Part shown: one piece after another, positions 1-64,000 of the stretch
Layout: each line of letters opens with the position of its first letter
Position numbering within the stretch: position 1 is the first letter of the stretch
DNA from: Gemmatimonadaceae bacterium
GTDB lineage: Bacteria; Gemmatimonadota; Gemmatimonadetes; Gemmatimonadales; Gemmatimonadaceae
Direction of reading: 5' to 3'
Length of the DNA stretch: 64,000 nt
Assembly (NCBI GenBank): GCA_025934775.1
Contig: JAICWO010000006.1
Location: 186,001-250,000, forward strand
Program-made: the position numbers and the translations under genes
Notes under the pieces: generated by a model
The model's database searches: none
Told to the model about the DNA's origin: nothing
The model's input: the letters and a program-made list of their open reading frames with translations, nothing else

Positions 1-2054
1 ATGTACATCGGCGCACCATACTGATCGCGTACGTACCAGGTTTCCTTGTACGTGCCCGGCCTTTTCGGCGCGCGCATCTTCGCGGCAAACGCGAACACTG
101 ACCCGGGATACACGCGATCGCGGCTCGACAGCACCGTGTCCGTCGTGAGGCGCGGGCCGGACGCATCACGAAAAGCGAGTCGCACGTGCTGCCAGGCACA
201 GGACCCGGTGTTGCTGATCGTCCAGACCTTTTGAAATCGCTCGCCGGGATACAACACTGCGGAGTCGAGCGGTGCCTCCCCGATCCACCCGGCGATCGAT
301 TCTCCCCTGCCGCACGGTCGCGGTTGATCCTCAGCGGGCAACTGCATTCCACTCACCCCCACGATGTCAAGTGAGGTCGACCTCGCACCGCCGATTGGGA
401 TTCGGGTACCGTCGGCCAATCGAAGCGACCAATCCTCGTGAAAGCGACCACGGGCTGACGGCAGATCGACGTTCGTGCGAAAAGTTGCGGTCGCACCCGG
501 CGTCGTCGCAGTGTCCAAGTCGGGCGCGATCACGTCGCTAGTCGTCAATTCGGACCGAGAGGTCCGCACAAGCCGCACGCCGCGGGGCCACGCACACGCG
601 CCGTCGTTCACGAAGCTCCAGATCGCAGTGGTCGCGCTGCCCGCGAGGAATGTCTGATCGGCCGCCTGGCCACGTCCGGCGAGAATTGCGCTGGCGCCCG
701 TCGTACCGCAGGGCGGAGCCGATGCGAGTACCGAGATCTGCGCGAGTAACGCAGCGCCGCTGCCGTTAATCGGAATCGTTGCGTGGTTCTTGTCGACGAG
801 TGACCAACGTTCCCAATAGTCACCTGGCTGATGCGGAGCTCGCATTGGAACTTCGGCTAAGACGAGCGGGCCACGAAGCTGGGGCCGTGGCGCAGCGGCG
901 GCGCTGACGAGCGCCAGCGGGGCAGGTCCGGTTTGCACAAGTGCTAATCGGACGACCGAAGGATCCCAACGACACCGGCCGCCGATACGCAGCCACCAAC
1001 CTTTGGTGAAGTGCTGCGCCGGTTTCATAACAGAACCGAGTTGGTAGTTGTGATGATCGAGCGTCAGGTTGGCGTTCGTTGCGTCGCAAACCGGTTCCGA
1101 TACAGGGCTGCGAGCTTCCGCGGTACGCATTGTGTGCACCCGCCAGCCGATGAACGCAACGACCCCGATCGTAGCCGCAGCCAGGCTGATAGTGACGCGC
1201 GTCTGCTTCTTCAGACTTGCCGGCATTGGTGCAGGCGAGGGGGCCGTTGCGGCCACGCGGGCACGATTCGCGGTAGGCGCATCGTGCGAGCGAAATGCCT
1301 CGAAATGCTCCAGTGTCGGCGGATCGTGCTGCCCGCTCGCGAGTAAGCGGTTGTACAAGTGCTCGATCCGCGTTCGGTCCCCAAGCTCCATCGCAGCGCG
1401 GCCGGCCCATACCCAGGCTGCCGGCGCCATCGCCGGTCCGTCTCCGAACTCGAGGATGAATCGAGAAAAACGGTCGAGACGCTCCCAATCCAAGTGCTGG
1501 AGCGCGTCAGCGGCGGCGCTCTGGATGTGTCCGATCGCGCGTCGGCGGAGAGCCGTGCGCTCGGCAGCCACCCAATCCGCGAATGGAGCTCCGTAGCGCA
1601 CGGTGCCCGACCTTGCTCGTGATGGCCGAAGTACTTCCGCCGTCCAAGTCTGAAGCAGCTCACCGCGCATGACGCGCACGATCGAATCGCCGAGAGTTCG
1701 ATCCGTCGCGTCGGCAGGGCGATCGAGGAGCGTGAGCAGGTCGTCGTAGTCGCACTCGAGGGCCGTTGGTTCGATTCGAAGCGCATCGTCGCGTTCCGAC
1801 AAGCTCTCGAGCGCTGGGCCAAGTAACGGTCGCAGGTCGCTGATCGCGTTCCGAGTGACCGTGCGGCCATCGGCGTTCTGCTCGGACCAGAGCACTCCGC
1901 CCAGCGAGGCGCGTGGCACGGCGACGCCACGATTGCGAACGCGCAGCCAGACGAGGAGCGCCATGGCTCTCGACGTGGCGCGCGGCCGCGACGCACCGGC
2001 GGGAAGCTCGCCATCCAGGCGGATTTCGCCCAGCGTGATCAGCCGAAGTGGCAT
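1..2054 (-). CDS. SARP/BTAD-like regulator with a membrane helix and NBR1-type Ig-like repeats (3' end outside window)
   Basis: The reading frame opens at an ATG at 2054 and stays open to the left edge (684 codons), so the C-terminus is missing. Residues 1-95 look like the winged-helix domain of SARP/BTAD regulators: it opens MPLRLITLGEIRLDG and has the helix VPRASLGGVLWSEQ. Residues 96-265 are helical, like the BTAD region. One hydrophobic segment at about 284-301 (TISLAAATIGVVAFIGW) divides the protein. The rest contains two or three repeats resembling the NBR1 central Ig-like domain. The clearest is the last, with WTISNTGSCAW followed by PGTYKETWYVRDQYG. An earlier one has PGDYWERWSLVDK. 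The architecture suggests a DNA-binding cytoplasmic half and an exported sensory half; that is inference. Two shorter minus-strand frames inside it (820-1488, 1211-2014) are shadows. Confidence 0.8.
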   Translation of the reverse strand, partial: MPLRLITLGEIRLDGELPAGASRPRATSRAMALLVWLRVRNRGVAVPRASLGGVLWSEQNADGRTVTRNAISDLRPLLGPALESLSERDDALRIEPTALECDYDDLLTLLDRPADATDRTLGDSIVRVMRGELLQTWTAEVLRPSRARSGTVRYGAPFADWVAAERTALRRRAIGHIQSAAADALQHLDWERLDRFSRFILEFGDGPAMAPAAWVWAGRAAMELGDRTRIEHLYNRLLASGQHDPPTLEHFEAFRSHDAPTANRARVAATAPSPAPMPASLKKQTRVTISLAAATIGVVAFIGWRVHTMRTAEARSPVSEPVCDATNANLTLDHHNYQLGSVMKPAQHFTKGWWLRIGGRCRWDPSVVRLALVQTGPAPLALVSAAAAPRPQLRGPLVLAEVPMRAPHQPGDYWERWSLVDKNHATIPINGSGAALLAQISVLASAPPCGTTGASAILAGRGQAADQTFLAGSATTAIWSFVNDGACAWPRGVRLVRTSRSELTTSDVIAPDLDTATTPGATATFRTNVDLPSARGRFHEDWSLRLADGTRIPIGGARSTSLDIVGVSGMQLPAEDQPRPCGRGESIAGWIGEAPLDSAVLYPGERFQKVWTISNTGSCAWQHVRLAFRDASGPRLTTDTVLSSRDRVYPGSVFAFAAKMRAPKRPGTYKETWYVRDQYGAPMY

Positions 2055-2357
2055 GGTGAGATGACGTGAGAAGCGCGCCGCGGGCGAACGGGCAACCGGG
2101 CGCTCGCGCGACGTGCGCTACGCGTTTGCAACGGCACTGATTCGCATCTGCAACTTGGTTCCTGCGGATTCAAGATCGTATATCGGGCCGCCGCGCGCCA
2201 GTATCCGACAGCAGTATGAAAGGGCTATTTGCGACTCATAAAGAGATGTTCCTCATCCGCCATGTCGCAGCGGGTGTGATTGGCGCCGGAATGCTGGGCT
2301 GGATTTCCCTCCTCTGTTCCACGCTCGGCTCACCCCCCTTACTCGTTTGGAGGCTCC
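2055..2357. other. Divergent intergenic region
   Basis: This 303-base gap separates two divergent genes and must carry promoters for both. I see a good ribosome binding site (TTTGGAGGCTCC) just before the ATG at 2358. No convincing -35/-10 pair, operator palindrome or repeat could be assigned. Confidence 0.5.
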
Positions 2358-2945
2358 ATGAGGTCGATCGCACGCACCGCGCTCGCTGCCACGCTGATTT
2401 GCACGCTCCCGCTGCTCGCGAGAGGACAGAACACGCTCTCGGGAGCTGATTCGTCACAGGCACGCGTCGCATGGGTAGCTCCAAGCAGCGCTGCCGCGAC
2501 CGTGTCGAGCGTCCGTGCGGATCGCCCGCTGACGCTCGACGCCGTGGACCGCAAGGACCCGACCCTCGCCGGAGTGTTGAGTTTCCTCATTCCAGGCGTC
2601 GGCTCATTCTACGCGGGGAATACGACGCACGGCATCGTTCATCTCGGCATCCACGTCGGCTCGTACGCGCTCATCGTGGGCGAGGCGACGAGCTGCGCGT
2701 TCGACGGCAGTTGTACCGGCAGCGGCGGACTCGTCGCGGCCGGCTATCTCGTGCTCCTCGGCAATGACGTGTGGAGCATTTTCACGGCCGTGAACGACGC
2801 GCACGCCCACAACGGCGACAGCGGATCAACGCCAGGGCGCGTCGTCGGCAACTTGTACGCGACTCCCGCGGTCACACCGCTCGGCGTTCAATTGCCCGGC
2901 ATGACGCGGTCGACCGGCTTGCAATTGTTCCGCTGGTCGTTCTAG
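2358..2945 (+). CDS. Secreted or membrane protein with a TM2/DUF5683-like segment
   Basis: The 195-residue product begins with a signal peptide (MRSIARTALAATLICTLPLL, cleavage near ARGQ). The central part has PTLAGVLSFLIPGVGSFYAGN followed by two hydrophobic stretches (GIHVGSYALIVGEA and GYLVLLGNDVWSIFTAVNDA). The P-G-x-G-x-F/Y-x-G-N pattern with paired helices resembles TM2 or DUF5683 proteins, which are small inner-membrane proteins without a known reaction. The C-terminal 45 residues look like a short beta-rich tail. I start at the ATG at 2358 because it has a Shine-Dalgarno sequence and gives a clean signal peptide. It heads a run of four exported proteins. Function unknown. Confidence 0.75.
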   Translation: MRSIARTALAATLICTLPLLARGQNTLSGADSSQARVAWVAPSSAAATVSSVRADRPLTLDAVDRKDPTLAGVLSFLIPGVGSFYAGNTTHGIVHLGIHVGSYALIVGEATSCAFDGSCTGSGGLVAAGYLVLLGNDVWSIFTAVNDAHAHNGDSGSTPGRVVGNLYATPAVTPLGVQLPGMTRSTGLQLFRWSF

Positions 2946-3019
2946 GGGTCGCTTCGAGCTGTATTGAATCGCGCCAGATCGGCGCGCACCGCCTTCATCC
3001 TCTCCATCAGCTTCGTTCC

Positions 3020-4006
3020 ATGTCGCCAAAGCTCTGTTGGCGCGCGGCGAGCCTGCGCGCGTGCACGACCACAGTCCTCCTCGCGGGGCTCGTATGGCTA
3101 CCCCGGCCGAGCGCGGCGCAAACAGCGAATGGTCCGCTACAACAAGTTGTCGGCGGACCCGGGTTGGACATCGACGCTTCGGTGTCGCCTGATGGCAAGT
3201 CGATCGTCTACGCGTCGTCTCGTGGCGGCGATCTCGAGCTCTGGATGCGGGGGATCGAAGGCGGTGCGCTGTACCAACTGACATCGGCCGTCGACCACAG
3301 TGCCGATCGATACCCGCTGCTCCTGCCCGACGGGAACACGATCGTGTTTCAGTCGGACCGGGTCGATCGAACCCGCAACATCTGGACGCTCAACCTCCGA
3401 AATCGCGCGCTCGCACAGCTTACAACGTTCACCGACGGCGGCGCCTCGCATCCATCACTTTCGCCGGATGCACAGACCATTTGCTTCACGCGCACGAGCG
3501 CGGCCGGCGCCGTTTCGATCTGGCTCATGACGGCCGATGGCGGGAACCTGCGGGAAGTCTCGCCGGGCGTCGACTGCACGTGGACACCGAGCGGCAAGCT
3601 CGTTCTCGCGCGCGGAAGCGGCGGAGATCCGCCTGCGCGGTACGACATCTGGATGATGGATCAGGACGGGGCGCATGCGGTCACCGTATCCGCGGCGAAT
3701 CATACCTGGAGCCGAAGCCCTGCCGTCTCCCCGGATGGCCGGTGGCTCGCGTATACCGTCTACCCTTCGATGTTCACGGGAGACATCCGCGAAGTACCGG
3801 GCGGTTTCGAGATCGATCCGCGCGTGCGGACGAGTATCTGGCTGGTGAGCTTGGCCCAGCCCACTACGCCGCCGCGCGAGGTCGTCGCGCAAGACGCATT
3901 CAACTCGTACGCGGGCTGGACGCGCGATCGCCGACTGCTGTTCACGTCCACCCGCACAGGGAGCGCCGACATCTGGTCGGTCGCCGCGACTCAACCATCT
4001 CGCTGA
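3020..4006 (+). CDS. Exported TolB-like beta-propeller (PD40 repeat) protein
   Basis: The 328-residue product has a signal peptide ending near PSAAQ and then at least five PD40/WD40-like blades. The blades repeat the pattern sSPDGksIvyaS: DASVSPDGKSIVYASSRGG, LLPDGNTIVFQSDR, PSLSPDAQTICFTR, PAVSPDGRWLAYTV and RDRRLLFTSTRTGSADIW. The family is like the C-terminal propeller of TolB and of periplasmic prolyl-oligopeptidase relatives. No N-terminal TolB domain and no peptidase domain is present, so it is a free-standing propeller, probably a periplasmic binding scaffold. The ATG at 3020 is chosen because it starts the signal peptide; the frame is open further upstream but reads as non-coding. It lies 74 bases after the previous gene. 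Confidence 0.8.
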   Translation: MSPKLCWRAASLRACTTTVLLAGLVWLPRPSAAQTANGPLQQVVGGPGLDIDASVSPDGKSIVYASSRGGDLELWMRGIEGGALYQLTSAVDHSADRYPLLLPDGNTIVFQSDRVDRTRNIWTLNLRNRALAQLTTFTDGGASHPSLSPDAQTICFTRTSAAGAVSIWLMTADGGNLREVSPGVDCTWTPSGKLVLARGSGGDPPARYDIWMMDQDGAHAVTVSAANHTWSRSPAVSPDGRWLAYTVYPSMFTGDIREVPGGFEIDPRVRTSIWLVSLAQPTTPPREVVAQDAFNSYAGWTRDRRLLFTSTRTGSADIWSVAATQPSR

Positions 4007-4022
4007 TGCCGAGAGGTATTGT

Positions 4023-4487
4023 ATGAATATACTCATATCAAACCGTATATCACGTATTGCTCGCCGGCTCGGCTGCATCGGCTTGATCGTCGCCTCCGTT
4101 GGCTGCGGATCCGACGCGATCACGTCGACCGCGACCGGAAGCCCGGTCGGACACTGGACGGCGGCGTCGATTGGCGGACAGTCGCTTCCGGTCGCGCTCG
4201 CGTTCGAGCTGGATGGGACGACGGCGATTCTCAAGTCGTGGACGATGGACTTTGCCAGCGACGGCACGATGCGGCAGACGGCCATCGCGGAAGCGCGACA
4301 AGGGAACACGGTGATCGAAACCGACACGATCCCCGGGAGCGGCGTGTGGTTTCAGACGGGCAGCACCGTCTCGCTGAGCTTCTCAGACGGTCTCGCTGCC
4401 GGAGATGAGTCGGCGGCCACGATCGGCGGAAACCGGCTCACGTTCGGAGGCAATGGGTTCAACGGCGCGATCGTGTTCCAGCGGTGA
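4023..4487 (+). CDS. Putative lipoprotein of unknown function
   Basis: The 154-residue product has a lipoprotein signal: basic residues, a hydrophobic stretch, then a lipobox-like VASVGC with the lipidated cysteine near residue 28. The mature part reads GHWTAASIGGQSLPVALAF and has alternating polar and hydrophobic strands, like small lipocalin- or META-type beta barrels in domain-poor lipoproteins. A GAGAGG-like ribosome site precedes the ATG. The stop overlaps the region where the next gene begins, suggesting co-transcription. No catalytic motif is visible. Confidence 0.75.
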   Translation: MNILISNRISRIARRLGCIGLIVASVGCGSDAITSTATGSPVGHWTAASIGGQSLPVALAFELDGTTAILKSWTMDFASDGTMRQTAIAEARQGNTVIETDTIPGSGVWFQTGSTVSLSFSDGLAAGDESAATIGGNRLTFGGNGFNGAIVFQR

Positions 4488-4498
4488 GGCGCGTTGCG

Positions 4499-7400
4499 AT
4501 GCGAATCTCTGCCTGTCGGGCCGCAATCGTCGCCACGTTCGGATTCGTCGTGATGTGCCAAACAGCATGCGCGCACGGCGATGCCGGAACGAGTCCGGAG
4601 ATGAGAGCGAAGTCGATCGTGGTCGCGCCCGACACACTCACACTAGTGGTCGGGCACTCGGGTCGATTGTCCGCGACAGTCCGTGACGCGGCGGGCGCGC
4701 CGTTGGATCGCGCGGGCGTGCGATGGTCGGTCGGCGACAGCACGGTTGCGACCGTGGACCAGAGCGGCGGCGTCAGCGCGCGAACGTTCGGCACCACGAC
4801 GGTGCTTGCCTCGTCCGGGGCCGTTTCAACGACCACACCCGTGATTGTGTCGTACGCGAACAGTGACTCGGCGAGCGTGCGCTCCAGCGACTCCGTGCAC
4901 GTTGCTGTTGCCAGCGGATCCACGATCGATGTGCCAGTCGGGGCGCTCCCGGCGGGCGTCAGCGTGGCGCTCAGTCAGGTTGGAATTCCATCGGATGTCG
5001 ACACCGCGGGAATGGGCGTTATGGGGAGCGCCGTCGAGGTCGACCTGTCATCGGGATCCGCGACAGCGCTGCGGACGTCGTCGACAGCGCTTCGAAGCGC
5101 CGCGCTGTCCTCACGCGGTGTACGTCTGAAGATCAGGCAACTCGTTACCGACTCGAGAGCGGATATCTCAAGAGCGTTCGTCGTTCTACACGATGCTGGG
5201 AAAGCCGTGGGACACACCGCTACCACGGTCGCAGTGAACGCGGCCGACGCCGCCGTCACGGTCGACAACCTGGGCCGACGGTTCGTCGAGGTATCGATCT
5301 ACGACCCGATCATGCGATCCCCCGTCACCGAGGTGGGAGGAAAAATCGCGTACACGGCGATGCTGGCGTTCTCATCCACCACGTGCGACCCGTCCGCATG
5401 GTCGGTCTATCCCGCATCCGGCATCGCCCCATCGCCGAACAAAGTTCCAATCATCCTGATTCACGGCTGGCAACCGCTGCGGTTCACCTGTGGTCTCGAG
5501 GCCGATTACTCGCCGGATGTTCTCGGAGAGAGTTGGGGCTCCCTGATCGCGACACTCTCGGCAGATCCGTCGATTCGCGATCGCTACGAAGTCCTGATCG
5601 CCAAGTACCCGACGTTCTACTCGATCGACCAAAACGCGGAGAGTATCGCCCCGATCCTCTCCAAGCTGATCGGAAATCGCGAGGCGATTGTGATCGCCCA
5701 CAGCATGGGAGGCCTGCTCGCCGCGAAGTACATGATCGGCACGCCGGCCAATCGCGTGCACGAGCTCGTGACGTTGGGCACTCCTTTTACGGGTAGCCCA
5801 CTCGCCGACCCCCTCCAACTCGACGCGAATGCACGTAGCACCTACATACAGCTCGCGCAGCAAGCGAAAATCTCTGAAGTGATGGACTATCTGAGCGGAG
5901 GTCCGATTCTCGGGTCTGCGGGCGCTGGTGACCTGGCGTCGAATCCGCGATCTCCTTTCCTCGGCGAACTCGCGAACGGCAAGGCCGCGTTTGCATCGAA
6001 GCTTGTCGCTATCGCAGGGAACGTGAGCACGCCCGATCTGATCGAACTCGCGTCATCATCTGCAAGTACTGTCGACGACAAGTTCTCCGCGGCGAGTGGT
6101 CTCTTGCTCGCCGCTATGCAGCAAGGCCCCAGCGATGGCGTCGTTCCACTCGCGAGCGCCCAAGCCTACGGGACTCCCGGCCGGACCTTCACACTCGATC
6201 ACTTCGAACTCCCGACTACCGCATCCGCGATGGCTTCGGTGAAGTCAATCCTGGCGGATCTAGTGGGGCGCGTCGCGGCCGCCCCGTCGGCCATTGTTCG
6301 CGTGTCCGGCGACGCGCAAGTCGGCTCGCCGAGCGGCCCGCTGCCGGAGCCGATTGTGGTCCGGGTTCAGGATGCCTACGGCGTCGGCGCGCCCGGAATC
6401 CCGGTGACCTTTAGCGTGACGTCCGGCGGCGGTTCAGCATCGGTCGGAAGCACCACCACCGACGCCAGCGGCGAAGCTCGCGCGTCGTGGACGCTCGGTC
6501 CTACGGAAGGTCTGAATTCGCTGCAAGTCAGCGCCGCCGGAGTAAGCAGCGGCACGGCACAGTTCACCGCAACAGCCGTAATACGGACCGCGACGACCCT
6601 TGCGGTGATCGGGGGCTCCTCGACCACGATCGCAGGGCAGCCATTTCCGGACCAACCTCGCGTTCAGGTCCAAGATGCGTTCGGTCAGCCTGTCACCAGT
6701 AGTGCCGCGTCCGTTACGGCTTCAGTGATCAATTGGACTGGCGTGCTCACAGGAACGAACACCGCAATCGCGAGCGGCGGCGACGCGCAATTCACGAATC
6801 TTGGCTTGAGTGTCCACGGTGGCTACACGATTCAGTTCTCATCACCCGGACTGACACCGGTGGTCTGGCCGGTTTGTGGTATGTACGGTGTTTCGGCGCC
6901 GTTCACGATCTTTGGGAATCTCAACAGTTCCAGTTGCTCGGACGGTGACGCTGGCCTGACGTCCGGTGATCTATTCGCATTCTCAGTCGGTGCGCAAACT
7001 GGGTTGCGCCTGAGCACGAATCCGACAGCCTTCGCCTCGCGGGTCGCACTGAGAGCATCCCGTGTCGCGGCCGGTTACATCTATTGGGACGCGCCGGGCG
7101 GAGTAGCAATCAATCACAAGTGGCTGCTGCCCGCGAACGCGTACACGAGTCTCTTCGGAACGCCCGACGGCGGGACCGGGCCGTACTCGTTGTTCGCGTC
7201 TCGTGAATCCGAAGGCACGTCGGACTGCGAGGTTGTCACGCTTCTCGGTCAAGACATCACGACCGCCCAAGCGTTGTCGACTTCGGGATGCAGCAGCGGT
7301 GGCTACTTCGAGTCGTGGTTCGCCGTGTATTCGTGGCAGGCGTGCACGATCAGCATGAGTTCTGCCAGCTTCGATACCTATCTCGAAGCGTACGATCAGG

Positions 7401-7708
7401 ACGGCAACCTCCTCGCGGGCGACGACGACGGCGGTGGCAGCACGAACTCTCGGTTGTCGTTGAGCACGTGCTCGGCGTCGGACGAGCCAGCGCCCCACCA
7501 AGTCCTCTTCATCAAGGCGACGTCAGCATTTAGCGAAAGCACCGGCCCATTCATCCTGCAGATTGCATTCGATGCGTCTCACACGGCGAGCCGTTCAGTG
7601 AGGCAGGTGCAACGGGCTGCTAGTACTCCAGTAACGATCGATGCGCGTCGAACGCAAATTCGAAAACTCTCACGGGACAAGAATCCGCATCCTAGATCGC
7701 CCATGTAG
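4499..7708 (+). CDS. Large exported Ig-repeat protein with an alpha/beta-hydrolase (lipase-like) domain
   Basis: The 1069-residue product starts with a signal peptide (cysteine-containing, possibly a lipoprotein). A Big2-like domain follows at about 40-120 (VVAPDTLTLVVGHSGRLSAT). An alpha/beta-hydrolase domain spans about 300-560: oxyanion strand VPIILIHGWQP, nucleophile elbow AHSMGG with Ser402, and LVTLGTPFTGSP, as in triacylglycerol lipases and PGAP1-like enzymes. Two invasin/Big1-like domains follow (about 595-800), and the C-terminus resembles a PPC-type domain (FDTYLEAYDQDGNLLAGDDD). The likely role is an extracellular esterase or lipase on an adhesive stalk. Start choice: ATG 4499 fits a signal peptide; an in-frame GTG at 4484 overlaps the previous stop. 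Confidence 0.8.
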   Translation: MRISACRAAIVATFGFVVMCQTACAHGDAGTSPEMRAKSIVVAPDTLTLVVGHSGRLSATVRDAAGAPLDRAGVRWSVGDSTVATVDQSGGVSARTFGTTTVLASSGAVSTTTPVIVSYANSDSASVRSSDSVHVAVASGSTIDVPVGALPAGVSVALSQVGIPSDVDTAGMGVMGSAVEVDLSSGSATALRTSSTALRSAALSSRGVRLKIRQLVTDSRADISRAFVVLHDAGKAVGHTATTVAVNAADAAVTVDNLGRRFVEVSIYDPIMRSPVTEVGGKIAYTAMLAFSSTTCDPSAWSVYPASGIAPSPNKVPIILIHGWQPLRFTCGLEADYSPDVLGESWGSLIATLSADPSIRDRYEVLIAKYPTFYSIDQNAESIAPILSKLIGNREAIVIAHSMGGLLAAKYMIGTPANRVHELVTLGTPFTGSPLADPLQLDANARSTYIQLAQQAKISEVMDYLSGGPILGSAGAGDLASNPRSPFLGELANGKAAFASKLVAIAGNVSTPDLIELASSSASTVDDKFSAASGLLLAAMQQGPSDGVVPLASAQAYGTPGRTFTLDHFELPTTASAMASVKSILADLVGRVAAAPSAIVRVSGDAQVGSPSGPLPEPIVVRVQDAYGVGAPGIPVTFSVTSGGGSASVGSTTTDASGEARASWTLGPTEGLNSLQVSAAGVSSGTAQFTATAVIRTATTLAVIGGSSTTIAGQPFPDQPRVQVQDAFGQPVTSSAASVTASVINWTGVLTGTNTAIASGGDAQFTNLGLSVHGGYTIQFSSPGLTPVVWPVCGMYGVSAPFTIFGNLNSSSCSDGDAGLTSGDLFAFSVGAQTGLRLSTNPTAFASRVALRASRVAAGYIYWDAPGGVAINHKWLLPANAYTSLFGTPDGGTGPYSLFASRESEGTSDCEVVTLLGQDITTAQALSTSGCSSGGYFESWFAVYSWQACTISMSSASFDTYLEAYDQDGNLLAGDDDGGGSTNSRLSLSTCSASDEPAPHQVLFIKATSAFSESTGPFILQIAFDASHTASRSVRQVQRAASTPVTIDARRTQIRKLSRDKNPHPRSPM

Positions 7709-8113
7709 CATCGATCGGCGCACGAATCAACGCGCTGCGGTGCCGGGGCAACGTCACAAGAGCCGACGGGTGCCTCCGGCGCCGCGCTGAAAAGAAAACA
7801 GCACTCGAGCCACAGGGCCGCGCAGTGCGTGGCGGCGTGTGTCCGCGTCACCGCGGACTCGTCTGTTACGCCTCGGATCGGCGATGACGAGGCATACCCG
7901 CGCTGAGACGCGCCGACGCAACGGAAGATACGATCTCTACCATTCGCCAAGTCGCTATCGCACAAGCATTTATGGCATAGGCGCCGGGTTGCCTTTCGCC
8001 CTGTTTTCGGGTAGATTTCAGGGTCTCGGAACGTCTCCAGTTTCGGCCCCAATTTTCGCGCTTTTTACACGCGATCGCGGGCCGTTTTGCCGCTAGCCGA
8101 ATACCTCTCCGAC
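7709..8113. other. Intergenic region upstream of gyrA
   Basis: This 405-base gap contains no reading frame that looks coding. It should hold the end of the upstream transcript and the gyrA promoter. I could not identify a strong hairpin terminator or a convincing promoter consensus. The stretch near 8050-8090 is comparatively T-rich. Confidence 0.4.
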
Positions 8114-10630
<2,517 letters not shown>

Positions 10631-10664
10631 GTCGCGACGCGTTCGGCGGGCTCCCCCAGACCGA

Positions 10665-10696
10665 AGAGGGACCGATGCCGGGGCATCGGTCCCTCT
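10665..10696 (+). terminator. Rho-independent terminator of gyrA
   Basis: A perfect 15-bp inverted repeat has arms at 10665-10679 and 10682-10696 (AGAGGGACCGATGCC and its complement) with a two-base centre. It is followed by TTGTGTAATAAAAT. It starts 35 bases after the gyrA stop and separates gyrA from the signalling operon. Confidence 0.85.
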
Positions 10697-10776
10697 TTGT
10701 GTAATAAAATGTTCCTACCCGTAATCTTTCGGGCTCCCGGGGCTGGCTGTAGCTTAGTGGCCTCTCCGGAATTGCG

Positions 10777-12066
10777 ATGTCTTCCTCAGTCCGATTGCAG
10801 CGTGACGAACCGACGATGAGCCCTCCTGCCCCTCCGCAGCTCTCCGCGAGGGTAACGCAGGAACTTCCGCTCATCTCCGTCGAGCTGAGCGAGGCGCTGG
10901 TCGCCGAACAGGCCACCCTGCGGCGCGAAGTGCTCCTCTGGCAGCGATGGGTGCGGTACCTCGCCCTCGGCGCGATGGTGCTGCTGTCGCTCGTCTTCAG
11001 CTCCACGCTCGACGATGCGCTCATTCCGATCGCGGTAATCGCGTTCGGCTACGTCGCCGTGGTGATGATCACCGCGTGGGCGCTCCAGCGGTCGAGCTCT
11101 CCGGCGATCGAGGTCTGGTTTCCCTCGCTGCTGCTCACGGCCGACATCGCGACGCTCTCCGGCTTCGTGTATCTCACGAGCGCGCCGCAGCAGATGCACC
11201 GCATTCTGCTGCTCGGATTTCTCTCGATGCAGCTCGGCGTGTTCTACTTCGGCCGGCGGCACGGCGTGCTCTCGGCCGGCCTCACGGTCATCGCCTATTT
11301 GATCGCGACGCTCGCGATCTCGCCGTTCGTGCCGGGACCGCGCGCCGGGACGATGTCGATCGCGTTCAACGTCACGTTGTTCGCGCTCATCAGCACGGTG
11401 CTGGTCTACACCTTCGGCAGCTTCCGCGAGCGCATGGACTCGCTGCGCATGTACTGCAAGGTCGTCGAGCGCGGCGAGGTGGCATCGCTGCCGCAGCTCG
11501 GCGCCGAGCGCTGGCCCGACGAGCTCACGCTGCTCGCGCGCAGCTTCCAGTCGATGCACGAGCGGCTCGCCGAGCAGATTGGAAGCGATCCGCTCACCGG
11601 CTGCATGAATCGCCGCGCGCTCGAATCGCGGCTGCGCGGCGATCTGCGCCACGCCCGACGGCGTGGATCCACGGTCGCCGTCGCGGCGATCGATCTCGAT
11701 CACTTCAAGGAGATCAACGACTCGAAGGGCCACCCGGTGGGCGACGTCGTGCTGCAGCAGCTCGCGGGGATCTTCAAGTCGACCGCGCGCGACACCGACG
11801 CGGTCGCGCGATTTGGAGGCGACGAGTTCGTGATCGTGCTGCCCGACACGGGCTGGCAGGGCGCACTGACCTTTGCCGAACGTCTGCGCCGGCGTGTCGA
11901 CGACTATACATTCGGACCGCCAGGCACGCCGATGAGCATCACCATCTCGGTCGGCGTGGCGCTCGGCCGTGGCAGCGACCCGATCTCGTCGGAGATGCTG
12001 CTGAAGGAAGCCGACAACGCCTTGTACAAGGCGAAAACCGCGGGCCGCAACCGAGTATTCTCTTGA
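10777..12066 (+). CDS. Membrane-bound diguanylate cyclase (GGDEF)
   Basis: The 429-residue protein should make cyclic di-GMP from two GTP. Residues 1-50 are cytoplasmic. Then come about six membrane helices (about 50-215), followed by a short linker and a GGDEF domain (about 265-429). The domain has DPLTGCMNRRAL, the metal-binding DLDHFKEIND, the intact catalytic motif GGDEF, and SVGVALG. An inhibitory I-site is present: RDTD lies exactly five residues before GGDEF, so product feedback is expected. The next gene begins inside its stop codon, which suggests translational coupling. The membrane region resembles no named sensor that I recognise. Confidence 0.92.
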   Translation: MSSSVRLQRDEPTMSPPAPPQLSARVTQELPLISVELSEALVAEQATLRREVLLWQRWVRYLALGAMVLLSLVFSSTLDDALIPIAVIAFGYVAVVMITAWALQRSSSPAIEVWFPSLLLTADIATLSGFVYLTSAPQQMHRILLLGFLSMQLGVFYFGRRHGVLSAGLTVIAYLIATLAISPFVPGPRAGTMSIAFNVTLFALISTVLVYTFGSFRERMDSLRMYCKVVERGEVASLPQLGAERWPDELTLLARSFQSMHERLAEQIGSDPLTGCMNRRALESRLRGDLRHARRRGSTVAVAAIDLDHFKEINDSKGHPVGDVVLQQLAGIFKSTARDTDAVARFGGDEFVIVLPDTGWQGALTFAERLRRRVDDYTFGPPGTPMSITISVGVALGRGSDPISSEMLLKEADNALYKAKTAGRNRVFS

Positions 12067-13028
12067 CCGATTCGCAGTTCGTTTCTCTCGGCGACCTCGA
12101 GGCCGCCGCGCGCGCGCTCGCGCCCGTCGCCGTGCGTACGCCGTTGCTTCCCTTCGACAGTCTGAGTGAGCGGGTCGGCGCGCCGGTGTGGATCAAGCCG
12201 GAAATGCTCCAGCGCGGCGGCGCGTTCAAGTTCCGCGGCGCGTACAACTTTCTCTCGCGCGTCGATCCCGCGGTGCGGAAGCGCGGCGTGATCGCGCCGT
12301 CATCGGGCAATCACGCACAGGCGGTTGCGCTGGCGGCAAAGTTGTTCGGAGTGCCCGCGACGGTCGTGATGCCGACGACGGTGACGCACGCCAAGCGTGC
12401 GGGCGCCGAGCGGCTCGGCGCCAAGATCGAGCTCGCGGGCACGACGACACTCGATCGCGCGGAGCGGGCCGACCAGCTCGCGGCGGAGCAGGGTCTCACC
12501 CTCGTGCCGCCGTTCGATCACGAATTCATCATAGCGGGCCAGGGGACCGTGGGGCTCGAGATCGCGGACGATCTTCCGAGCGTCGAGACGGTGCTCGTGC
12601 CGGTGGGCGGCGGCGGCTTCAGCGCCGGCGTCGCGACCGCGATCAAGCTGCGCCTGCCGAACGCGCGCGTAATCGGCGTCGAGCCGGCGGGATCACCCAA
12701 GCTGACGGCCGCGCGCGAGGCGGGAAAGCCGGTGAAGATCGCGTACAGCGGTGGTCTCGCTGACGGATTGCTCGCAACGCAGGTGGGCACGCTGCCGTTC
12801 GAGCACCATCAGCGGTACCTCGACGACGTGATTCAGGTGGACGACGCCGCGCTCCGCGGCGCGATGCGCCTGTTGCTGGACCGCATGAAGCTCGTTGCCG
12901 AGCCAAGCGGCGCGATCACGATTGCGGCGCTCCTCGAGAGCGCGTTCACGCCGCGCGGCCCCACGGTCGCGATTCTGAGCGGCGGGAACATCGAGTGGGA
13001 TGGACTTCGTGAGCTTCTCGCCGGGTGA
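12063..13028 (+). CDS. PLP-dependent threonine/serine dehydratase-like enzyme
   Basis: The 321-residue fold-type II PLP enzyme is predicted to deaminate threonine or serine to 2-oxoacids; serine racemase belongs to the same family. The PLP lysine is in GGAFKFRGAYNF, the substrate loop is SSGNHAQ, and the phosphate-binding glycine loop is PVGGGGFSAG. There is no C-terminal ACT domain, so it resembles the short catabolic or racemase type rather than feedback-inhibited biosynthetic IlvA. The start is a TTG at 12063 that overlaps the previous stop (TTGA); no suitable ATG lies nearby. The coding end overlaps the next gene by 29 bases. Its place between two c-di-GMP cyclases is unusual. Confidence 0.88.
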   Translation: MTDSQFVSLGDLEAAARALAPVAVRTPLLPFDSLSERVGAPVWIKPEMLQRGGAFKFRGAYNFLSRVDPAVRKRGVIAPSSGNHAQAVALAAKLFGVPATVVMPTTVTHAKRAGAERLGAKIELAGTTTLDRAERADQLAAEQGLTLVPPFDHEFIIAGQGTVGLEIADDLPSVETVLVPVGGGGFSAGVATAIKLRLPNARVIGVEPAGSPKLTAAREAGKPVKIAYSGGLADGLLATQVGTLPFEHHQRYLDDVIQVDDAALRGAMRLLLDRMKLVAEPSGAITIAALLESAFTPRGPTVAILSGGNIEWDGLRELLAG

Positions 13029-14496
13029 TCGTGCCGGACGAGTCGTCATCGCCGAAGCACATGCGGCAACCGCCGGCGCGCTCTCCTGGCTGCTGCGCGA
13101 GCAGGGGTACGCGGTCACGGCCGTGTCCGACCGCCACGAGTTGTTCGATGCGATCGCGCGCACCGTACCCGACCTGATACTGATCGATGGCGACGTCGTG
13201 CAACGCGACGGCGCCATCATCGGCCAGCTCCGCGCCGATCAGCGCTGGCACGACGTGCGCGTGATCGTCACCGCGCCGTGGGCCGCGGTGGAAGACGGGG
13301 GCGCCGGCTTGCCGTGGGGCGTCGACGACTGCGTGAGCAAACCGTATCGGGTGCCCGAGCTGCTCGGCCGCGTGCGTACGCAGTTGCGCGCGAGCGGACA
13401 AATTCGCGAGGCACGCGCCGCGCTGCGCGACACCACGGTAGAGCTCGAGCGCGCGCGCGGCGACGCGGCGAGCAACCGCCGTCTAGTAGACATTCTACAT
13501 GAGGTCACCGGCGAGCTCTCGGCAAACGAGATCTACCGCCTTCTGGCGCGCCGCGTGGCGCGAGCGCTCGAGATCTCGCACTGCTCGGTGATCCTCGCGC
13601 GCCAAGGGGACGCCGTCGGCACCATCGCGGCGGCGCTCGAGGACTCCACGGTGCGCGACGTGGAGATCCGGCTCGAGCAATTCCCCGAAGTGAGCGCGGC
13701 GCTCGAGTCCGAGCGCTCGATTCTCGTCGAGGACGCGTGCACGCATCCATTGTTCGCGGGAATGCGACAGGCCTGGGCCGCGGAGGGAAAGGACATCGAG
13801 ATCCGCTCCGTCGCGACGATTCCGTTCACCATCGATCGCTGGCGCTCGGGCGTGCTGTTCCTCCGCACCGATCGATTCGAGCGAACGCTCACGAGCGACG
13901 ACGTCGAGTTCGCGGACGTGGTGATTCGCGCGGCGGTCGCGGCGATTCGGCGCGCGCAGGCGCTCGAGACCACGCGGGCCGACAACCGGCGGCTCGAGGC
14001 GCTCGCGACCACGGATCCGCTGACGCGCGTGCTCAATCGCCGCGCGCTGCTCGACCGGCTTGGCGCCGAAGTTGATCGGGCGAGGCGATTCGATTCCGCG
14101 CTCACGCTGCTCCTGCTCGACGTCGATCACTTCAAGCAGATCAACGACACGGCCGGCCACCTCGCGGGCGACAGCGTGCTGCGCCGGCTCGGTGCGCTGC
14201 TCGAGGAGGCGGTGCGCAAGGTGGACATCGTCGCGCGCTACGGCGGCGAGGAGTTCGTGGTGATTCTGCCCGAGACGACCACGGATGGCGCAGTCGTTTT
14301 TGCCGAGCGGTTGCGGGAGCGCATCGCCCACCAGGCGTTCGACGTCGGGGTCGAACAGCCCGTGCATTTGACGGTGAGTGTGGGGATCGCCACTTTTCCC
14401 TCGCCTCGGGTGGCCTCGACCGAGGACCTCTTCGCTCGAGCCGACGAAGCGCTCTATCGCGCGAAATCCGGCGGACGCAACCAGGTGCGCACCTGA
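13000..14496 (+). CDS. Response regulator diguanylate cyclase (REC-GAF-GGDEF)
   Basis: The 498-residue soluble protein has a receiver domain at about 12-130: phospho-acceptor Asp in LILIDGD and the conserved Lys in CVSKPY. A coiled linker leads to a GAF-like domain (about 165-320, with SILVEDACTHPLF), followed by a GGDEF domain (about 330-498). The cyclase motif is GGEEF, an active variant, and an I-site RKVD lies five residues upstream. It should couple phosphorylation by an unknown kinase to c-di-GMP synthesis. No cognate histidine kinase is adjacent. It overlaps the preceding gene by 29 bases and the following start by one base (TGATG). Confidence 0.92.
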   Translation: MDFVSFSPGDRAGRVVIAEAHAATAGALSWLLREQGYAVTAVSDRHELFDAIARTVPDLILIDGDVVQRDGAIIGQLRADQRWHDVRVIVTAPWAAVEDGGAGLPWGVDDCVSKPYRVPELLGRVRTQLRASGQIREARAALRDTTVELERARGDAASNRRLVDILHEVTGELSANEIYRLLARRVARALEISHCSVILARQGDAVGTIAAALEDSTVRDVEIRLEQFPEVSAALESERSILVEDACTHPLFAGMRQAWAAEGKDIEIRSVATIPFTIDRWRSGVLFLRTDRFERTLTSDDVEFADVVIRAAVAAIRRAQALETTRADNRRLEALATTDPLTRVLNRRALLDRLGAEVDRARRFDSALTLLLLDVDHFKQINDTAGHLAGDSVLRRLGALLEEAVRKVDIVARYGGEEFVVILPETTTDGAVVFAERLRERIAHQAFDVGVEQPVHLTVSVGIATFPSPRVASTEDLFARADEALYRAKSGGRNQVRT

Positions 14497-15590
14497 TGAA
14501 ACGTTGTCCCACTTGCGGCACGACCTACCCGGAGGACGCGCGCTTCTGCACGCGCGACGGCACCCGCCTGTTCGGGCAGGCCGTGGCGACGGACACGCTG
14601 ACACCGCCCGCCGACCAGTCCGCGATCTCGGCGACGCCGCGGTCCACGGCGGCGCTTTCGCGCAGCGACGTTGGTACGCCGGTGACGCACGCCAACCTCG
14701 CCGGACAGACGCTCCAAGGCCGCTACGAGATCGTGAAGAAGATCGGCGAGGGCGGCATGTCGTTCGTCTATCTCGCGAACGACGTGTCGACGCGCGAGCG
14801 TTACGCGATCAAGGTGCTGTCCGCCGCGCTCTCGCAGGACGCCAACGCGATGGCGCGCCTTCGCCGCGAGGCGGCGCTCGGGATGCGGCTCGCACACCCC
14901 AACGTCTGCCATATCATTCGACTCGGCGAGACGGAGCACGGGCTGGTGTACGTCGTGATGCCGTTCGTCGAGGGCGAGATCCTCGCGGATCGCACGAATC
15001 GGCTCGGCCACATCTCGCTCGACGAGACGACGCGGCTGCTGCGCGACATGTCGGCGGGGCTCCACGTGGCGCACGAGCTCAAGATCGTGCACCGCGATCT
15101 GAAGCCGGAAAACGTGATGGTGAGCAAAGGCCCGGACGGCGTCGAGCGCGCGGTGGTGATGGACTTTGGTCTGGCGAAGGAGCGCAGAGCCGGCGCCGAG
15201 CTCCAGAAGCTCACGGCGACGGGGATCATCCTCGGCACACCGGAGTTCATGAGTCCCGAGCAGCTTCGCGGCAAGCCGCTCGATGCGCGCACCGACATCT
15301 ACTCGCTCGCGCTGATGACCTACGAGATGCTCACGGGCAAGCTGCCGTTCCAGGGACGCACGCAGCAGGAGATGATGATCGCGCGTCTGCGGAGCGAACC
15401 GATGTCGTTGCGCAAGATGCGCCCCGAGCTCGATCTGCCGGAGTCCGTCGAGCGCGTGTTGAACAAGGCGATGTCACGCAACCCCGACGACCGCTATCAG
15501 TCCACGCTCGAATTCGGCGACGCGTTCTCGGCCGCCGCCACCGAGCGCGCGGCCGACAGCGGGCTGCTCGGCAAGCTGTTCGGACGGTGA
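14496..15590 (+). CDS. Ser/Thr protein kinase with an N-terminal zinc-ribbon-like motif
   Basis: The 364-residue Hanks-type kinase starts MKRCPTCGTTYPEDARFCTR, a zinc-ribbon-like segment in which the fourth ligand appears to be missing. A Ser/Thr/Ala-rich linker leads to the kinase domain (about 71-335). It has the P-loop GEGGMSFVY, ATP lysine YAIKVL, catalytic loop HRDLKPENV, metal site DFG and substrate loop GTPEFMSPEQ. All catalytic residues are present. There is no C-terminal membrane helix or PASTA repeat, so it should be cytosolic. It is translationally coupled to the preceding cyclase gene and may act in the same signalling circuit. Confidence 0.93.
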   Translation: MKRCPTCGTTYPEDARFCTRDGTRLFGQAVATDTLTPPADQSAISATPRSTAALSRSDVGTPVTHANLAGQTLQGRYEIVKKIGEGGMSFVYLANDVSTRERYAIKVLSAALSQDANAMARLRREAALGMRLAHPNVCHIIRLGETEHGLVYVVMPFVEGEILADRTNRLGHISLDETTRLLRDMSAGLHVAHELKIVHRDLKPENVMVSKGPDGVERAVVMDFGLAKERRAGAELQKLTATGIILGTPEFMSPEQLRGKPLDARTDIYSLALMTYEMLTGKLPFQGRTQQEMMIARLRSEPMSLRKMRPELDLPESVERVLNKAMSRNPDDRYQSTLEFGDAFSAAATERAADSGLLGKLFGR

Positions 15591-17242
15591 GCGCGCGCGG
15601 AGTGACGCGGAGCACGACGCTCGCGGCCGCGGCGTGCGTGGCGGCGATCGGCATCGCGGGCGCGCAGTCGCCGCGGCCGTATCGTTCAAATTTTGATATT
15701 AAAGATTACGCAATCACGATCGATCTGCCGGATACCGGATCGACCGTCGCGATCACCGACGTGATCACGGTCGCGCGCACCGCGCCGGCCGACACGCTCG
15801 TGCTCGATCTGCTCGATCTCCACGTGAGTCGCGTGACGGTGGAAGATCGGCCGGTCACGTTCGTGCAAACGCCGAGCGAGGTGCACATTCCGCTGCCGCA
15901 TCCCGAACGGCGCGGGATGTTCCACGTCGCGGTCTCGTACGGTGGCGCGGTGACGGACGGGCTCATCGTGCGCACGGACAGCGCGGGACGCTGGACGTAT
16001 TTCGGCGACAACTGGCCGAATCGCGCGCGGCATTGGATCGCGAGCATCGATCATCCGAGCGACAAGGCGACGGTGACGTGGCGCGTGCTCGCGCCGGCGA
16101 GCGAAACGGTCGTCGCGAACGGAAAGCTGCTCGGCACCAAGACCGTCCGCGACGCGGACGGCCGCGACCGAACCGAATGGACCTGGCGCGAGTCGCAGCC
16201 GATTCCGGTGTACGTGATGGTCATTGCCGCGGCGCCGCTCGTGCGGTACGACCTCGGCGACACCGACTGCGGCCTCGCCGCGCTGCAACGGTGCGTGCCG
16301 CAGTACGTGTACACGGCGCCCGAGCAGAAGAGCTTTGCGCCGGGGCCGTTCGCCCGCGCCGGCGAAATCGTGCAGCTCTTCTCGAGTCTCGTCGGCCCAT
16401 TCCCGTACGAGAAGCTCGCGCACTTGCAGTCGTCGACGCGGTTTGGCGGGATGGAGAACGCGAGCAACATCTTCTACTCGGACAACGCGTTCCGTCGCGG
16501 CACGATGAACGACGGCCTCATCGCGCACGAGACCGCGCATCAGTGGTTCGGTGATGCGGTCACGGAGCGCGATTGGCCGCATCTCTGGCTCTCCGAGGGA
16601 TTCGCGACGTATTTCGCCGCGCTCTGGCAGCGGGCCGCGCGGGGCGACAGCGCGTTCCGCGTGGAGATGTCGCGCATGCGGCGCACGGTGCTCGCGGACA
16701 CCATCGCCGTCACGAAGCGCCCCGTGATCGACACGCTCGAGACGAATCTCCTCGCGCTGCTCAATCGCAACAGCTACGAGAAGGGCGGATTCGTCCTGCA
16801 CATGCTGAAAGCGCAAGTCGGCGAGGCGGCATTCTTCGACGCGCTGCGGCACTATTACGCCGCGCACCGGAACGCGACCGCGGTCACCGACGATCTCCAG
16901 CACGAGATGGAGCGCGCATCGGGTGAGCGGCTGGATTGGTTCTTCAATCAGTGGCTGCGGCGGCCGGGCTATCCGGAGGTCACAGCGACGTGGTCGTTCG
17001 ACTCCGCGTCGCACGAAGTGCTGGTCGACGTCTCTCAGAGCGATCGTTTTGGCCGCTACCGCTTCCCACTGACGATCGCCGTGATCGACTCGACGGGCGC
17101 CGCGCATCGCGCCACGGTGCAAATGTCTGATACGTCGAGCGCGCCGATGCAGGTTCGCATTTCGCTTGCGGCCGCGCCGGCGTCGGTCGTACTCGATCCC
17201 GACGTCGAGCTGCTGGCGCGCTGTACCGTCACGCGGCGCTGA
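15587..17242 (+). CDS. Exported M1-family zinc aminopeptidase
   Basis: The 551-residue gluzincin has a signal peptide ending near IAGAQ. The N-terminal beta domain (about 35-215) precedes the thermolysin-like catalytic domain. The latter has the substrate motif GMENASN, the zinc site HETAHQWFGD (His314, Glu315, His318) and third ligand Glu337 in LSEGFATYF, exactly 18 residues after the second His. It should release N-terminal residues from peptides in the periplasm or outside. The start is GTG 15587, overlapping the kinase stop (GTGA); GTG 15602 is an alternative. It is shorter than classical PepN and lacks the large C-terminal helical domain. Confidence 0.9.
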   Translation: MSARGVTRSTTLAAAACVAAIGIAGAQSPRPYRSNFDIKDYAITIDLPDTGSTVAITDVITVARTAPADTLVLDLLDLHVSRVTVEDRPVTFVQTPSEVHIPLPHPERRGMFHVAVSYGGAVTDGLIVRTDSAGRWTYFGDNWPNRARHWIASIDHPSDKATVTWRVLAPASETVVANGKLLGTKTVRDADGRDRTEWTWRESQPIPVYVMVIAAAPLVRYDLGDTDCGLAALQRCVPQYVYTAPEQKSFAPGPFARAGEIVQLFSSLVGPFPYEKLAHLQSSTRFGGMENASNIFYSDNAFRRGTMNDGLIAHETAHQWFGDAVTERDWPHLWLSEGFATYFAALWQRAARGDSAFRVEMSRMRRTVLADTIAVTKRPVIDTLETNLLALLNRNSYEKGGFVLHMLKAQVGEAAFFDALRHYYAAHRNATAVTDDLQHEMERASGERLDWFFNQWLRRPGYPEVTATWSFDSASHEVLVDVSQSDRFGRYRFPLTIAVIDSTGAAHRATVQMSDTSSAPMQVRISLAAAPASVVLDPDVELLARCTVTRR

Positions 17243-17256
17243 TCGTCGTTTCCCTG

Positions 17257-18216
17257 ATGTCATCCGTCGTCAAGTTGCTGTCCTGCGCGACGATGCTCGC
17301 CGCATCGGCATCGGCTGCTCGCGCGCAGTCGACGCGTGTCGCTGACTCGCTGCTCCACGCCGGCGCGCTGGAGCGCGCCGAATCGATGTACTACGCCGCC
17401 GCGCGTGTGCGCCCGCACGACCCCGGCGCGCGCTGGGCGCTCGGCCGCGATTTGATCGCGCGCGGCGCCGGCCGTGTCGGCGGCACGCTGCTCGAGGAGG
17501 CGATCCGCTTCGGCGGCGACGCATCGCTCATCGGCGCCGAGCTCGTGCCGGTGTATCTCGAGACGGGCCAGTATGACAAGCTGGCCGCGCTCACCACCGC
17601 GTCGACCGCCGAGCGCGCGCGGGCGCGGTGGCTCGTGAATCACGAAACTCGAATCATCGCGCCGGACTCCGTCGTCGTCGCGCCGTTCCGGCGGGCGAGC
17701 GATGCACGGTCGCTCGGGCACGCGCTGCTGCGCGTCGATGGCCGGCCATACGATGCGGAGCTCAGCGCGCGCGTGCGCGGGATCGTGATCGCGGACACCG
17801 CCGCCGTCGCTCACGCGCTGCACCTGTTCGACGCGGGCGTGACGTCGCGAGCGGCGATCCCCGCCGCCGCTGATTCGATCTCGTTCGGCCGCATGATCGT
17901 GACGAACGTTCCCGTTACGCTCGCGCACACGTCGGGTGCGGCGGTCGTGATCGGGCTCGATGCGCTGGCGCCATTCGCGCCGCGATTCGATCCGCGTGCC
18001 GCGCGCATGACGCTGTACGTCGCGGCCGCGAGCCCCGGTGCGCGTGCGCGCGCGCCCGCGGGCAACGCGCTTCCGACACTCGCGCCGGGTTACGACATTC
18101 AGGTGCTCCGCGCGGGCGGCTGGACGAGCGTGATGGATCTACCGATCGCGGCGCTGCTGCGCGCTCGGCCGTGGGACTACATCGCGCGAAGCGGCGAGAT
18201 CGTCATCGAACCGTAG
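17257..18216 (+). CDS. Exported TPR protein with a degenerate retropepsin-like domain
   Basis: The 319-residue product has a signal peptide (cleavage near ARAQS) and one or two TPR-like helical pairs at about 25-110. A beta-rich C-terminal half follows. Its segments ALLRVDGRPYDAELS and VVIGLDALAPFAPRFDPRAA resemble the I-G-L-D...F-D-P pattern of bacterial retropepsin-like aspartyl proteases. The catalytic D-T-G is not evident (IADTAA occupies that place), so activity is doubtful. It starts 14 bases after the M1 peptidase gene. Its 3' end overlaps the convergent CoA-binding gene by 14 bases. Confidence 0.7.
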   Translation: MSSVVKLLSCATMLAASASAARAQSTRVADSLLHAGALERAESMYYAAARVRPHDPGARWALGRDLIARGAGRVGGTLLEEAIRFGGDASLIGAELVPVYLETGQYDKLAALTTASTAERARARWLVNHETRIIAPDSVVVAPFRRASDARSLGHALLRVDGRPYDAELSARVRGIVIADTAAVAHALHLFDAGVTSRAAIPAAADSISFGRMIVTNVPVTLAHTSGAAVVIGLDALAPFAPRFDPRAARMTLYVAAASPGARARAPAGNALPTLAPGYDIQVLRAGGWTSVMDLPIAALLRARPWDYIARSGEIVIEP

Positions 18217-18673
18217 GGCGATAGCCGTGCTGCTCGAGCTCCACCATCAAGCAACGGTCCTGCACGACGTCGATCCCCGCGCGGGCCAGGCGCTCCGCGG
18301 CTTCATCGCTCGAGATGCCCATCTGCATCCAGACCATCTTCGGCTGCTTGGCGATGATGTCGCCGACGTGCGCCGGCACGTCGTTCGAGCGGCGGAACAC
18401 GTTCACCATGTCGATCTCGCCGGGAATCGCGGCGACCGAGCGGTACACGCGCTGGCCGAGAATCTCCGTCACATCCGGGTAGTACACCGGGACTGGCACA
18501 ATCTCGAAACCGGCGCGTTGCGCGTATTCCGGCACATAGTGCGCGGGACGGTCGGGCTCGACCTTGATGCCGAGCACCGCGATGCGGCGCGTGCGCTCGA
18601 GTACGCGCGCGATTCCCGCGTCGTCGTCGATCAGGTGCTCGCGCCAATCGTCGCGCGTTGATGATTCGTTCAT
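18203..18673 (-). CDS. CoA-binding domain protein (YccU-like)
   Basis: The 156-residue protein is a single Rossmann-type CoA_binding_2 domain. The nucleotide loop is RIAVLGIKVEPDRPAHYV, and typical segments are ILGQRVYRSVAAIPGEIDMVNVF and VWMQMGISSDEAA. These proteins resemble the CoA-binding part of succinyl-CoA synthetase, but their physiological role is poorly known. The length is normal for the family. It is convergent with the upstream TPR gene (14-base overlap) and divergent from the next gene. Confidence 0.88.
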   Translation of the reverse strand: MNESSTRDDWREHLIDDDAGIARVLERTRRIAVLGIKVEPDRPAHYVPEYAQRAGFEIVPVPVYYPDVTEILGQRVYRSVAAIPGEIDMVNVFRRSNDVPAHVGDIIAKQPKMVWMQMGISSDEAAERLARAGIDVVQDRCLMVELEQHGYRPTVR

Positions 18674-18775
18674 GGGTGAGGCATCGTGCGAAGTTCGTGC
18701 TCGCGCGCGGGTGCCGAGCCGTGCTGGCTCAATGTAACTTTCTCGTCAACTCGCTCTAGACGGAGATGCGGCAGA

Positions 18776-19912
18776 ATGCGGATGCTCGTGTTGGGTGCCG
18801 GGTTGCAGGGATCTGCGTGCGCGTACGATCTGTTGCAGAACGATGACGTCGCCGAAGTGCGGCTCGCTGACGTTCACGTCGAGCATCTTCCGGATTTTCT
18901 CGCGCCATTTTCAGGACCGCGCCTGCTTCCGACCTCGCTCGACGTGCGCGATCGCGACGCGGTGCTCGGCGCGATGCGCGGCTGCGCCGCCGTGATGAGC
19001 GCGATTCCGTACTACTTCAATTACGAGATGGCCCAGCTCGCCGTGCAGGCGGGCGTGCACTTCTGCGATCTTGGCGGCAACACCGAAATCGTGTTCAAGC
19101 AGAAGCAGCTCGACGCGGACGCCAAGCGCAAGAACATCACCGTCATTCCCGACTGCGGTCTCGCGCCCGGGATGGTGAACATCCTCGCGCAATACGGCAT
19201 CGAGCAGATGGACGCCGTGGACTCGGTGAAGATCTTCGTCGGCGGGCTGCCGCAGCATCCCGAGCCGCCGCTCAACTACATGCTCGTGTACTCGCTCGAG
19301 GGCGCGCTCGACTACTACACCACGCTCTCGTGGGTGCTCAGGAACGCAAAGCGCACGCAAGTCCCCGCGTTGTCGGAGATCGAGCCCGTGCACTTCGACT
19401 TCGCGGATCTCGAGGCGTTTCATACGGCGGGCGGGCTCTCGACGATGGCGTTCCGGTACGAGGGCAAGGTCCCGACGATGGAGTACAAGACGCTGCGCTA
19501 TCCCGGTCACGCCAAGCTGATGGCGGACATCCGCGCGCTCGGCCTGCTCGATCTCGAGCCGGTGGAGGTGAAGGGGATGAACGTCGTGCCGCGCGACGCG
19601 TTCATCGCGTCCGTGATGCCCAAGCTGCACAAGCCGCATGGCCACGATCTCGTCGCGCTGCGCGTCGTCGTGACGGGCACCAAGGGCGGCAAGCCGGCCG
19701 CGAAGACGTTCGAGCTCGTCGACCGGTATGATGCCAAGCATCACATCAGCGCGATGATGCGGACGACCGGCTACTCGCTATCGATCACCGGCATGATGCA
19801 GGCGCGCGGCGAGATCAAGCCCGCTGGCGTCCACACGCCGGACGAGTGCGTTCCGGCGGTGCCGTACATCGACGCGCTGCGGAAGCGCGGAATCGATATT
19901 CGAGAGAGTTGA
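18776..19912 (+). CDS. Saccharopine/lysine-dehydrogenase-like oxidoreductase
   Basis: The 378-residue enzyme has a Rossmann NAD(P) site at the very N-terminus (MLVLGAGLQGSACAYDL), then the AVMSAIPYYFNYEMAQLAV and GVHFCDLGGNTEIV segments typical of saccharopine dehydrogenase and lysine-6-dehydrogenase relatives. PDCGLAPGMVNILA is also typical of this group. The expected chemistry is NAD(P)-dependent oxidation of an amine or secondary amine in lysine metabolism; the exact substrate cannot be read. I choose ATG 18776 because the Rossmann loop follows at once and GGAG lies upstream. The stop lies inside a heptamer inverted repeat. Confidence 0.85.
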   Translation: MRMLVLGAGLQGSACAYDLLQNDDVAEVRLADVHVEHLPDFLAPFSGPRLLPTSLDVRDRDAVLGAMRGCAAVMSAIPYYFNYEMAQLAVQAGVHFCDLGGNTEIVFKQKQLDADAKRKNITVIPDCGLAPGMVNILAQYGIEQMDAVDSVKIFVGGLPQHPEPPLNYMLVYSLEGALDYYTTLSWVLRNAKRTQVPALSEIEPVHFDFADLEAFHTAGGLSTMAFRYEGKVPTMEYKTLRYPGHAKLMADIRALGLLDLEPVEVKGMNVVPRDAFIASVMPKLHKPHGHDLVALRVVVTGTKGGKPAAKTFELVDRYDAKHHISAMMRTTGYSLSITGMMQARGEIKPAGVHTPDECVPAVPYIDALRKRGIDIRES

Positions 19913-19985
19913 GAGGGGAGAGTAGAGAGTAGAGAGTAGAGAGAATTCTCAACTCTCAACTCTCCACACTCCACTCTCATTCTCT
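19904..19985. repeat. Heptamer-array inverted repeat A, between convergent genes
   Basis: The left arm is a tandem array of GAGAGTN units (19904-19945). The right arm (19946-19985) is the reverse complement array NACTCTC. The centre is the palindrome GAGAATTCTC at 19941-19950. About five or six 7-bp units lie on each side. The element spans both convergent stop codons and could fold into a long imperfect hairpin, so it probably works as a bidirectional terminator. Confidence 0.85.
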
Positions 19986-21560
19986 CACGAACGACGCCAT
20001 CGTCGCGCCGATCTGGTCCATCGCCGCTTTGGCGTTCCAGCGGTCGGCGCCGTTGTAGATCAGCGAGAACGCCAGCACCTCGCCGTTCCGCGCGGTCACG
20101 TAGCCGCCCAGCGCCGCGACGGTGTTCGTGGTTCCGGTCTTGGCGTGCAGGTTGCCGCGCGACGGAGCGCCCTTCCCATGACGCTTGAGCGTCCCCGACT
20201 CACCCTCGACCGGGAGCGCGGCATGAAAGACGGGGCCCCAGTCCGCGTGGTGCACGAAGCCGAGGAGCTGCACCATCGAGCGCGGCGTCACGTGGTCGAG
20301 CTGCGAGAGCCCGCTGCCGTCGGAGACGTCGACCACGGTCTGCGAGGTGCCGACCTTGCTCGAGAGAAACTGGCGCAGGTACGTCAAGCCATTTGCCGCC
20401 GAGCCGACCTGCTTCGTCGCGTCGTGCTCCGTCTCGCGGAACAGCAGCTCGGCGTACAGGTTGATGCTCTCACGATCCATCTCGCCGATGATCTCGGATA
20501 GCGGCGGTGAGGTCACGGCGGCCACCTCGGCGGCGCCGGCCGGCGTCGCGCCGACGCGCGTTTGCCCGTCGACGGTGATACCGAGCTTCTGGAGCGACGC
20601 GCGCAGCGCGCCCGCCGCGAAGACGGCCGGATTGTCGACCACGAGCGAATACTTGAGCGGACCGGAGTGCGCACCGATCGAGCCGCGGACCGCGATCGAT
20701 CCGTCGGACTGGCGCGATGCGCGGATCGATCCACCGCTGCCGCCGGTCAGCCGCACGGAGCTCTGAACGGGGATCGCGGTGGAAGCCGGATCGAGCGTCA
20801 CCGAAGCCGACTTGCCGTTGGGCTGCACCACGACCCAGACGAGATTCTCGTTGAGCGAGAGCGCCGACACGCGCGCGGCGTAGGAGGCGCCGAGGTAGCT
20901 GGTCTTCCAGCCGTCCGGCACGAGCTGGCCGTCGAACGCGGACGCGTCGCCGACAATGTCGCCGCGAACGTGCTTCACGCCGGCCGCGGCGATCTCGCGC
21001 GCGAGCACGTCCATCGGCTCGGAGTCCTTCCAGAAACGCGGACTGAGCGACGGGTCGCCGCTGCCGCGGAGATACAAGCTGCCGGTGAGCGTGCCGTCGG
21101 CGCCGATCTGCCCGTCGCGAAGCACCGGGGTATGGAAGCGGTAGTCCGGACCGAAGTGGTCGAGCGCGATCGCCGACGTGTACATCTTCATCGTGGACGC
21201 GGGCTGCATCGGCGCGTCCGCGTTCTGCGCGAAGAGCGTGTCGCCGCGCGTGAGCGAGACGATGATCGCGCCCCACTGGCCGCTCCGCGTGTGGGCGGAG
21301 AGCGCCGCGCCGACGTCGCTCGCCAGCTGGCTAGCGCCGTGCGGCGCCGTCCACGCGGGTCCGCTCGCCTTTTTCTTCGCGCTGGATTGAGACTTCTTGG
21401 TCGCGCGGCGCTTGGGCCGGGTGGTGCTGCTCGACGATCCGCGCGAAACCGCCGCACGCAGCGAGGGCTGCTGCGCGGCGAGTACGGTTGGCGCGCCGAA
21501 CATCGCAATGGCGAGCAGCAGCGTGCTCTGCCGCTGTGCGCGGCGGAAGGCGGACGTCAT
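19977..21560 (-). CDS. dacB: D-alanyl-D-alanine carboxypeptidase/endopeptidase (PBP4 type)
   Basis: The 527-residue periplasmic class C penicillin-binding protein trims or cleaves peptidoglycan cross-links. A signal peptide (SAFRRAQRQSTLLLAIAMFG) precedes a basic, Ser/Lys-rich linker (about 50-70). The catalytic motifs are PASTMK (SxxK), ESINLYAE (SxN) and HAKTGT (KTG). A long insert between SxxK and SxN is typical of PBP4. ATG 21560 is chosen because it starts the signal peptide. The unusual basic linker may bind the wall or membrane. It is convergent with the preceding oxidoreductase gene across repeat A. Confidence 0.92.
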   Translation of the reverse strand: MTSAFRRAQRQSTLLLAIAMFGAPTVLAAQQPSLRAAVSRGSSSSTTRPKRRATKKSQSSAKKKASGPAWTAPHGASQLASDVGAALSAHTRSGQWGAIIVSLTRGDTLFAQNADAPMQPASTMKMYTSAIALDHFGPDYRFHTPVLRDGQIGADGTLTGSLYLRGSGDPSLSPRFWKDSEPMDVLAREIAAAGVKHVRGDIVGDASAFDGQLVPDGWKTSYLGASYAARVSALSLNENLVWVVVQPNGKSASVTLDPASTAIPVQSSVRLTGGSGGSIRASRQSDGSIAVRGSIGAHSGPLKYSLVVDNPAVFAAGALRASLQKLGITVDGQTRVGATPAGAAEVAAVTSPPLSEIIGEMDRESINLYAELLFRETEHDATKQVGSAANGLTYLRQFLSSKVGTSQTVVDVSDGSGLSQLDHVTPRSMVQLLGFVHHADWGPVFHAALPVEGESGTLKRHGKGAPSRGNLHAKTGTTNTVAALGGYVTARNGEVLAFSLIYNGADRWNAKAAMDQIGATMASFVRE

Positions 21561-21791
21561 GCCGGACGAGGGGGCAACAATGGTACCGAGGTCGAGGTTC
21601 GAAAAAAATCTTGGCGCGGTAGCGCTCGTTGAATGACGCGCACTGGTGGCGGAGCGTTGCGGGCTATGAGTCCTGACGCTGAGTTCGGGTTGTCGGACAC
21701 GGACTGCCACGGAGAACTGCCCGGGCTAGATGGAGAATCCAAAATCAACGCCGGATTCGTCGCGCGAGGAGTTCTCGCGCCACATCGAGCA

Positions 21792-21823
21792 CCCCCGTGC
21801 AGTCGCCGTGTATTCCGTGCCCC
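21792..21823 (-). repeat. Intergenic repeat F, copy 1
   Basis: On the minus strand this segment reads GGGCACGGAATACACGG and continues to GCACGGGG. Nearly the same sequence occurs at 44308-44336 and, inverted, at 44508-44539. Here it sits alone in the 290-base gap between dacB and ctaG; the rest of that gap holds no recognisable gene. Confidence 0.8.
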
Positions 21824-21850
21824 ACACCAAGCCGACCCTACACACCAACA

Positions 21851-22708
21851 TTACTCGGCGATCGCGTAATCGACCTGCGCGCCCGCCTGCGTCTCGACAC
21901 CGCCGCGCTGCTGCCATCGGAAAAAGATGACCGTGACGATGCCATAGAAAAACAGCCCGCCGGGGATCCACATGATCAGTCCCCCCATGAGCTGATCATT
22001 CAACGGCGTGATACCCCAGACGCGCGGCGCGGTGGCGTAGAACGGATAGAGCACCGTGTCCGCGTAGGTGATGTACACGGCGACGATCGACATCGGTATG
22101 CTCATCAGAAACAGATACAACATCTGCCCCGGATAGCTGAGCCGCGGCAGCTCGGGCATGGGACTCAGTACGGGCCACCACATCAGCACCGCCGCCACCA
22201 TGAACGTCAGATGCTCGACGATGTGCACCGGGTGGTGCGCGAGCGCGTAGTTGTAGAGCGGCGGCAAATGCCAGCCGGCGATCGTAACGTTGAAGATCGC
22301 GAACGCGTGCGACGGCTTCGTGATCCACCGCGCGACGGGCGCGACGCCTGGAATCGCGAGCGCGGGACGGAGGATCCCGCCCGGCGTTCCCATGATCATC
22401 AGCGGCGGTACGACCAGCGTGAGCAGCAGGTGCTGCACCATGTGCGCGCTGAACAGGAACGTGTCGCTCAGGTCGTGCAGCCAGCCGTTGAGCGAGAAGA
22501 ACATCACGATCAGCGCGCCGTAGTACAGCGAACGCTGAAGGGTCGAAGGGCTCGCGCCGTGCGGCGTCCCTTCGCGTGCCGCGCGACCCCAGCCCTTCGA
22601 CCCTCTTTCGTACAACACCGCCAAACCGATGATGCCGATGACCGTGCTCGGATGCACGGAGAAGCTCGGGCTGAGTCGCGCGCTTGCGTGCAGCAACGCG
22701 ATCGCCAT
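21851..22708 (-). CDS. ctaG: Cytochrome c oxidase assembly factor CtaG (caa3 type)
   Basis: The 285-residue multipass membrane protein has about seven hydrophobic helices. Conserved histidine-bearing motifs of the caa3_CtaG family are present: SAHMVQHLLLTLVVPPLMIMG and HHPVHIVEHLTFM, plus GWHLPPLYNYAL. Family members support copper insertion into subunit I of caa3 oxidases. It is the last gene of the terminal oxidase cluster, four bases after ctaF, which fits co-expression. This is the CtaG of the caa3 family, not the mitochondrial Cox11 family. Confidence 0.9.
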   Translation of the reverse strand: MAIALLHASARLSPSFSVHPSTVIGIIGLAVLYERGSKGWGRAAREGTPHGASPSTLQRSLYYGALIVMFFSLNGWLHDLSDTFLFSAHMVQHLLLTLVVPPLMIMGTPGGILRPALAIPGVAPVARWITKPSHAFAIFNVTIAGWHLPPLYNYALAHHPVHIVEHLTFMVAAVLMWWPVLSPMPELPRLSYPGQMLYLFLMSIPMSIVAVYITYADTVLYPFYATAPRVWGITPLNDQLMGGLIMWIPGGLFFYGIVTVIFFRWQQRGGVETQAGAQVDYAIAE

Positions 22709-22712
22709 TACA

Positions 22713-23063
22713 TCAACTCCCGATCGAGAGGTGTCCGAAGAGGAAGAGCAGCGACACGAGCGTCGCCATCGCGATGATCAGCGGCCCCGTGAACAACCCT
22801 CTGAAGATTTTGTGATCGTACTTGAGGTGCATGTAGAACAGCACCACGATCGCGAATTTCGCCGCCGAGAGGATCAGCAGTACTGGCACGAACGCGGCGG
22901 ACGCGACGAACGACGGAATGTAGTATAGCCAGACTTCGCCCACCGTGATCAGCGTGAGAATGAGCGCGACCCACTTGTACTGCTTCCACGTGGGATGCTC
23001 GTGCATCTCGCCCATCGCGTGGACGTCGATGTCGGCGTTGGTATGCGTGAACTGGTCAGCCAT
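22713..23063 (-). CDS. ctaF: Cytochrome c oxidase subunit IV
   Basis: The 116-residue protein has a short hydrophilic N-terminus (with HTNADIDVHAMGEMHEHPTW) and three predicted membrane helices: WVALILTLITVGEVWLY, VPVLLILSAAKFAIVVLFYM and PLIIAMATLVSLLFLFG. The segment FAIVVLFYMHLKYD is characteristic of COX4_pro. Subunit IV stabilises the oxidase complex and does not carry redox centres. It lies 18 bases downstream of ctaE. Confidence 0.9.
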   Translation of the reverse strand: MADQFTHTNADIDVHAMGEMHEHPTWKQYKWVALILTLITVGEVWLYYIPSFVASAAFVPVLLILSAAKFAIVVLFYMHLKYDHKIFRGLFTGPLIIAMATLVSLLFLFGHLSIGS

Positions 23064-23081
23064 GGTCGGTGCGCCCCGCCC

Positions 23082-23735
23082 TTAGTGGATGAGGTAGACG
23101 AGCGTGAAGATCGCGATCCAGACCACGTCGACGAAATGCCAGTAGAGCGCGGAGATGTCGACGAGGATCGCGTCCTTGGGACCGAGCCCGCGCTTCATGT
23201 CGATCGCGAGCAGCGTGACGAGCCAGAGGACGCCGGCGGTGACGTGCGCGCCGTGAAAGCCCGTCAGGGTGAAGAACGACGAGCCGAACAGGTTGGTCCT
23301 GATCGTGAGCCCCTCGTGCACGAACGACGTGAACTCGTACGCCTGGAAGCCCAGGAACGTGGTGCCGAGGATCGCCGTGACGAGGAGCCAGAGCTTGGAC
23401 GAGCCCATGATGCCCTCGTAGCCCGGCTTGCCCCGGTTCTCGACCGCGGCCAGCGCGAGCACCATCGCGAGCGACGACATCAGGAGCACGAACGTCGAGA
23501 CCGACGTCACGGGGATGTTGAGGATCGCGTGCAGGTGCGTGGCGCACTTGGGCGGATCGCACGCCTCGTGCGGGAACGGCCCGACGACGCTGCGGCCCTT
23601 GTAGATGAGATACGTGGAGATCAGCGACGCGAAGAGCATGCACTCCGAGCCGATGAACGCCCAGATCGCGATCTTGCGATGATCGAGACCGGTGCTCGTC
23701 GGCGGGTGCGCGTGAGTGGCGACTGCGGTGGCCAT
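23082..23735 (-). CDS. ctaE: Cytochrome c oxidase subunit III
   Basis: The 217-residue protein has about five membrane helices and the subunit III motifs WAFIGSECMLFASLIS, TGFHGAHVTAGVLWL and ISALYWHFVDVVWIAIF. Subunit III has no metal; it stabilises proton pumping by subunit I. The start at ATG 23735 gives MATAVATHAHPPT, matching the way the adjacent ctaD begins MATAAVSPAYAHAG. A heptamer inverted repeat (23741-23835) separates it from ctaD. Confidence 0.93.
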   Translation of the reverse strand: MATAVATHAHPPTSTGLDHRKIAIWAFIGSECMLFASLISTYLIYKGRSVVGPFPHEACDPPKCATHLHAILNIPVTSVSTFVLLMSSLAMVLALAAVENRGKPGYEGIMGSSKLWLLVTAILGTTFLGFQAYEFTSFVHEGLTIRTNLFGSSFFTLTGFHGAHVTAGVLWLVTLLAIDMKRGLGPKDAILVDISALYWHFVDVVWIAIFTLVYLIH

Positions 23736-23740
23736 TGCGT

Positions 23741-23835
23741 GAGAGTAGAGAGTTGATAGTGGAGAGTGGAGAATGAAAGCGGAGTCAACGTGGCTGCGAG
23801 TTGTTGCCACCCTCCACTCTCGACCCTCCACGCTC
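23741..23835. repeat. Heptamer-array inverted repeat B, inside the oxidase cluster
   Basis: The left arm has five 7-bp units (GAGAGTA, GAGAGTT, GATAGTG, GAGAGTG, GAGAATG; 23741-23775). The right arm has four complementary units (23808-23835). It lies between ctaD and ctaE, which are on the same strand, so it may adjust expression or mRNA stability of the distal genes. The unit is the same as in repeat A. Confidence 0.85.
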
Positions 23836-23839
23836 GCTG

Positions 23840-25837
23840 TTACGTGTGATTCGGCTCCAGCGGCGACGTCAGCCACAGGTACAGGCTCGCCGTCATCGCG
23901 GCGGCGAACACGAGGACGCCGGTGATCGCCAGATCGGTCTTGTCTTTGTGGATCAGAATCAGGCTGCCGAACATGAACGTCATGAACAGCGCGACGAAGA
24001 GCGGCTTGATCGTCGGGAAGGGCATCGGAATGCCGAGCTGCTCCGCCGTCTTGAGCGGCACCTTGGTCGACGCCTGCTTCGCGTTCGGGTTGATGCCGCC
24101 CTCGGGCGTGCCCGCGCTCAGATGGTCGTGGAACGCGGCCACGTGCTTGCCGCCGACCTGCACGTCGTTGCGCTCGTCGCCGTGCTTGCTGTGCGGCACT
24201 TCGGCGGTGAGTTGCGGCGACTTGACGTCCCACAGCGGATAGCGCGACGTCACAGTCGGGATCACGGCGAAGTTGTACTCCGGCGGCGGCGACGGGATCG
24301 ACCACTCGAGCGTCGGCGCACCCCACGGGTCATCGCCCGCGATCTCGCCGTTCTTGCGGCTGCGAAAGAGGTTCCAGAAGCCGATGATCACGCCCACGGC
24401 CTGGATGTACGCGCCGATCGAGCTCATGAGGTTGAAGATGTGCCAGCCCTGGCCCGCGTCGTACGTGTAGATGCGGCGCGGCATGCCGTAGAGGCCGGAC
24501 CAGTGCATCGGCATGAACGTCAGGTTGACGCCGATGAACGTGAGCCAGAAGTGCCAGTTGCCGATGGATTCGCTCAGCTTCCGGCCGGTGATCTTGGGGA
24601 AGTAGTAATAGATGCCGCCCCAGAGGCCCATGAGCGAGCCGGCGACGAGCACGTAGTGAAAGTGCGCGACGATGAAGTACGTGTCGGTCTGCTGCAGGTC
24701 GGCCGGCGGCGAGGCGTGCATCACGCCCGAGATGCCGCCGATCGTGAACAGCGCGACGAGCGAGATCGCGAACTTCATCGCGACGGTGAAGCGCAGGTTG
24801 CCGCCCCACATCGTGAAGATCCAGTTGAAGATCTTCACGCCGGTCGGAATCGCGATCAGCATCGTCGTCACCGAGAACACCGAATCCGCGATCGGACCCA
24901 TGCCCACGGCGAACATGTGATGCGCCCAGACGCCGAAGCCGAGGAAGGCAATGAGGATTCCTGAATAGACCATCACCGGGTAGCCGAAGATCGGCTTGCT
25001 CGAGAAGGTCGGCAGGATCTCGGAGACGAGGCCGAACGCCGGCAGGATCAGGATGTAGACCTCGGGATGCCCGAAGATCCAAAACAGGTGCTGCCAGAGG
25101 AGGGGATCGGCGCCCGCCGTCATCGTGTAGAAGTTCGTCCCGAAGAAGCGGTCGAATTGCAGGAACACGAGCGCGATCGTGATGACGGGGAACGCGAGCA
25201 CGAGCAGGAACTGCACGACGAACGCCATCCACGTGAACATCGGCATGCGCATCAGGTTCATCCCCGGCGCGCGCATGTTGATGATCGTCGTGATGAAGTT
25301 GAACGCCGCCGCGAGCGACGAGATGCCGAGGATCTGGAGGCCGAGCATCCAGAAGTCGATGTTGAGGCCCGGCGCGTACGCCATCGTGGTGAGCGGCGCA
25401 TAGCCGAACCATCCGCCGTTCGGCGCCATGCCCAACAGCCACGACGAATTCATGAACAGCGATCCGAACAGATACACCCAGTAGCTGAACGCGTTGAGCC
25501 GCGGGAAGGCGACGTCGCGCGCGCCGATCTGGAGCGGGATCAGGAAGTTGAAAAACGCCGCGGAGAGCGGCATCACGACGAGGAAGATCATCGTCGTGCC
25601 GTGCATCGTGAACAGTTGATTGAACGTGTCGGCCGAGACGACGTGGCCGTTCGGTCCCTGCAACTGAATGCGCATGATGAGCGCTTCGGTGCCGCCGATC
25701 GCGAACCAGGCGAGCGCCGTGTACAAGTACAGCGCGCCGATCCGCTTATGGTCGACGGTGGTGAGCCAGCTCCACACGCCGCTCTTCTCCGATGCTCCGG
25801 CGTGAGCGTAGGCTGGGCTGACGGCGGCGGTTGCCAT
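23840..25837 (-). CDS. ctaD: Cytochrome c oxidase subunit I (haem-copper, type A1) with a C-terminal extension
   Basis: The 665-residue protein carries the low-spin haem and haem/CuB centre that reduce oxygen and pump protons. Twelve helices span about 25-510. CuB ligands and the Tyr-His cross-link site are in FGHPEVYILILP, and other haem and CuB ligands are in GVWAHHMF and VAHFHYVLV. Glu in HPEVY places it in type A1. TGVKIFNW carries the K-channel lysine. Residues about 540-665 form an extension: a hydrophilic stretch and two more helices (LFVALFMTFMFGSLILIH and VLVFAAAMTASLYLWL). GGAG precedes the ATG. Downstream of ctaC. Confidence 0.95.
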   Translation of the reverse strand: MATAAVSPAYAHAGASEKSGVWSWLTTVDHKRIGALYLYTALAWFAIGGTEALIMRIQLQGPNGHVVSADTFNQLFTMHGTTMIFLVVMPLSAAFFNFLIPLQIGARDVAFPRLNAFSYWVYLFGSLFMNSSWLLGMAPNGGWFGYAPLTTMAYAPGLNIDFWMLGLQILGISSLAAAFNFITTIINMRAPGMNLMRMPMFTWMAFVVQFLLVLAFPVITIALVFLQFDRFFGTNFYTMTAGADPLLWQHLFWIFGHPEVYILILPAFGLVSEILPTFSSKPIFGYPVMVYSGILIAFLGFGVWAHHMFAVGMGPIADSVFSVTTMLIAIPTGVKIFNWIFTMWGGNLRFTVAMKFAISLVALFTIGGISGVMHASPPADLQQTDTYFIVAHFHYVLVAGSLMGLWGGIYYYFPKITGRKLSESIGNWHFWLTFIGVNLTFMPMHWSGLYGMPRRIYTYDAGQGWHIFNLMSSIGAYIQAVGVIIGFWNLFRSRKNGEIAGDDPWGAPTLEWSIPSPPPEYNFAVIPTVTSRYPLWDVKSPQLTAEVPHSKHGDERNDVQVGGKHVAAFHDHLSAGTPEGGINPNAKQASTKVPLKTAEQLGIPMPFPTIKPLFVALFMTFMFGSLILIHKDKTDLAITGVLVFAAAMTASLYLWLTSPLEPNHT

Positions 25838-25872
25838 TCGTCTATGTCTCCAGTTTCCAGTTCAGCGTTTCG

Positions 25873-27177
25873 TTATTTCAGCGTCTGCAAGTACGCCACG
25901 ATGTCGGCGATCTGCTGATCCGTGAGACCGGATTTCATCGTGGTCTTCGCCACCGGATCGTACTGGCCCATGCCGAGCGTGAGCATCAGCACCTTGGGCT
26001 TCATCACCCGGGCGTTCTTGATCCAGCGCGCCAGGTGCTGCGCGTCGTTCGGGTACAGCCCCGCGGCGATCGTCGTGCGCGACGCGATGTGCGTGAGGTT
26101 CGGTCCGACTACCCCGACCATCATCGGATTGCCCTTGATCGTGTGGCAGCCGAGGCACGCACCTTGTCCCACCACCAGCTTCGCGCCATTCGCCGGGTCG
26201 CCGTGGCCGAGCAGGTTGTCGTCGAACGTGAGTCCCGCCGGATACGGCGTCTGTGGGATCGCGTAGCTCGGAATCGAATCGCGCGGATACGCGATGAACC
26301 CCGCCTGCGTGACCTGCGCCGCCGGCGCCTGCGCTACGGTCGCCGCGGGAGTCGCCGGCGTCTTCGTGCCGGGAGCCGCCGCTGCCGCCGCTGCCGCAGG
26401 TGCGGTCGTCGCCGGCGGCGCGGCTGTGCCAACGGCGTTCTCCGCCTGGTGCTTGGCCCAGCTCTCGAAGTCGGCCGGCGATACCGTGAACGCCTTGAAG
26501 CGCATGTTCGCGTGGTTCTCGCCGCAGTACTCCACGCACGCGCCGTTGAACACCGCGGCGGTCGTCGAGTCGGGCGTGTACCACAAGTAGTTCGTGTGGT
26601 TCGAGACGACGTCGCGCTTGCCCGCGAGCGCCGGCACCCAGAACGAGTGGATGACGTCCGCCGAGTGCAGCGTGAAGTTCACCGTGCGGCCGATCGGCAG
26701 GTACAGCTCGTTCGCCGTCACGACGTTGTACTGCGGGTAGCGGAACTCCCACCACCACTGATGCCCGATCACCTCGACCTGCAATGCGTCCGAGCGCGCC
26801 TTCGCCTGCGTCTTGAAGATCGTGCGGACGGTCGGGATGGCGATCATGATCAGGATGAGCAGCGGGATCACGGTCCACGTGATCTCGAGCGCCGTATTGC
26901 CGTGCACGTGCTGCGGCGCGGCTTGTCCGGGGCGGTGCCGGAATTTGATGAGTGTCCAGACCAGGATGCCTTCGACGACCACGAAGACGATCGTGCCGGC
27001 CCAGATCAGGATCTTGAAGAGATAATCGACATCCCGATTGAAGTCCGTTCGATGATGAAAGATCGATTCGGGATGGTTTTGACCGCAGGCGGCGAGCAAC
27101 AGCGCCAGGGCGACCGTCAACGCAGCCGCACCCGCTTGGCGGGTACCCGGCCGGCGCAGGCGGGTAAGAACAGGCAT
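25873..27177 (-). CDS. ctaC: Cytochrome c oxidase subunit II fused to cytochrome c (caa3 type)
   Basis: The 434-residue lipoprotein has a lipobox ALLLAACGQ, two membrane helices, and the periplasmic cupredoxin domain with binuclear CuA ligands in GACVEYCGENHANM. The aromatic electron-transfer patch is GHQWWWEFRYP. An Ala/Pro/Thr-rich linker (APPATTAPAAAAAAAAP) leads to a C-terminal cytochrome c domain with haem attachment CLGCH. The fusion defines the caa3 class, which takes electrons directly through its own cytochrome c. ATG 27177 gives the signal peptide; an in-frame GTG further up gives 15 extra residues. It is the first gene of the cluster. Confidence 0.95.
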   Translation of the reverse strand: MPVLTRLRRPGTRQAGAAALTVALALLLAACGQNHPESIFHHRTDFNRDVDYLFKILIWAGTIVFVVVEGILVWTLIKFRHRPGQAAPQHVHGNTALEITWTVIPLLILIMIAIPTVRTIFKTQAKARSDALQVEVIGHQWWWEFRYPQYNVVTANELYLPIGRTVNFTLHSADVIHSFWVPALAGKRDVVSNHTNYLWYTPDSTTAAVFNGACVEYCGENHANMRFKAFTVSPADFESWAKHQAENAVGTAAPPATTAPAAAAAAAAPGTKTPATPAATVAQAPAAQVTQAGFIAYPRDSIPSYAIPQTPYPAGLTFDDNLLGHGDPANGAKLVVGQGACLGCHTIKGNPMMVGVVGPNLTHIASRTTIAAGLYPNDAQHLARWIKNARVMKPKVLMLTLGMGQYDPVAKTTMKSGLTDQQIADIVAYLQTLK

Positions 27178-27335
27178 GGTGTGTCCTTGAACCGGCGTTC
27201 TGAGCGGCCGGGCGACTCCCAACCGCTCGTTGTCGATATTATGGATGGAGCAACGGGAACCTACCGGCTACAAAGAGCCAAATCAAGCGAGCACGCTCGG
27301 CTGTAGACGCGCGGCGGACAGCGCGTTACGCGTGC

Positions 27336-27722
27336 TCAGTCGTCGGTTGCCGGTTTCGCTTTTTCCTCGTGCACCGCGTGCTTGTCTTTCGTCTGCGTCA
27401 TCGCGATCTCGAGCGACTGCTTGACCTGCGCGACGCCTTCACGCAAGGTGCGAACGCGCATTGCCTCGCTGGAGCCGCGGCTGGCAGCAAGATTGACGCC
27501 GGTGATCTGATCCGAGATCAACCCGAACTGCGCCTTCAGATTCTCGGCGAGCGACGGCAGCTGGCGGCGAATGTTCATGACGAACACGGTCGCCGGCTGA
27601 TTCCGCTTCACCGCCAACGCATACTGCTCCACCAGCCCGTTGATGCGCTGGAGCAGCAGCAGCGCTTCGTCGAGCGTTTTCATCTTCACGACGCCGGTGG
27701 AGTCGAGCCGCGCGCCGGCCAT
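27336..27722 (-). CDS. Conserved hypothetical helical protein
   Basis: The 128-residue product is largely alpha-helical with a heptad-like pattern (LDEALLLLQRINGLVEQYAL and MRVRTLREGVAQVKQSLEIA) and a charged tail. No catalytic or metal motif is seen, and no signal peptide is present. Its ATG overlaps the stop of the upstream pncB (TAATG), so the two are likely co-translated. Its position before the oxidase operon does not by itself give a function. An internal ATG at residue 14 is an alternative start. Confidence 0.7.
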   Translation of the reverse strand: MAGARLDSTGVVKMKTLDEALLLLQRINGLVEQYALAVKRNQPATVFVMNIRRQLPSLAENLKAQFGLISDQITGVNLAASRGSSEAMRVRTLREGVAQVKQSLEIAMTQTKDKHAVHEEKAKPATDD

Positions 27723-28783
27723 TACTTCACCCGCTCCAACCGCGGGTTCTCGCGCAGCGCCCGGCCCGCCTTGGATTCGGCCTTGCCGTTCACCTGCACG
27801 ATGTCGGCGGTGAAATCGAAGCGGCCGTCGAACAGCGCCGCGCCCACGCCGTACGCGTCGACGGGCACACCATCCTCCTCGAACGCCCGAATGCGCGCGA
27901 CGTCGAAGCCGCCCGAGACGATGATCTTCACGTCGCCAAAGCCTTCGGCGTCGAGCGCGTTGCGCACGTTCCACACGAGCTGCGCGTTGACGCCGGTGGG
28001 ACGGAACATCCCCATGTGCGGCAGCACGGATTTGTCGACCATGTTCTCCGCGGTGTCGAGCCGCACGCCCCAGAGCCGATCCTCGAGCGCACGCGCGACC
28101 TCGAGGCTGGTCTTCACGCAGTCGTTGTCGTAGTCGACGAGCGCGATCACGTCGACGCCTTCGATCGCCTCGCAGAAGCGCTTCGTCGCTTTGACCGTGT
28201 CGCCGCCGAACGCGGCGATGAGCGCGTGCGGGATCGTGCCCACCGCCTTCCCGCCAAAGAGCGATCCCTGTGCCTCCGTGGAGACCATCTTCATCCCGCC
28301 GACCATCGCCGAATAGCCGTCGCCCGGCTGGGTGCCGAACACGTCGTCGCGCGCTCCAAAGAACATTGCCGGCTTGGACTGCGCGGCCTCGCAGACGAGC
28401 TTCGCGTTGGTGCAGATGCGCGTGCGGCGCGCCAGCACGCCCAAGCAGAGCGTCTCGAGGTGCGCGAAGGCGTCGTACGGCCCCTCGATCGTGAGCACGG
28501 TGTCCCAGCTCTCGTACCGGTCGCCCTCGTACAGCGCGTTCACGACCAGCGCATTCCAGTCTTCTGTACAGAGTTTGAGCATCGCGACGGCTTCATCGAT
28601 GCCGCCAAGCCAGCCTTCGTCCTTGCCGCTGAACTGCATCAGCACGCGCGGCGGCTTGCTCTCCCGGCGCACCACGTCGCGGGCGCGCACGAAGTACGCG
28701 TCCGTGAACACGCCGCGCGTGATCTGCTCGACGGGCAGATTGAACGCGGCGGGATCGATGCGTTTGCGGCGGCGGGGGGGCAT
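27722..28783 (-). CDS. pncB: Nicotinate phosphoribosyltransferase
   Basis: The 353-residue enzyme should make nicotinate mononucleotide from nicotinate and PRPP in the Preiss-Handler route to NAD. Recognisable parts are the N-terminal TDAYFVRA, the catalytic-face segments LETLCLGVLARRT and GTIPHALIAAFG, the phosphate-binding region DVIALVDYDND, and IIVSGGFDVARI near the C-terminus. It is shorter than E. coli PncB but matches the short bacterial type. ATG 28783 begins just downstream of repeat array C. The 3' end overlaps the next gene. Confidence 0.85.
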   Translation of the reverse strand: MPPRRRKRIDPAAFNLPVEQITRGVFTDAYFVRARDVVRRESKPPRVLMQFSGKDEGWLGGIDEAVAMLKLCTEDWNALVVNALYEGDRYESWDTVLTIEGPYDAFAHLETLCLGVLARRTRICTNAKLVCEAAQSKPAMFFGARDDVFGTQPGDGYSAMVGGMKMVSTEAQGSLFGGKAVGTIPHALIAAFGGDTVKATKRFCEAIEGVDVIALVDYDNDCVKTSLEVARALEDRLWGVRLDTAENMVDKSVLPHMGMFRPTGVNAQLVWNVRNALDAEGFGDVKIIVSGGFDVARIRAFEEDGVPVDAYGVGAALFDGRFDFTADIVQVNGKAESKAGRALRENPRLERVK

Positions 28784-28786
28784 GGT

Positions 28787-28943
28787 GGTCCGTGGTCCGT
28801 AGTCCGTAGTCCGTGGTGGCTGAGGCGCTGGTGGTTTGCGTGCGGTGGTCTGAAGCCCGTCGTCGTTGCCCACGTTCCACGGTCGATGGTCCACGGTCTA
28901 CGATCCACGGTCTACGATCCACGGTCCACGGTCCACGGACTAC
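28787..28943. repeat. Heptamer-array inverted repeat C
   Basis: The left array has four units (GGTCCGT twice, AGTCCGT twice; 28787-28814). After about 60 bases, the right array has ten units of the type GGTCCAC, GGTCTAC or GATCCAC (28874-28943). The innermost and outermost right-hand units are reverse complements of the left ones (ACGGACT against AGTCCGT). The element fills the gap between aspA and pncB and overlaps the aspA stop. The unit sequence differs from A and B, but the 7-bp period is the same. Confidence 0.85.
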
Positions 28944-30799
28944 GTCCCTACCATCTTCTCGGGATCCAAGACTCGGTCGAGCTGCTCCCTCGTCAGCAGC
29001 CCGCGCGCCATCACCACCTCGTACACGCCCTTGCCGCTCTCGAGCGCTTCCTTCGCGACCGAGGTCGCGCGCTCGTAGCCGATCACCGGCACCAGCGCGG
29101 TCACGATCCCGATCGACTGTTCCACGAAGTGGCGCATCCGCACCGGATTGGCCGTGATCCCCTCGACACAACGGTGCTGCAGCACCACGCACCCGTTCTT
29201 GAGCGTCTCGATGCTCCGCAGCAGCCGGTACGCGATCACCGGCTCGAACACGTTGAGCTGGAGCTGGCCCGCCTCGGCGGCGAGCGTCACCGTCACGTCG
29301 CCGCCGATCACGTCGAAGCAGACCTGGTTTACCACTTCTGGTATTACAGGATTCACTTTACCTGGCATGATCGACGAGCCCGGCTGCATCGCGGGCAGGT
29401 TGATCTCGCCCAGGCCGGCGCGCGGGCCGGAGCTCAACAGCCGCAGATCGTTGCAGATCTTGGATAGCTTCACCGCGCACCGCTTGAGCACGCCCGAGAG
29501 CTGCACGAACGCGCCGGTGTCGGCCGTCGCTTCCACGAGGTCTGGCGCCGTGATGAGCGGCAGCCCCGTGATCCGCGACAGCTCGCGGCACACCGCCTCC
29601 GCGTACCCCGGCGGCGCGTTGATGCCGGTGCCGATCGCCGTCGCGCCCATGTTGATCTCGCGGATGAGCGCCTGCGCCTCGCCGAGCCGCTCCACGTCCT
29701 CGAGCATCGTGTGTCCGAACGCGGTGAACTCCTGGCCGAGCGTCATCGGCACGGCGTCCTGGAGCTGCGTCCGGCCCATCTTGATCAGCGCGCCGAATTC
29801 CTCGCCCTTGGCCAGGAACGCCGCGGCGAGCCCGCTCATCGCGCCGCGCAGCTCCTCGATCGCGTGATGCAGCGCGAGCTTCACCGCCGTCGGATACACG
29901 TCGTTCGTCGATTGGCTCAGGTTCACGTGATTGTTCGGGTGAACCGTGCCGTACTCGCCGCGCTGCGCGCACAGCAGCTCGAGCGCGCGATTCGCGATCA
30001 CTTCGTTCGCGTTCATATTCGTCGACGTGCCCGCGCCGCCCTGGATCATGTCGACCACGAAATGCTCATGGTGCCGGCCCGCGCGGATCTCCTCCGCCGC
30101 GCGGACGATCGCGTCGGCGATGCGCGAGTCGAGCAGGCCGAGCGACGCGTTGGCGAGCGCTGCCGCCTCCTTCACCGACGCGAGCGCCTCGATGAGGGCG
30201 GGGAATTCCCGGAGCGCGGTGCCGGTGATCGGAAAGTTCTCGAGCGCGCGGAGCGTCTGCACGCCGTACAGCGCGTCGTCGGGCACGTCGCGCTCGCCGA
30301 GGAGATCGTGCTCGCGGCGCGTCCGCGCGCCCGTGAAGCCAAGCGTGCGGCCGCGACCGACGAGCGTCGCGTCGGTCGCAGCGAGGCGCTGCGAGATCGA
30401 GCGAGCGGCGCGCGCGACGAGCGCGGCGTACACCGTGGGTCGCTCCTTCACGAGCGTGCGCACCTGGTCGGCGGTGAGCACGTACGCTTCCGTGCGCTGA
30501 ATCGCGCGCGCGCTCGTGCCATGCGGCAGCTCGTCGAGCAGCAACCCTTCGCCGAGCGCTTCGCCGGGGCCGAGCGTCACGAGACGAACGGGGCGCCCGT
30601 TGGAGCCCTTCTCGATCGCGATCGCTCCCGCGACGATGATCGACAGGAATTCACGCGGCGAGCCCTCCTGGAACACGAGCTGGTCGGGCTCGTATGTGAC
30701 GGGGCTGACGAGCTGAGAGAGCGTGTGCAGCGCGGAATCTGGAACGCCTTCGAGGAACTCCGCTCCTCGAAGCCGGTCTCGAACGGCGGTCGGCGACAT
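28940..30799 (-). CDS. aspA: Aspartate ammonia-lyase fused to an N-terminal cyclic-nucleotide-binding domain
   Basis: The 619-residue protein has an N-terminal cNMP-binding (CAP_ED) domain at about 1-135, with beta strands, VFQEGSPREFLSIIVAGAIAI and LGEGLLLDELPHGTSARA in the phosphate-binding-cassette position. After a linker (about 136-160) comes an aspartase/fumarase-superfamily enzyme. The latter has QGGAGTSTNMNANEV, VHPNNHVNLSQSTNDVYPT, TGINAPPGYAEAV and the signature GSSIMPGKVNPVIPE. The LGERDVPDDALYGVQT opening and GTSTNMN favour aspartase over fumarase. Fusion to a ligand-binding domain suggests allosteric control; the ligand is unknown. It is divergent from the asparaginase gene. Confidence 0.92.
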   Translation of the reverse strand: MSPTAVRDRLRGAEFLEGVPDSALHTLSQLVSPVTYEPDQLVFQEGSPREFLSIIVAGAIAIEKGSNGRPVRLVTLGPGEALGEGLLLDELPHGTSARAIQRTEAYVLTADQVRTLVKERPTVYAALVARAARSISQRLAATDATLVGRGRTLGFTGARTRREHDLLGERDVPDDALYGVQTLRALENFPITGTALREFPALIEALASVKEAAALANASLGLLDSRIADAIVRAAEEIRAGRHHEHFVVDMIQGGAGTSTNMNANEVIANRALELLCAQRGEYGTVHPNNHVNLSQSTNDVYPTAVKLALHHAIEELRGAMSGLAAAFLAKGEEFGALIKMGRTQLQDAVPMTLGQEFTAFGHTMLEDVERLGEAQALIREINMGATAIGTGINAPPGYAEAVCRELSRITGLPLITAPDLVEATADTGAFVQLSGVLKRCAVKLSKICNDLRLLSSGPRAGLGEINLPAMQPGSSIMPGKVNPVIPEVVNQVCFDVIGGDVTVTLAAEAGQLQLNVFEPVIAYRLLRSIETLKNGCVVLQHRCVEGITANPVRMRHFVEQSIGIVTALVPVIGYERATSVAKEALESGKGVYEVVMARGLLTREQLDRVLDPEKMVGT

Positions 30800-30923
30800 G
30801 TGGATAAACCTATCGTCTCACTCGCGGCGGACCAGCGTGGCGAGCGCGGGCGCGAATGGCTCGCCAGTCCCGTGCGTGGTATAGTTACGCTGTCACAACG
30901 ATGCGCCCTCGCGCGGAGGTTCT

Positions 30924-32132
30924 ATGTCGGTTTCACGTCGAGACTTCCTCGGTGCCGGCGCGGCCGCGGCCGCCGGCCTGGCGCTTCCCCGGCTCGCCGA
31001 AGGCATGCCGGCCATCACCGTTCGCGGCCGTGCCGAGCCGGAGATCACGCCTTTCGCCGGCCGCCCGGTGATCATCTCCGCCGCCAACGGCTACAACCGC
31101 GACTCGAGTGGGAAGCGTGGCATCGAGGTCGCCTGGGACATGCTGACCAAAGGCGCGGATCCACTCGACGCCATCGTATCCGGCGTGCAGATCGTGGAGC
31201 TCGATCCCAACGACAACTCCGTCGGTCTCGGTGGACTCCCGAACGAGGACGGCGTCGTCGAGCTCGATGCGAGCTGCATGCACGGTCCGACAAAACGCGC
31301 CGGCGCGGTCGGCGCGATCCAGGACATCGCGACGCCGGCCGCGGTCGCACGCGACGTGATGATTCACACCGACCACATCTTCCTCGTCGGCGAAGGCGCC
31401 AAGCGATTCGCGATCGAGATGGGCTACAAGCCGCAGAACCTGCTCACCGAGCGCGCGCGCGAGTACTGGGTGAAATGGAAGTCGACGTTGAACCCGGGTG
31501 ACAACTGGCTCGACCCGGACCAGATCCCGCCGATGAAAGGCCAGCGGCCCGCGCCCACGGGCGCCGGCCGTCCCGACGACGAGGAATACTCGTCGAACAC
31601 GCACGTCTGGTTCGATCGGAACGGGGTGCCGCACACGTACGGCACCATCAACATGAACGCCATCACCGCGAGCGGCGACATCGCTTCGGTCACGACGACG
31701 AGCGGTCTGTCGTGGAAGATTCCCGGCCGTGTGGGTGATTCACCCCTCATCGGCGCGGGGCAGTACTGCGACAACGAAGTCGGCGCGGCGGGCTCCACCG
31801 GCCGCGGCGAAGCGAACATCAAGGTGTGCGGTGCATTCCTCGCCGTGGAGTTCATGCGGCAGGGGATGACGCCGCAAGCGGCATTGATGAAGGTGATGGA
31901 GCGCGTGATCGCGATGACCGAGGACCGCCTCATGGTCAACGGCAAGCCGACGTTCCAGCTCCAGTACTACGCCGTGAACAAGAAGGGCGAGTACGCCGCC
32001 GCCTGCTGCTACGAGGGTTCGACGTTCGCGGTCGCGGACGAAAAGGGCGCCCGGATCGAGAAGTGCGCATACATGTACAAGGCGTCCGAGCAGCCCGCCG
32101 TGCCGTTGAGCGGCGTGCTGCGGAAGCCGTAG
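30924..32132 (+). CDS. Tat-exported N4-(beta-N-acetylglucosaminyl)-asparaginase / isoaspartyl-peptidase-like Ntn hydrolase
   Basis: The 402-residue protein has a twin-arginine signal (SRRDFLGAGAAAAAGLALP). The Ntn-hydrolase (type 2 asparaginase) fold is seen in SVGLGGLPNEDGVVELDAS, in the proposed autocleavage and nucleophile site HTYGTINM (Thr241), and in the substrate segment GRVGDSPLIGAGQYCDNEVG and STGRGE. Family members cleave the GlcNAc-Asn bond or isoaspartyl/asparaginyl bonds after self-cleavage. The substrate is not certain. GCGGAGGTT precedes the ATG. It is adjacent to a divergent aspartase, so aspartate/asparagine metabolism may be locally grouped. Confidence 0.88.
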   Translation: MSVSRRDFLGAGAAAAAGLALPRLAEGMPAITVRGRAEPEITPFAGRPVIISAANGYNRDSSGKRGIEVAWDMLTKGADPLDAIVSGVQIVELDPNDNSVGLGGLPNEDGVVELDASCMHGPTKRAGAVGAIQDIATPAAVARDVMIHTDHIFLVGEGAKRFAIEMGYKPQNLLTERAREYWVKWKSTLNPGDNWLDPDQIPPMKGQRPAPTGAGRPDDEEYSSNTHVWFDRNGVPHTYGTINMNAITASGDIASVTTTSGLSWKIPGRVGDSPLIGAGQYCDNEVGAAGSTGRGEANIKVCGAFLAVEFMRQGMTPQAALMKVMERVIAMTEDRLMVNGKPTFQLQYYAVNKKGEYAAACCYEGSTFAVADEKGARIEKCAYMYKASEQPAVPLSGVLRKP

Positions 32133-32139
32133 CTCCGGC

Positions 32140-34071
32140 GTGACGCGGCGCGTTCGCGTCATCGCCTGGGTCGTGATCCTCGGCCTGGCGGCGTTCCAGG
32201 CCTACGCGCAGCGTTACGCGATCAGTCCCGACGGCGTCTCGTACCTCGACATGAGCGACGCCGTCGTGACCGGCGACTGGTCGCGGCTCGTGAATCTCTA
32301 CTGGAGCCCGCTCTATCCCGCGCTCGTGGGGCTCGCGCGGCTCGTGCTCCGGAGCACCCCGGCCACCGAAGTGCCGGCGATGCACGCGGCCGGCTTCGCG
32401 TGCTTTGTCGCGCTCTGCGCGGCCTTTGAGTATTTACTTATTGCAATATTGGAATTAGCGCGCGAGACGCCGCGCTCCATTCTCGGGGGCCGCCGGGCGC
32501 TCGTCGCGATCTATGCGCTGTTCGGCTTCTTCGCGCTCACGATGACGCCGCTCGCGCTCACGACGCCGGACTGGCTCTCCGGCGCGGCGGCGCTGGTCGC
32601 CCTCGGCGCGCTGCTCCGCGCGCACCGGGGCACCGGGTCGAGCATGCGCGAGGCCGCGGTGCTCGGCATCGCGCTCGGCATTGGCGCGCTCGCCAAATCC
32701 TTTCTCGTCCCGTGGGCGGTCGTCTGCCTCGTGGTCTTCGCGATCGTGACGCGCCGCTCCGGGTTTCGGCCGCTCGTCACCGCGATCGTCGCATGGGCGG
32801 TGTTCGTGGCACCGCTCACCGTTGTGCTGTCGCGGCGGGCCGGACGGCTCACCTTCGGCGACGCGGGGCGACTCACCTACGCGTGGTACGTGAACCAGCA
32901 GGACGTGCCATCGCTCGGTATCGTGCCGTCGGGTGCGCGCCGCGCGAGCGCCGACATGATCCTGCCCGGCGTCGGTGTCACCGGACCCGCTCCAGGCACC
33001 GACCCAATGTGGTACGATCCGGCGCGATGGAACGCGGCGGTTCGCCCGCACTTCAGCGTGAGCGACCAGCTCGGGAATCTTGCCGTCTTCTCGCGATTCT
33101 ATCTCTCGAGCTTCGCGCCGCTGCTCTTTCTCGCGTTTCTCGTCATCGCCGCGCCGCGCGGTTCGCGCCGGGAGTGCTGGTACCGCGGATGGGCGGTGTA
33201 CGTACCCGCGCTCGCGGGGCTCTTCGGCTATGCGCTCGTGATCGTGACAGCTCGCTACATCATGCCGTTCACCGTCGCGGCGGCGCTTGTCATGCTCGCC
33301 ACGCTCCCGCGCCCACGGCGACTGCGACCGCTGTATGTACTGCTCGGACTCGCCGCCTGCGTCGGGCTCGAGTCAGCCAGCTCGCAGCTCGCCGTCGGGC
33401 GCGCACTCGTCACGTGGTGCATCGCGGGAATGCTCGTCGGCGGACTCGTGCCGTCTACGCGTCGTGTGTCATGGCTCATCGCCGTCGCCGTGACGGTCGT
33501 GTTGGCGCCCCTCGTGCTCAAGCCCGCCAACCAGAATCTGATGGCGCTCGCCGCCGCGGCGTTCGTCCTCATTTTCTGGCGCGCGTCGCGCGTTGCCATT
33601 CACAAGCACCGCGCGATCGGGTTCGCGCGCGGCGCGCTCGCCGGTCTCGTCGTGGCGCTCGTGCTGACATTCGCGCTGCGCTTCTATGGGCGTCTCAAGG
33701 ATGACGTGTTCGCGGCGCGCCGCGCCGCGTCGCCGCAATGGGGCAATCTCTCGTGGAAGGTCGCGCGCGATCTCGCGGCGAGCGGAATTACCCCCGGCAC
33801 TCGCATTGCCCTCATCGGGCCATATGCGCAGGCTTACTGGGCGCGCACGGCGCGGCTCAACATCGTCGCGTCGGTGCCGGCGCCCGTCGCGCAGCGCTTC
33901 TGGAATCTCGCGCCCGACGATCGTGAGCGTTTGCTCAACGAGTTCGCGGCGGGCGGCGCTCAGGTCGCGATCGCGATCACGCCGCCGGCGGACGGCGTTC
34001 CCGATTCGTCATGGACGCCGGTGCCGTACCGCGGCTGGGTGCGCCCGCTGGCGCGGGCGCCCTCGCGTTAG
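32140..34071 (+). CDS. GT-C-like multipass membrane protein (glycosyltransferase-like)
   Basis: The 643-residue product has about 10-12 membrane helices. The first loop contains AISPDGVSYLDMSDAVVTGD, an acidic-residue-bearing luminal loop like that of GT-C glycosyltransferases (ArnT/PMT superfamily). The C-terminal soluble tail (about 540-643) follows the last helix. Sequence alone does not give a donor or acceptor. The start is a GTG at 32140, eight bases after the preceding stop. The 3' end overlaps the convergent chemoreceptor gene by four bases. Confidence 0.75.
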   Translation: MTRRVRVIAWVVILGLAAFQAYAQRYAISPDGVSYLDMSDAVVTGDWSRLVNLYWSPLYPALVGLARLVLRSTPATEVPAMHAAGFACFVALCAAFEYLLIAILELARETPRSILGGRRALVAIYALFGFFALTMTPLALTTPDWLSGAAALVALGALLRAHRGTGSSMREAAVLGIALGIGALAKSFLVPWAVVCLVVFAIVTRRSGFRPLVTAIVAWAVFVAPLTVVLSRRAGRLTFGDAGRLTYAWYVNQQDVPSLGIVPSGARRASADMILPGVGVTGPAPGTDPMWYDPARWNAAVRPHFSVSDQLGNLAVFSRFYLSSFAPLLFLAFLVIAAPRGSRRECWYRGWAVYVPALAGLFGYALVIVTARYIMPFTVAAALVMLATLPRPRRLRPLYVLLGLAACVGLESASSQLAVGRALVTWCIAGMLVGGLVPSTRRVSWLIAVAVTVVLAPLVLKPANQNLMALAAAAFVLIFWRASRVAIHKHRAIGFARGALAGLVVALVLTFALRFYGRLKDDVFAARRAASPQWGNLSWKVARDLAASGITPGTRIALIGPYAQAYWARTARLNIVASVPAPVAQRFWNLAPDDRERLLNEFAAGGAQVAIAITPPADGVPDSSWTPVPYRGWVRPLARAPSR

Positions 34072-36284
34072 CGTTTGATGCCCGCGCTCGATCGCGCCGG
34101 CGTCGCGCGGCCGATCGTCACGTCGGCCGGCAAGCGCACCGGACCGCTGTGTCGCGGATGCTCGCCCGAGCTGCCGGCGTCGTCGAGGCGCAGATTCGCC
34201 ACGATCCGCGACAAGCGCTCGGCCGCGCCGGACAGCGTGCCCGCCGCCGCCGCGATCTGCTCGGTGCTCGCGCTCTGCTCCTCGCTCGATGCCGCGACCT
34301 CTTCCATCGCCGCGGCGAACGATTCCGTCCCCGATGCGAGCGAATCGAGCTTGCCGCGCATGTCTCGCGAGAGCCCGTTCGCCGCCGTGACCGCGGAGCG
34401 AATGGAGTTCGTCCACGCATCGGCTTCGGCGACCGCGACCTCGATCTGACCGAATGACGCCGAGCCCTCTTCGGTCGCGCCGCGTACGGCGCGCACCGTC
34501 CCGACCGTACGCTCGGTCGATGAGCGCGACTGCGCGATGCCGTTGAGCACTCCGCTGACCACGCGCTCCGTGCGCTCCGCCGCGTCGGACGACATCGCGG
34601 CAAGGCGACGCACTTCCTCGGCGACGACCGCGAACCCGTGCCCGTGTTCGCCCGCGCGTGCGGCTTCCATCGCCGCATTGAGCGCGAGAAGCTTGGACTG
34701 ACGGGCGAGCTTCTGCACCAGCGTGACGAACGTGCGCACTTCCTCCGACGCTTCCGCGAGCTGTTCGATGGCCGCGGCGCTGGCTTCCACGTCCACGGTG
34801 AGCGCCGATAGTTCGCGCGAGCTCTCGTCGAGGCGCGCGCGGTTCTCGAGCGCGAGCGTCCGCAGTCGCGTGTTGCGCGACACACCCTCCTCGGCGCCGG
34901 CGTCGAGTTGTCCCGCGATGCCGACGAGATTCTCCGACGAGCCGGCGAGTCCCTGAATCGTCTGCGCCATCGAGTTCGCCTGCTGGCTCAGGTCCGCCGC
35001 CGTGTGCGCGATCTGTCCCGCCGACGCGGCCATCTCCTCGGAGCTCGCCGTGATCTCGGCGGTCATCGTGCTCGTCTCGCGCGCCGATTCGTTCAACGCG
35101 GTCGCGAGCCGGCGAAGCTCGTTGATCATCGCGCCGACGGCGCGCGCGAGTCGCCCGATCTCGTCGTCGGCGCCGATCTCGTTCACTTTCTTTGAAAGGT
35201 CGCCCGCCGCGACCGCCTCGGCGGCGATCGCGAGCTCCTCGGCCGGCCCCGTGATGCGGCGCTCGATGAACCGGCCAATGAACCCGAGCAGGATCATGCC
35301 GCCTACGCCCATGATGAGCACGCCGGCGAGAAGCGCGATGCGCGCCACGTTGTACGCGTGCTGCGCGTCCGACTGCTCCATGTGCGCGACGATCCGCCAG
35401 TGGCCGCCGTTCGTGACCTGCACCGCGGCGCGCTGTGGCGACGAGTCGCCGCGATAGGTGAATGGCGAACCGGCGCTCTGATTCGAGACGGTCGCGAAGC
35501 CGCCGAGCGGCTTGAACCGCGTGCTCGGGACAGAGCTCGCGATCACCTTGCCGGACGTGTCGACGAGATCCACGCGCAGCGCGTTGCCGCTCCCCTGCGC
35601 GAGCACGGAGTCGACGACCGCGAGGCCGAATTTGACTTTCACCACGCCGACGCGCGTTCCGTTGTCGCGGACCACACCCGCGAGCTCCACGACCGTCCGC
35701 TGCACGGCCGGGTCGACGGTGGCCTGCGCCGTCGTGACACCGCTGTTCCACGCCGTCTGCCACCATGCCTCGTCGCTCTGCACGAAATCAGACGAGGGCG
35801 ACGTGGTCACCGCGTTGTAGCCCCAGCGGTCGGTGATCATCACTTCGGCGATGTCGAGCTTGGGCAGCAGGTCCTTGAGATAGCTGTCGGTCGACTCGTC
35901 AACCTGGAGCGAGCGCGTCGCCTTGAAGCGCTTCTCGATCGCGTTCAACGTCGAGTCGGACATCTCCTTGCCCATGCGCGCTGGCAACCCCTGGCGCTGC
36001 GCTTCGGCGGCGCCCTTCTTGGCGGCGTCGATCACGCTCGGGACGGAGGCGATCAGATCGACCTGGCGCGCGCGCTCGGCGAGCACGCGGTCGACGAGCT
36101 GTTGGGAGAGCGACGCCGCGTTCGCGATGCGGTCGTCCGCGTCGCTCGCCATGCTCCGTTTGAGCACCGAGAGGCCAACGTAGCTCAGGAGCGCGAGCAT
36201 GATCACCGCGAACGTGCCGATGGCGGTGATCAGGCGTCGACGCAGTGATTTCGCCGAGTGGGCGGGAGCGGCAGGTTCCGTCAT
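34068..36284 (-). CDS. Methyl-accepting chemotaxis protein
   Basis: The 738-residue chemoreceptor has a first membrane helix (AIGTFAVIMLALLSYVGLSV), a long periplasmic region that looks like a Cache domain (about 45-310, with VVKVKFGLAVVDSVLAQ), a second helix (IALLAGVLIMGVGGMILLGF) and a HAMP domain. The cytoplasmic coiled-coil has the hairpin tip LLALNAAMEAARAGEHGHGFAVVAEEVRRLA, where CheA and CheW bind. No C-terminal CheR-binding pentapeptide is seen. No che genes are in this window. ATG 36284 is chosen; an upstream ATG at 36317 adds 11 residues. Confidence 0.92.
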   Translation of the reverse strand: MTEPAAPAHSAKSLRRRLITAIGTFAVIMLALLSYVGLSVLKRSMASDADDRIANAASLSQQLVDRVLAERARQVDLIASVPSVIDAAKKGAAEAQRQGLPARMGKEMSDSTLNAIEKRFKATRSLQVDESTDSYLKDLLPKLDIAEVMITDRWGYNAVTTSPSSDFVQSDEAWWQTAWNSGVTTAQATVDPAVQRTVVELAGVVRDNGTRVGVVKVKFGLAVVDSVLAQGSGNALRVDLVDTSGKVIASSVPSTRFKPLGGFATVSNQSAGSPFTYRGDSSPQRAAVQVTNGGHWRIVAHMEQSDAQHAYNVARIALLAGVLIMGVGGMILLGFIGRFIERRITGPAEELAIAAEAVAAGDLSKKVNEIGADDEIGRLARAVGAMINELRRLATALNESARETSTMTAEITASSEEMAASAGQIAHTAADLSQQANSMAQTIQGLAGSSENLVGIAGQLDAGAEEGVSRNTRLRTLALENRARLDESSRELSALTVDVEASAAAIEQLAEASEEVRTFVTLVQKLARQSKLLALNAAMEAARAGEHGHGFAVVAEEVRRLAAMSSDAAERTERVVSGVLNGIAQSRSSTERTVGTVRAVRGATEEGSASFGQIEVAVAEADAWTNSIRSAVTAANGLSRDMRGKLDSLASGTESFAAAMEEVAASSEEQSASTEQIAAAAGTLSGAAERLSRIVANLRLDDAGSSGEHPRHSGPVRLPADVTIGRATPARSSAGIKR

Positions 36285-36341
36285 CGCGAGAATGCTCGTA
36301 CTGGGACGATGGTTCATCGGCCGCTAAATTGCGCAGTTACC

Positions 36342-38852
36342 ATGACAGAATCGATCCATCACGCCCCGGCCGACGAATCGGCGGGGTACCAACCTGCCGC
36401 AATCGAGCGGAAGTGGCAGGAGCGCTGGGAGACGCGCGGCACGAACCACACCGACCTCATTGCCGGCGCGAGTCCGTTTTACGCCTTGATGATGTTCCCG
36501 TACCCATCGGCGGAGGGGCTCCATGTGGGCAACCTCTTCGCGTTCACGGGCAACGACATCTATGGACGATTCCAGCGGCTGCAAGGGCACACGGTGTTCG
36601 AGCCGCTCGGCTTCGACGCGTTCGGCATCCATTCCGAGAACTTCGCGCTCAAGGTCGGGACTCATCCGGCTGTCCTCATCCCTAAGAACATCGACAACTT
36701 CCGGCGGCAGCTTAAGCGCGCCGGGCTGATGATCGATTGGCGGCACGAGCTGTCCACGACCGACCCCGATTATTACAAGTGGACCCAGTGGGTCTTCCTG
36801 GAGCTCTACAAGCGCGGGCTGGCCTACAAGAAGCGCGCGGCGGTCAACTGGTGCCCGAACGACAAGACCGTGCTCGCCAACGAGCAGGTGATCGCGGGCG
36901 AGTGCGAGCGGTGCGGCGCCAAGGTCGAGCAGCGCTTTCTCGAGCAGTGGTTCTTCCGGATCACGGACTACGCCGGCCGGCTGCTCGCGAACCTGGACAC
37001 GATCGATTGGTCGGAGTCCACCAAGCTCGCGCAGCGGAATTGGATCGGCCGGTCCGACGGGGCGGAGCTGAGCTTCCGCGTGCAAGACCTCGAGGAGCTC
37101 GTCGGGACGGCGACGATCGCGAGCGGGCTGAGCGGTGAGTTCAGCGCGCAGCCGCTGGACATTCGCGTCTTCACGACGCGGCCGGACACGATCTTCGGCG
37201 CGACGTACTTGGTGCTCGCGCCGGAGCACCCGCTCGTCGACACGTTGACGACGGACGAGCAGCGCGCCGCGGTGGATGCGTACAAGGGGCGCGCGGCCAA
37301 GCAGGACATCGTCACCCGCAAGGTGAGCAAGGAGAAGACCGGCGTCTTCACCGGCTCGTTCGCGATCAACCCGGCCACGCAGCAGCCGATCCCGATCTGG
37401 ATCGCGGACTACGTGCTCATGGAGTACGGCACGGGCGCGATCATGGCCGTGCCCGGGCACGACGAACGCGATTTCGAGTTCGCGAAAGTCTTCGATCTGC
37501 CGATCGTGCGCGTCGTCGCGGCGCGTGGCTCCCACGACCTGCGCCCGCCGGCGGACGCGGCGTACGTGGAATCGGACGACGTGCAGATCGTGAACTCTGG
37601 CCGGTTCGACGGGCTGGACGTTCGTGAGGCGAAACGGCAGATCGTGGACTGGCTCGAGTCGCGCGGGCACGCGCACGGCGTGGTCAACTATCGGCTGCAC
37701 GACTGGTGCATCTCGCGCCAGCGCTACTGGGGTCCGCCGATCCCGATCATCTACTGCGAGAAGTGTGGGACGGTGCCCGTGCCGGAGAAGGACCTTCCGG
37801 TGGAGCTGCCGTTCGTCGAGGACTTCAAGCCCGACGACACCGGCATTTCGCCGCTCGCGCGGGTGGAGTCGTGGCACCGCGTGGCCTGCCCGACGTGCGG
37901 CGGCGACGCCCGCCGCGAGACCGACGTCTCGGACACGTTCCTCGACAGCGCGTGGTACTTCCTGCGCTACCCGAGCACGGACTTCGACACCGTGCCGTTC
38001 GACCCGGCGCTGACGAAAAAATGGCTGCCCGTGACCTCGTACATCGGCGGCAACGAGCACGCGGTGTTACACTTGTTGTATTCTCGTTTTATAACGATGG
38101 TGCTGCACGACGCCGGGCACCTCGACTTCGAGGAGCCGTTCGCCAAGTTCCGCGCGCACGGCATGATCATCCGCGAAGGCGCGAAGATGTCGAAGAGCCG
38201 CGGCAACGTCGTGAATCCCGACGAGTACATCGAGCGGTGGGGCGCGGACACGTTCCGCACCTACCTCATGTTCCTCGGGCCGTATGAAGAAGGCGGCGAC
38301 TTCCGCGATCAGAGCATCGCCGGCGTGCGCCGCTTCCTCGATCGCCTCTGGTCGTCGGTGACGAGCGCCGCCGCCGCCGGCGCGCCCGACCGTGCCGTGC
38401 TCCGCAAGCTGCACCAGACGATCGAGAAGGTGAGCGGCGACATTCCGGCGCTCAGCTACAACACTGCGATCGCGGCGATGATGGAGTACATCAACGTCGT
38501 GCGCCGTGGCGAGCGAACCGCGCACCGCGACGAGGTCGAGCCGCTCGTGCGGCTCGTCTCACCGTTCGCGCCGCACGTCGCCGAGGAGCTCTGGGAGCTG
38601 CTCGGCCACGAGGAGAGCGTGTTCGACGCCGGCTGGCCCGCGTTCGACCCCGCGCTCGCCGCCGAAGACGCCGTGACCGTCGCGGTGCAGATCGGCGGCA
38701 AGATGCGCGGGACGATCCAACTCCCGGTGGGCGGGTCGCAGGAGGCCGCACTCGCGGCGGCGATGGCGGCCCCGGAGATCGCGAAGTTCGTGACGGGGGA
38801 ACCGCGGAAGGTGATCTACGTGCAGGGGAGAATGCTCAATATCGTTCTCTAA
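36342..38852 (+). CDS. leuS: Leucine-tRNA ligase
   Basis: The 836-residue class I synthetase charges tRNA-Leu. Signature motifs are PYPSAEGLHVGN (HIGH-type), a zinc-like knuckle (WCPNDKTVLANEQVIAGECERCG), the CP1 editing domain (PDTIFGATYLVLAPEHPL, YVLMEYGTGAIMAVPGHDERD) and KMSKS in GAKMSKSRGNVV. The C-terminal anticodon-binding domain ends with QIGGKMRGTIQLPVG and RKVIYVQGRMLNIVL. Length matches bacterial LeuRS. ATG 36342 is 57 bases from the divergent chemoreceptor start. It is the only aminoacyl-tRNA synthetase in this window. Confidence 0.97.
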   Translation: MTESIHHAPADESAGYQPAAIERKWQERWETRGTNHTDLIAGASPFYALMMFPYPSAEGLHVGNLFAFTGNDIYGRFQRLQGHTVFEPLGFDAFGIHSENFALKVGTHPAVLIPKNIDNFRRQLKRAGLMIDWRHELSTTDPDYYKWTQWVFLELYKRGLAYKKRAAVNWCPNDKTVLANEQVIAGECERCGAKVEQRFLEQWFFRITDYAGRLLANLDTIDWSESTKLAQRNWIGRSDGAELSFRVQDLEELVGTATIASGLSGEFSAQPLDIRVFTTRPDTIFGATYLVLAPEHPLVDTLTTDEQRAAVDAYKGRAAKQDIVTRKVSKEKTGVFTGSFAINPATQQPIPIWIADYVLMEYGTGAIMAVPGHDERDFEFAKVFDLPIVRVVAARGSHDLRPPADAAYVESDDVQIVNSGRFDGLDVREAKRQIVDWLESRGHAHGVVNYRLHDWCISRQRYWGPPIPIIYCEKCGTVPVPEKDLPVELPFVEDFKPDDTGISPLARVESWHRVACPTCGGDARRETDVSDTFLDSAWYFLRYPSTDFDTVPFDPALTKKWLPVTSYIGGNEHAVLHLLYSRFITMVLHDAGHLDFEEPFAKFRAHGMIIREGAKMSKSRGNVVNPDEYIERWGADTFRTYLMFLGPYEEGGDFRDQSIAGVRRFLDRLWSSVTSAAAAGAPDRAVLRKLHQTIEKVSGDIPALSYNTAIAAMMEYINVVRRGERTAHRDEVEPLVRLVSPFAPHVAEELWELLGHEESVFDAGWPAFDPALAAEDAVTVAVQIGGKMRGTIQLPVGGSQEAALAAAMAAPEIAKFVTGEPRKVIYVQGRMLNIVL

Positions 38853-38884
38853 CGGCGAGTAGGGAGGGCGGGAGGGCGCCGTGC

Positions 38885-39048
38885 GAGAATCTCGACGTCG
38901 CGACCTGAGACCAGTTGCCAGACGCGAGTGCCGAGACCCGAGGCGCGAGTGAGATGGTCATGGCGCGCGGGGAAATCTGACTCGCATCTCCCGTCTCGGG
39001 TCTCGCAGTCTCGAAACTGGTCTCGACCCGCGACGTCGAGATCCCACG
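38885..39048. repeat. Large inverted repeat D, between convergent genes
   Basis: Arms at about 38885-38955 and 38975-39048 are imperfect reverse complements over about 70 bp. A perfect 14-bp part is ATCTCGACGTCGCG (38889-38902) against 39029-39042. The arms contain many CGAGAC-type units with roughly 7-bp spacing. The cores CCTGAGACCAGTT (38904-38916) and GCGAGTGAGAT (38945-38955) recur in repeat E. It fills most of the gap between leuS and the VIT1-like gene. Confidence 0.85.
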
Positions 39049-39077
39049 TCGGCGCATCGCCGCCCGCCCGATTGGCT

Positions 39078-40208
39078 CTACCCGATCAGCCGAGCGATCC
39101 ACTCCCCAACCACGTACCCCACCCCCGCCACCCCCAGCCCGACCACGAACATGTCCAACCCGGACCGGAACACTCCGCGTCCGGTGAACACCGATCGCGC
39201 CGCGCCGACGATCCAGTGTGATGCCATCGCGATCACGAACGCGGTGATGATCGCCGTGGTGCCGGTCCAGAAGAAAAACGGAAACACCGGGATGAGCGCG
39301 CCGATCCCGGTCGCGAGGCCGGTGACCCACGCCTCGCGCATCGGCGACATGTGCGGATCGCCGATGCCGAGCTCCTCCTGCACCTGCTCCTGGAGCATCC
39401 GCTCCGGGCTCGCCATCACCTCGGTCGCCAGGGCGTGCGCGGACTCGGGCGCCATGCCCTTGGTCTCGTAGATGAGCGCGAGCTCGTCGCGCTCGACCTC
39501 CGGCATCAGCGCGATCTCGTCGCGCTCCATCGCGATCTCGTTGGCGTACACCTCCTGCTCGCTCTTCGCCGCGAGATAGCCGCTCGAGCCCATCGAGAGC
39601 GCGTCGGCGATGAGACCGGCGACGCCGGCGAGAATCACCGCCCGGTGCTGCGCCGCCGCGGACGCGCCGATCACGCCGGCCACGAGGCCGAAGTTCGCCG
39701 TCAGCCCATCATTGAATCCATATACCACGTTTCTTAAAAACCCGCCCGACGCCGTGCGGTGCCACGGCTCGCCCGTGCGGCCGGAGATGTGGTTGAGCGT
39801 TTCCGCATGCTCCGCCGATTCGCGCGCGAGCGTGAGTGATTCGCTGGCCCCCGGCGCGCCGCGCGTCGTGCGGCGGTGCATGGCGAGATAGCTCTTGACC
39901 TCGCGTCCCTCTTCCGCGAGCAGCATCGGCAGCAGGAAGCCCGGGCCGAACATCTTGCCGACGCCGGCGAGCAGCCGCGTCCGCGTGCTCGGCCGGAACC
40001 CCCCCGGCGAGCGGCCGTGCTCCTCGAGCAGCCGCGCCCAGATCTGCACGTGCCGGTCTTCGACTTCGGCGAGCCGGCGATACAGATCCTTCTTCCTCGC
40101 ATCCGGCTCGGCGTCCGAGAGGAGCCGGTACAGATACGCGGCGTCCGCTTCGTCCTGCCAATGATGCTCGAAGGCGTGGAGGTCGGGCGTCGGCGACGTG
40201 CTGGTCAT
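39078..40208 (-). CDS. Ferritin-like domain fused to a VIT1/CCC1-family transporter (MbfA-like)
   Basis: The 376-residue protein has an N-terminal ferritin/rubrerythrin-like helical domain at about 5-150, with iron-ligand-type residues (HHWQDEADAAYLYRLL, RRLAEVEDRHVQIW and ESAEHAETLNHI). The rest is a VIT1/CCC1 transporter domain with about five membrane helices (VVYGFNDGLTANFGLVAGVIG) and a cytosolic helical insert rich in Glu. MbfA of rhizobia has this plan and exports iron to the periplasm; by analogy this protein may protect against iron or peroxide stress. ATG 40208 starts MTSTSPTPD. It is divergent from the PDZ gene. Confidence 0.87.
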   Translation of the reverse strand: MTSTSPTPDLHAFEHHWQDEADAAYLYRLLSDAEPDARKKDLYRRLAEVEDRHVQIWARLLEEHGRSPGGFRPSTRTRLLAGVGKMFGPGFLLPMLLAEEGREVKSYLAMHRRTTRGAPGASESLTLARESAEHAETLNHISGRTGEPWHRTASGGFLRNVVYGFNDGLTANFGLVAGVIGASAAAQHRAVILAGVAGLIADALSMGSSGYLAAKSEQEVYANEIAMERDEIALMPEVERDELALIYETKGMAPESAHALATEVMASPERMLQEQVQEELGIGDPHMSPMREAWVTGLATGIGALIPVFPFFFWTGTTAIITAFVIAMASHWIVGAARSVFTGRGVFRSGLDMFVVGLGVAGVGYVVGEWIARLIG

Positions 40209-40317
40209 GCGTTAAAGCTACAGCGCCCGGCATCCGGCGGGACGACCGGCGAACGAGTAAACCGTTTTCTGCCGGCGGTGTGACTCATCAATGCACCCCA
40301 ACGCATGATGAGGGATT

Positions 40318-41337
40318 ATGAGATTGTCTGCACTTGTGCCGATGGCGGCGGCCGCGAGCGTCGCCGCATCGGCGATCGGAGCACAACAGCCGGGCGCCGT
40401 CCGCATTCGATCCGCGGCGCCGGCGCCCGCGGTGTGGATGTCGTCGTTCGATCAACCGCACGCCATCATCGGCGTCTCCACCACCAGCGACGCGGAGTCG
40501 CGCGACACACTCGGCGTGCTCGTCACCAGCGTGCGACCCGGAAGCCCGGCCGAGAAGGCGGGAATCCAGGAGGGCGACCGCATCGAGTCCGTGAACGGCG
40601 TGAGCCTCGAGCTCGCGTCGGCGGATATTGGCGACCCCGATATGGCCGGCATCATGACACGCCGGCTCACGCGCGAGCTCGACAAGCTCGAGGCCGGCGA
40701 TGAGGTCAGTCTCCGCGTGTACTCCGACGGGCACGTCAAGAACGTGAACGTCAAAACCGTCACGCCGGACGACCTCTACGCGGCGACGGCGCGGCGCTCG
40801 TTGGACGATCGCGCGACGCTCGGACTCAACCTCGCCGTCACCGGTTCGGCACGCGACTCGATCGGCGTGTTCGTGCTCTCGGTCGACGACAAGGGACCGG
40901 CCGCGAAGGCGGGCATCCAGGAGGGAAGCCGTATCGCGTCCATCAACGGCGTCGACCTGCGCGAGCGCGCGTCATCGCGCGAGGACGACGACGACATGGT
41001 CATGCTGCGCCGCTCGAACGTCAGCCGGCTCGAGCGCGAGGTCGGAAAGATGAAGCCGGGCGACGACGCGAGGCTTCGCGTCTACTACAACGGCCAGTAC
41101 CGCGACGTGACGGTGAAGAGCGTGCGGATGAGCGATCTGCCGCGCGACCGGCACGTGATGACGATCATGGGCGACAACTTCTTCCCGGCCATGGGCGGCA
41201 TGACGATGTCGATCGACGGTCCGGAGATTCAGACGCGCGTGCGCCGCGCCGTCGACGAGGCCAACGTCGCGCGCGACATGGCGATGCGAAACGTCGGCCG
41301 CGCCTTCGGCCGCATGAGCAACCGCGTCGATTGGTGA
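40318..41337 (+). CDS. Exported double-PDZ-domain protein
   Basis: The 339-residue protein has a signal peptide ending near AIGAQ and two PDZ domains (about 50-140 and 155-260). The carboxylate-binding strands and glycine loops read LGVLVTSVRPGSPAEKAGIQEGDRI and IGVFVLSVDDKGPAAKAGIQEGSRI. No protease domain or catalytic triad is attached, unlike DegP, so it is likely a periplasmic peptide- or protein-binding adaptor. The C-terminal 80 residues are unclassified. Its stop is 20 bases from that of the convergent kup. Confidence 0.85.
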   Translation: MRLSALVPMAAAASVAASAIGAQQPGAVRIRSAAPAPAVWMSSFDQPHAIIGVSTTSDAESRDTLGVLVTSVRPGSPAEKAGIQEGDRIESVNGVSLELASADIGDPDMAGIMTRRLTRELDKLEAGDEVSLRVYSDGHVKNVNVKTVTPDDLYAATARRSLDDRATLGLNLAVTGSARDSIGVFVLSVDDKGPAAKAGIQEGSRIASINGVDLRERASSREDDDDMVMLRRSNVSRLEREVGKMKPGDDARLRVYYNGQYRDVTVKSVRMSDLPRDRHVMTIMGDNFFPAMGGMTMSIDGPEIQTRVRRAVDEANVARDMAMRNVGRAFGRMSNRVDW

Positions 41338-41356
41338 GCTGGTTCCGGTACTTGAA

Positions 41357-43444
41357 TTAGAATTCTACTTGCGCGCCCAGCTCGACGACGCGGTTCGGCG
41401 GAATCCCGAAGAACTCCGTCGCCGAGCGTGCGTTGCGCGACATGATCACGAACAGCTTCTTGCGCCAGCGCGCCATGCGCGGCAGCACCACGTCGTCGGG
41501 CGCGCGGCGCGTCCCGGGCTTCTGCTCGCCGTCGGCGAGAATGATGCGCTCGCGGCCGAGATAGAAGGTCGTCTCCGTCGGGCGCGTCTTGAGCCCGAGC
41601 TCGCGCCCGCGATGCAGGATCTCCGGCACGTTGGGCGTCTCCATGAAGCCGTAGCGCGCCGTGATCCGGAAGAACCCGTGCTCGAGCTTCTGCGCCGAGA
41701 CGCGCTCCACGGACTTCACCTCCGGGACGTCCTCGGTGAGCACGGACATCAGGATCACCTGTTCGTGCAGCACCTTGTTGTGCTTGAGGTGATGCAGCAG
41801 CACGACCGGCACGCCTTCGTTGGACGACGTCATGAACACGGCAGTGCCCGGGACGCGCGGCGGCTTGCGCCGGCCGACGTCGCTCAGGAACAGATCGAGC
41901 GGCAGCGAGCCGGCGTGCAGCGCCTGGTTCAGCAGGTAGCGGCCCTTCTTCCAGGTGCTCATGAGCGTGAACACGCCGATCGCGACCGCGATCGGCACCC
42001 AGCCGCCGTGCTCGATCTTGACGACGTTCGCGGCGAACAGCGACACGTCGATCGCGAGGAACACCGCGGTGATCGGCATGACGTGCGCGAGCGACCAGTT
42101 CCACCGCGACCGCGCGACGACGGCGAAGAGCAGCGACGTGATCGCCATCGTGCCGGTCACCGCGATGCCGTACGCCGCGCCGAGCGCCGCGGAGCTCTGG
42201 AACGAGACGACGAGGAGAAGGCAGCCGATCATCAACAGCCGGTTTACTTCGGGAATGAAGATCTGCCCCGCTTCGCGGGCCGACGTGTGCACGATCGTCA
42301 CGCGCGGCGAGTAGCCGAGCTGCACGCTCTGCTGCGTGAGCGAGAAGGCGCCCGAGATCAGCGCCTGCGACGCGATCACCGCCGCGAGGGTGGCGAGCAC
42401 CACGAGCGGAATGAGCAGCGTGCGCGGTACGAGGAAGAAGAACGGATTCGCGACGGTGGCCCGGTCGCGCAGGATGAGCGCCCCCTGGCCCATGTAGTTG
42501 AGCAGCAGCGCGGGCAGCACGAGCGAGAACCAGGCGAGGCGGATCGGCCGCTTGCCGAAGTGGCCCATGTCCGCGTACAGCGCTTCGGCGCCGGTCACGG
42601 CGAGGACGACCGCGCCCAGCGTGAGGAAGCCGATGCGCCCGTTCACCATGAAGAAGCGAACGCCGTAGACCGGATTGAGCGCGAAGAGAATGCGCGGCGC
42701 GCGCACGAGCGACGCGAGGCCGAGGACGGCGATCGTGACGAACCAGAGCGTCATGATCGGTCCGAAAATCGCGCCGACGCGCGCGGTGCCGAATCGTTGG
42801 ACCGCGAACAGCACGAACAGGATGATGAGCGCCAGCGGCACGATCAGGTGATCGACCGCGGGCGTGACGACATGCAGTCCTTCCACCGACGACAGCACCG
42901 TGATCGCCGGCGTGATGATCCCGTCGCCGTAGAGCAGCGCCGCGCCGAAGAGTCCGAGCGAGATGAGGACCATGCGCCGCCGTGAGTCGCTCGACCGGCG
43001 CTCCTTCTGGAGAATGAGCGCCATCAGCGCGAGAATGCCGCCCTCGCCCCGGTTGTCGGCGCGCATGATGAAGACGATGTACTTCACCGCGACCACGAGC
43101 ACGAGCAGCCACATGATGAGTGACAGCACGCCGTACACGTTCGCGACGGTCGGCTGGATCGCGTACTCCTTGGACGTGAAGCACTGCTGGAGCGCGTAGA
43201 GCGGGCTCGTGCCGATGTCGCCGTAGACGATGCCGAGCGCGGTGAGCGAGAGGAACGCGAGCCGTTTGCCGGTGGGATTTGCCTCGACGTGCGATCGTTC
43301 GCGCATGGCGGAGTGAAACCCGCTCGTCGTGGTGGCGTTGGGCGGGAGTACGCCTGCCGCATTGCCGGCTGCTGGGGCAGGCTGCGCCTCGGCCGCCGGT
43401 GGGTCGGCAGCGGAGTCCGAGGTGCGTCTATGTTCAGCGGTCAT
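41357..43444 (-). CDS. kup: Kup-type potassium uptake transporter
   Basis: The 695-residue protein is a KUP/HAK/KT low-affinity potassium:proton symporter. The N-terminal signature ALGIVYGDIGTSPLYAL is intact, and about twelve membrane helices occupy about 80-500. The C-terminal cytosolic domain (about 530-695) has a typical KUP end. ATG 43444 is chosen; a later internal ATG (in MRERSHVEANPTG) would leave the whole transport core intact. It has an unusual Ala/Pro-rich 60-residue N-terminal extension. Convergent with the PDZ gene. Confidence 0.93.
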   Translation of the reverse strand: MTAEHRRTSDSAADPPAAEAQPAPAAGNAAGVLPPNATTTSGFHSAMRERSHVEANPTGKRLAFLSLTALGIVYGDIGTSPLYALQQCFTSKEYAIQPTVANVYGVLSLIMWLLVLVVAVKYIVFIMRADNRGEGGILALMALILQKERRSSDSRRRMVLISLGLFGAALLYGDGIITPAITVLSSVEGLHVVTPAVDHLIVPLALIILFVLFAVQRFGTARVGAIFGPIMTLWFVTIAVLGLASLVRAPRILFALNPVYGVRFFMVNGRIGFLTLGAVVLAVTGAEALYADMGHFGKRPIRLAWFSLVLPALLLNYMGQGALILRDRATVANPFFFLVPRTLLIPLVVLATLAAVIASQALISGAFSLTQQSVQLGYSPRVTIVHTSAREAGQIFIPEVNRLLMIGCLLLVVSFQSSAALGAAYGIAVTGTMAITSLLFAVVARSRWNWSLAHVMPITAVFLAIDVSLFAANVVKIEHGGWVPIAVAIGVFTLMSTWKKGRYLLNQALHAGSLPLDLFLSDVGRRKPPRVPGTAVFMTSSNEGVPVVLLHHLKHNKVLHEQVILMSVLTEDVPEVKSVERVSAQKLEHGFFRITARYGFMETPNVPEILHRGRELGLKTRPTETTFYLGRERIILADGEQKPGTRRAPDDVVLPRMARWRKKLFVIMSRNARSATEFFGIPPNRVVELGAQVEF

Positions 43445-43517
43445 GTATAGGCTGCGGGCGGTGCCCGCCTCACACGCGTGGTTCGCGGAGCCCGAGTGCA
43501 CCCCGCCAGTACGCAAA

Positions 43518-43548
43518 AATGGGTCGCGGCACTCGTCCGCGACCCATT
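43518..43548 (-). terminator. Rho-independent terminator of padR
   Basis: A perfect 12-bp stem (arms 43518-43529 and 43537-43548) has a 7-base loop. On the minus strand the 3' arm is followed by TTT, giving a run of five T with the arm. It lies 63 bases downstream of the padR stop, separating it from kup on the same strand. Confidence 0.85.
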
Positions 43549-43611
43549 CTCCAATCTAGCGTCCGCCGCCGGTCAGTCCAGCGGCAAATCCGGCAAGCGT
43601 CGACGCGACAA

Positions 43612-44214
43612 CTACTTGGCTAGCGCGTCCACTTCCGCAGTGGCTTTCTGAACGATCTCGCGAATCTTTTGAAGTTTTTCTGTGTCGCGAATATTAGACG
43701 TTGCTGTTCCGTATGTGGCGCGTGCCAGGCGCTGAAATGCCTGATTCAGCTCCATCATGGGCGCATCAGTGAAGCCAGAAACGAAGCGCGCGATCCGTTC
43801 GAAGATGTCGTTCACGGTGCTGCTGTGCTCCGCGAGGTGCTTTCGGCCGTCGTCGGTGATCTCGTAAATCTTCTTGCCGCCCTCTTCAGGGATCACCCGC
43901 GCGTACCCCATGTCTTCGAGCATGGTGAGCGTGGGGTACACGGTGCCGGGGCTCGGCGCGTACGAGCCGCCAAACCTGCTCTCGAGCTCTTTGATGATCT
44001 CATAGCCGTGGCGCGGCTTCTCCTCGAGCAGGCGGAGGATGACGTATTTGAGATCGCCCTGCTCGAACAGCCGCGCGGCGCGTCCGCGCCAGTGACGAGC
44101 ACGGGGCGGGGGACCGCCCCACCAATCACCGAAACCTTCCCAGTTCGAGCGAGCGCGATGGCTGTCGTCGGAGCAACCAGTCCAGTTGCAGCCGAACCAG
44201 CTTGAGTGATGCAT
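43612..44214 (-). CDS. PadR-family transcriptional regulator
   Basis: The 200-residue regulator has a Trp/Arg/Gly-rich N-terminal tail of about 45 residues with two cysteines (FGCNWTGC). It is followed by the PadR winged helix: DLKYVILRLLEEKPRHGYEIIKELE, then SPGTVYPTLTMLEDMGY and the wing. A C-terminal helical dimerisation domain of about 85 residues follows. PadR proteins are usually repressors. The ATG at 44214 lies within a cluster of palindromes that probably form its own operator, so autorepression is likely. A good GGAG ribosome site sits between two of those palindromes. Confidence 0.92.
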   Translation of the reverse strand: MHHSSWFGCNWTGCSDDSHRARSNWEGFGDWWGGPPPRARHWRGRAARLFEQGDLKYVILRLLEEKPRHGYEIIKELESRFGGSYAPSPGTVYPTLTMLEDMGYARVIPEEGGKKIYEITDDGRKHLAEHSSTVNDIFERIARFVSGFTDAPMMELNQAFQRLARATYGTATSNIRDTEKLQKIREIVQKATAEVDALAK

Positions 44215-44268
44215 GATATATCTCCGATATATCGGTCTAAATGGTACGATATAACGTTCGATATATCG
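44214..44268. promoter_or_regulatory. Cluster of four CGATATATCG-type palindromes, likely PadR operator
   Basis: Copies begin at 44214 (TGATATATCT), 44225 (CGATATATCG, extended to the perfect 12-bp CCGATATATCGG at 44224-44235), 44247 (CGATATAACG) and 44259 (CGATATATCG). Start-to-start steps are 11, 22 and 12 bp, close to whole helical turns. The first copy overlaps the padR start codon. AT-rich palindromes are conspicuous in this GC-rich DNA. Confidence 0.75.
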
Positions 44269-44307
44269 GCGCAAGGCCTCGGCTCGTGCGCGGCATTGGG
44301 TTCGGTA

Positions 44308-44336
44308 GGGCACGGAATACACGGCGACGGCACGGG
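44308..44336 (+). repeat. Intergenic repeat F, copy 2
   Basis: The segment reads GGGCACGGAATACACGG and ends GCACGGG. It is inverted with respect to copy 3 (44508-44539), and the similarity extends past the core into neighbouring bases. Copy 1 lies 22 kb away at 21792-21823. Confidence 0.8.
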
Positions 44337-44507
44337 ATCGACGGAGCGTTCCGACGCCGACGATGACTCCGCGCACCATGCTCGGGCCGTTCCGAGGCGG
44401 AGTATCACTTGGGATGCCCCGCCGCAGCCTCCGGACGTCGTTCCCATCAATTTTTTACCGGGGCTCGTCCAAGGACGCGCTCTCCAGCGCCACGGAACGA
44501 TCCGTGT

Positions 44508-44539
44508 CCCGCGTGCAGTTAGCCGTGTAATCCGTGCCC
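44508..44539 (-). repeat. Intergenic repeat F, copy 3
   Basis: On the minus strand this reads GGGCACGGATTACACGGC and continues to GCACGCGGG. It is the inverted partner of copy 2. The two could fold into a long hairpin with a loop of about 170 bases. Confidence 0.8.
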
Positions 44540-44654
44540 ATGGCCCGTCTCGCCGGAACCATACTCGGCGCGACGAACATCACACGGAACGCCCCCTGCC
44601 ATAGAACCTCCCACGGTCCGCACCGGGCGGGCCAGTATCTAACTGGAGGAGCAC

Positions 44655-44861
44655 ATGGCAGACGATCTCAACCGCGACGGCGTCGAAAACCAGATCGAGG
44701 GATTCGGGAAGGAAGCCGAAGGCCGCGTCCGCAACTCGGTCGGCGGCATGGCCGGCGACACGAGCGAGCAGTTGAAGGGCAAGGCGAAGGAGCTCGAGGG
44801 CAAAGCCCAGCGCAAGATCGGCGAGAGCGCGACCGACGCCGGCACGAACGACACGAAATGA
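44655..44861 (+). CDS. CsbD-like stress protein
   Basis: The 68-residue hydrophilic, Lys/Glu/Gly-rich protein has the CsbD pattern ENQIEGFGKEAEGRVRNSVG and QLKGKAKELEGKAQRKIGES. CsbD is a small general-stress protein (SigB regulon in Bacillus) of unknown biochemical role. A strong ribosome site (GGAGGA) precedes the ATG. The length is normal for the family. Upstream DNA holds repeat F copies. Confidence 0.9.
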   Translation: MADDLNRDGVENQIEGFGKEAEGRVRNSVGGMAGDTSEQLKGKAKELEGKAQRKIGESATDAGTNDTK

Positions 44862-45021
44862 TTTCGTAATCCGCGCGTCATGGGGACGTCATGCGGCATT
44901 GAGAGAACGCTCATCAATGCCTCATGGCGCCCTCACGCGCGCGACATGGGCCCGCAATCCGGTGGTCGTATGCTCCCCTCGAGCGGCCTCGTCGCCGCTC
45001 CGATCTCAACGAGGAGGGAGC

Positions 45022-45729
45022 ATGCTCGGAGTCCTGCTGGAATCTCGCGCACCCCGACAGCGGCGTGCCGGCGGCGCCGCGATGAGCGTCGCGGCGCATC
45101 TCGCCGTCGTCGGCGCGCTCACGGCAGCCGCCGCACACGCCACGCGTGTGACGCTCGACCATCCGTCGCCCGTGCTGCTGCGCTTCCCGCCGCCGCCGCG
45201 TCCACCGATCGCCGCACGCATGGACGCCGCCTCGGGTGCACCGGACGTGGTGGCGCCCGTTCCAGAGATCAGTCTGATGCACCTGCTGCCGCTCGCGCGC
45301 ATTCCGAACGCGATCCCGCCCGTCATCCAGGTCGCCGGGCACGCGTACGACAGCGTGGTGATCCGCGCCGGTCCGCACGGAGCGTCCAACGGTCTTCCCA
45401 AGAGCATTCTCGGCGACGGCGACGCGGAAGCGAACGATCGGTGGGGCGGCAGCGAAGCGCTCATGCACGTGGTCAGGGCGGCGAAGCCGCGCTATCCGGA
45501 CATGCTGCGGTCCGCCGGCATCGACGGGCGTGTGCTCGTGCAATTCACCGTCGACACGACCGGCCGTGTCGACATGGCGAGCGTGAAGATCCTCGCGTCG
45601 ACGCACGAGCTGTTCACGCGCGCGGTGCGCGACGCGCTCCGCGATTTTCGATTCGCGCCGGCGGAAGTCGGCGGACGCCGCGTGCCCGCGCTGGCGCAGA
45701 TGCCGTTCGAGTTTCAGCTCTCGCGCTGA
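45022..45729 (+). CDS. TonB C-terminal-domain protein
   Basis: The 235-residue protein has a hydrophobic segment near residues 20-40 (SVAAHLAVVGALTAAAAHAT), a short Pro-rich stretch (LRFPPPPRPP) and a C-terminal TonB-like domain at about 155-235 (PRYPDMLRSAGIDGRVLVQFTVDTTGRVDM and VRDALRDFRFAPAEV). This layout fits a TonB-family energy transducer anchored in the inner membrane. No exbB or exbD lies nearby. ATG 45022 is chosen for its GAGGAGGGA ribosome site. It converges on the efflux operon with a shared terminator. Confidence 0.88.
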   Translation: MLGVLLESRAPRQRRAGGAAMSVAAHLAVVGALTAAAAHATRVTLDHPSPVLLRFPPPPRPPIAARMDAASGAPDVVAPVPEISLMHLLPLARIPNAIPPVIQVAGHAYDSVVIRAGPHGASNGLPKSILGDGDAEANDRWGGSEALMHVVRAAKPRYPDMLRSAGIDGRVLVQFTVDTTGRVDMASVKILASTHELFTRAVRDALRDFRFAPAEVGGRRVPALAQMPFEFQLSR

Positions 45730-45736
45730 TGGGCGA

Positions 45737-45782
45737 AACGAGAGCGGGGCTGGATGCGTGTGCATCCAGCCCCGCTCTCGTT
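45737..45782. terminator. Bidirectional terminator hairpin
   Basis: A perfect 21-bp stem has arms 45737-45757 and 45762-45782 (beginning AACGAGAGCGGGGCTGG) and a GTGT loop. It lies between the convergent TonB-domain gene and the ABC permease gene, so it can end transcription from either side, although the T-tracts are short. Confidence 0.85.
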
Positions 45783-45805
45783 CGTGATTCGCGTTCGACT
45801 CGCGG

Positions 45806-47026
<1,221 letters not shown>

Positions 47027-47030
47027 ATGC

Positions 47031-48917
47031 TTAACGCCCCCGTCCGCCGGGCCCGCCGCCGCCCAGCGGGCTGGCGTTCTGCCGGATCCGGTCCTGCTGC
47101 TGCAGCCGCTGCGACTGGAGCGCGAGGGCGCTCAACAGCACCACGTGCTCGCCTTCCTTGAGCCCGCTCACCACTTCGGTGTAGTCGAGATTCGACTGCC
47201 CCGTCTGAATGATGCGCGGCGCAAAGTGCGTCTTGCTGCTGTCGGCCACGAAGACGAGCGCCGTGCGAATGCGGACCGGCGCACCCATCTCGGGCGATGG
47301 CGTGAGCGCGCCCGTGCCGGTCTGACCGCCGCGCGAACCCTGCGCACGCGATCCGAACCCGCCGCCCTGCGCGTTCTGGCCACCACTCTGCTTCCGCCGG
47401 CAGGCGCCCGCCGTGCGCGCGTCGATGCCGAGCTTCGTATAGATCGCGTTGACCGCCTGCATCTCGGGACTGCCGCGGAATCCGCCGCCGCCGCCCTGAC
47501 CCGGCTGGCTGCCGCCGCTGTTGCCGCCACCGCTGTTGCCGCCGGCAAACCCACCGCTCCGGCGCTGGCCGCCGTTCGCGCCTCCACCGAAGCCGCCGCC
47601 CTGACCGCGCATCGCCATCATCTTGTTGCGCAGGCTATCGAGCTGGGCTTTCTCCTTGGGGTGCTTCGCGAGGATTGCGTTGATCTTCTGGCAATCGGCG
47701 TCGGAGACCTGCATCCCGAATCCGCCCTGGCCACCCTGGCCACCCTGGCCACCCTGACCGCCTTGGAAGCCTCCACCCTGCTGGCCGCCCTGCTGCGCGA
47801 CCAACGCGACGTCGCCGCCGGACGTGGTCGCTGCTCCCGTCGTCTGCGCGCCGTTCGCGCCCGGCTGGCCGCCGTTGCCGCTGTTCCCGCCCGGGCCTCC
47901 GCCGCCGTTCCGGCGACCGCGGCCGAAACCGCCGCCACGTCCGGCGGGATTGAAGCCTTGCGCCTTGAGCTCGGCGTTGATCGTGTCCGCGCTCATTCCG
48001 AGCATCGCGCCCGTGGCCACCGCTTCGCGCGGACTCTTGACGGCGTCGTTCGGAATCGCGAGCACGTTGTCACGCTCGTCGATCAGCACGGATACCTCGC
48101 CGTTCATGCCGGGGCGGAGCAGTCCTTCTGCGTTCTCGAGATTCACGAGCACCGGGAACATCGTCACGTTCTGCTGGACGACGGCCTGCGGCTCGATCTT
48201 CTCGACCGAGCCGCTGAAGCGGCGGTCGGGATATGCGTCGACGGTGACGTTGGCGGGCTCGCCTGGGTGCACGTTGCCGATGTCCGTCTCGTTGAACAGC
48301 GCGCGGATGCGTACGACGCCGAGGTCGGCCATCTGTACGATCGTCGTGCCGCCGCTCACGGAGCCAGTGGCCGATGCGATGACGGTGCCGACCGACACGT
48401 TCTTGGTGATGACGGTGCCTTCGGTCGGCGCCTTGACTGTCGCGTCCTCGAGCGACTGCTTGGCCAGATCGAGCGCGGCCTTCGCGCTGACGACGCCCGA
48501 TTTCGCGTTCTCATAATTCACCGCGACCTGCTCGTACTCCTGCGGCGTGATCACGCGCGCCTTGAACATCGCCTCGTTACGGGTCTTGTCCTGCTCGGCG
48601 ACCTGCAGCTTGGCCTGCGCGGCCTCGAGGGCGGCGTTCGCCTGGTCGTAGCGGTTCTGCACGTCGCGCGTGTCGATCTGCACGATGAGGTCGCCGGGCT
48701 TGACGTGCGTTCCCGTCTCGACCGGCATCTGCGTGATCACACCGGACGCCTTGGATTTGACGTCGATGATCGTGATCGGCTCGATCGAGCCGTTTGCCTG
48801 AGCGTCGACGATGATGTCGCGCCGCGTAACGGTGGCGGTCTGCACGGCGGGTGCGACCTGCTTCTTGGCGCACGCCGCCGCGGCAATGATGAGGGCCGCT
48901 CCGAGATATCGTCTCAC
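47031..48917 (-). CDS. Periplasmic adaptor (HlyD/MacA-like) with a long Gly-rich insertion
   Basis: The 628-residue membrane-fusion protein has a lipoprotein-type signal (LIIAAAACAKK). A barrel-sandwich hybrid domain and hairpin follow (ANGSIEPITIIDVKSKASG and KSGVVSAKAALDLAKQS), then a beta barrel (about 215-310). Residues 327-540 are an insertion of Gly/Gln/Asn-rich sequence holding two short Cys-containing helical modules (MQVSDADCQKINAILAK and MQAVNAIYTKLGIDART). The final membrane-proximal domain resumes at about 545. Start is a GTG with a well-placed AGGAG. Links TolC and permease genes. Confidence 0.88.
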   Translation of the reverse strand: MRRYLGAALIIAAAACAKKQVAPAVQTATVTRRDIIVDAQANGSIEPITIIDVKSKASGVITQMPVETGTHVKPGDLIVQIDTRDVQNRYDQANAALEAAQAKLQVAEQDKTRNEAMFKARVITPQEYEQVAVNYENAKSGVVSAKAALDLAKQSLEDATVKAPTEGTVITKNVSVGTVIASATGSVSGGTTIVQMADLGVVRIRALFNETDIGNVHPGEPANVTVDAYPDRRFSGSVEKIEPQAVVQQNVTMFPVLVNLENAEGLLRPGMNGEVSVLIDERDNVLAIPNDAVKSPREAVATGAMLGMSADTINAELKAQGFNPAGRGGGFGRGRRNGGGGPGGNSGNGGQPGANGAQTTGAATTSGGDVALVAQQGGQQGGGFQGGQGGQGGQGGQGGFGMQVSDADCQKINAILAKHPKEKAQLDSLRNKMMAMRGQGGGFGGGANGGQRRSGGFAGGNSGGGNSGGSQPGQGGGGGFRGSPEMQAVNAIYTKLGIDARTAGACRRKQSGGQNAQGGGFGSRAQGSRGGQTGTGALTPSPEMGAPVRIRTALVFVADSSKTHFAPRIIQTGQSNLDYTEVVSGLKEGEHVVLLSALALQSQRLQQQDRIRQNASPLGGGGPGGRGR

Positions 48918-49030
48918 GTGACTCGTTCTCCTGAAATCGGCCGGGTGGGGTGGCCGTGTCTGTGCTTAGTCTACGCGACAGCGAGCCCGAATGCTGGACG
49001 GCACGGGTCGCGCGGGCGCGCCGATGAGCG

Positions 49031-49059
49031 AAGGGCCGAGAGCGGAGCTCTCGGCCCTT
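49031..49059 (-). terminator. Hairpin between tolC-like and adaptor genes
   Basis: A perfect 13-bp stem (arms 49031-49043 and 49047-49059, AAGGGCCGAGAGC) has a three-base loop. It starts 23 bases after the TolC-like stop on the minus strand. It lacks a long T-tract, so it may only reduce read-through or protect the upstream mRNA. Confidence 0.65.
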
Positions 49060-49081
49060 GCGCACCGACCAGCTGGTGGGC

Positions 49082-50386
49082 TCAGGGCAGGTCGCGGCCG
49101 ATGACGGCCTCGATCTGCGCGCGAGCGTTGCGGTAGCTGAGCCGCGCCTGGATGAGCTGCTGACGCGCGGTGACCAGCGCGCTTTGCGAGTTGAGCACAT
49201 CGAGCAGCGTGGAGGCGCCGAGATTGTAGCGCTGCTGCTGCACGCGCAAATCTTCCTCGCTCGCCTGCACGTTGGTCTGCTGCACGCGCATCGTCTCTTC
49301 GGCGTTGCGGAGCGTCGCCATGTCGGTGATGATGCTCTGCTGCGCGCCGAGCCGCGCGTCCTTCAGCTCCGCCTGCGTATTCTGATAGCTGATCTCCGCC
49401 GCCGCGATGTTGTTCTCGCGCGAGAAGCGGTTGAAGATCGGATAGTTCAGGCTGAGGCTGATGCCGCGCGTGTACGGGTACGGATTGCTATTCAGTCCGT
49501 AGATCGCCGACGTGCCGCTCCCCGAGTAGGAGAGGTTTGCGGTGACCGTCGGCAGATACGCGGTCTTTGCCGAACGTTCCGACGCGCGGTTGGCGTTGAG
49601 CTGCGCGTCGAGCTGCCGGATCGCCGGGCCGTCGAGCGCAAGCTGCATGACCTGCGCGCTGTCGATCGGCGCGACCGGGTGCGCGACGGTGTCGGCCGGG
49701 TCGGCGGTGACGAAGTACGGCGTGCCGACGAGGCGCGTGAGCGCGGCCGACTGCGTCTGATAGCTGTTCTGCGCGGAGAGGAGCGCGAGCTGCGCGTTGC
49801 CAACTTGGACGACGCTGCGCAGCGAATCGGAGACGTTCGCGGCGCCGGCCTTCACGCGCGCGATCGACTGCTGGAGCTGGAGCTGCGCGGCCTCGAGTTG
49901 GGCGCGCGCCGCGCCTTCCGATTCCTTGGCGGCGAGAATCGAGTTGTACGCCTGCTTCACCTGAAAGGCGACGTTGTACTCGGTCGTCACCGCGGAGGCC
50001 TGCTGCGCGACGACGTTCGCTTTCTGTGTCTTGATGTCGGCGAACATCTTGCCGGCGTCGAAGAGCGTGACTTGCGAGTTGAGGCCCGTGTTGTACGACC
50101 ACGCGGGAATGAAGTCGATGAGCTGGTTGCCCGGGCCGACGCGCTGGCCGGCGCTCTTGCTCTGGCCCGCCGATGCGTTGAGGGTCGGAATCAGCGCGGC
50201 GCGCGCGGAACGCACGTTGTTGTTCGCCGTGCGAATCGCGTTTTCGGCAGTGATGTTCGAGACGTTGTTCTCCCTGGCGAGGCGCACGGCCTCCGTCACG
50301 GAGATGGGATGAAAGGTCGTATCCGTCACCTGCTGCGCCACCAGCGCGGCTGGCGTCGCGAGCAGCAGTATCAATTTCCTGAGCAT
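49082..50386 (-). CDS. TolC-family outer membrane efflux protein
   Basis: The 434-residue protein has a signal peptide (MLRKLILLLATPAALVAQQ), then two homologous coiled halves. Each has the TolC/OEP beta strand-long helix arrangement: TPISVTEAVRLA-like opening, PTLNASAGQ and, later, AAEISYQNTQAELKDAR and STLLDVLNSQSALVTARQQL. It should form the trimeric outer-membrane duct for the adjacent adaptor and permease. Its start overlaps the preceding small gene by 16 bases, which suggests translational coupling. ATG 50386 yields the signal peptide. Confidence 0.93.
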   Translation of the reverse strand: MLRKLILLLATPAALVAQQVTDTTFHPISVTEAVRLARENNVSNITAENAIRTANNNVRSARAALIPTLNASAGQSKSAGQRVGPGNQLIDFIPAWSYNTGLNSQVTLFDAGKMFADIKTQKANVVAQQASAVTTEYNVAFQVKQAYNSILAAKESEGAARAQLEAAQLQLQQSIARVKAGAANVSDSLRSVVQVGNAQLALLSAQNSYQTQSAALTRLVGTPYFVTADPADTVAHPVAPIDSAQVMQLALDGPAIRQLDAQLNANRASERSAKTAYLPTVTANLSYSGSGTSAIYGLNSNPYPYTRGISLSLNYPIFNRFSRENNIAAAEISYQNTQAELKDARLGAQQSIITDMATLRNAEETMRVQQTNVQASEEDLRVQQQRYNLGASTLLDVLNSQSALVTARQQLIQARLSYRNARAQIEAVIGRDLP

Positions 50387-50766
50387 TGCCTCTTTGGCTC
50401 CTTTGCCGTTTCGGCGTCGTGTCGTGCCTTGGCTTCCTGTCGGCGGGCGTTGAGCTTCGCGAGCTGGGCAGAGCTCAACAGGGAGTCGACCTGCGCGTGA
50501 AAGCGTACGCGCATGGAGTCGACGGTCGGGCGCTGCGGCGCGAACAACGCCTTCATCTTGCAATCCTCATCGAACGCGAGCGAGTCGATCGTCCCGCGCT
50601 GCTTCTCGGAGAGTCCGAGGTCGTCGTAGAACCGGCTGCGGAGCGGCCCGTACTGCGACGCGAAGCTCTGATGCCGGATGTACCGGTCGGCGGAAAAGCC
50701 GAGGGCGCCGCCCACGAGCAGCGCGCCGAGCAGGAACATCAGTGCCTGTTGTTTTGCGTGCGCCAT
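50371..50766 (-). CDS. CpxP/Spy-like periplasmic or membrane protein
   Basis: The 131-residue product has an N-terminal membrane or signal segment (MFLLGALLVGGALGFSADR) and an alpha-helical remainder containing LGLSEKQRGTIDSL and AQVDSLLSSAQLAKLNARRQ. The LxxxQ-like pattern resembles the LTxxQ motif of heavy-metal-sensor/CpxP/Spy proteins, which bind misfolded proteins or metals. Function here is inferred from that resemblance and its place between the anti-sigma candidate and TolC genes. Confidence 0.72.
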   Translation of the reverse strand: MAHAKQQALMFLLGALLVGGALGFSADRYIRHQSFASQYGPLRSRFYDDLGLSEKQRGTIDSLAFDEDCKMKALFAPQRPTVDSMRVRFHAQVDSLLSSAQLAKLNARRQEAKARHDAETAKEPKRQCSGN

Positions 50767-50779
50767 GACGATCTCCGAA

Positions 50780-51148
50780 TTAACGGCCGCCGAACAGGTA
50801 ACGAATGCGCGCTTCCCGGTCGTCCTGGAGGGCGGGCCGGATCGCGGTGGCCGCCGGAACGGGCGGCGCGGACAACATCTGATCGGCGGCGATGTCGGCT
50901 TCGCTCTGCCGAGCGCGATACATCGCGATGCCGGCGGCGACGAGCAGCACGGCGGCGGCGGCGAGCGCGGGACGCACCCAGCGATCGAGCTCCGTCCACC
51001 AGCCCAGCTCCACGTCGGCCACGCGGGCCATGATCCGTGCTTCCAGCTCGTTCCAATACGCGTTGCCCGCCGGGGCGGCGTAGAGCGAGCGAAGCCCGCG
51101 CACCACCTCGTCGTCGTCGTTGTTGGAGAACAGCCGAATGTCGGTCAT
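50780..51148 (-). CDS. Putative anti-sigma factor (membrane-anchored)
   Basis: The 122-residue protein has an acidic cytosolic N-terminal part (about 1-55), one membrane helix (VRPALAAAAVLLVAAGIAMY) and a short outer tail. Its start codon overlaps the sigma gene stop (ATGA), the usual arrangement for anti-sigma factors. The HxxxCxxC zinc motif of ZAS anti-sigma factors is not present, so it would be a non-canonical type. The call is by context; the sequence itself is not diagnostic. Confidence 0.65.
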   Translation of the reverse strand: MTDIRLFSNNDDDEVVRGLRSLYAAPAGNAYWNELEARIMARVADVELGWWTELDRWVRPALAAAAVLLVAAGIAMYRARQSEADIAADQMLSAPPVPAATAIRPALQDDREARIRYLFGGR

Positions 51149-51735
51149 AGATCGCTCCGAACGTCCTTCAATATGCGGCGCAGCGCCGCGCGTGCATGAT
51201 GCAGGTCCGAGCGGGCGGTGCCCTCCGGAATTCCCAGCATCTCGCCAATCTCCCCGTGTGTGAAGCCTTCCACGTCGTGCAATACGATGACGGATCGCTG
51301 CCGATCCGTGAGCTGCAACAATGCTTCATTCAACCGCCGCCGCAACTCGTCCGATTCGCCCGGGTCGCGGAACGGCATCGGCACCGCTTCCGGCAGCTCG
51401 TCCGCATCGCGGACTTTCCGCCGCCGCACCAGGTCCAGCGACGCATTGGCCATGATGCGGTACAGCCACGCGCCGAACGGTTGATCGGGAAGAAACCGGT
51501 CCAGCGCCTTGAAGGCGTGGAGGAATCCCTCCTGCACCGCGTCTTCCGCGTCCTCGTGCGTGAGCACGATCGCGCGACACACGGCGTACGCCCGACGCTG
51601 GTGCGCTCGCACCAGACGCGCGAACGCGTCGGTGTTTCCGCGCTGCGCGGCGATGACCAGCGCGCGTTCGTCGGCTCTGGCGTCAGCAGTGGACGTCATT
51701 CCGATCGGACGAACGAGGGTTGTCGCAGCGGTCAT
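51145..51735 (-). CDS. ECF (RpoE-like) sigma factor
   Basis: The 196-residue sigma-70 family group 4 factor has region 2 (RGNTDAFARLVRAHQRRAYAV and DAEDAVQEGFLHAFKALDRF, PFGAWLYRIMANASLDLVRRR) and region 4 (LTDRQRSVIVLHDVEGFTHGEIGEMLGIPEGTARSDLHHARAALRR). It directs RNA polymerase to extracytoplasmic-stress promoters. ATG 51735 is chosen; a further ATG lies 36 bases in. It heads an operon with a putative anti-sigma, CpxP-like protein and efflux genes. Confidence 0.95.
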   Translation of the reverse strand: MTAATTLVRPIGMTSTADARADERALVIAAQRGNTDAFARLVRAHQRRAYAVCRAIVLTHEDAEDAVQEGFLHAFKALDRFLPDQPFGAWLYRIMANASLDLVRRRKVRDADELPEAVPMPFRDPGESDELRRRLNEALLQLTDRQRSVIVLHDVEGFTHGEIGEMLGIPEGTARSDLHHARAALRRILKDVRSDL

Positions 51736-51792
51736 CGAGACGTGGCCGGTGTCCACTCTCAATAACGTGGCGGGCGGGGGGAACGTTGATCC

Positions 51793-52455
51793 TCAGCGGG
51801 CCTGCTCCCGAGCACCCGATCCGGCCGCCGGACCGCCGCCGCTCGCGGTGTCCGCGGCGGGGGTTCCGGCGAGGCCGATCGTGTCCGCGGCCGCGCGCAT
51901 CGCGTCGATCACGAACTGAATGTGCTGATCGAGATCGACGCCCAACTCTTGGACGCCAATCATGATATCCTCACGGCTCACGCCCTTCGCGAACGCTTTG
52001 TCCTTCATCTTTTTTCGAACGGACTTGGCGTCCACGTCGTGCACGCTCTTCGAGGGCTTCACGAGCGCCGTCGCGGTGATCAACCCGCTCAGCTCGTCCA
52101 CGGCGAACAGCGCGCGCGCCATCCGCGTCTCGCGCGCGACGTTGGTGTACGCGGCATGGCCGAGGATCGCCTGCAGGATGTCCTCCGGCCAACCGCGGTC
52201 GCGCAGGATGCGCACACCCGTCGACGGATGTTCGTCGGTCGGCGAATGTGCATCGTTGGGATAGCGCTCGTAGTCGAAGTCGTGGATCAGGCCGGCGAGT
52301 CCCCAGCGCTCGGGATCCTCGCCGAAGTGCGATGCATACGCGCGCATCGCCGCTTCCACGGTGAGCATGTGCTTGCGGAGCGATTCGCTCGCGGTGTACT
52401 CGTGCATCAAAGCGAGCGCATCGTCTCGCGTCGGCAGCGCGGGTTCGGTCGTCAT
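51793..52455 (-). CDS. HD-domain hydrolase
   Basis: The 220-residue protein has the HD superfamily metal motifs, with His in RKHMLTVEAAM and the His-Asp pair in LIHDFDYER. More His residues lie in LGHAAYTNVARET. HD enzymes hydrolyse phosphate esters such as (d)NTPs or cyclic dinucleotides; the substrate is unknown. The tail (about 195-220) is Gly/Ala/Ser-rich and looks disordered. ATG 52455 is preferred to a TTG nine bases upstream. Confidence 0.88.
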   Translation of the reverse strand: MTTEPALPTRDDALALMHEYTASESLRKHMLTVEAAMRAYASHFGEDPERWGLAGLIHDFDYERYPNDAHSPTDEHPSTGVRILRDRGWPEDILQAILGHAAYTNVARETRMARALFAVDELSGLITATALVKPSKSVHDVDAKSVRKKMKDKAFAKGVSREDIMIGVQELGVDLDQHIQFVIDAMRAAADTIGLAGTPAADTASGGGPAAGSGAREQAR

Positions 52456-52506
52456 AGGTTCCAATATACCGCGCGGCCTGAGGCGGGATCCGCGCGTGCA
52501 GTACGC

Positions 52507-54066
52507 TCAGCTTATGGGTGATGCCGCCGGTGCGGCGCGGGACGCGATCTCGTCGGAGAGCGACGCCAGTGTCTTCAGATCGAACGGCTTCACGAGCACT
52601 CGGCAGCTCGTCTCGGCGACGAACGCGGCTACCTGCGGCGATTCCACTTCACCGGTGCAGAACACGAGGCGCGGCAGCAGCTCCGGGCGGAGATCTTTGA
52701 GCGCGCCGTGCAGCTCGATGCCGGAGACGTGCGGCATCTTCACGTCCGACAGCACGAGATCGAACGTCTCGCCGGCGTCGAGCAGGCGTTCGAATGCACG
52801 CGCGCCGTCCTCGGCTTCCACCACCGTCCAGCCGCGGCGACGGTAGAAGCGGCTGAGCGCCCGGCGGATCGTCTCTTCGTCTTCCACGAGGAGCACGCGG
52901 CGCGCTTGCGGTTGCCCTTCCGCCGCCAGGGCCTGCACCGGCTCAGGCGCGGCCCGGAACTCTCCGGACGGGAACATTGGTATGCGCATCGTGAACTGCG
53001 CGCCGCCGCCTTCACCCATGTCACGGTTGCGGGCGACGATCGCCCCGCCGTGCTGCTGCACGACGCCGAGCGAAACGGAAAGACCCAACCCCGTACCCAG
53101 ACCCATCGGCTTCGTCGTGAAGAACGGCTCGAAGATGCGCGGCAGCACGTCCGCGCGAATGCCGGGACCGTTGTCCGCGACGTCGACGATGAATTGCCCA
53201 TTGCTCACGCGCGCCGAGAGCCAGATCTCGCCGCCCGGGCCGGTCGCGTGCCCGGCGTTCACGATGAGGTTCGTCAGCACTTGCTCGATGCCGGCGCGAT
53301 CGATACTCACCGTCGACTCGCAGGCGTCGACGTGCAGCCAGACTTCGAGCTCGGCAAGCTGCGGCATGAGCGCGCGCGCAAGCTGATCGAGAAAGGGCCC
53401 GGTCTCCACGGGCTCTCGAACCGCCTCGCGGCTGCGCACGAACGACAGCAGATCGCGTACGATGGCGCGCGAGCGGCGGGCCTGCTGCGCGATGAGCCCG
53501 AGCGCCTCCTGCTCTTCGGCGCTCCGCTCGCTCGTCAGTAGATCTTCGGCGAACAGAAGAATCGCCGAGAGGGGATTGTTGAGCTCGTGCGCCACACCGG
53601 AGACGAGTTGGCCGAGCGCGGCGAGCTTCTCCGACTGGCGGAGCGCCTGCTCGGTGGTGCGGATCGCCGTCACGTCTTCGACGTAGCCGTCGAAATACTC
53701 GATCTCGCCCTCCGCGTCGCGCGCGGCGTAAACCCAGACGCGAGCGACGATGGCGCGGCCGTCTTTGCGGCGCCAGTTCAGGTCGTACGCTTTGCCGTGC
53801 GGCCAATTGTCATACTCGGCCACGACGCGCTGCCGCTCGGACGGGTCGGCGTAGACGCGCTGGATGTTGAGGGTGCGCAGCTCGTCCGGCGTGTAGCCGA
53901 GCATCTGGCAGAGCGCCGGATTGAGCGTCACGAACCGGCCGTCGTACGTCACGCGATAGATGCCGTACGGCGAGTTGTCGACGACCGAGCGATAGCGTTG
54001 TTCAGAAACACTGTCGGCCGGCGCATCACTGCTCGCGCACGCGGCGGGGTCTTGCGGTTTTTTCAC
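52507..54066 (-). CDS. Hybrid sensor histidine kinase (PAS-HisKA-HATPase-REC)
   Basis: The 519-residue cytosolic sensor kinase has a PAS domain at about 22-135 (SVVDNSPYGIYRVTYDGRF), dimerisation domain with the phospho-His (VSGVAHELNNPLSAIL), ATP-binding domain (VLTNLIVNAGHATG, DNGPGI, GTGLGLSVS) and a C-terminal receiver (about 390-515) with DLVLSDVKMP and the Lys in VLVKPFD. No membrane helices are seen, so the PAS ligand should be cytosolic or redox-related. The start is a GTG at 54066. No separate response-regulator gene is adjacent. Confidence 0.93.
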   Translation of the reverse strand: MKKPQDPAACASSDAPADSVSEQRYRSVVDNSPYGIYRVTYDGRFVTLNPALCQMLGYTPDELRTLNIQRVYADPSERQRVVAEYDNWPHGKAYDLNWRRKDGRAIVARVWVYAARDAEGEIEYFDGYVEDVTAIRTTEQALRQSEKLAALGQLVSGVAHELNNPLSAILLFAEDLLTSERSAEEQEALGLIAQQARRSRAIVRDLLSFVRSREAVREPVETGPFLDQLARALMPQLAELEVWLHVDACESTVSIDRAGIEQVLTNLIVNAGHATGPGGEIWLSARVSNGQFIVDVADNGPGIRADVLPRIFEPFFTTKPMGLGTGLGLSVSLGVVQQHGGAIVARNRDMGEGGGAQFTMRIPMFPSGEFRAAPEPVQALAAEGQPQARRVLLVEDEETIRRALSRFYRRRGWTVVEAEDGARAFERLLDAGETFDLVLSDVKMPHVSGIELHGALKDLRPELLPRLVFCTGEVESPQVAAFVAETSCRVLVKPFDLKTLASLSDEIASRAAPAASPIS

Positions 54067-54158
54067 GCGGCCGATCTGGTGCGATGAAGTCGGTGAGCCG
54101 ACTGGGAGGGAGCGAACGCGCCTGTCAGACGATCTCGGCGCGGGCTAGGATACGGTCC

Positions 54159-54971
54159 ATGGCACATCTGCGGTCCGTCGCGCTGCGGCGCTCGTCGGTG
54201 GCGGACGACGGCCGCTTTCCCTTCACCGTGCCGGTCATTCGATCGCTCGAGACGATCGATCTCGATGCGCCCGTCACCGTGTTCGTGGGCGAGAACGGCT
54301 CGGGCAAGTCGACGCTCCTCGAGGGGATCGCGGCGGCGGCGGGGCTGCCGGCGATCGGCGCCGAGAGCATCGACCGCGACCAGACTCTCGCCGGCCAGCG
54401 CGCCCTCGGCCGCGCGCTCGCGCTGACCTGGAACCGCCGGGTGCGCCGCGGCTTCTTTCTCCGCGCCGAGGATTTTTTCGGATTCGCCAAATCGCTCGCC
54501 ACGCTTCGCGCCGAGCTCACGCAGCGGCTCGCCGAGCTGGAGACGGAATACGCCGACCGGCCGGCGTACGCGAAATCGCTCGCCCGCATGCCGCCGGCCG
54601 CGTCGTTGGCCGACATGGAACGACGGTACGGCGTCGACCTCGACGCCAACTCGCACGGTCAGAGTTTTCTAAAGTTGTTCGGGTCGCGATTCACGCCGGG
54701 CGGGTTGTATCTGCTCGACGAGCCCGAGGCGCCGCTCTCGCCGCAGAGCCAGCTCGCGCTGATGGCGATGATCGGCGAGATGCTGCGGCAGGACGCCCAG
54801 TTCATCATCGCGACGCACTCGCCGATTCTCCTCGGCTACCCCGGCGCGGCAATCTACAGCTTCGACCGCGCGCCGGCGGCGCGCGTATCGTATGAGGAGC
54901 TCGAGCACGTCGTGCTCACGCGCGATTTTCTGAACGCGCGTGAACGGTACCTGAGGAAGCTCGAGCTGTAG
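54159..54971 (+). CDS. AAA-type ATPase (SMC/RecF-like predicted ATPase)
   Basis: The 270-residue P-loop ATPase has Walker A GENGSGKST, Walker B LYLLDEPEAPLS with the catalytic Glu, and the H-loop IIATHSPILLGY. Between them lie helices and the signature-like region. It matches small bacterial AAA_21-type predicted ATPases of unknown function that belong to the ABC superfamily. There is no membrane permease. ATG 54159 is used; it opens MAHLRSVALRR. It is divergent from the histidine kinase. Confidence 0.85.
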   Translation: MAHLRSVALRRSSVADDGRFPFTVPVIRSLETIDLDAPVTVFVGENGSGKSTLLEGIAAAAGLPAIGAESIDRDQTLAGQRALGRALALTWNRRVRRGFFLRAEDFFGFAKSLATLRAELTQRLAELETEYADRPAYAKSLARMPPAASLADMERRYGVDLDANSHGQSFLKLFGSRFTPGGLYLLDEPEAPLSPQSQLALMAMIGEMLRQDAQFIIATHSPILLGYPGAAIYSFDRAPAARVSYEELEHVVLTRDFLNARERYLRKLEL

Positions 54972-55002
54972 CGCCGCGCGCCGGCCGCGAGCGGCGTTGG
55001 CG

Positions 55003-55170
55003 CTACTTCGTCGCCGTGGCGGCGGGCTGCTCGTGCACGTAATGCTCGTGCGTCAGCGCGACGATGGTGCGCAGGATGGCGAAGATCACGATCGCGCCGA
55101 TGATGAGGCCGAGGAACGCGGCCTTCGTGTCGGAGCCGTGCGAGTGGTTGTGGTCGTCGTGTGCGGTCAT
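55003..55170 (-). CDS. Small His-rich membrane protein (55 residues)
   Basis: A 55-codon frame reads from ATG 55170 to TAG 55003. The N-terminal 16 residues are His/Asp-rich (MTAHDDHNHSHGSDTK), followed by one hydrophobic helix (AAFLGLIIGAIVIFAILRTI) and a short tail. His-rich termini in small membrane proteins may bind metal, but there is no proof. A clear Shine-Dalgarno is not seen, and the frame has coding-like third-position bias, so it is plausible but not certain. It lies 22 bases downstream of the cyclophilin gene on the same strand and might be co-transcribed. Confidence 0.62.
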   Translation of the reverse strand: MTAHDDHNHSHGSDTKAAFLGLIIGAIVIFAILRTIVALTHEHYVHEQPAATATK

Positions 55171-55192
55171 GGGGAGGAAATCGGGTCGGTGG

Positions 55193-55654
55193 TCACGCGA
55201 CGCGCACGGAGTTCATCACGTCGTTGCGCTGCAGCTTCTTCATCACGTCCACGCCGCCGGTGATCTTGCCGAACACCGTGTGCACGCCGTTCAGGTGCCG
55301 CGTGTTTTCCTCGCTCAACACCATGAAGAACTGGCTGCCGCCGGTGTCCTTGCCGGCGTGCGCCATGGAGAGCGCGCCGACTTCGTGCTTGCGCGGATTG
55401 CCCGCCGTCTCGCACTTGATCTTGTAACCGGGGCCGCCGGTCCCGATCCGCGGGTCGCCGGCCGGGAGATCGCGCGAGAGCGGGTCGCCGCCCTGCACGA
55501 CGAAATCGGGAATGACGCGATGGAACTTCACGCCGTCATAGAAGCCGCTGTTCGCGAGCTTTTCGAAATTCGCGACGGTGTTCGGCGCGTCCTTCTCGAA
55601 CAGCTCCGCGGTGATCGTTCCTTTGTTCGTCTCGAACGTGGCAGTCTTGGACAT
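55193..55654 (-). CDS. Peptidyl-prolyl cis-trans isomerase (cyclophilin type)
   Basis: The 153-residue cyclophilin has the core [37 protein letters not shown] and the [10 protein letters not shown] segment. The catalytic Arg in FHRVI and the QFF motif are present. It accelerates proline isomerisation during folding. No signal peptide is visible, so it should be cytosolic. The size matches the small bacterial PpiB class. Confidence 0.93.
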
Positions 55655-55719
55655 GCCCCAAAGCTAGGGCGACCGACGATCGATCGGAAGTGAAACGCGG
55701 GTCCCGCGGCGCCGCCGAC

Positions 55720-56211
55720 TCAGCGCGCGCGCTTTCCGCGCGCCGGCGCCGAGGCCATGAAGTGATAGATGCGCGGCACTTTGCACCCGGCGAGCTGCGC
55801 CGGCTCGAACGTCCACTTGCCGATCACGGTCTTGACGTTGGCGGCGAGCCACGGGCTCGACGTCGTTACGACCTTGAATGTCGACATATCGGCCTTGCCA
55901 AGCGTGTCGATGAGCACATCGACTTTCACATCGGCGCTGCCGTCCTTGCGGAGCGCGCTGCGCGGCGGATGCTGGAGTGGCGCCGGCTTCGTGGCCAGCG
56001 GCGACGGAACGCGATCGACGGCCAGGTCGGGCTTGTCGAGCGCACGGCGCATCGCCTCGGCGCAGTCGCCCGGCGCGATCGCCTGATCGGGCGGTGCAAC
56101 GCGGACGTTGGCGGTCTGCATCTCGATCGCCGGTTCGGGATCGGGCTGTGGAGCGGGCGGCTTGCCGCAGGCGGCGACGACGATGGCGACGGGAAGAACG
56201 CGACGGAGCAT
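55720..56211 (-). CDS. Lipoprotein with TonB-C-like domain
   Basis: The 163-residue product has a lipoprotein signal (LRRVLPVAIVVAACGKP, lipidated Cys near residue 15), a Pro-rich stretch and a C-terminal part about 80 residues long. That part has KDGSADVKVDVLIDTLGKADMSTFKVV and IGKWTFEPAQLAGCKV, which match the TonB/TolA C-terminal pattern. Soluble or lipid-anchored TonB-C domains are frequent in this type of genome. No role is known. Confidence 0.75.
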   Translation of the reverse strand: MLRRVLPVAIVVAACGKPPAPQPDPEPAIEMQTANVRVAPPDQAIAPGDCAEAMRRALDKPDLAVDRVPSPLATKPAPLQHPPRSALRKDGSADVKVDVLIDTLGKADMSTFKVVTTSSPWLAANVKTVIGKWTFEPAQLAGCKVPRIYHFMASAPARGKRAR

Positions 56212-56235
56212 GGGGGCGGGGCGGGGTGGGCGATG

Positions 56236-56886
56236 CTATACCCGTGAGGACGGGCAAAGATCGTTCAGGAAACATACCTCACACTTCGGTCGCCGTGCCT
56301 CACAGATCGTGCGCCCATGCTCGATGAGCAAGTGCGAAAGCATCGTCCAATGCTCGCGGGGAAAGAGCGCGATGAGGTCCCGCTCGATCTTGACGGGATC
56401 CTCATTGCGCGTGAGACCGAGCCGTTGTGTGACGCGGCTCACGTGCGTGTCGACGACGACGCCTTCGTTGGTATCGAATGCGTTCCCGAGAATCACGTTC
56501 GCCGTCTTCCGTCCGACGCCGGGCAGTTGGACGAGCGCGTCCATCTCGCGCGGCACCTGTCCCCCGTGCCGGGCGACGATTCCGGCGGCCATGCCGATCA
56601 GGCTCTTCGCCTTGTTGCGGTAGAAGCCCGTCGATTTGATCAATGCCTCGAGCTCTTCGGGGTCGGCGTCGGCGAGCGACCGCGGCGTCGGATATCGCTC
56701 GAAGAGCGCCGGCGTCACCATGTTCACGCGCTTGTCGGTGCACTGCGCGCTCAGGATGGTCGCGATCAGCAGCTGAAACGGCGTCGCGAAGTCGAGCGCG
56801 CAGTGCGCCTTGGGATAATGCGCGATCAACCGGTCGTAGATCGTCTCGGCGTACGCGAGCTGCTTGGCTGATTTGCGGGCGGCCAT
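56236..56886 (-). CDS. nth: Endonuclease III
   Basis: The 216-residue DNA glycosylase/AP lyase removes oxidised pyrimidines. The helix-hairpin-helix [13 protein letters not shown] contains the catalytic Lys; the Asp is in [12 protein letters not shown]-terminal 4Fe-4S cluster motif is seen: [20 protein letters not shown] 56886 is used. It is followed downstream by the lipoprotein gene and lies 10 bases after the PolX gene's stop codon, so the two repair-related genes form a group. Confidence 0.96.
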
Positions 56887-56895
56887 GTGCAATTT

Positions 56896-58623
56896 TTAAT
56901 GAGTATTCCGGCGCGCCCGGGCGAACGCGAGCACGGCGTCGGCGGAGCGGGCGTTGAGGACGTCCGCGGCGGTGAGCCATCCCTTGCGCGCCGCGCCGAC
57001 GCCGAACTCCACGTTATCGAGTCCGGTCGTCGAATGCGCGTCCGGGCCGATCGCGATCGTCACGCCGAGCGCCTTGGCGCGCCGCAGGTGCCGCCAGTCC
57101 AGGTCGAGACGATGCGGATCCGCGTTGAGCTCCAGCGCCACGCGCCGCTCGCCCGCTTTCTCGAGCACGGCCTCGACATCGAGCGCGTACGGCGGCCGAT
57201 TGAGCAGCAGCCGGCCGGTCGGATGCGCGAGAATGGTGAGCCGCGGGTCGTCGAGCGCGCGAAGCACGCGCGCCGTCATCGTCGCTTCGTCCATTGCGAA
57301 GCGAGAATGGATCGAGCCCACGACGAAATCGAATCGATCGAGGAGCTCGTCGTCATAGTCGAGCCGGCCGTCGGCGAGGATGTCCGCTTCGATGCCCTTG
57401 AGAATCCGGATGCCCGACAGCGTTTCGTTCAGTGCATCGATCTCGTCGTGCTGTTCGCGGACGCGCTCAACCGAGAGGCCGCCGGCGTAGAATGCGGCCT
57501 GTGAGTGATCGGTGATGCCGATGTAGCTCCACCCGCGGGCCTGCGCGGCGCGCGCCATCTCCGCCACGGTCGCTTTGCCGTCCGAATACACCGTGTGGCA
57601 GTGCAGCACGCCGCGAATGTCGTCGTCGTCGATCAGGTGCGGCAGCAGGCCGTGCTCCGCCGCGTCGATCTCCCCTTCGCCTTCGCGCAGCTCGGGCGGA
57701 ACGACGGCGATTCCGGCGCGCGCATACACGTCCGCCTCCTCGGCGACGGAAATCGGCACGCCGCCCCGCGTGAGCGCGTCGCCGTCGAGCACGTAGCCGG
57801 CGTGCTCCAACACCGCCGTCATGCCGCGCACGTGCTCGACGCTGCCCGTCCCGCGCCAGAGCGCGACGCCGAACCGATCCGCGGTCGTGCATCGGAGATC
57901 GAGGCGCGCGCCGTCGACGAAACGGATCGAGACCTCCGCACCCGCGCCTTCGCTCGCGCGAACGCCGGCGAGGCGGCTGAACGATTGGGCGACCGCAACC
58001 GGATCCGCCGCGCACGACGCCACGATGACCACGTTCCCGGCCACTTCCATCTTTCGCCGCAGCGCGCCGGCGATCGCGGCGCGCGCGACCTCCGGATGCG
58101 ACTCGACCGCGGCGAGGAGTTGGCGCGCCTCGATCATCGCGTGATGGTAGAGCCGGAGATCGCCCTCCTCGCGCGCTCGCGCGATCCCGTCGAGGATCTT
58201 CTTCGCCGTCTTGGGGCCGAGCTTGGGGATCGTGGCCAGCCGTCCGTCGCGGGCGGCCTGCTCCAGCTCTTCGACGGTTTGAATATTCAAGTTCTCGAAT
58301 ACCTGATGGATGCGCGCCGGGGTCATGCCCGGAATGCGCAGCATCTCGACGAGCCCTTCGGGGGTCGACTCGCGGAGCTGCTCCAGGTACCGCGACTCGC
58401 CCGTCTCGACCAGGTCGCGCACCACGGCGAGCGTCGCCGGACCGAGGCCGCGGACGGCCGCGAGCTCGCCCGACGCGTAGAGCGGCGCGAGATCCTCGGC
58501 GCCGAGCGCACGCAGCGCGCGCGCCGCGCCGTCGTAGGCGCGGCACTTGAAGCTGTTCTCCCCCTTCAGCTCGAGGTACGCGGCGATGCGTGACAGCACG
58601 TGCGCCGCGGTGCGCGAATCCAT
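56896..58623 (-). CDS. polX: PolX-family protein with intact PHP domain but altered polymerase active site
   Basis: The 575-residue protein has the bacterial PolX layout: HhH-rich lyase-like N-terminus (AAVRGLGPATLAVV and IPKLGPKTAKKIL), the palm of family X polymerases (about 160-320) and a C-terminal PHP phosphoesterase (about 335-575). The palm keeps AGALRRKMEVAG but the usual G-D-x-D is GNVV, so the two metal-binding Asp are Asn197 and Val199; Asp242 remains. The PHP metal ligands are intact (LHCHTVYSDG, GITDHSQ, GIEADIL, GSIHSRF, AHPTGR, GPDAHS). It may act as a nuclease without synthesis. Confidence 0.9.
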   Translation of the reverse strand: MDSRTAAHVLSRIAAYLELKGENSFKCRAYDGAARALRALGAEDLAPLYASGELAAVRGLGPATLAVVRDLVETGESRYLEQLRESTPEGLVEMLRIPGMTPARIHQVFENLNIQTVEELEQAARDGRLATIPKLGPKTAKKILDGIARAREEGDLRLYHHAMIEARQLLAAVESHPEVARAAIAGALRRKMEVAGNVVIVASCAADPVAVAQSFSRLAGVRASEGAGAEVSIRFVDGARLDLRCTTADRFGVALWRGTGSVEHVRGMTAVLEHAGYVLDGDALTRGGVPISVAEEADVYARAGIAVVPPELREGEGEIDAAEHGLLPHLIDDDDIRGVLHCHTVYSDGKATVAEMARAAQARGWSYIGITDHSQAAFYAGGLSVERVREQHDEIDALNETLSGIRILKGIEADILADGRLDYDDELLDRFDFVVGSIHSRFAMDEATMTARVLRALDDPRLTILAHPTGRLLLNRPPYALDVEAVLEKAGERRVALELNADPHRLDLDWRHLRRAKALGVTIAIGPDAHSTTGLDNVEFGVGAARKGWLTAADVLNARSADAVLAFARARRNTH

Positions 58624-58650
58624 CGTGAACGGCCGGCCGAGAATCGAGAG

Positions 58651-59106
58651 CTACTCTTCCACGCCAGCGCTGTGCCGGAGCCGGTCCACGCATTCGTGGA
58701 GCTGCTTCTCGGTGAGATCGATCTCCTGATTCGCGCCGTCTTCGTCGAGAAGGCCGTCGCGCATCGAGATCGCGATCTGATTGAGGTATCGGACCTTCGT
58801 GAGGATGTCGTCCGTGACGCGGCGCAGCCTGATGAACCGCCGCTTCTCGGCGAGCGCGCGCCGGTGGCGGAGCTCGAGCTCGCCGGACGAGAGCCGCTTC
58901 GCGAGCGCGAGCACCTCGTCGCGCGAGCGCCCCGGAATCGCGGCGCGATCGGGGAGACCCGCATCATCCCAATCCTCTTCCGCGAACCAGAGCCGGCCAA
59001 CGTATTCGATGCCGTCGAACGCGACGCGGCATGAGACCGTGTACCGGCGTCCCAGATGCTCGATCGTCGCGATGTATGGCTGCGTCGAAGATTCTGAAAA
59101 CGGCAT
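58651..59106 (-). CDS. Conserved hypothetical protein
   Basis: The 151-residue soluble product begins with a beta-rich segment (YIATIEHLGRRYTVSCRVAF, followed by WFAEEDWDDAGLPDRAAIPG) and continues with a long charged helix (VLALAKRLSSGELELRHRRALAEKRRF) and a second helix. No signal peptide or catalytic motif is visible. It lies 27 bases upstream of polX on the same strand and may be co-transcribed. I do not recognise the family. Confidence 0.7.
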   Translation of the reverse strand: MPFSESSTQPYIATIEHLGRRYTVSCRVAFDGIEYVGRLWFAEEDWDDAGLPDRAAIPGRSRDEVLALAKRLSSGELELRHRRALAEKRRFIRLRRVTDDILTKVRYLNQIAISMRDGLLDEDGANQEIDLTEKQLHECVDRLRHSAGVEE

Positions 59107-59162
59107 ATCCTGATCGATTCGGCGGAGTGGGTGAGGCCGCCGTCGCCTAAGAAACTACAAAC

Positions 59163-60041
59163 TCAGTCGGTCCGGCGCAGGAAGCCGCGAATCGCCGAGA
59201 AGAGCGCCTCCGGCCGCTCGACGTACGGCACGTGGCCGCTTCCGTCCAGGACCACGAGCTCCGCTCCCATCGCGCGGGCGGCCGCCTCGGAGGAAGCGAG
59301 CGGAATGGGATCCTGCCGCCCGTGGACGATGAGCGTGGGACAGTGCACCGAATCGAGCTCGCCGGGCGCGAGCAAGTCGTAGTCGCCGAGGCTCTCCCAG
59401 ATCGACTGCTGCACGCGCCCGATGACGCGGAACGGCGTCAGGTCGTGCGCGGCACCCGGATCCGCGAAGTAGCCCGCGACGCTCAGCTCGAACGCGCGCT
59501 GCTTGTACGCGTCCGGATCGCGCTCGCGGAGGTCCGATGCCGCGAGCGCGGCGCGAAGCTCGGCCACGCGCGCGCCGTTCTGCCGGCGCGAAAACTCCTC
59601 TTCGAACTGCCGGCGGTATTCGCGATTCACCGGCGCCGGGTCGATGAGCACCATGCGACGCGGCACGTGGCGCGTCTCGCGGTGGAATGCCCGGATCGCG
59701 TAGAGCATGCCGAGGAGCCCACCCCACGAGTAGCCGACGAGCGTGAGCGGATCCACATCCATCTCGTCGAGCACCGCGCCGAGGTCGTCGACCTGCGTGC
59801 GCCAGGTGATCGGCGCCCGATCCTCCGTCTTCGACCGCCCGCCGCCCCGCTGGTCGTAGAACAGCAGATCGTACTCGTCGCCGAGCGCGAGCATCTGCGG
59901 AAGCAGATAGTCGTGATGCGCACCGGGGCCGCCGTGGAGGAGCACGAGCTTCGGCGCGGATGCCGCGCCGTACGCGGACCAGTACAGCGGGACAGGCGTG
60001 GTGCTGGTGAAGCCGGAGGCGCGAGGGGCGGGGATGCGCAT
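59163..60041 (-). CDS. Alpha/beta-hydrolase (prolyl-aminopeptidase-like, S33)
   Basis: The 292-residue enzyme has the oxyanion strand LVLLHGGPGAHHDY, the segment FYDQRGGGRS, the nucleophile elbow VGYSWGGLLG (Ser), a C-terminal Asp in VHGRQDPIP and the His in DGSGHVPYVE. HGGPG and DQRG are typical of proline iminopeptidase-type hydrolases. There is no signal peptide. ATG 60041 is selected because it starts just before the family core. Repeat E lies between this gene and the deacetylase gene. Confidence 0.88.
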   Translation of the reverse strand: MRIPAPRASGFTSTTPVPLYWSAYGAASAPKLVLLHGGPGAHHDYLLPQMLALGDEYDLLFYDQRGGGRSKTEDRAPITWRTQVDDLGAVLDEMDVDPLTLVGYSWGGLLGMLYAIRAFHRETRHVPRRMVLIDPAPVNREYRRQFEEEFSRRQNGARVAELRAALAASDLRERDPDAYKQRAFELSVAGYFADPGAAHDLTPFRVIGRVQQSIWESLGDYDLLAPGELDSVHCPTLIVHGRQDPIPLASSEAAARAMGAELVVLDGSGHVPYVERPEALFSAIRGFLRRTD

Positions 60042-60081
60042 TGCAGGGAAGCTAGGCGGGACGTTGGCGGGGTGGCGAGGT

Positions 60082-60243
60082 GGAATCGCGACGCGGATAC
60101 CTGAGACCAGTTTCGAGATTGAGAGACTCGAGACTCGAGATGCGAGTGAGATTGTGAATCGCGAGCTTATACCGTCTGACTCGCGTCTCGGTTCTCGAAA
60201 CTCGTGTCTCGGAACTGATCTCGATTGGCGATGTCGCGATCCC
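60082..60243. repeat. Large inverted repeat E, copy of repeat D
   Basis: Arms at about 60082-60152 and 60174-60243 are imperfect reverse complements. The left arm contains CCTGAGACCAGTT (60100-60112) and GCGAGTGAGAT (60142-60152), both identical to repeat D and at nearly the same spacing (42 against 41 bp). The part between them has CGAGACT units with 7-bp spacing. It lies upstream of the hydrolase gene and downstream of the deacetylase gene, both on the minus strand. Confidence 0.88.
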
Positions 60244-60282
60244 GATGGAGCATGGTGAACCATCCTGACGCTGCCCGCGCCG

Positions 60283-61179
60283 TCACCCGAACTGTGCCGC
60301 AATCCTCGCTGTCTCGGCGTGCGCCCGCACCGTGTTCTCGATCGGCTCCCCATACCCGCCCGCGATCGTCACCGCGACCGGAATCCCGACTTCGCGACAC
60401 TGCTCGATCACGAGGCGATCGCGGCGCGCGAGGCCGGCGAATGTGAGCGAGAGCCGGCCGAGGCGGTCGGATTCGTGCGGGTCGGCGCCCGCGAGATAGA
60501 TCACGAGGTCCGCGCGCGCGGCGGCGAGTGTGCGCGGAAGATTCTCGCGCAGTCGCTCGAGGTAGGCGTCGTCGTCCGTGCCGTCGTCGAGCTCGACGTC
60601 GAGCGAGCCGGGCACGTTGTGAAACGGATAATTTCGGCCGCCGTGCATGCTGAACGTGTACACGCGCTCGTCGCCGGCGAAGATCGCGTGGGTGCCGTTC
60701 CCCTGATGCACGTCGAGATCGATCACCGCGGCGCGAGCAATGAGGCCGTCGCGCTGGAGCGCACGGATCGCGATTGCGGCATCGTTGAACACGCAGAACC
60801 CTTCACCGTGCGAAGGAAAGGCGTGGTGCGTGCCGCCCGCGAGGTTCATCGCGATGCCGTGCACGAGCGCCGCGCGCGCCGCCTCGACCGTGCCGCCCGC
60901 CGAGCGGTACGACCGCTCGACCAGTGCCTCCGACCACGGGAAGCCGAGCCGGCGTGCTTCGTCGCGCGCCAGCGTGCCGTTCGTGAAGCGGTCGACGTAA
61001 TCCGCCGTGTGCACGAGTAGGAGGTCGTCGCGCGTGATCCGCGCCGGCTCGTGCACGAGCTCGCGCGGCGCGATCCCGTCCGCGATCACCCGCTCGCGCA
61101 GGAGCGCGTACTTCTCGATCGGGAACCGGTGCCCCCCGGGGAGCGGAAACGTGTATCGTGCGCTCGACCAGAGGTGCAT
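60283..61179 (-). CDS. Histone-deacetylase-like amidohydrolase
   Basis: The 298-residue zinc hydrolase has the HDAC/AcuC catalytic features: GGTHHAFPSHGEGFCVFND, DLDVHQGNGT (zinc ligands) and GADPHESDRLGRLSLT. Bacterial members deacylate acetylpolyamines or acetylated proteins; the substrate is not decided here. The length matches small bacterial HDAC-like enzymes. The end GGYGEPIENTVRAHAETARI is typical. Confidence 0.92.
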   Translation of the reverse strand: MHLWSSARYTFPLPGGHRFPIEKYALLRERVIADGIAPRELVHEPARITRDDLLLVHTADYVDRFTNGTLARDEARRLGFPWSEALVERSYRSAGGTVEAARAALVHGIAMNLAGGTHHAFPSHGEGFCVFNDAAIAIRALQRDGLIARAAVIDLDVHQGNGTHAIFAGDERVYTFSMHGGRNYPFHNVPGSLDVELDDGTDDDAYLERLRENLPRTLAAARADLVIYLAGADPHESDRLGRLSLTFAGLARRDRLVIEQCREVGIPVAVTIAGGYGEPIENTVRAHAETARIAAQFG

Positions 61180-61246
61180 CGGAAGGGGCTGGCGGCTACG
61201 GGTCAGGGGCTCGGATCACGAGCCCCTAATACGCAAACGCCAACAG

Positions 61247-62317
61247 CTATCTCGCCGTGAAATCCGTCTTGCCGCTCACCTCGCGGCAGACTTCGGCGAG
61301 CAACGTCGACGTGCGGTCGACGTCGTCGAGGCTCACGAGCTCGTTCGGCGAGTGCATGTAGCGATTCGGGATCGAGACGAGCCCCGTCGCCACACCCTCG
61401 CGGGCGATGTGGATCGCGTCGGCGTTCGTCGCGGTGTCGCGGCCGACGGCGTGCAGCGAGTACTTGATCCCCTGCCGCTCCGCCGTGCCGCGCAGGAGCT
61501 CGAACACGATCGGAGAGATCACTGCGCCGCGGCTGAGCACCGGTCCATTGCCGACGCGATGATCGCCGATCTCTTTCTTTTCCATGTTGGGATGGTCGGT
61601 CGCGAACGTCACGTCGACGACGATCGCCATTTGCGGATTGATGCAATTCGTGCAAACGAGCGCGCCGCCGCCGTGCCAGGCGATCTCTTCCTGCGTCGTC
61701 GCGGCGGCAACGACCCGCGCGTGACCAGGGTTCTGCGCGTAGCGTCGCAGCGCCTCGAGCACGACAAAGGCGCCGATGCGATCGTCCACCGAGCGCGACA
61801 CAATCCGATTGTTCGGAAAGTCGATCGTCTTCGAGTCGATCACTCCGGGATCGCCGATGCTCAGCCGTCCCTCGGCTTCCGCGCGGCTCGTGGCGCCGAT
61901 GTCCACCCACAGGTCGGTCATCTTCGACGCGTTGTCGCGATCGGCCGCCTTCATGAGGTGAATCGGCTTCTTGCCGACGACGCCGAGCACGTCACCGCCG
62001 CGTCCGAGAAATCGAATGCGTTGTCCGACGAGCACCTGCGGATCCCAACCGCCGATCGGGCCGGGATACACATAGCCATCATCGTCGATGTACTGCACGA
62101 TCAAGCCGATCTCGTCGATGTGGCCGTCGAGCATGATCGTCGGCGAACCGCCGGGATTGATCTCCGCCATGCTGTTGCCGGCGACGTCGGTCGTGACGCG
62201 CTCGGCGAAGGTGGACGCTTCCTCGCGCCACACGCGCGCGGCGGGGCCCTCGAATCCGGACGGAGCGGGCGTATCGAGCAGCCGCTTCAGGAACGCGAGC
62301 GATGACGGACTGAGCAT
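61247..62317 (-). CDS. M42-family glutamyl-aminopeptidase/endoglucanase-like metallopeptidase
   Basis: The 356-residue cytosolic dizinc peptidase has metal ligands in LDGHIDEIGL, SRSVDDRIGAF and TTQEEIAWHGG, plus IVVDVTFATDHPN and IPNRYMHSPNELVS. M42 enzymes are usually large dodecameric (TET) aminopeptidases that break down peptides after proteasome action. The N-terminus TPAPSGFEGPA is also typical. Confidence 0.94.
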   Translation of the reverse strand: MLSPSSLAFLKRLLDTPAPSGFEGPAARVWREEASTFAERVTTDVAGNSMAEINPGGSPTIMLDGHIDEIGLIVQYIDDDGYVYPGPIGGWDPQVLVGQRIRFLGRGGDVLGVVGKKPIHLMKAADRDNASKMTDLWVDIGATSRAEAEGRLSIGDPGVIDSKTIDFPNNRIVSRSVDDRIGAFVVLEALRRYAQNPGHARVVAAATTQEEIAWHGGGALVCTNCINPQMAIVVDVTFATDHPNMEKKEIGDHRVGNGPVLSRGAVISPIVFELLRGTAERQGIKYSLHAVGRDTATNADAIHIAREGVATGLVSIPNRYMHSPNELVSLDDVDRTSTLLAEVCREVSGKTDFTAR

Positions 62318-62404
62318 TTCAATGATGAACGGGTCAATACGAACCGCGATTCAGGAAATGCTAGTCCGAACCATTGGGCGACGGAAGGTGCGTGGCCGCC
62401 GGCA

Positions 62405-62854
62405 CTACTCCGACTTGCGAATCGGAAACGCGAGAAAGCTGATGCCGAGGAGGATGAGACCGGCCACGTACCAGCGGACGTCCTCCGTGACCCCGTAGTA
62501 GAGAATTCCAAACCAGGCCAGCATCTGGCCAAACAGCCATCCGTGGAGGCTGTCGGGAATTCCGGTCGAGCTCCGCCGCCGCCGCGTCCACCGGCTGTTG
62601 TAGAACCGTAGATCGAGCATCTGCACGAGCGCGTAGAGCCACGTGAGCACGCCCAACCCGCGCAGCTTGTGGACGAGCGCCGGGTCGGCCGCCCGCATTG
62701 CGCTCAGCGTGTGGAACACGTACACGCAGAGCCCCAGGAACAGCGAAAGAGCGAGCAGGATCGCGCGTACGCGGGTCAGACGCTCCGGTGTGAGCCAGCG
62801 GAGTCTTGCGTCGACGTGGGCGGCGGGCCCGAGGCCAGCGACCGGTGGCACCAT
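62405..62854 (-). CDS. Hypothetical membrane protein
   Basis: The 149-residue product has about four predicted membrane helices (ILLALSLFLGLCVYVFHTLS, GVLTWLYALVQMLDLRFY, LFGQMLAWFGILYYG and VAGLILLGISFLAFPI) and a short basic loop (SRWTRRRRSS). No recognisable family. It lies 87 bases upstream of the M42 gene on the same strand. Confidence 0.7.
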   Translation of the reverse strand: MVPPVAGLGPAAHVDARLRWLTPERLTRVRAILLALSLFLGLCVYVFHTLSAMRAADPALVHKLRGLGVLTWLYALVQMLDLRFYNSRWTRRRRSSTGIPDSLHGWLFGQMLAWFGILYYGVTEDVRWYVAGLILLGISFLAFPIRKSE

Positions 62855-62978
62855 ACAGCCTCACATACGCGGAGGACCTCGGCGCGAGCGACGCAGCGAC
62901 TGCGCTGGTAGACGGGCCGCGGTGAAATATACGTCGCGGTCAGCACGCATGCCCCAGCGGGCGCCATGCGCTCCCGAC

Positions 62979-63758
62979 TCAGTTGCCGGGCAGCCGCGTC
63001 CAGATCAGCACGAGTCCACAGATCGTGTTGCCGCGCGACCTGTTGTACTCGGGCGGCAGTCCCGCCGGGCCCGAGTACAGCTCGATGCCTTCCACGTCCG
63101 CGGGATCGATGTCGTCGATGTTGAAGCCGGTGATCATGATCCCGTCGACCCAATACTGCGGCGGACACCGTTGATGCGGAGCACCGGCGAAGTACAGCGT
63201 CGACTGGCGAGCGACACCGGGCACGAGCACCGCACCGGGAACTTGCCGCACCATGTCACTCAGGCGGATGGGCCGGCGCTGCTCGATCTGCGCGCGCGTG
63301 ATGAAATGTCCAATGCCCTGGCGGCGACGATCCTCGAACTCGGCCAGCTTGACGATCTTCGCGGCATCCGCCTGAACGATCACGCCCTTGAGCTGCTGTG
63401 CGACAACGGTGAGTGTGACGTCGACGTCGGTGGTGTCACCCATCGGAATCTCGGCCGCAAGCACCACTGGCTCGAAGCCCAATCGCCGAAAGCGCAGGTT
63501 CGCTCGACCAGGGGTGAGCCCGGCGAGTATGAACTCGCCCGCCGTATCCGTGCGCGCGGTCGCGCTCCCGCCGACGACGGAAACTTCCACCTGTTCGATC
63601 GGCTGATGCGCGCCGTCGGTGACGGTGCCCGTCACGACGCCGGTATGCGCGATATCGGTGGTCTGGGCGTTGGCGCGCGTCGTCGCGAGCAACAGCACGA
63701 CGGCCGTCGCGACGAGCGCCGATCGCAGCGTGAAACGCCGTGGAGCGAGGCGGGTCAT
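62979..63758 (-). CDS. Exported carboxypeptidase-regulatory plus TonB-plug domain protein (no beta barrel)
   Basis: The 259-residue product has a signal peptide (LVATAVVLLLATTRANAQ), an N-terminal CarboxypepD_reg/CNA-B-like domain (about 38-125: GVVTGTVTDGAHQPIEQVEV and TDTAGEFILAGLTPG), and a plug-type domain (about 150-250: SDMVRQVPGAVLVPGVARQ, YWVDGIMI, DPADVEGIELYSGPAGLPPEY). A normal TonB receptor would continue with about 450 barrel residues; the stop here follows the plug. It is divergent from the M61-like gene, 55 bases away. Confidence 0.85.
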   Translation of the reverse strand: MTRLAPRRFTLRSALVATAVVLLLATTRANAQTTDIAHTGVVTGTVTDGAHQPIEQVEVSVVGGSATARTDTAGEFILAGLTPGRANLRFRRLGFEPVVLAAEIPMGDTTDVDVTLTVVAQQLKGVIVQADAAKIVKLAEFEDRRRQGIGHFITRAQIEQRRPIRLSDMVRQVPGAVLVPGVARQSTLYFAGAPHQRCPPQYWVDGIMITGFNIDDIDPADVEGIELYSGPAGLPPEYNRSRGNTICGLVLIWTRLPGN

Positions 63759-63813
63759 AGAGCGCAATATGCAGTAGTTTCCAGCCGACCGCGTGCTTTT
63801 CTCGAGGAATCTC

Positions 63814-64000
63814 ATGTCTCGATGGTTCATTCCCGCCGCGCTGGCGCTGCTCGCCGGGCCGTGCGCCGCGTCGGCGCAGAGCGCGCGCGCAACTGACACG
63901 GTCTCCGCCCCGATCCAGGACGTGCGGTACGACGTCACGTTCGAGCGCGCGAACGCCGAGCGGCGGATGGTCGATGTCACGATGAGCTTTGCCACCGCGG
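63814..64000 (+). CDS. Exported protein, probably an M61-type peptidase (3' end outside window)
   Basis: The visible 62 codons give a signal peptide (SRWFIPAALALLAGPCAASAQ) and the opening PIQDVRYDVTFERANAERR, which resembles the N-terminal beta domain of M61 glycyl aminopeptidases. A GAGGAATCT ribosome site precedes the ATG. The catalytic HExxH, if present, would lie outside the window, so the family is only suggested. Confidence 0.6.
   Translation, partial: MSRWFIPAALALLAGPCAASAQSARATDTVSAPIQDVRYDVTFERANAERRMVDVTMSFATA

Follow-up and report, generated by a model that had tools for sequence, protein, structure and literature searches.

A GAGAGTN heptamer array over two convergent stop codons in a Gemmatimonadaceae genome: one copy of a dispersed inverted repeat with a possible hairpin effect on transcripts

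Does a repeat array that covers the stop codons of two converging genes serve to terminate both of them? The question is raised by a 64,000-nucleotide stretch of a Gemmatimonadaceae genome (the window), in which a saccharopine-dehydrogenase-like gene (sac, the "oxidoreductase" of the initial annotation) faces dacB across a gap of 64 bp composed entirely of heptamer array (Table 1). The initial annotation had described GAGAGTN units and their reverse complement meeting at a common centre and running through both stop codons, well placed to terminate both genes but lacking the T-tracts of a classical rho-independent terminator. The layout is confirmed: Tandem Repeats Finder places two period-7 arrays, at 19903-19943 and 19947-19979, the inverted-repeat search gives arms of 18 nt with 89% complementarity, both TGA codons lie inside the array and no T-tract directly follows the stem on either strand. 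Within the window 12 GAGAGTN matches (at most 2 mismatches) were counted against a shuffle mean of 0.02, and 0 of 100 shuffles reached 12. The outermost units are at the same time the coding ends of the two genes (sac ...RES*, dacB ...VRE*) and such C-termini are kept in most congeners, so the overlap of array and stop codons is partly codon sequence.

Table 1. Genes and repeat features of the window
Feature	Position	Strand	Remarks
sac, saccharopine-dehydrogenase-like gene	18776..19912	+	Pfam PF16653, PF03435; TGA 19910-19912 in array
dacB, D-Ala-D-Ala carboxypeptidase, S13 family	19977..21560	-	Pfam PF02113; TGA 19977-19979; start as called in the analysis, longest dacB ORF starts at 21710
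Arm 1, GAGAGTN heptamer array	about 19903..19945	+	first unit 19904-19909 doubles as sac codons E-S
Centre GAGAATTCTC, perfect palindrome	19941..19950	.	predicted 4-nt loop ~19943-19946
Arm 2, reverse-complement array (CTCTCNA on +)	19947..19979	-	reaches dacB TGA; GA/CT-like sequence on to ~19987
COX3	23082-23735	-	
Second GAGAGTN dyad	23740..23836	.	fills COX1-COX3 gap; 3 nt from stop, 4 nt from ATG
COX1	23840-25837	-	
Sister dyad GTGGTCC / GGACCAC	28780..28948	.	between two - genes: Lyase_1/FumaraseC_C + cNMP_binding, and QRPTase

As RNA the array is predicted to fold with -51.4 kcal/mol on the plus strand and -55.9 kcal/mol on the minus strand (z about -7 in each case; none of 200 shuffles folds as stably), and a transcript of both arms would form a long hairpin of roughly 6-bp helices interrupted at the variable seventh base. 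No Rfam family matched above its gathering score in the window. A stable GC-rich hairpin after the stop is what the array shares with rho-independent terminators, with the stop codons here inside the hairpin; it differs from them in the missing T-tract and in a stem of about 40 bp that is interrupted by mismatches at regular intervals. Gene-end hairpins are a habit of this genome: in gaps of 40-300 bp strong hairpins (z<-3) occur in 15 of 25 convergent gaps (a set without the GAGAGTN repeat), 6 of 75 divergent and 40 of 182 tandem ones. U-tract terminators are at background (8 observed vs 9.8 by chance in 20 kb) and a rho gene is present. In addition to the main rho match, the Rho RNA-binding domain has a second, weaker match (44 bits) at G000:C5:15412-15624, G000 being the genome under study. 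Since hairpins are common at convergent gaps, U-tract terminators stay at background and Rho is present, a contribution of the array to 3'-end formation at sac-dacB is plausible. It could even act as a bidirectional terminator without T-tract, where the hairpin with a weak pyrimidine-RNA:purine-DNA hybrid in arm 2, or Rho loading on this C-rich, G-poor arm, would end both transcripts. Apart from these features of the genome, the predicted stability on both strands and an arm 2 as C-rich as expected of a rut site speak for such a terminator, however the distribution of the repeat does not.

The array is a member of a dispersed inverted-heptamer repeat family. In the 4.88-Mb genome the GAGAGTN unit has 247 matches (at most 1 mismatch) vs 10 for the backward pattern, a control that is uninformative for units reading alike backward, such as those of the relatives G010 and G001. 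In a 464-kb sample (the window and 20 evenly spaced stretches; periods 4-15, then six, were tested) period-7 arrays are mainly intergenic, and other periods are few or absent there except 14, a multiple of 7. With a hidden Markov model of the unit, 45 loci (28 with two arms, 17 with one) were detected in 864 kb comprising the window, the 20 evenly spaced stretches and 20 more picked around listed arrays, so that densities from the latter are inflated and the window with the evenly spaced stretches contains 11 of the 45. By the calls of a simple gene finder written for the analysis, on which all genes beyond the named ones are based, 27 loci are placed between tandem, 7 between convergent and 4 between divergent genes, and 7 within called ORFs. 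Per junction, the convergent share (7/95) is hardly above the tandem one (27/521; divergent 4/95), which counts against a dedicated dual terminator.

The second dyad of the window, between COX1 and COX3, belongs to the same family, and other copies stand between genes which are taken, by their protein sequences and not by family search, to be sdhA/sdhB, gap/pgk and hslU/argF; the adjacency of these pairs is seen in relatives too. Efficient termination within cox1-cox3, sdhA-sdhB or gap-pgk is implausible because the downstream gene would be silenced, although transcription as operons is presumed here. The case against a general role as terminator rests chiefly on these copies. Together with the slight convergent enrichment and an orthologous sac-dacB junction without any gap in the congener G004, they make the bidirectional terminator quite unlikely. 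The initial claim of a site well placed to end both genes has some support in the stable hairpin and the hairpin-rich convergent gaps, and room should be left for a real termination role given the strong hairpins at most convergent gaps; the evidence falls short of a dedicated dual terminator.

A typical copy has a G-rich arm followed by a C-rich arm and is located mostly right after a stop codon, often filling the gap to the next gene. In all 28 two-armed loci of the 864 kb the GA arm precedes the CT arm, an order valid on both strands because the element is symmetric. For 22 of the 27 tandem loci the upstream stop codon is no more than 10 nt away from their beginning, and for 13 the next start codon is no more than 12 nt away from their end. 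Gaps are filled by 11 tandem loci; of the remaining 16, which leave at least 30 nt free, 11 lie at the stop, where random placement would put 1.7 and none of 200,000 simulations reaches 11, and only 3 at the start. Four of the 7 convergent loci overlap both stops, sac-dacB included. A Shine-Dalgarno tetramer precedes the start in none of the 13 start-touching arrays vs 67 of 282 tandem genes overall. Avoidance of Shine-Dalgarno sequences was nevertheless rejected as a cause of the order rule, which is also kept at convergent copies, where there is no start codon.

The order does not depend on the unit searched for. In a unit-independent search of this genome 24 of 26 inverted period-7 pairs were G-rich first, the others being one tie and one C-first pair, a different element. 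In relatives the same search gave G-rich first in 2/2 pairs of G002, 7/7 of G010, 4/4 rows of G011 (3 places, two stretches overlapping) and 1/1 of G024, and close pairs of G002 in a separate listing, read off the list, were 7/7; the stretches of G001, G004, G005, G017 and G019 yielded no inverted period-7 pairs. Little can be learned about the rule from the GATCCTA unit of G001, which is almost a palindrome. G on the 5' side of G-C pairs makes up 56% in ordinary hairpins, a weak bias, vs 84-91% in GA loci of the same genome. Period 7 was rejected as universal, for G020 and one junction of G004 have period-8 dyads; those of G020, as read off the output, are G-rich first in 4/4 cases. The period-8, G-rich-first dyads are located in L141 (G020) at 31-121, 2701-2763, 8790-8876 and 17486-17583, and in L214 (G004) at 2451-2549.

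Orthologous junctions, a comparison suggested in the initial annotation, were followed for 5 array-bearing junctions, and the sac-dacB array is not kept. The gene arrangement occurs in 20 other loci, with a gap or overlap of -4 to 1094 bp whose sequence is for the most part unrelated; in G004 nothing (0 bp) separates the two stops, and G011 has a different heptamer, CTAGTCA. At the sac-dacB junction of G008 (L040) there is a long inverted repeat with arms of ~45 nt and without obvious short period. Between cox1 and cox3 the GAGAGTN dyad of this genome corresponds to a dyad of AGGGTTT/AAACCCT in G002 and of GATCCTA/TAGGATC in G001, both congeners, and to 36 and 40 unstructured bases in G004 and G005. 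For sdhA-sdhB and gap-pgk, where this genome has dyads of 73 and 87 bp, the gaps of congeners measure 2-37 bp, with G004 as an exception (112 and 117 bp of non-heptamer sequence), and hslU-argF in G004 carries a period-8 dyad. Overall, the dyads of 73-104 bp in this genome face congener gaps of 2-40 bp or other sequence; none of the 19 congener junctions displayed has GAGAGTN and 4 of the 19 have a hairpin z below -3. AGGGTTT (at most 2 mismatches) has 66 matches in G002 and a single one across the five remaining genomes of the genus, GATCCTA has 17 in G001 and 0 in the other genomes of the genus, and GAGAGTN outside G000 matches in 6 of 58 relatives (G001, G003, G010, G012, G021, G024). Judged by these counts and the differing junctions, a heptamer unit is largely private to one species, GAGAGTN itself not wholly so, and the positions turn over.

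It could be said that such arrays are neutral microsatellites, grown by slippage without any effect on the transcript and surviving where coding sequence and promoters permit, with the inverted order arising from the way of formation, e.g. fold-back synthesis off a G-rich nascent strand. The different units at the same junction and the sites not common to congeners fit this explanation, and so do the arms, which do not co-vary: their pairing within a locus equals 0.680 vs 0.688 between loci (3777 of 5000 permutations do at least as well) and their lengths are uncorrelated (rho 0.25, P 0.21). As the arms of one locus are not better matched and their lengths do not correlate, there is no sign of selection for exact pairing and the hairpin could be a mere by-product; the ideas of mirrored-copy arms and of a co-varying stem were rejected on the same grounds. 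Slippage has also been proposed for bacterial heptamers generally (cited in an excerpt of PMC4692102). However, fold-back synthesis should produce matching arms, contrary to what is observed, and the order rule without exception and the anchoring at stops in unfilled gaps need an extra cause, hence pure neutrality is regarded as somewhat unlikely, though it deserves to be taken seriously.

The sac-dacB array belongs to a dispersed, species-specific family of inverted heptamers; tentatively preferred, at a confidence that stops short of probable, is the reading that this repeat acts through an RNA hairpin of REP-like effect and is not a dedicated bidirectional terminator. Slippage and insertion would drive the growth and turnover of the repeats at gene borders, which tolerate them, and their effect on the transcript would be akin to that of REP/BIME hairpins, shielding the upstream mRNA from 3'-5' exonucleases; termination would be at most leaky and Rho-assisted. 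At sac-dacB it is the symmetry of the array, and not an origin as dual terminator, that would let it serve the two transcripts. The 7 of 45 loci in called ORFs and the 4 between divergent genes cut against this reading.

Two other roles of the hairpin were considered. Within operons it may bring the stop beside the next start and let ribosomes reinitiate without Shine-Dalgarno sequence. The missing tetramer at start-touching arrays would suit such a bridge, and for several gap-filling copies the predicted fold leaves an unpaired stop-to-start distance of 3-23 nt despite a gap of 73-104 nt; however in most other tandem copies 29-312 nt are left unbridged, and the proposal is inapplicable to convergent copies such as sac-dacB, which makes it highly improbable. 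A wider proposal, itself very doubtful, assumes a gene-border element of free sequence: several species of the family would build gene-end hairpins from their own 7- or 8-nt unit, with unit and length free and a fixed geometry that puts the G-rich arm at the stop codon and the C-rich one ahead of the following start or stop. Inside operons, the insert would be folded out by the hairpin so that stop meets start and ribosomes pass without Shine-Dalgarno sequence, and at convergent genes the fold would protect both mRNAs.

The preferred reading, a REP-like repeat, has to be set against the known systems. REPs represent one conserved palindrome; the GAGAGTN element consists of two microsatellite arms of varying length without a single palindromic consensus and has no Y1 transposase (PF01797) with it. 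The genome search gave no match to the RAYT (Y1_Tnp) profile, with control profiles matched in 5/14, and a RAYT-mobilised REP was rejected on this absence. Likeness is found in the multi-copy extragenic hairpins near stops, inside or ending operons, of REP/BIME in E. coli and Pseudomonas, and REP hairpins near stop codons can lower translation when located within 15 nt of the stop (excerpt of PMC12306157). Inverted repeats of E. coli are, according to the portion of PMC6060812 consulted, enriched after stops, mostly as parts of intrinsic terminators, and depleted just before starts, with which the start-touching GAGAGTN arms stand in contrast. The TAACTGA repeats of Beggiatoaceae likewise form intergenic heptamer arrays, some across a stop codon, but they are direct and mostly just upstream of starts, with one indirect repeat reported (PMC4679880, in part).

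The nearest relatives in form are the GGGAATC / GGGGA(C/T)T heptamers of Xanthomonas and Nostoc, described in the only paper found on intergenic heptameric stem-loop repeats of bacteria (PMC4692102, quoted here from excerpts); no literature on Gemmatimonad repeats was found. Most of them lie between genes; a Xanthomonas genome has about 180, with 70-75 pairs that are convergent on opposite strands and stem-loop capable, and they are nearer the 5' neighbouring ORF, under-represented between divergent genes and variable among related species; G-quadruplexes were proposed and the function was left open (PMC4692102). A 7-nt unit, many intergenic copies and inverted pairs (28 two-armed of 45 loci here) are common to both. 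The Xanthomonas and Nostoc units have G-runs, whereas GAGAGTN, read as sequence, has no run of three G, and for this reason the G-quadruplex was rejected as a common cause. Stop anchoring within a few nucleotides, starts often touched and congener units differing at the same junction also set GAGAGTN apart. Thus, as far as the excerpts go, inverted heptamers are already known from Xanthomonas (PMC4692102), and the units without G-runs, the stop anchoring, the G-rich-first rule and the unit turnover at orthologous junctions are new. The over-representation of heptamers in bacterial intergenic DNA is an old question, for which these genomes separate the possible causes: at one and the same junction the unit differs among species of a genus, and GAGAGTN lacks the ability to form G-quadruplexes, while the inverted, G-rich-first, stop-anchored geometry is constant. 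With natural alleles (dyad, dyad of another unit, no dyad) in the core operons cox, sdh and gap-pgk, the role of the hairpin is directly testable.

Other repeats of this kind were noticed. The sister family GTGGTCC/GTGGACC, besides its dyad in the window, is present at L074 5745-5874, L077 12253-12339 and L095 12788-12887, at gene borders and with the G-rich arm first. Composite arrays, with blocks of GAGAGTN, GAGGTTG and CCACGGT in succession within one locus, were seen at L112 7840-8047 and L096 7046-7249, the latter not mirror-ordered. A second dispersed inverted element has the conserved ends GCGCCGGTCGCTG...CAGCGACCGGCGC and a T-rich interior of CGTTTTC-like heptamers; its sites are L073 ~14630-14740, L075 ~13110-13250, L083 ~360-540 and L096 ~6530-6650, and the sole C-first pair of the unit-independent search is of this kind.

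Follow-up and report, generated by a model that had tools for sequence, protein, structure and literature searches.

Introduction

Polymerase-inactive members of the PolX family are known as "noncanonical PolX", a group of Mn-dependent 3'-5' exonucleases described by Prostova et al. (2022; PMC9226535). The main text of that survey reports altered metal triads, in 302 variants, among 27.5% of 2,935 non-redundant prokaryotic PolX sequences, assigns the main phylogenetic cluster of the noncanonical proteins to Bacteroidetes/Deinococcus, and describes palm/fingers deletions as common, not obligatory, in them (PMC9226535). The noncanonical enzymes of Deinococcus radiodurans and D. gobiensis carry out no DNA synthesis and have a strong Mn-dependent 3'-5' exonuclease activity residing in the PHP domain (PMC9226535), and a survey of 2026 likewise found the PHP domain to be better conserved than the polymerase site (PMC12926913). 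PHP homologues display 3'-phosphodiesterase, AP-endonuclease and exonuclease activities (PMC6616362). The cellular role of polymerase-dead PolX is unsettled, the 2022 paper leaning to non-homologous end joining (NHEJ), and the other gene neighbours of PolX reported in its main text include none that is universal (PMC9226535).

Here we describe a PolX gene found in a 64,000-nucleotide stretch of DNA (the window; Table 1). An earlier note on this DNA, made from the sequence alone, had described the protein as a PolX with a ruined polymerase site and an intact PHP domain, a description that is right and belongs to an already published class; the rarity that it implied must be tempered, given the proportion of altered triads among prokaryotic PolX (PMC9226535). 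What appears to be a new element, relative to the main texts of both surveys, is the constant adjacency of nth, encoding endonuclease III, across a whole PolX lineage: those main texts (PMC9226535, PMC12926913) make no mention of endonuclease III or of a polX-nth pairing.

Table 1. Location of the PolX gene, its altered sites, its neighbours and the NHEJ genes of the same genome (positions in the window unless a locus is given)
Feature	Position	Strand	Remark
Noncanonical PolX ORF, 575 aa	56896..58623	-	8-kDa/HhH region, palm, thumb/dNTP-binding subdomain, PHP
Codon AAC (N197)	58033..58035	-	metal-ligand position 1; canonical PolX has Asp
Codon GTC (V199)	58027..58029	-	second metal-ligand position
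Codon GAT (D242)	57898..57900	-	third metal ligand, kept
WRGTGSVEHV (residues 256-265)	57829..57858	-	degraded dNTP-binding motif; xYFTGSKxHN in the canonical lineage
PHP domain, about residues 334-575	56899..57624	-	nine metal ligands and DNA-binding residues complete
nth, endonuclease III	56236..56892	-	HhH-GPD and FeS motif; TIGR01083 over cut-off
151-aa ORF	58651-59106	-	lies 27 bp upstream of polX; matched by no Pfam model
Histone-deacetylase-fold protein	60283-61179	-	upstream of polX
M42 aminopeptidase	61247-62317	-	upstream of polX
Ku gene and adjoining ligase-polymerase LigD	L113:4208-7278	-	
Second, stand-alone LigD polymerase domain	L114:4124-5146	+	separate contig

Domain architecture and predicted fold

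The polX reading frame starts with ATG, has no internal stops, and encodes the domain order of bacterial PolX (PolX1), namely 8-kDa/HhH, palm, thumb and C-terminal PHP. Pfam models matched HHH_8, HHH_5, DNA_pol_B_thumb and PHP, while the palm was matched by no Pfam model, and the score against the NCBIfam PolX equivalog NF006375 (434.6 bits) lies marginally over the cut-off of 426. A contig scan with the window PolX as single query gave one named relative, a distant one, and the nearest solved structures are the PolX of Thermus thermophilus and D. radiodurans.

The structure prediction of the palm proposed in the earlier note was carried out with AlphaFold2, which returned a confident model (mean pLDDT 91, pTM 0.81) with complete palm strands at residues 179-185, 198-204 and 221-246. 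The best PDB matches to the model were again the T. thermophilus and D. radiodurans proteins, the former matching along the model length. No palm/fingers deletion was present, the palm/thumb span being 186 residues, as in T. thermophilus, against 173 in D. radiodurans. The PolX scaffold appears to be intact in the model; the polymerase chemistry is predicted to be lost.

Loss of the polymerase site

Alignment to T. thermophilus PolX, by which the triad columns were assigned, placed N197-V199-D242 at the canonical D-D-D, in agreement with the substitutions and the retained Asp242 given in the earlier note, and the surrounding motif is GALRRKMEVAGNVVIV, as first stated, with GA also standing where the canonical proteins have GS. 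In the three congeners (72-73% identity), these columns read S-D-E, R-D-Q and S-D-R, through different codons, and in the next relative beyond them G-S-T. Since three congeners carry different defects there, the triad change is real and no isolated base error, which disposes of a sequencing error or frameshift set against relatives with a normal DxD. As to whether the loss is fixed in the clade, the Asp at position 1 is missing in the whole sampled genus, whereas the second Asp is still present in the three congeners and Val199 is private to the window genome among those four.

A further loss, absent from the earlier note, concerns the dNTP pocket, in which the GS is kept and the YF steric gate, the Lys and the Asn are gone, with Val at the base-contacting Asn position. 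Compared with canonical PolX (T. thermophilus, PDB 3AUO; Bacillus subtilis YshC), the window protein shares the 8-kDa/HhH-palm-thumb-PHP order, the PHP ligands and the PHP DNA-binding residues, but lacks metal ligands 1 and 2, the steric gate and the pocket Lys and Asn; it thus has neither the three palm acidic residues nor the YF/HF gate, Lys and Asn pocket that define the canonical proteins. With noncanonical PolX (PMC9226535; D. radiodurans, PDB 2W9M) it shares the altered triad, the altered dNTP residues, the complete PHP nonad HHHEHHEDH, the domain order and the fold, differing from the class as described in 2022 in its NVD triad, its lack of a palm/fingers deletion and its nth linkage. 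The PolX-like proteins, which have a PHP and no polymerase domain (PMC12926913), also keep the PolX-type PHP after loss of the polymerase function, whereas the window PolX retains a whole polymerase core that is predicted to fold. By analogy with the Deinococcus homologues, the window PolX would no longer incorporate nucleotides.

The PHP domain and selective constraint

The PHP ligands H341, H343, H373, E412, H439, H467, E498, D528 and H530 agree at nine of nine positions with the HHHEHHEDH consensus, bearing out the complete ligand set noted earlier, and are invariant over the 70 sequences of the lineage described below. The PHP DNA-binding residues F442, R471, R476, N500, R505 and K547 are present, and R471, R476, N500, R505 and K547 were found to be invariant in 70/70 members; the B. 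subtilis equivalents of these five are needed for every PHP activity (PMC6616362). The nuclease is thus predicted to be active, its chemistry being taken from the B. subtilis and T. thermophilus homologues. Triad, pocket and PHP site together give good sequence support to the earlier statement that DNA synthesis is improbable and the nuclease domain kept, while nothing specific was found to support the suggestion of a "structure-specific nuclease". Retention of a dRP lyase function is unlikely: Val stands in the window PolX, and in 53 of 70 relatives, at the position of a T. thermophilus Lys that we take to be the equivalent of Pol beta K72.

Per-domain dN/dS between the window PolX and its congeners, estimated by a simple counting method, was 0.13-0.20 for the 8-kDa domain, 0.20-0.22 for HhH and 0.18-0.19 for PHP, rising to 0.32-0.41 in the palm and 0.61-0.75 in the thumb; in canonical congener pairs, some of them synonymously saturated, palm and thumb values were mostly near or below 0.1-0.2. 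By these estimates, constraint is strong on the PHP and N-terminal DNA-binding domains and relaxed on palm and thumb. That polX is a decaying gene without function, as its substituted active site and the lack of a full PolX in some genomes of the family might suggest, is hardly credible, with an intact reading frame, a PHP dN/dS of about 0.18 and PHP ligands invariant in 70 sequences, and is already contradicted by how strongly the PHP and N-terminal domains are constrained.

Some nucleotidyl transfer, weak or altered (e.g., with Mn or another substrate), might persist in the palm through D242 and other residues, and the DDD triad of 30/70 relatives and the near-invariance of R189, R190 and E193 across the lineage are in keeping with such an activity. 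We consider it very improbable for the window PolX, whose dNTP pocket is gone along with two of the three metal ligands and whose palm and thumb show relaxed constraint; moreover, a single triad mutation abolished the polymerase activity of B. subtilis PolX (PMC9226535).

A PolX lineage paired with nth

The survey covered the taxonomic class of the window genome, and the tree was built from alignment columns outside the palm and thumb, as a quick tree with SH-aLRT support only. Seventy sampled sequences, including the window PolX, formed one lineage (branch support 99) in which the YF gate is missing in 70/70 members and the Asn in 69/70. Another 30 sequences of this class group apart from it, with YF in 30/30 and DDD in 29/30. 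D. radiodurans PolX, the only member of the 2022 Bacteroidetes/Deinococcus cluster in the tree, sits on a long branch and its position is not fixed. Because 30 of the 70 keep DDD yet all lack the YF gate, the pocket was probably gone before the triad, and the simplest reading of these sequences puts the loss of nucleotide binding at the base of the lineage or close to it, and the many erosions of the triad later. The remaining members show 30 other triads, and if loss is irreversible the lineage holds about 14 separate triad losses, so that a single ancestral, fixed loss is rejected in its simple form. The deepest sampled families, f8 and f5, are already without DDD, which leaves a regain or another order of loss conceivable. 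Under the simplest reading, the lineage would represent an evolutionary series, from an intact triad with a lost pocket to a lost triad, of a polymerase becoming a nuclease only.

Directly downstream of polX, each of the 70 lineage members carries a homologue of nth in the same orientation, separated by an estimated -47 to 369 nt (flanks of 1-1.5 kb were inspected at most loci and shorter ones at some contig ends); 0 of 37 other PolX loci have one alongside. In the window, nth begins 3-9 nt past the end of polX, depending on the start codon chosen, and the two genes are probably carried on one transcript. Additional neighbours are also kept in families f1 to f3, where gene order is partly conserved, while in f5 and f8 nth was present although a search reaching up to 8 kb recovered none of the seven other neighbours tested. 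Strong matches to nth (E below 1e-50) occurred in 27 of the 28 tested genomes lacking this PolX lineage; nth is therefore not dependent on PolX.

The 151-aa ORF preceding polX is conserved at this place in most f1 relatives examined and was not found in the other families, and the gene order of the histone-deacetylase-fold protein and the M42 aminopeptidase is partly common to relatives.

Base excision repair and end joining

Endonuclease III (Nth) excises oxidised pyrimidines; the nick made by its lyase reaction carries a blocked 3' end. We think it rather probable that the noncanonical PolX offers a Pol-beta-like DNA-binding scaffold that incorporates no nucleotides, together with an active PHP nuclease, in the same pathway as Nth. 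After Nth has cut at an oxidised pyrimidine, the blocked 3' group would be taken off by the PHP site, which might alternatively incise at AP sites and trim the resulting 3' terminus, with the polymerase-like core as a gap-binding platform; another polymerase would then fill in from the clean 3'-OH. On this reading PolX would cooperate with Nth, and the AP-site processing next to nth put forward in the earlier note, a guess from one locus, is greatly strengthened by the 70/70 pairing, the activity itself being a prediction.

PolX could instead process double-strand break ends in NHEJ, its PHP exonuclease replacing the missing nuclease domain of LigD and its nth adjacency being old gene order. 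In the window genome, Ku does adjoin a LigD in which ligase and polymerase domains, but no nuclease domain, are recognised, and the main text of the 2022 survey reports noncanonical PolX to be enriched with NHEJ genes (PMC9226535). However, Ku and LigD are on another contig (C7), with the second LigD polymerase domain on C14, the nth linkage is universal in the lineage, and Ku was undetectable in at least 13 genomes, more than 90% complete, that carry this PolX lineage, so that NHEJ cannot be the sole role of PolX. We regard this explanation as unlikely, although roles in base excision repair (BER) and NHEJ may coexist. Processing of 3' ends or AP sites by the PHP domain beside Nth in BER is favoured over an NHEJ-only role because the nth pairing is universal, including in families without other conserved neighbours. 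An invariant partner gene, combined with many genomes without Ku, would give polymerase-dead PolX a direct and testable link to BER.

Against the BER reading, the adjacency may be inherited gene order, since f1 to f3 keep other neighbours, and some of the 30/70 members with DDD may retain palm catalysis. Nor would PolX be alone in dealing with blocked 3' ends in the window genome, which has two matches to Nfo, another enzyme able to clean them; Xth was not found there. The presence of Nfo rules out PolX as the sole AP endonuclease of this genome. With these reservations, we tentatively propose that this PolX lineage, which would be old and occurs in several families of a single class, has specialised as a nuclease dedicated to partnering endonuclease III. 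It would have lost nucleotide binding first and the metal ligands afterwards, repeatedly, all the while staying beside nth. Endonuclease III and polymerase-dead PolX may then constitute a module of two enzymes by which oxidised DNA is cut and cleaned before another polymerase acts on it.

Other altered PolX proteins in the class

Two congeners encode PHP-only proteins (L104, G005:C57; L105, G004:C40) that align to about residues 328-572 of the window PolX and resemble the published "PolX-like" proteins; in the former genome (98% complete), this shorter protein is the sole match and a full PolX is absent. Two more noncanonical PolX groups lie outside the nth-linked lineage, without an adjoining nth: family f7 (L075, L076, L106 and L107), with ADR/TDR triads and HHLTGPxxY/F motifs, and family f6 (L084 and L085), with the triads GVR and RVE, which suggests separate losses of the polymerase site within the class.
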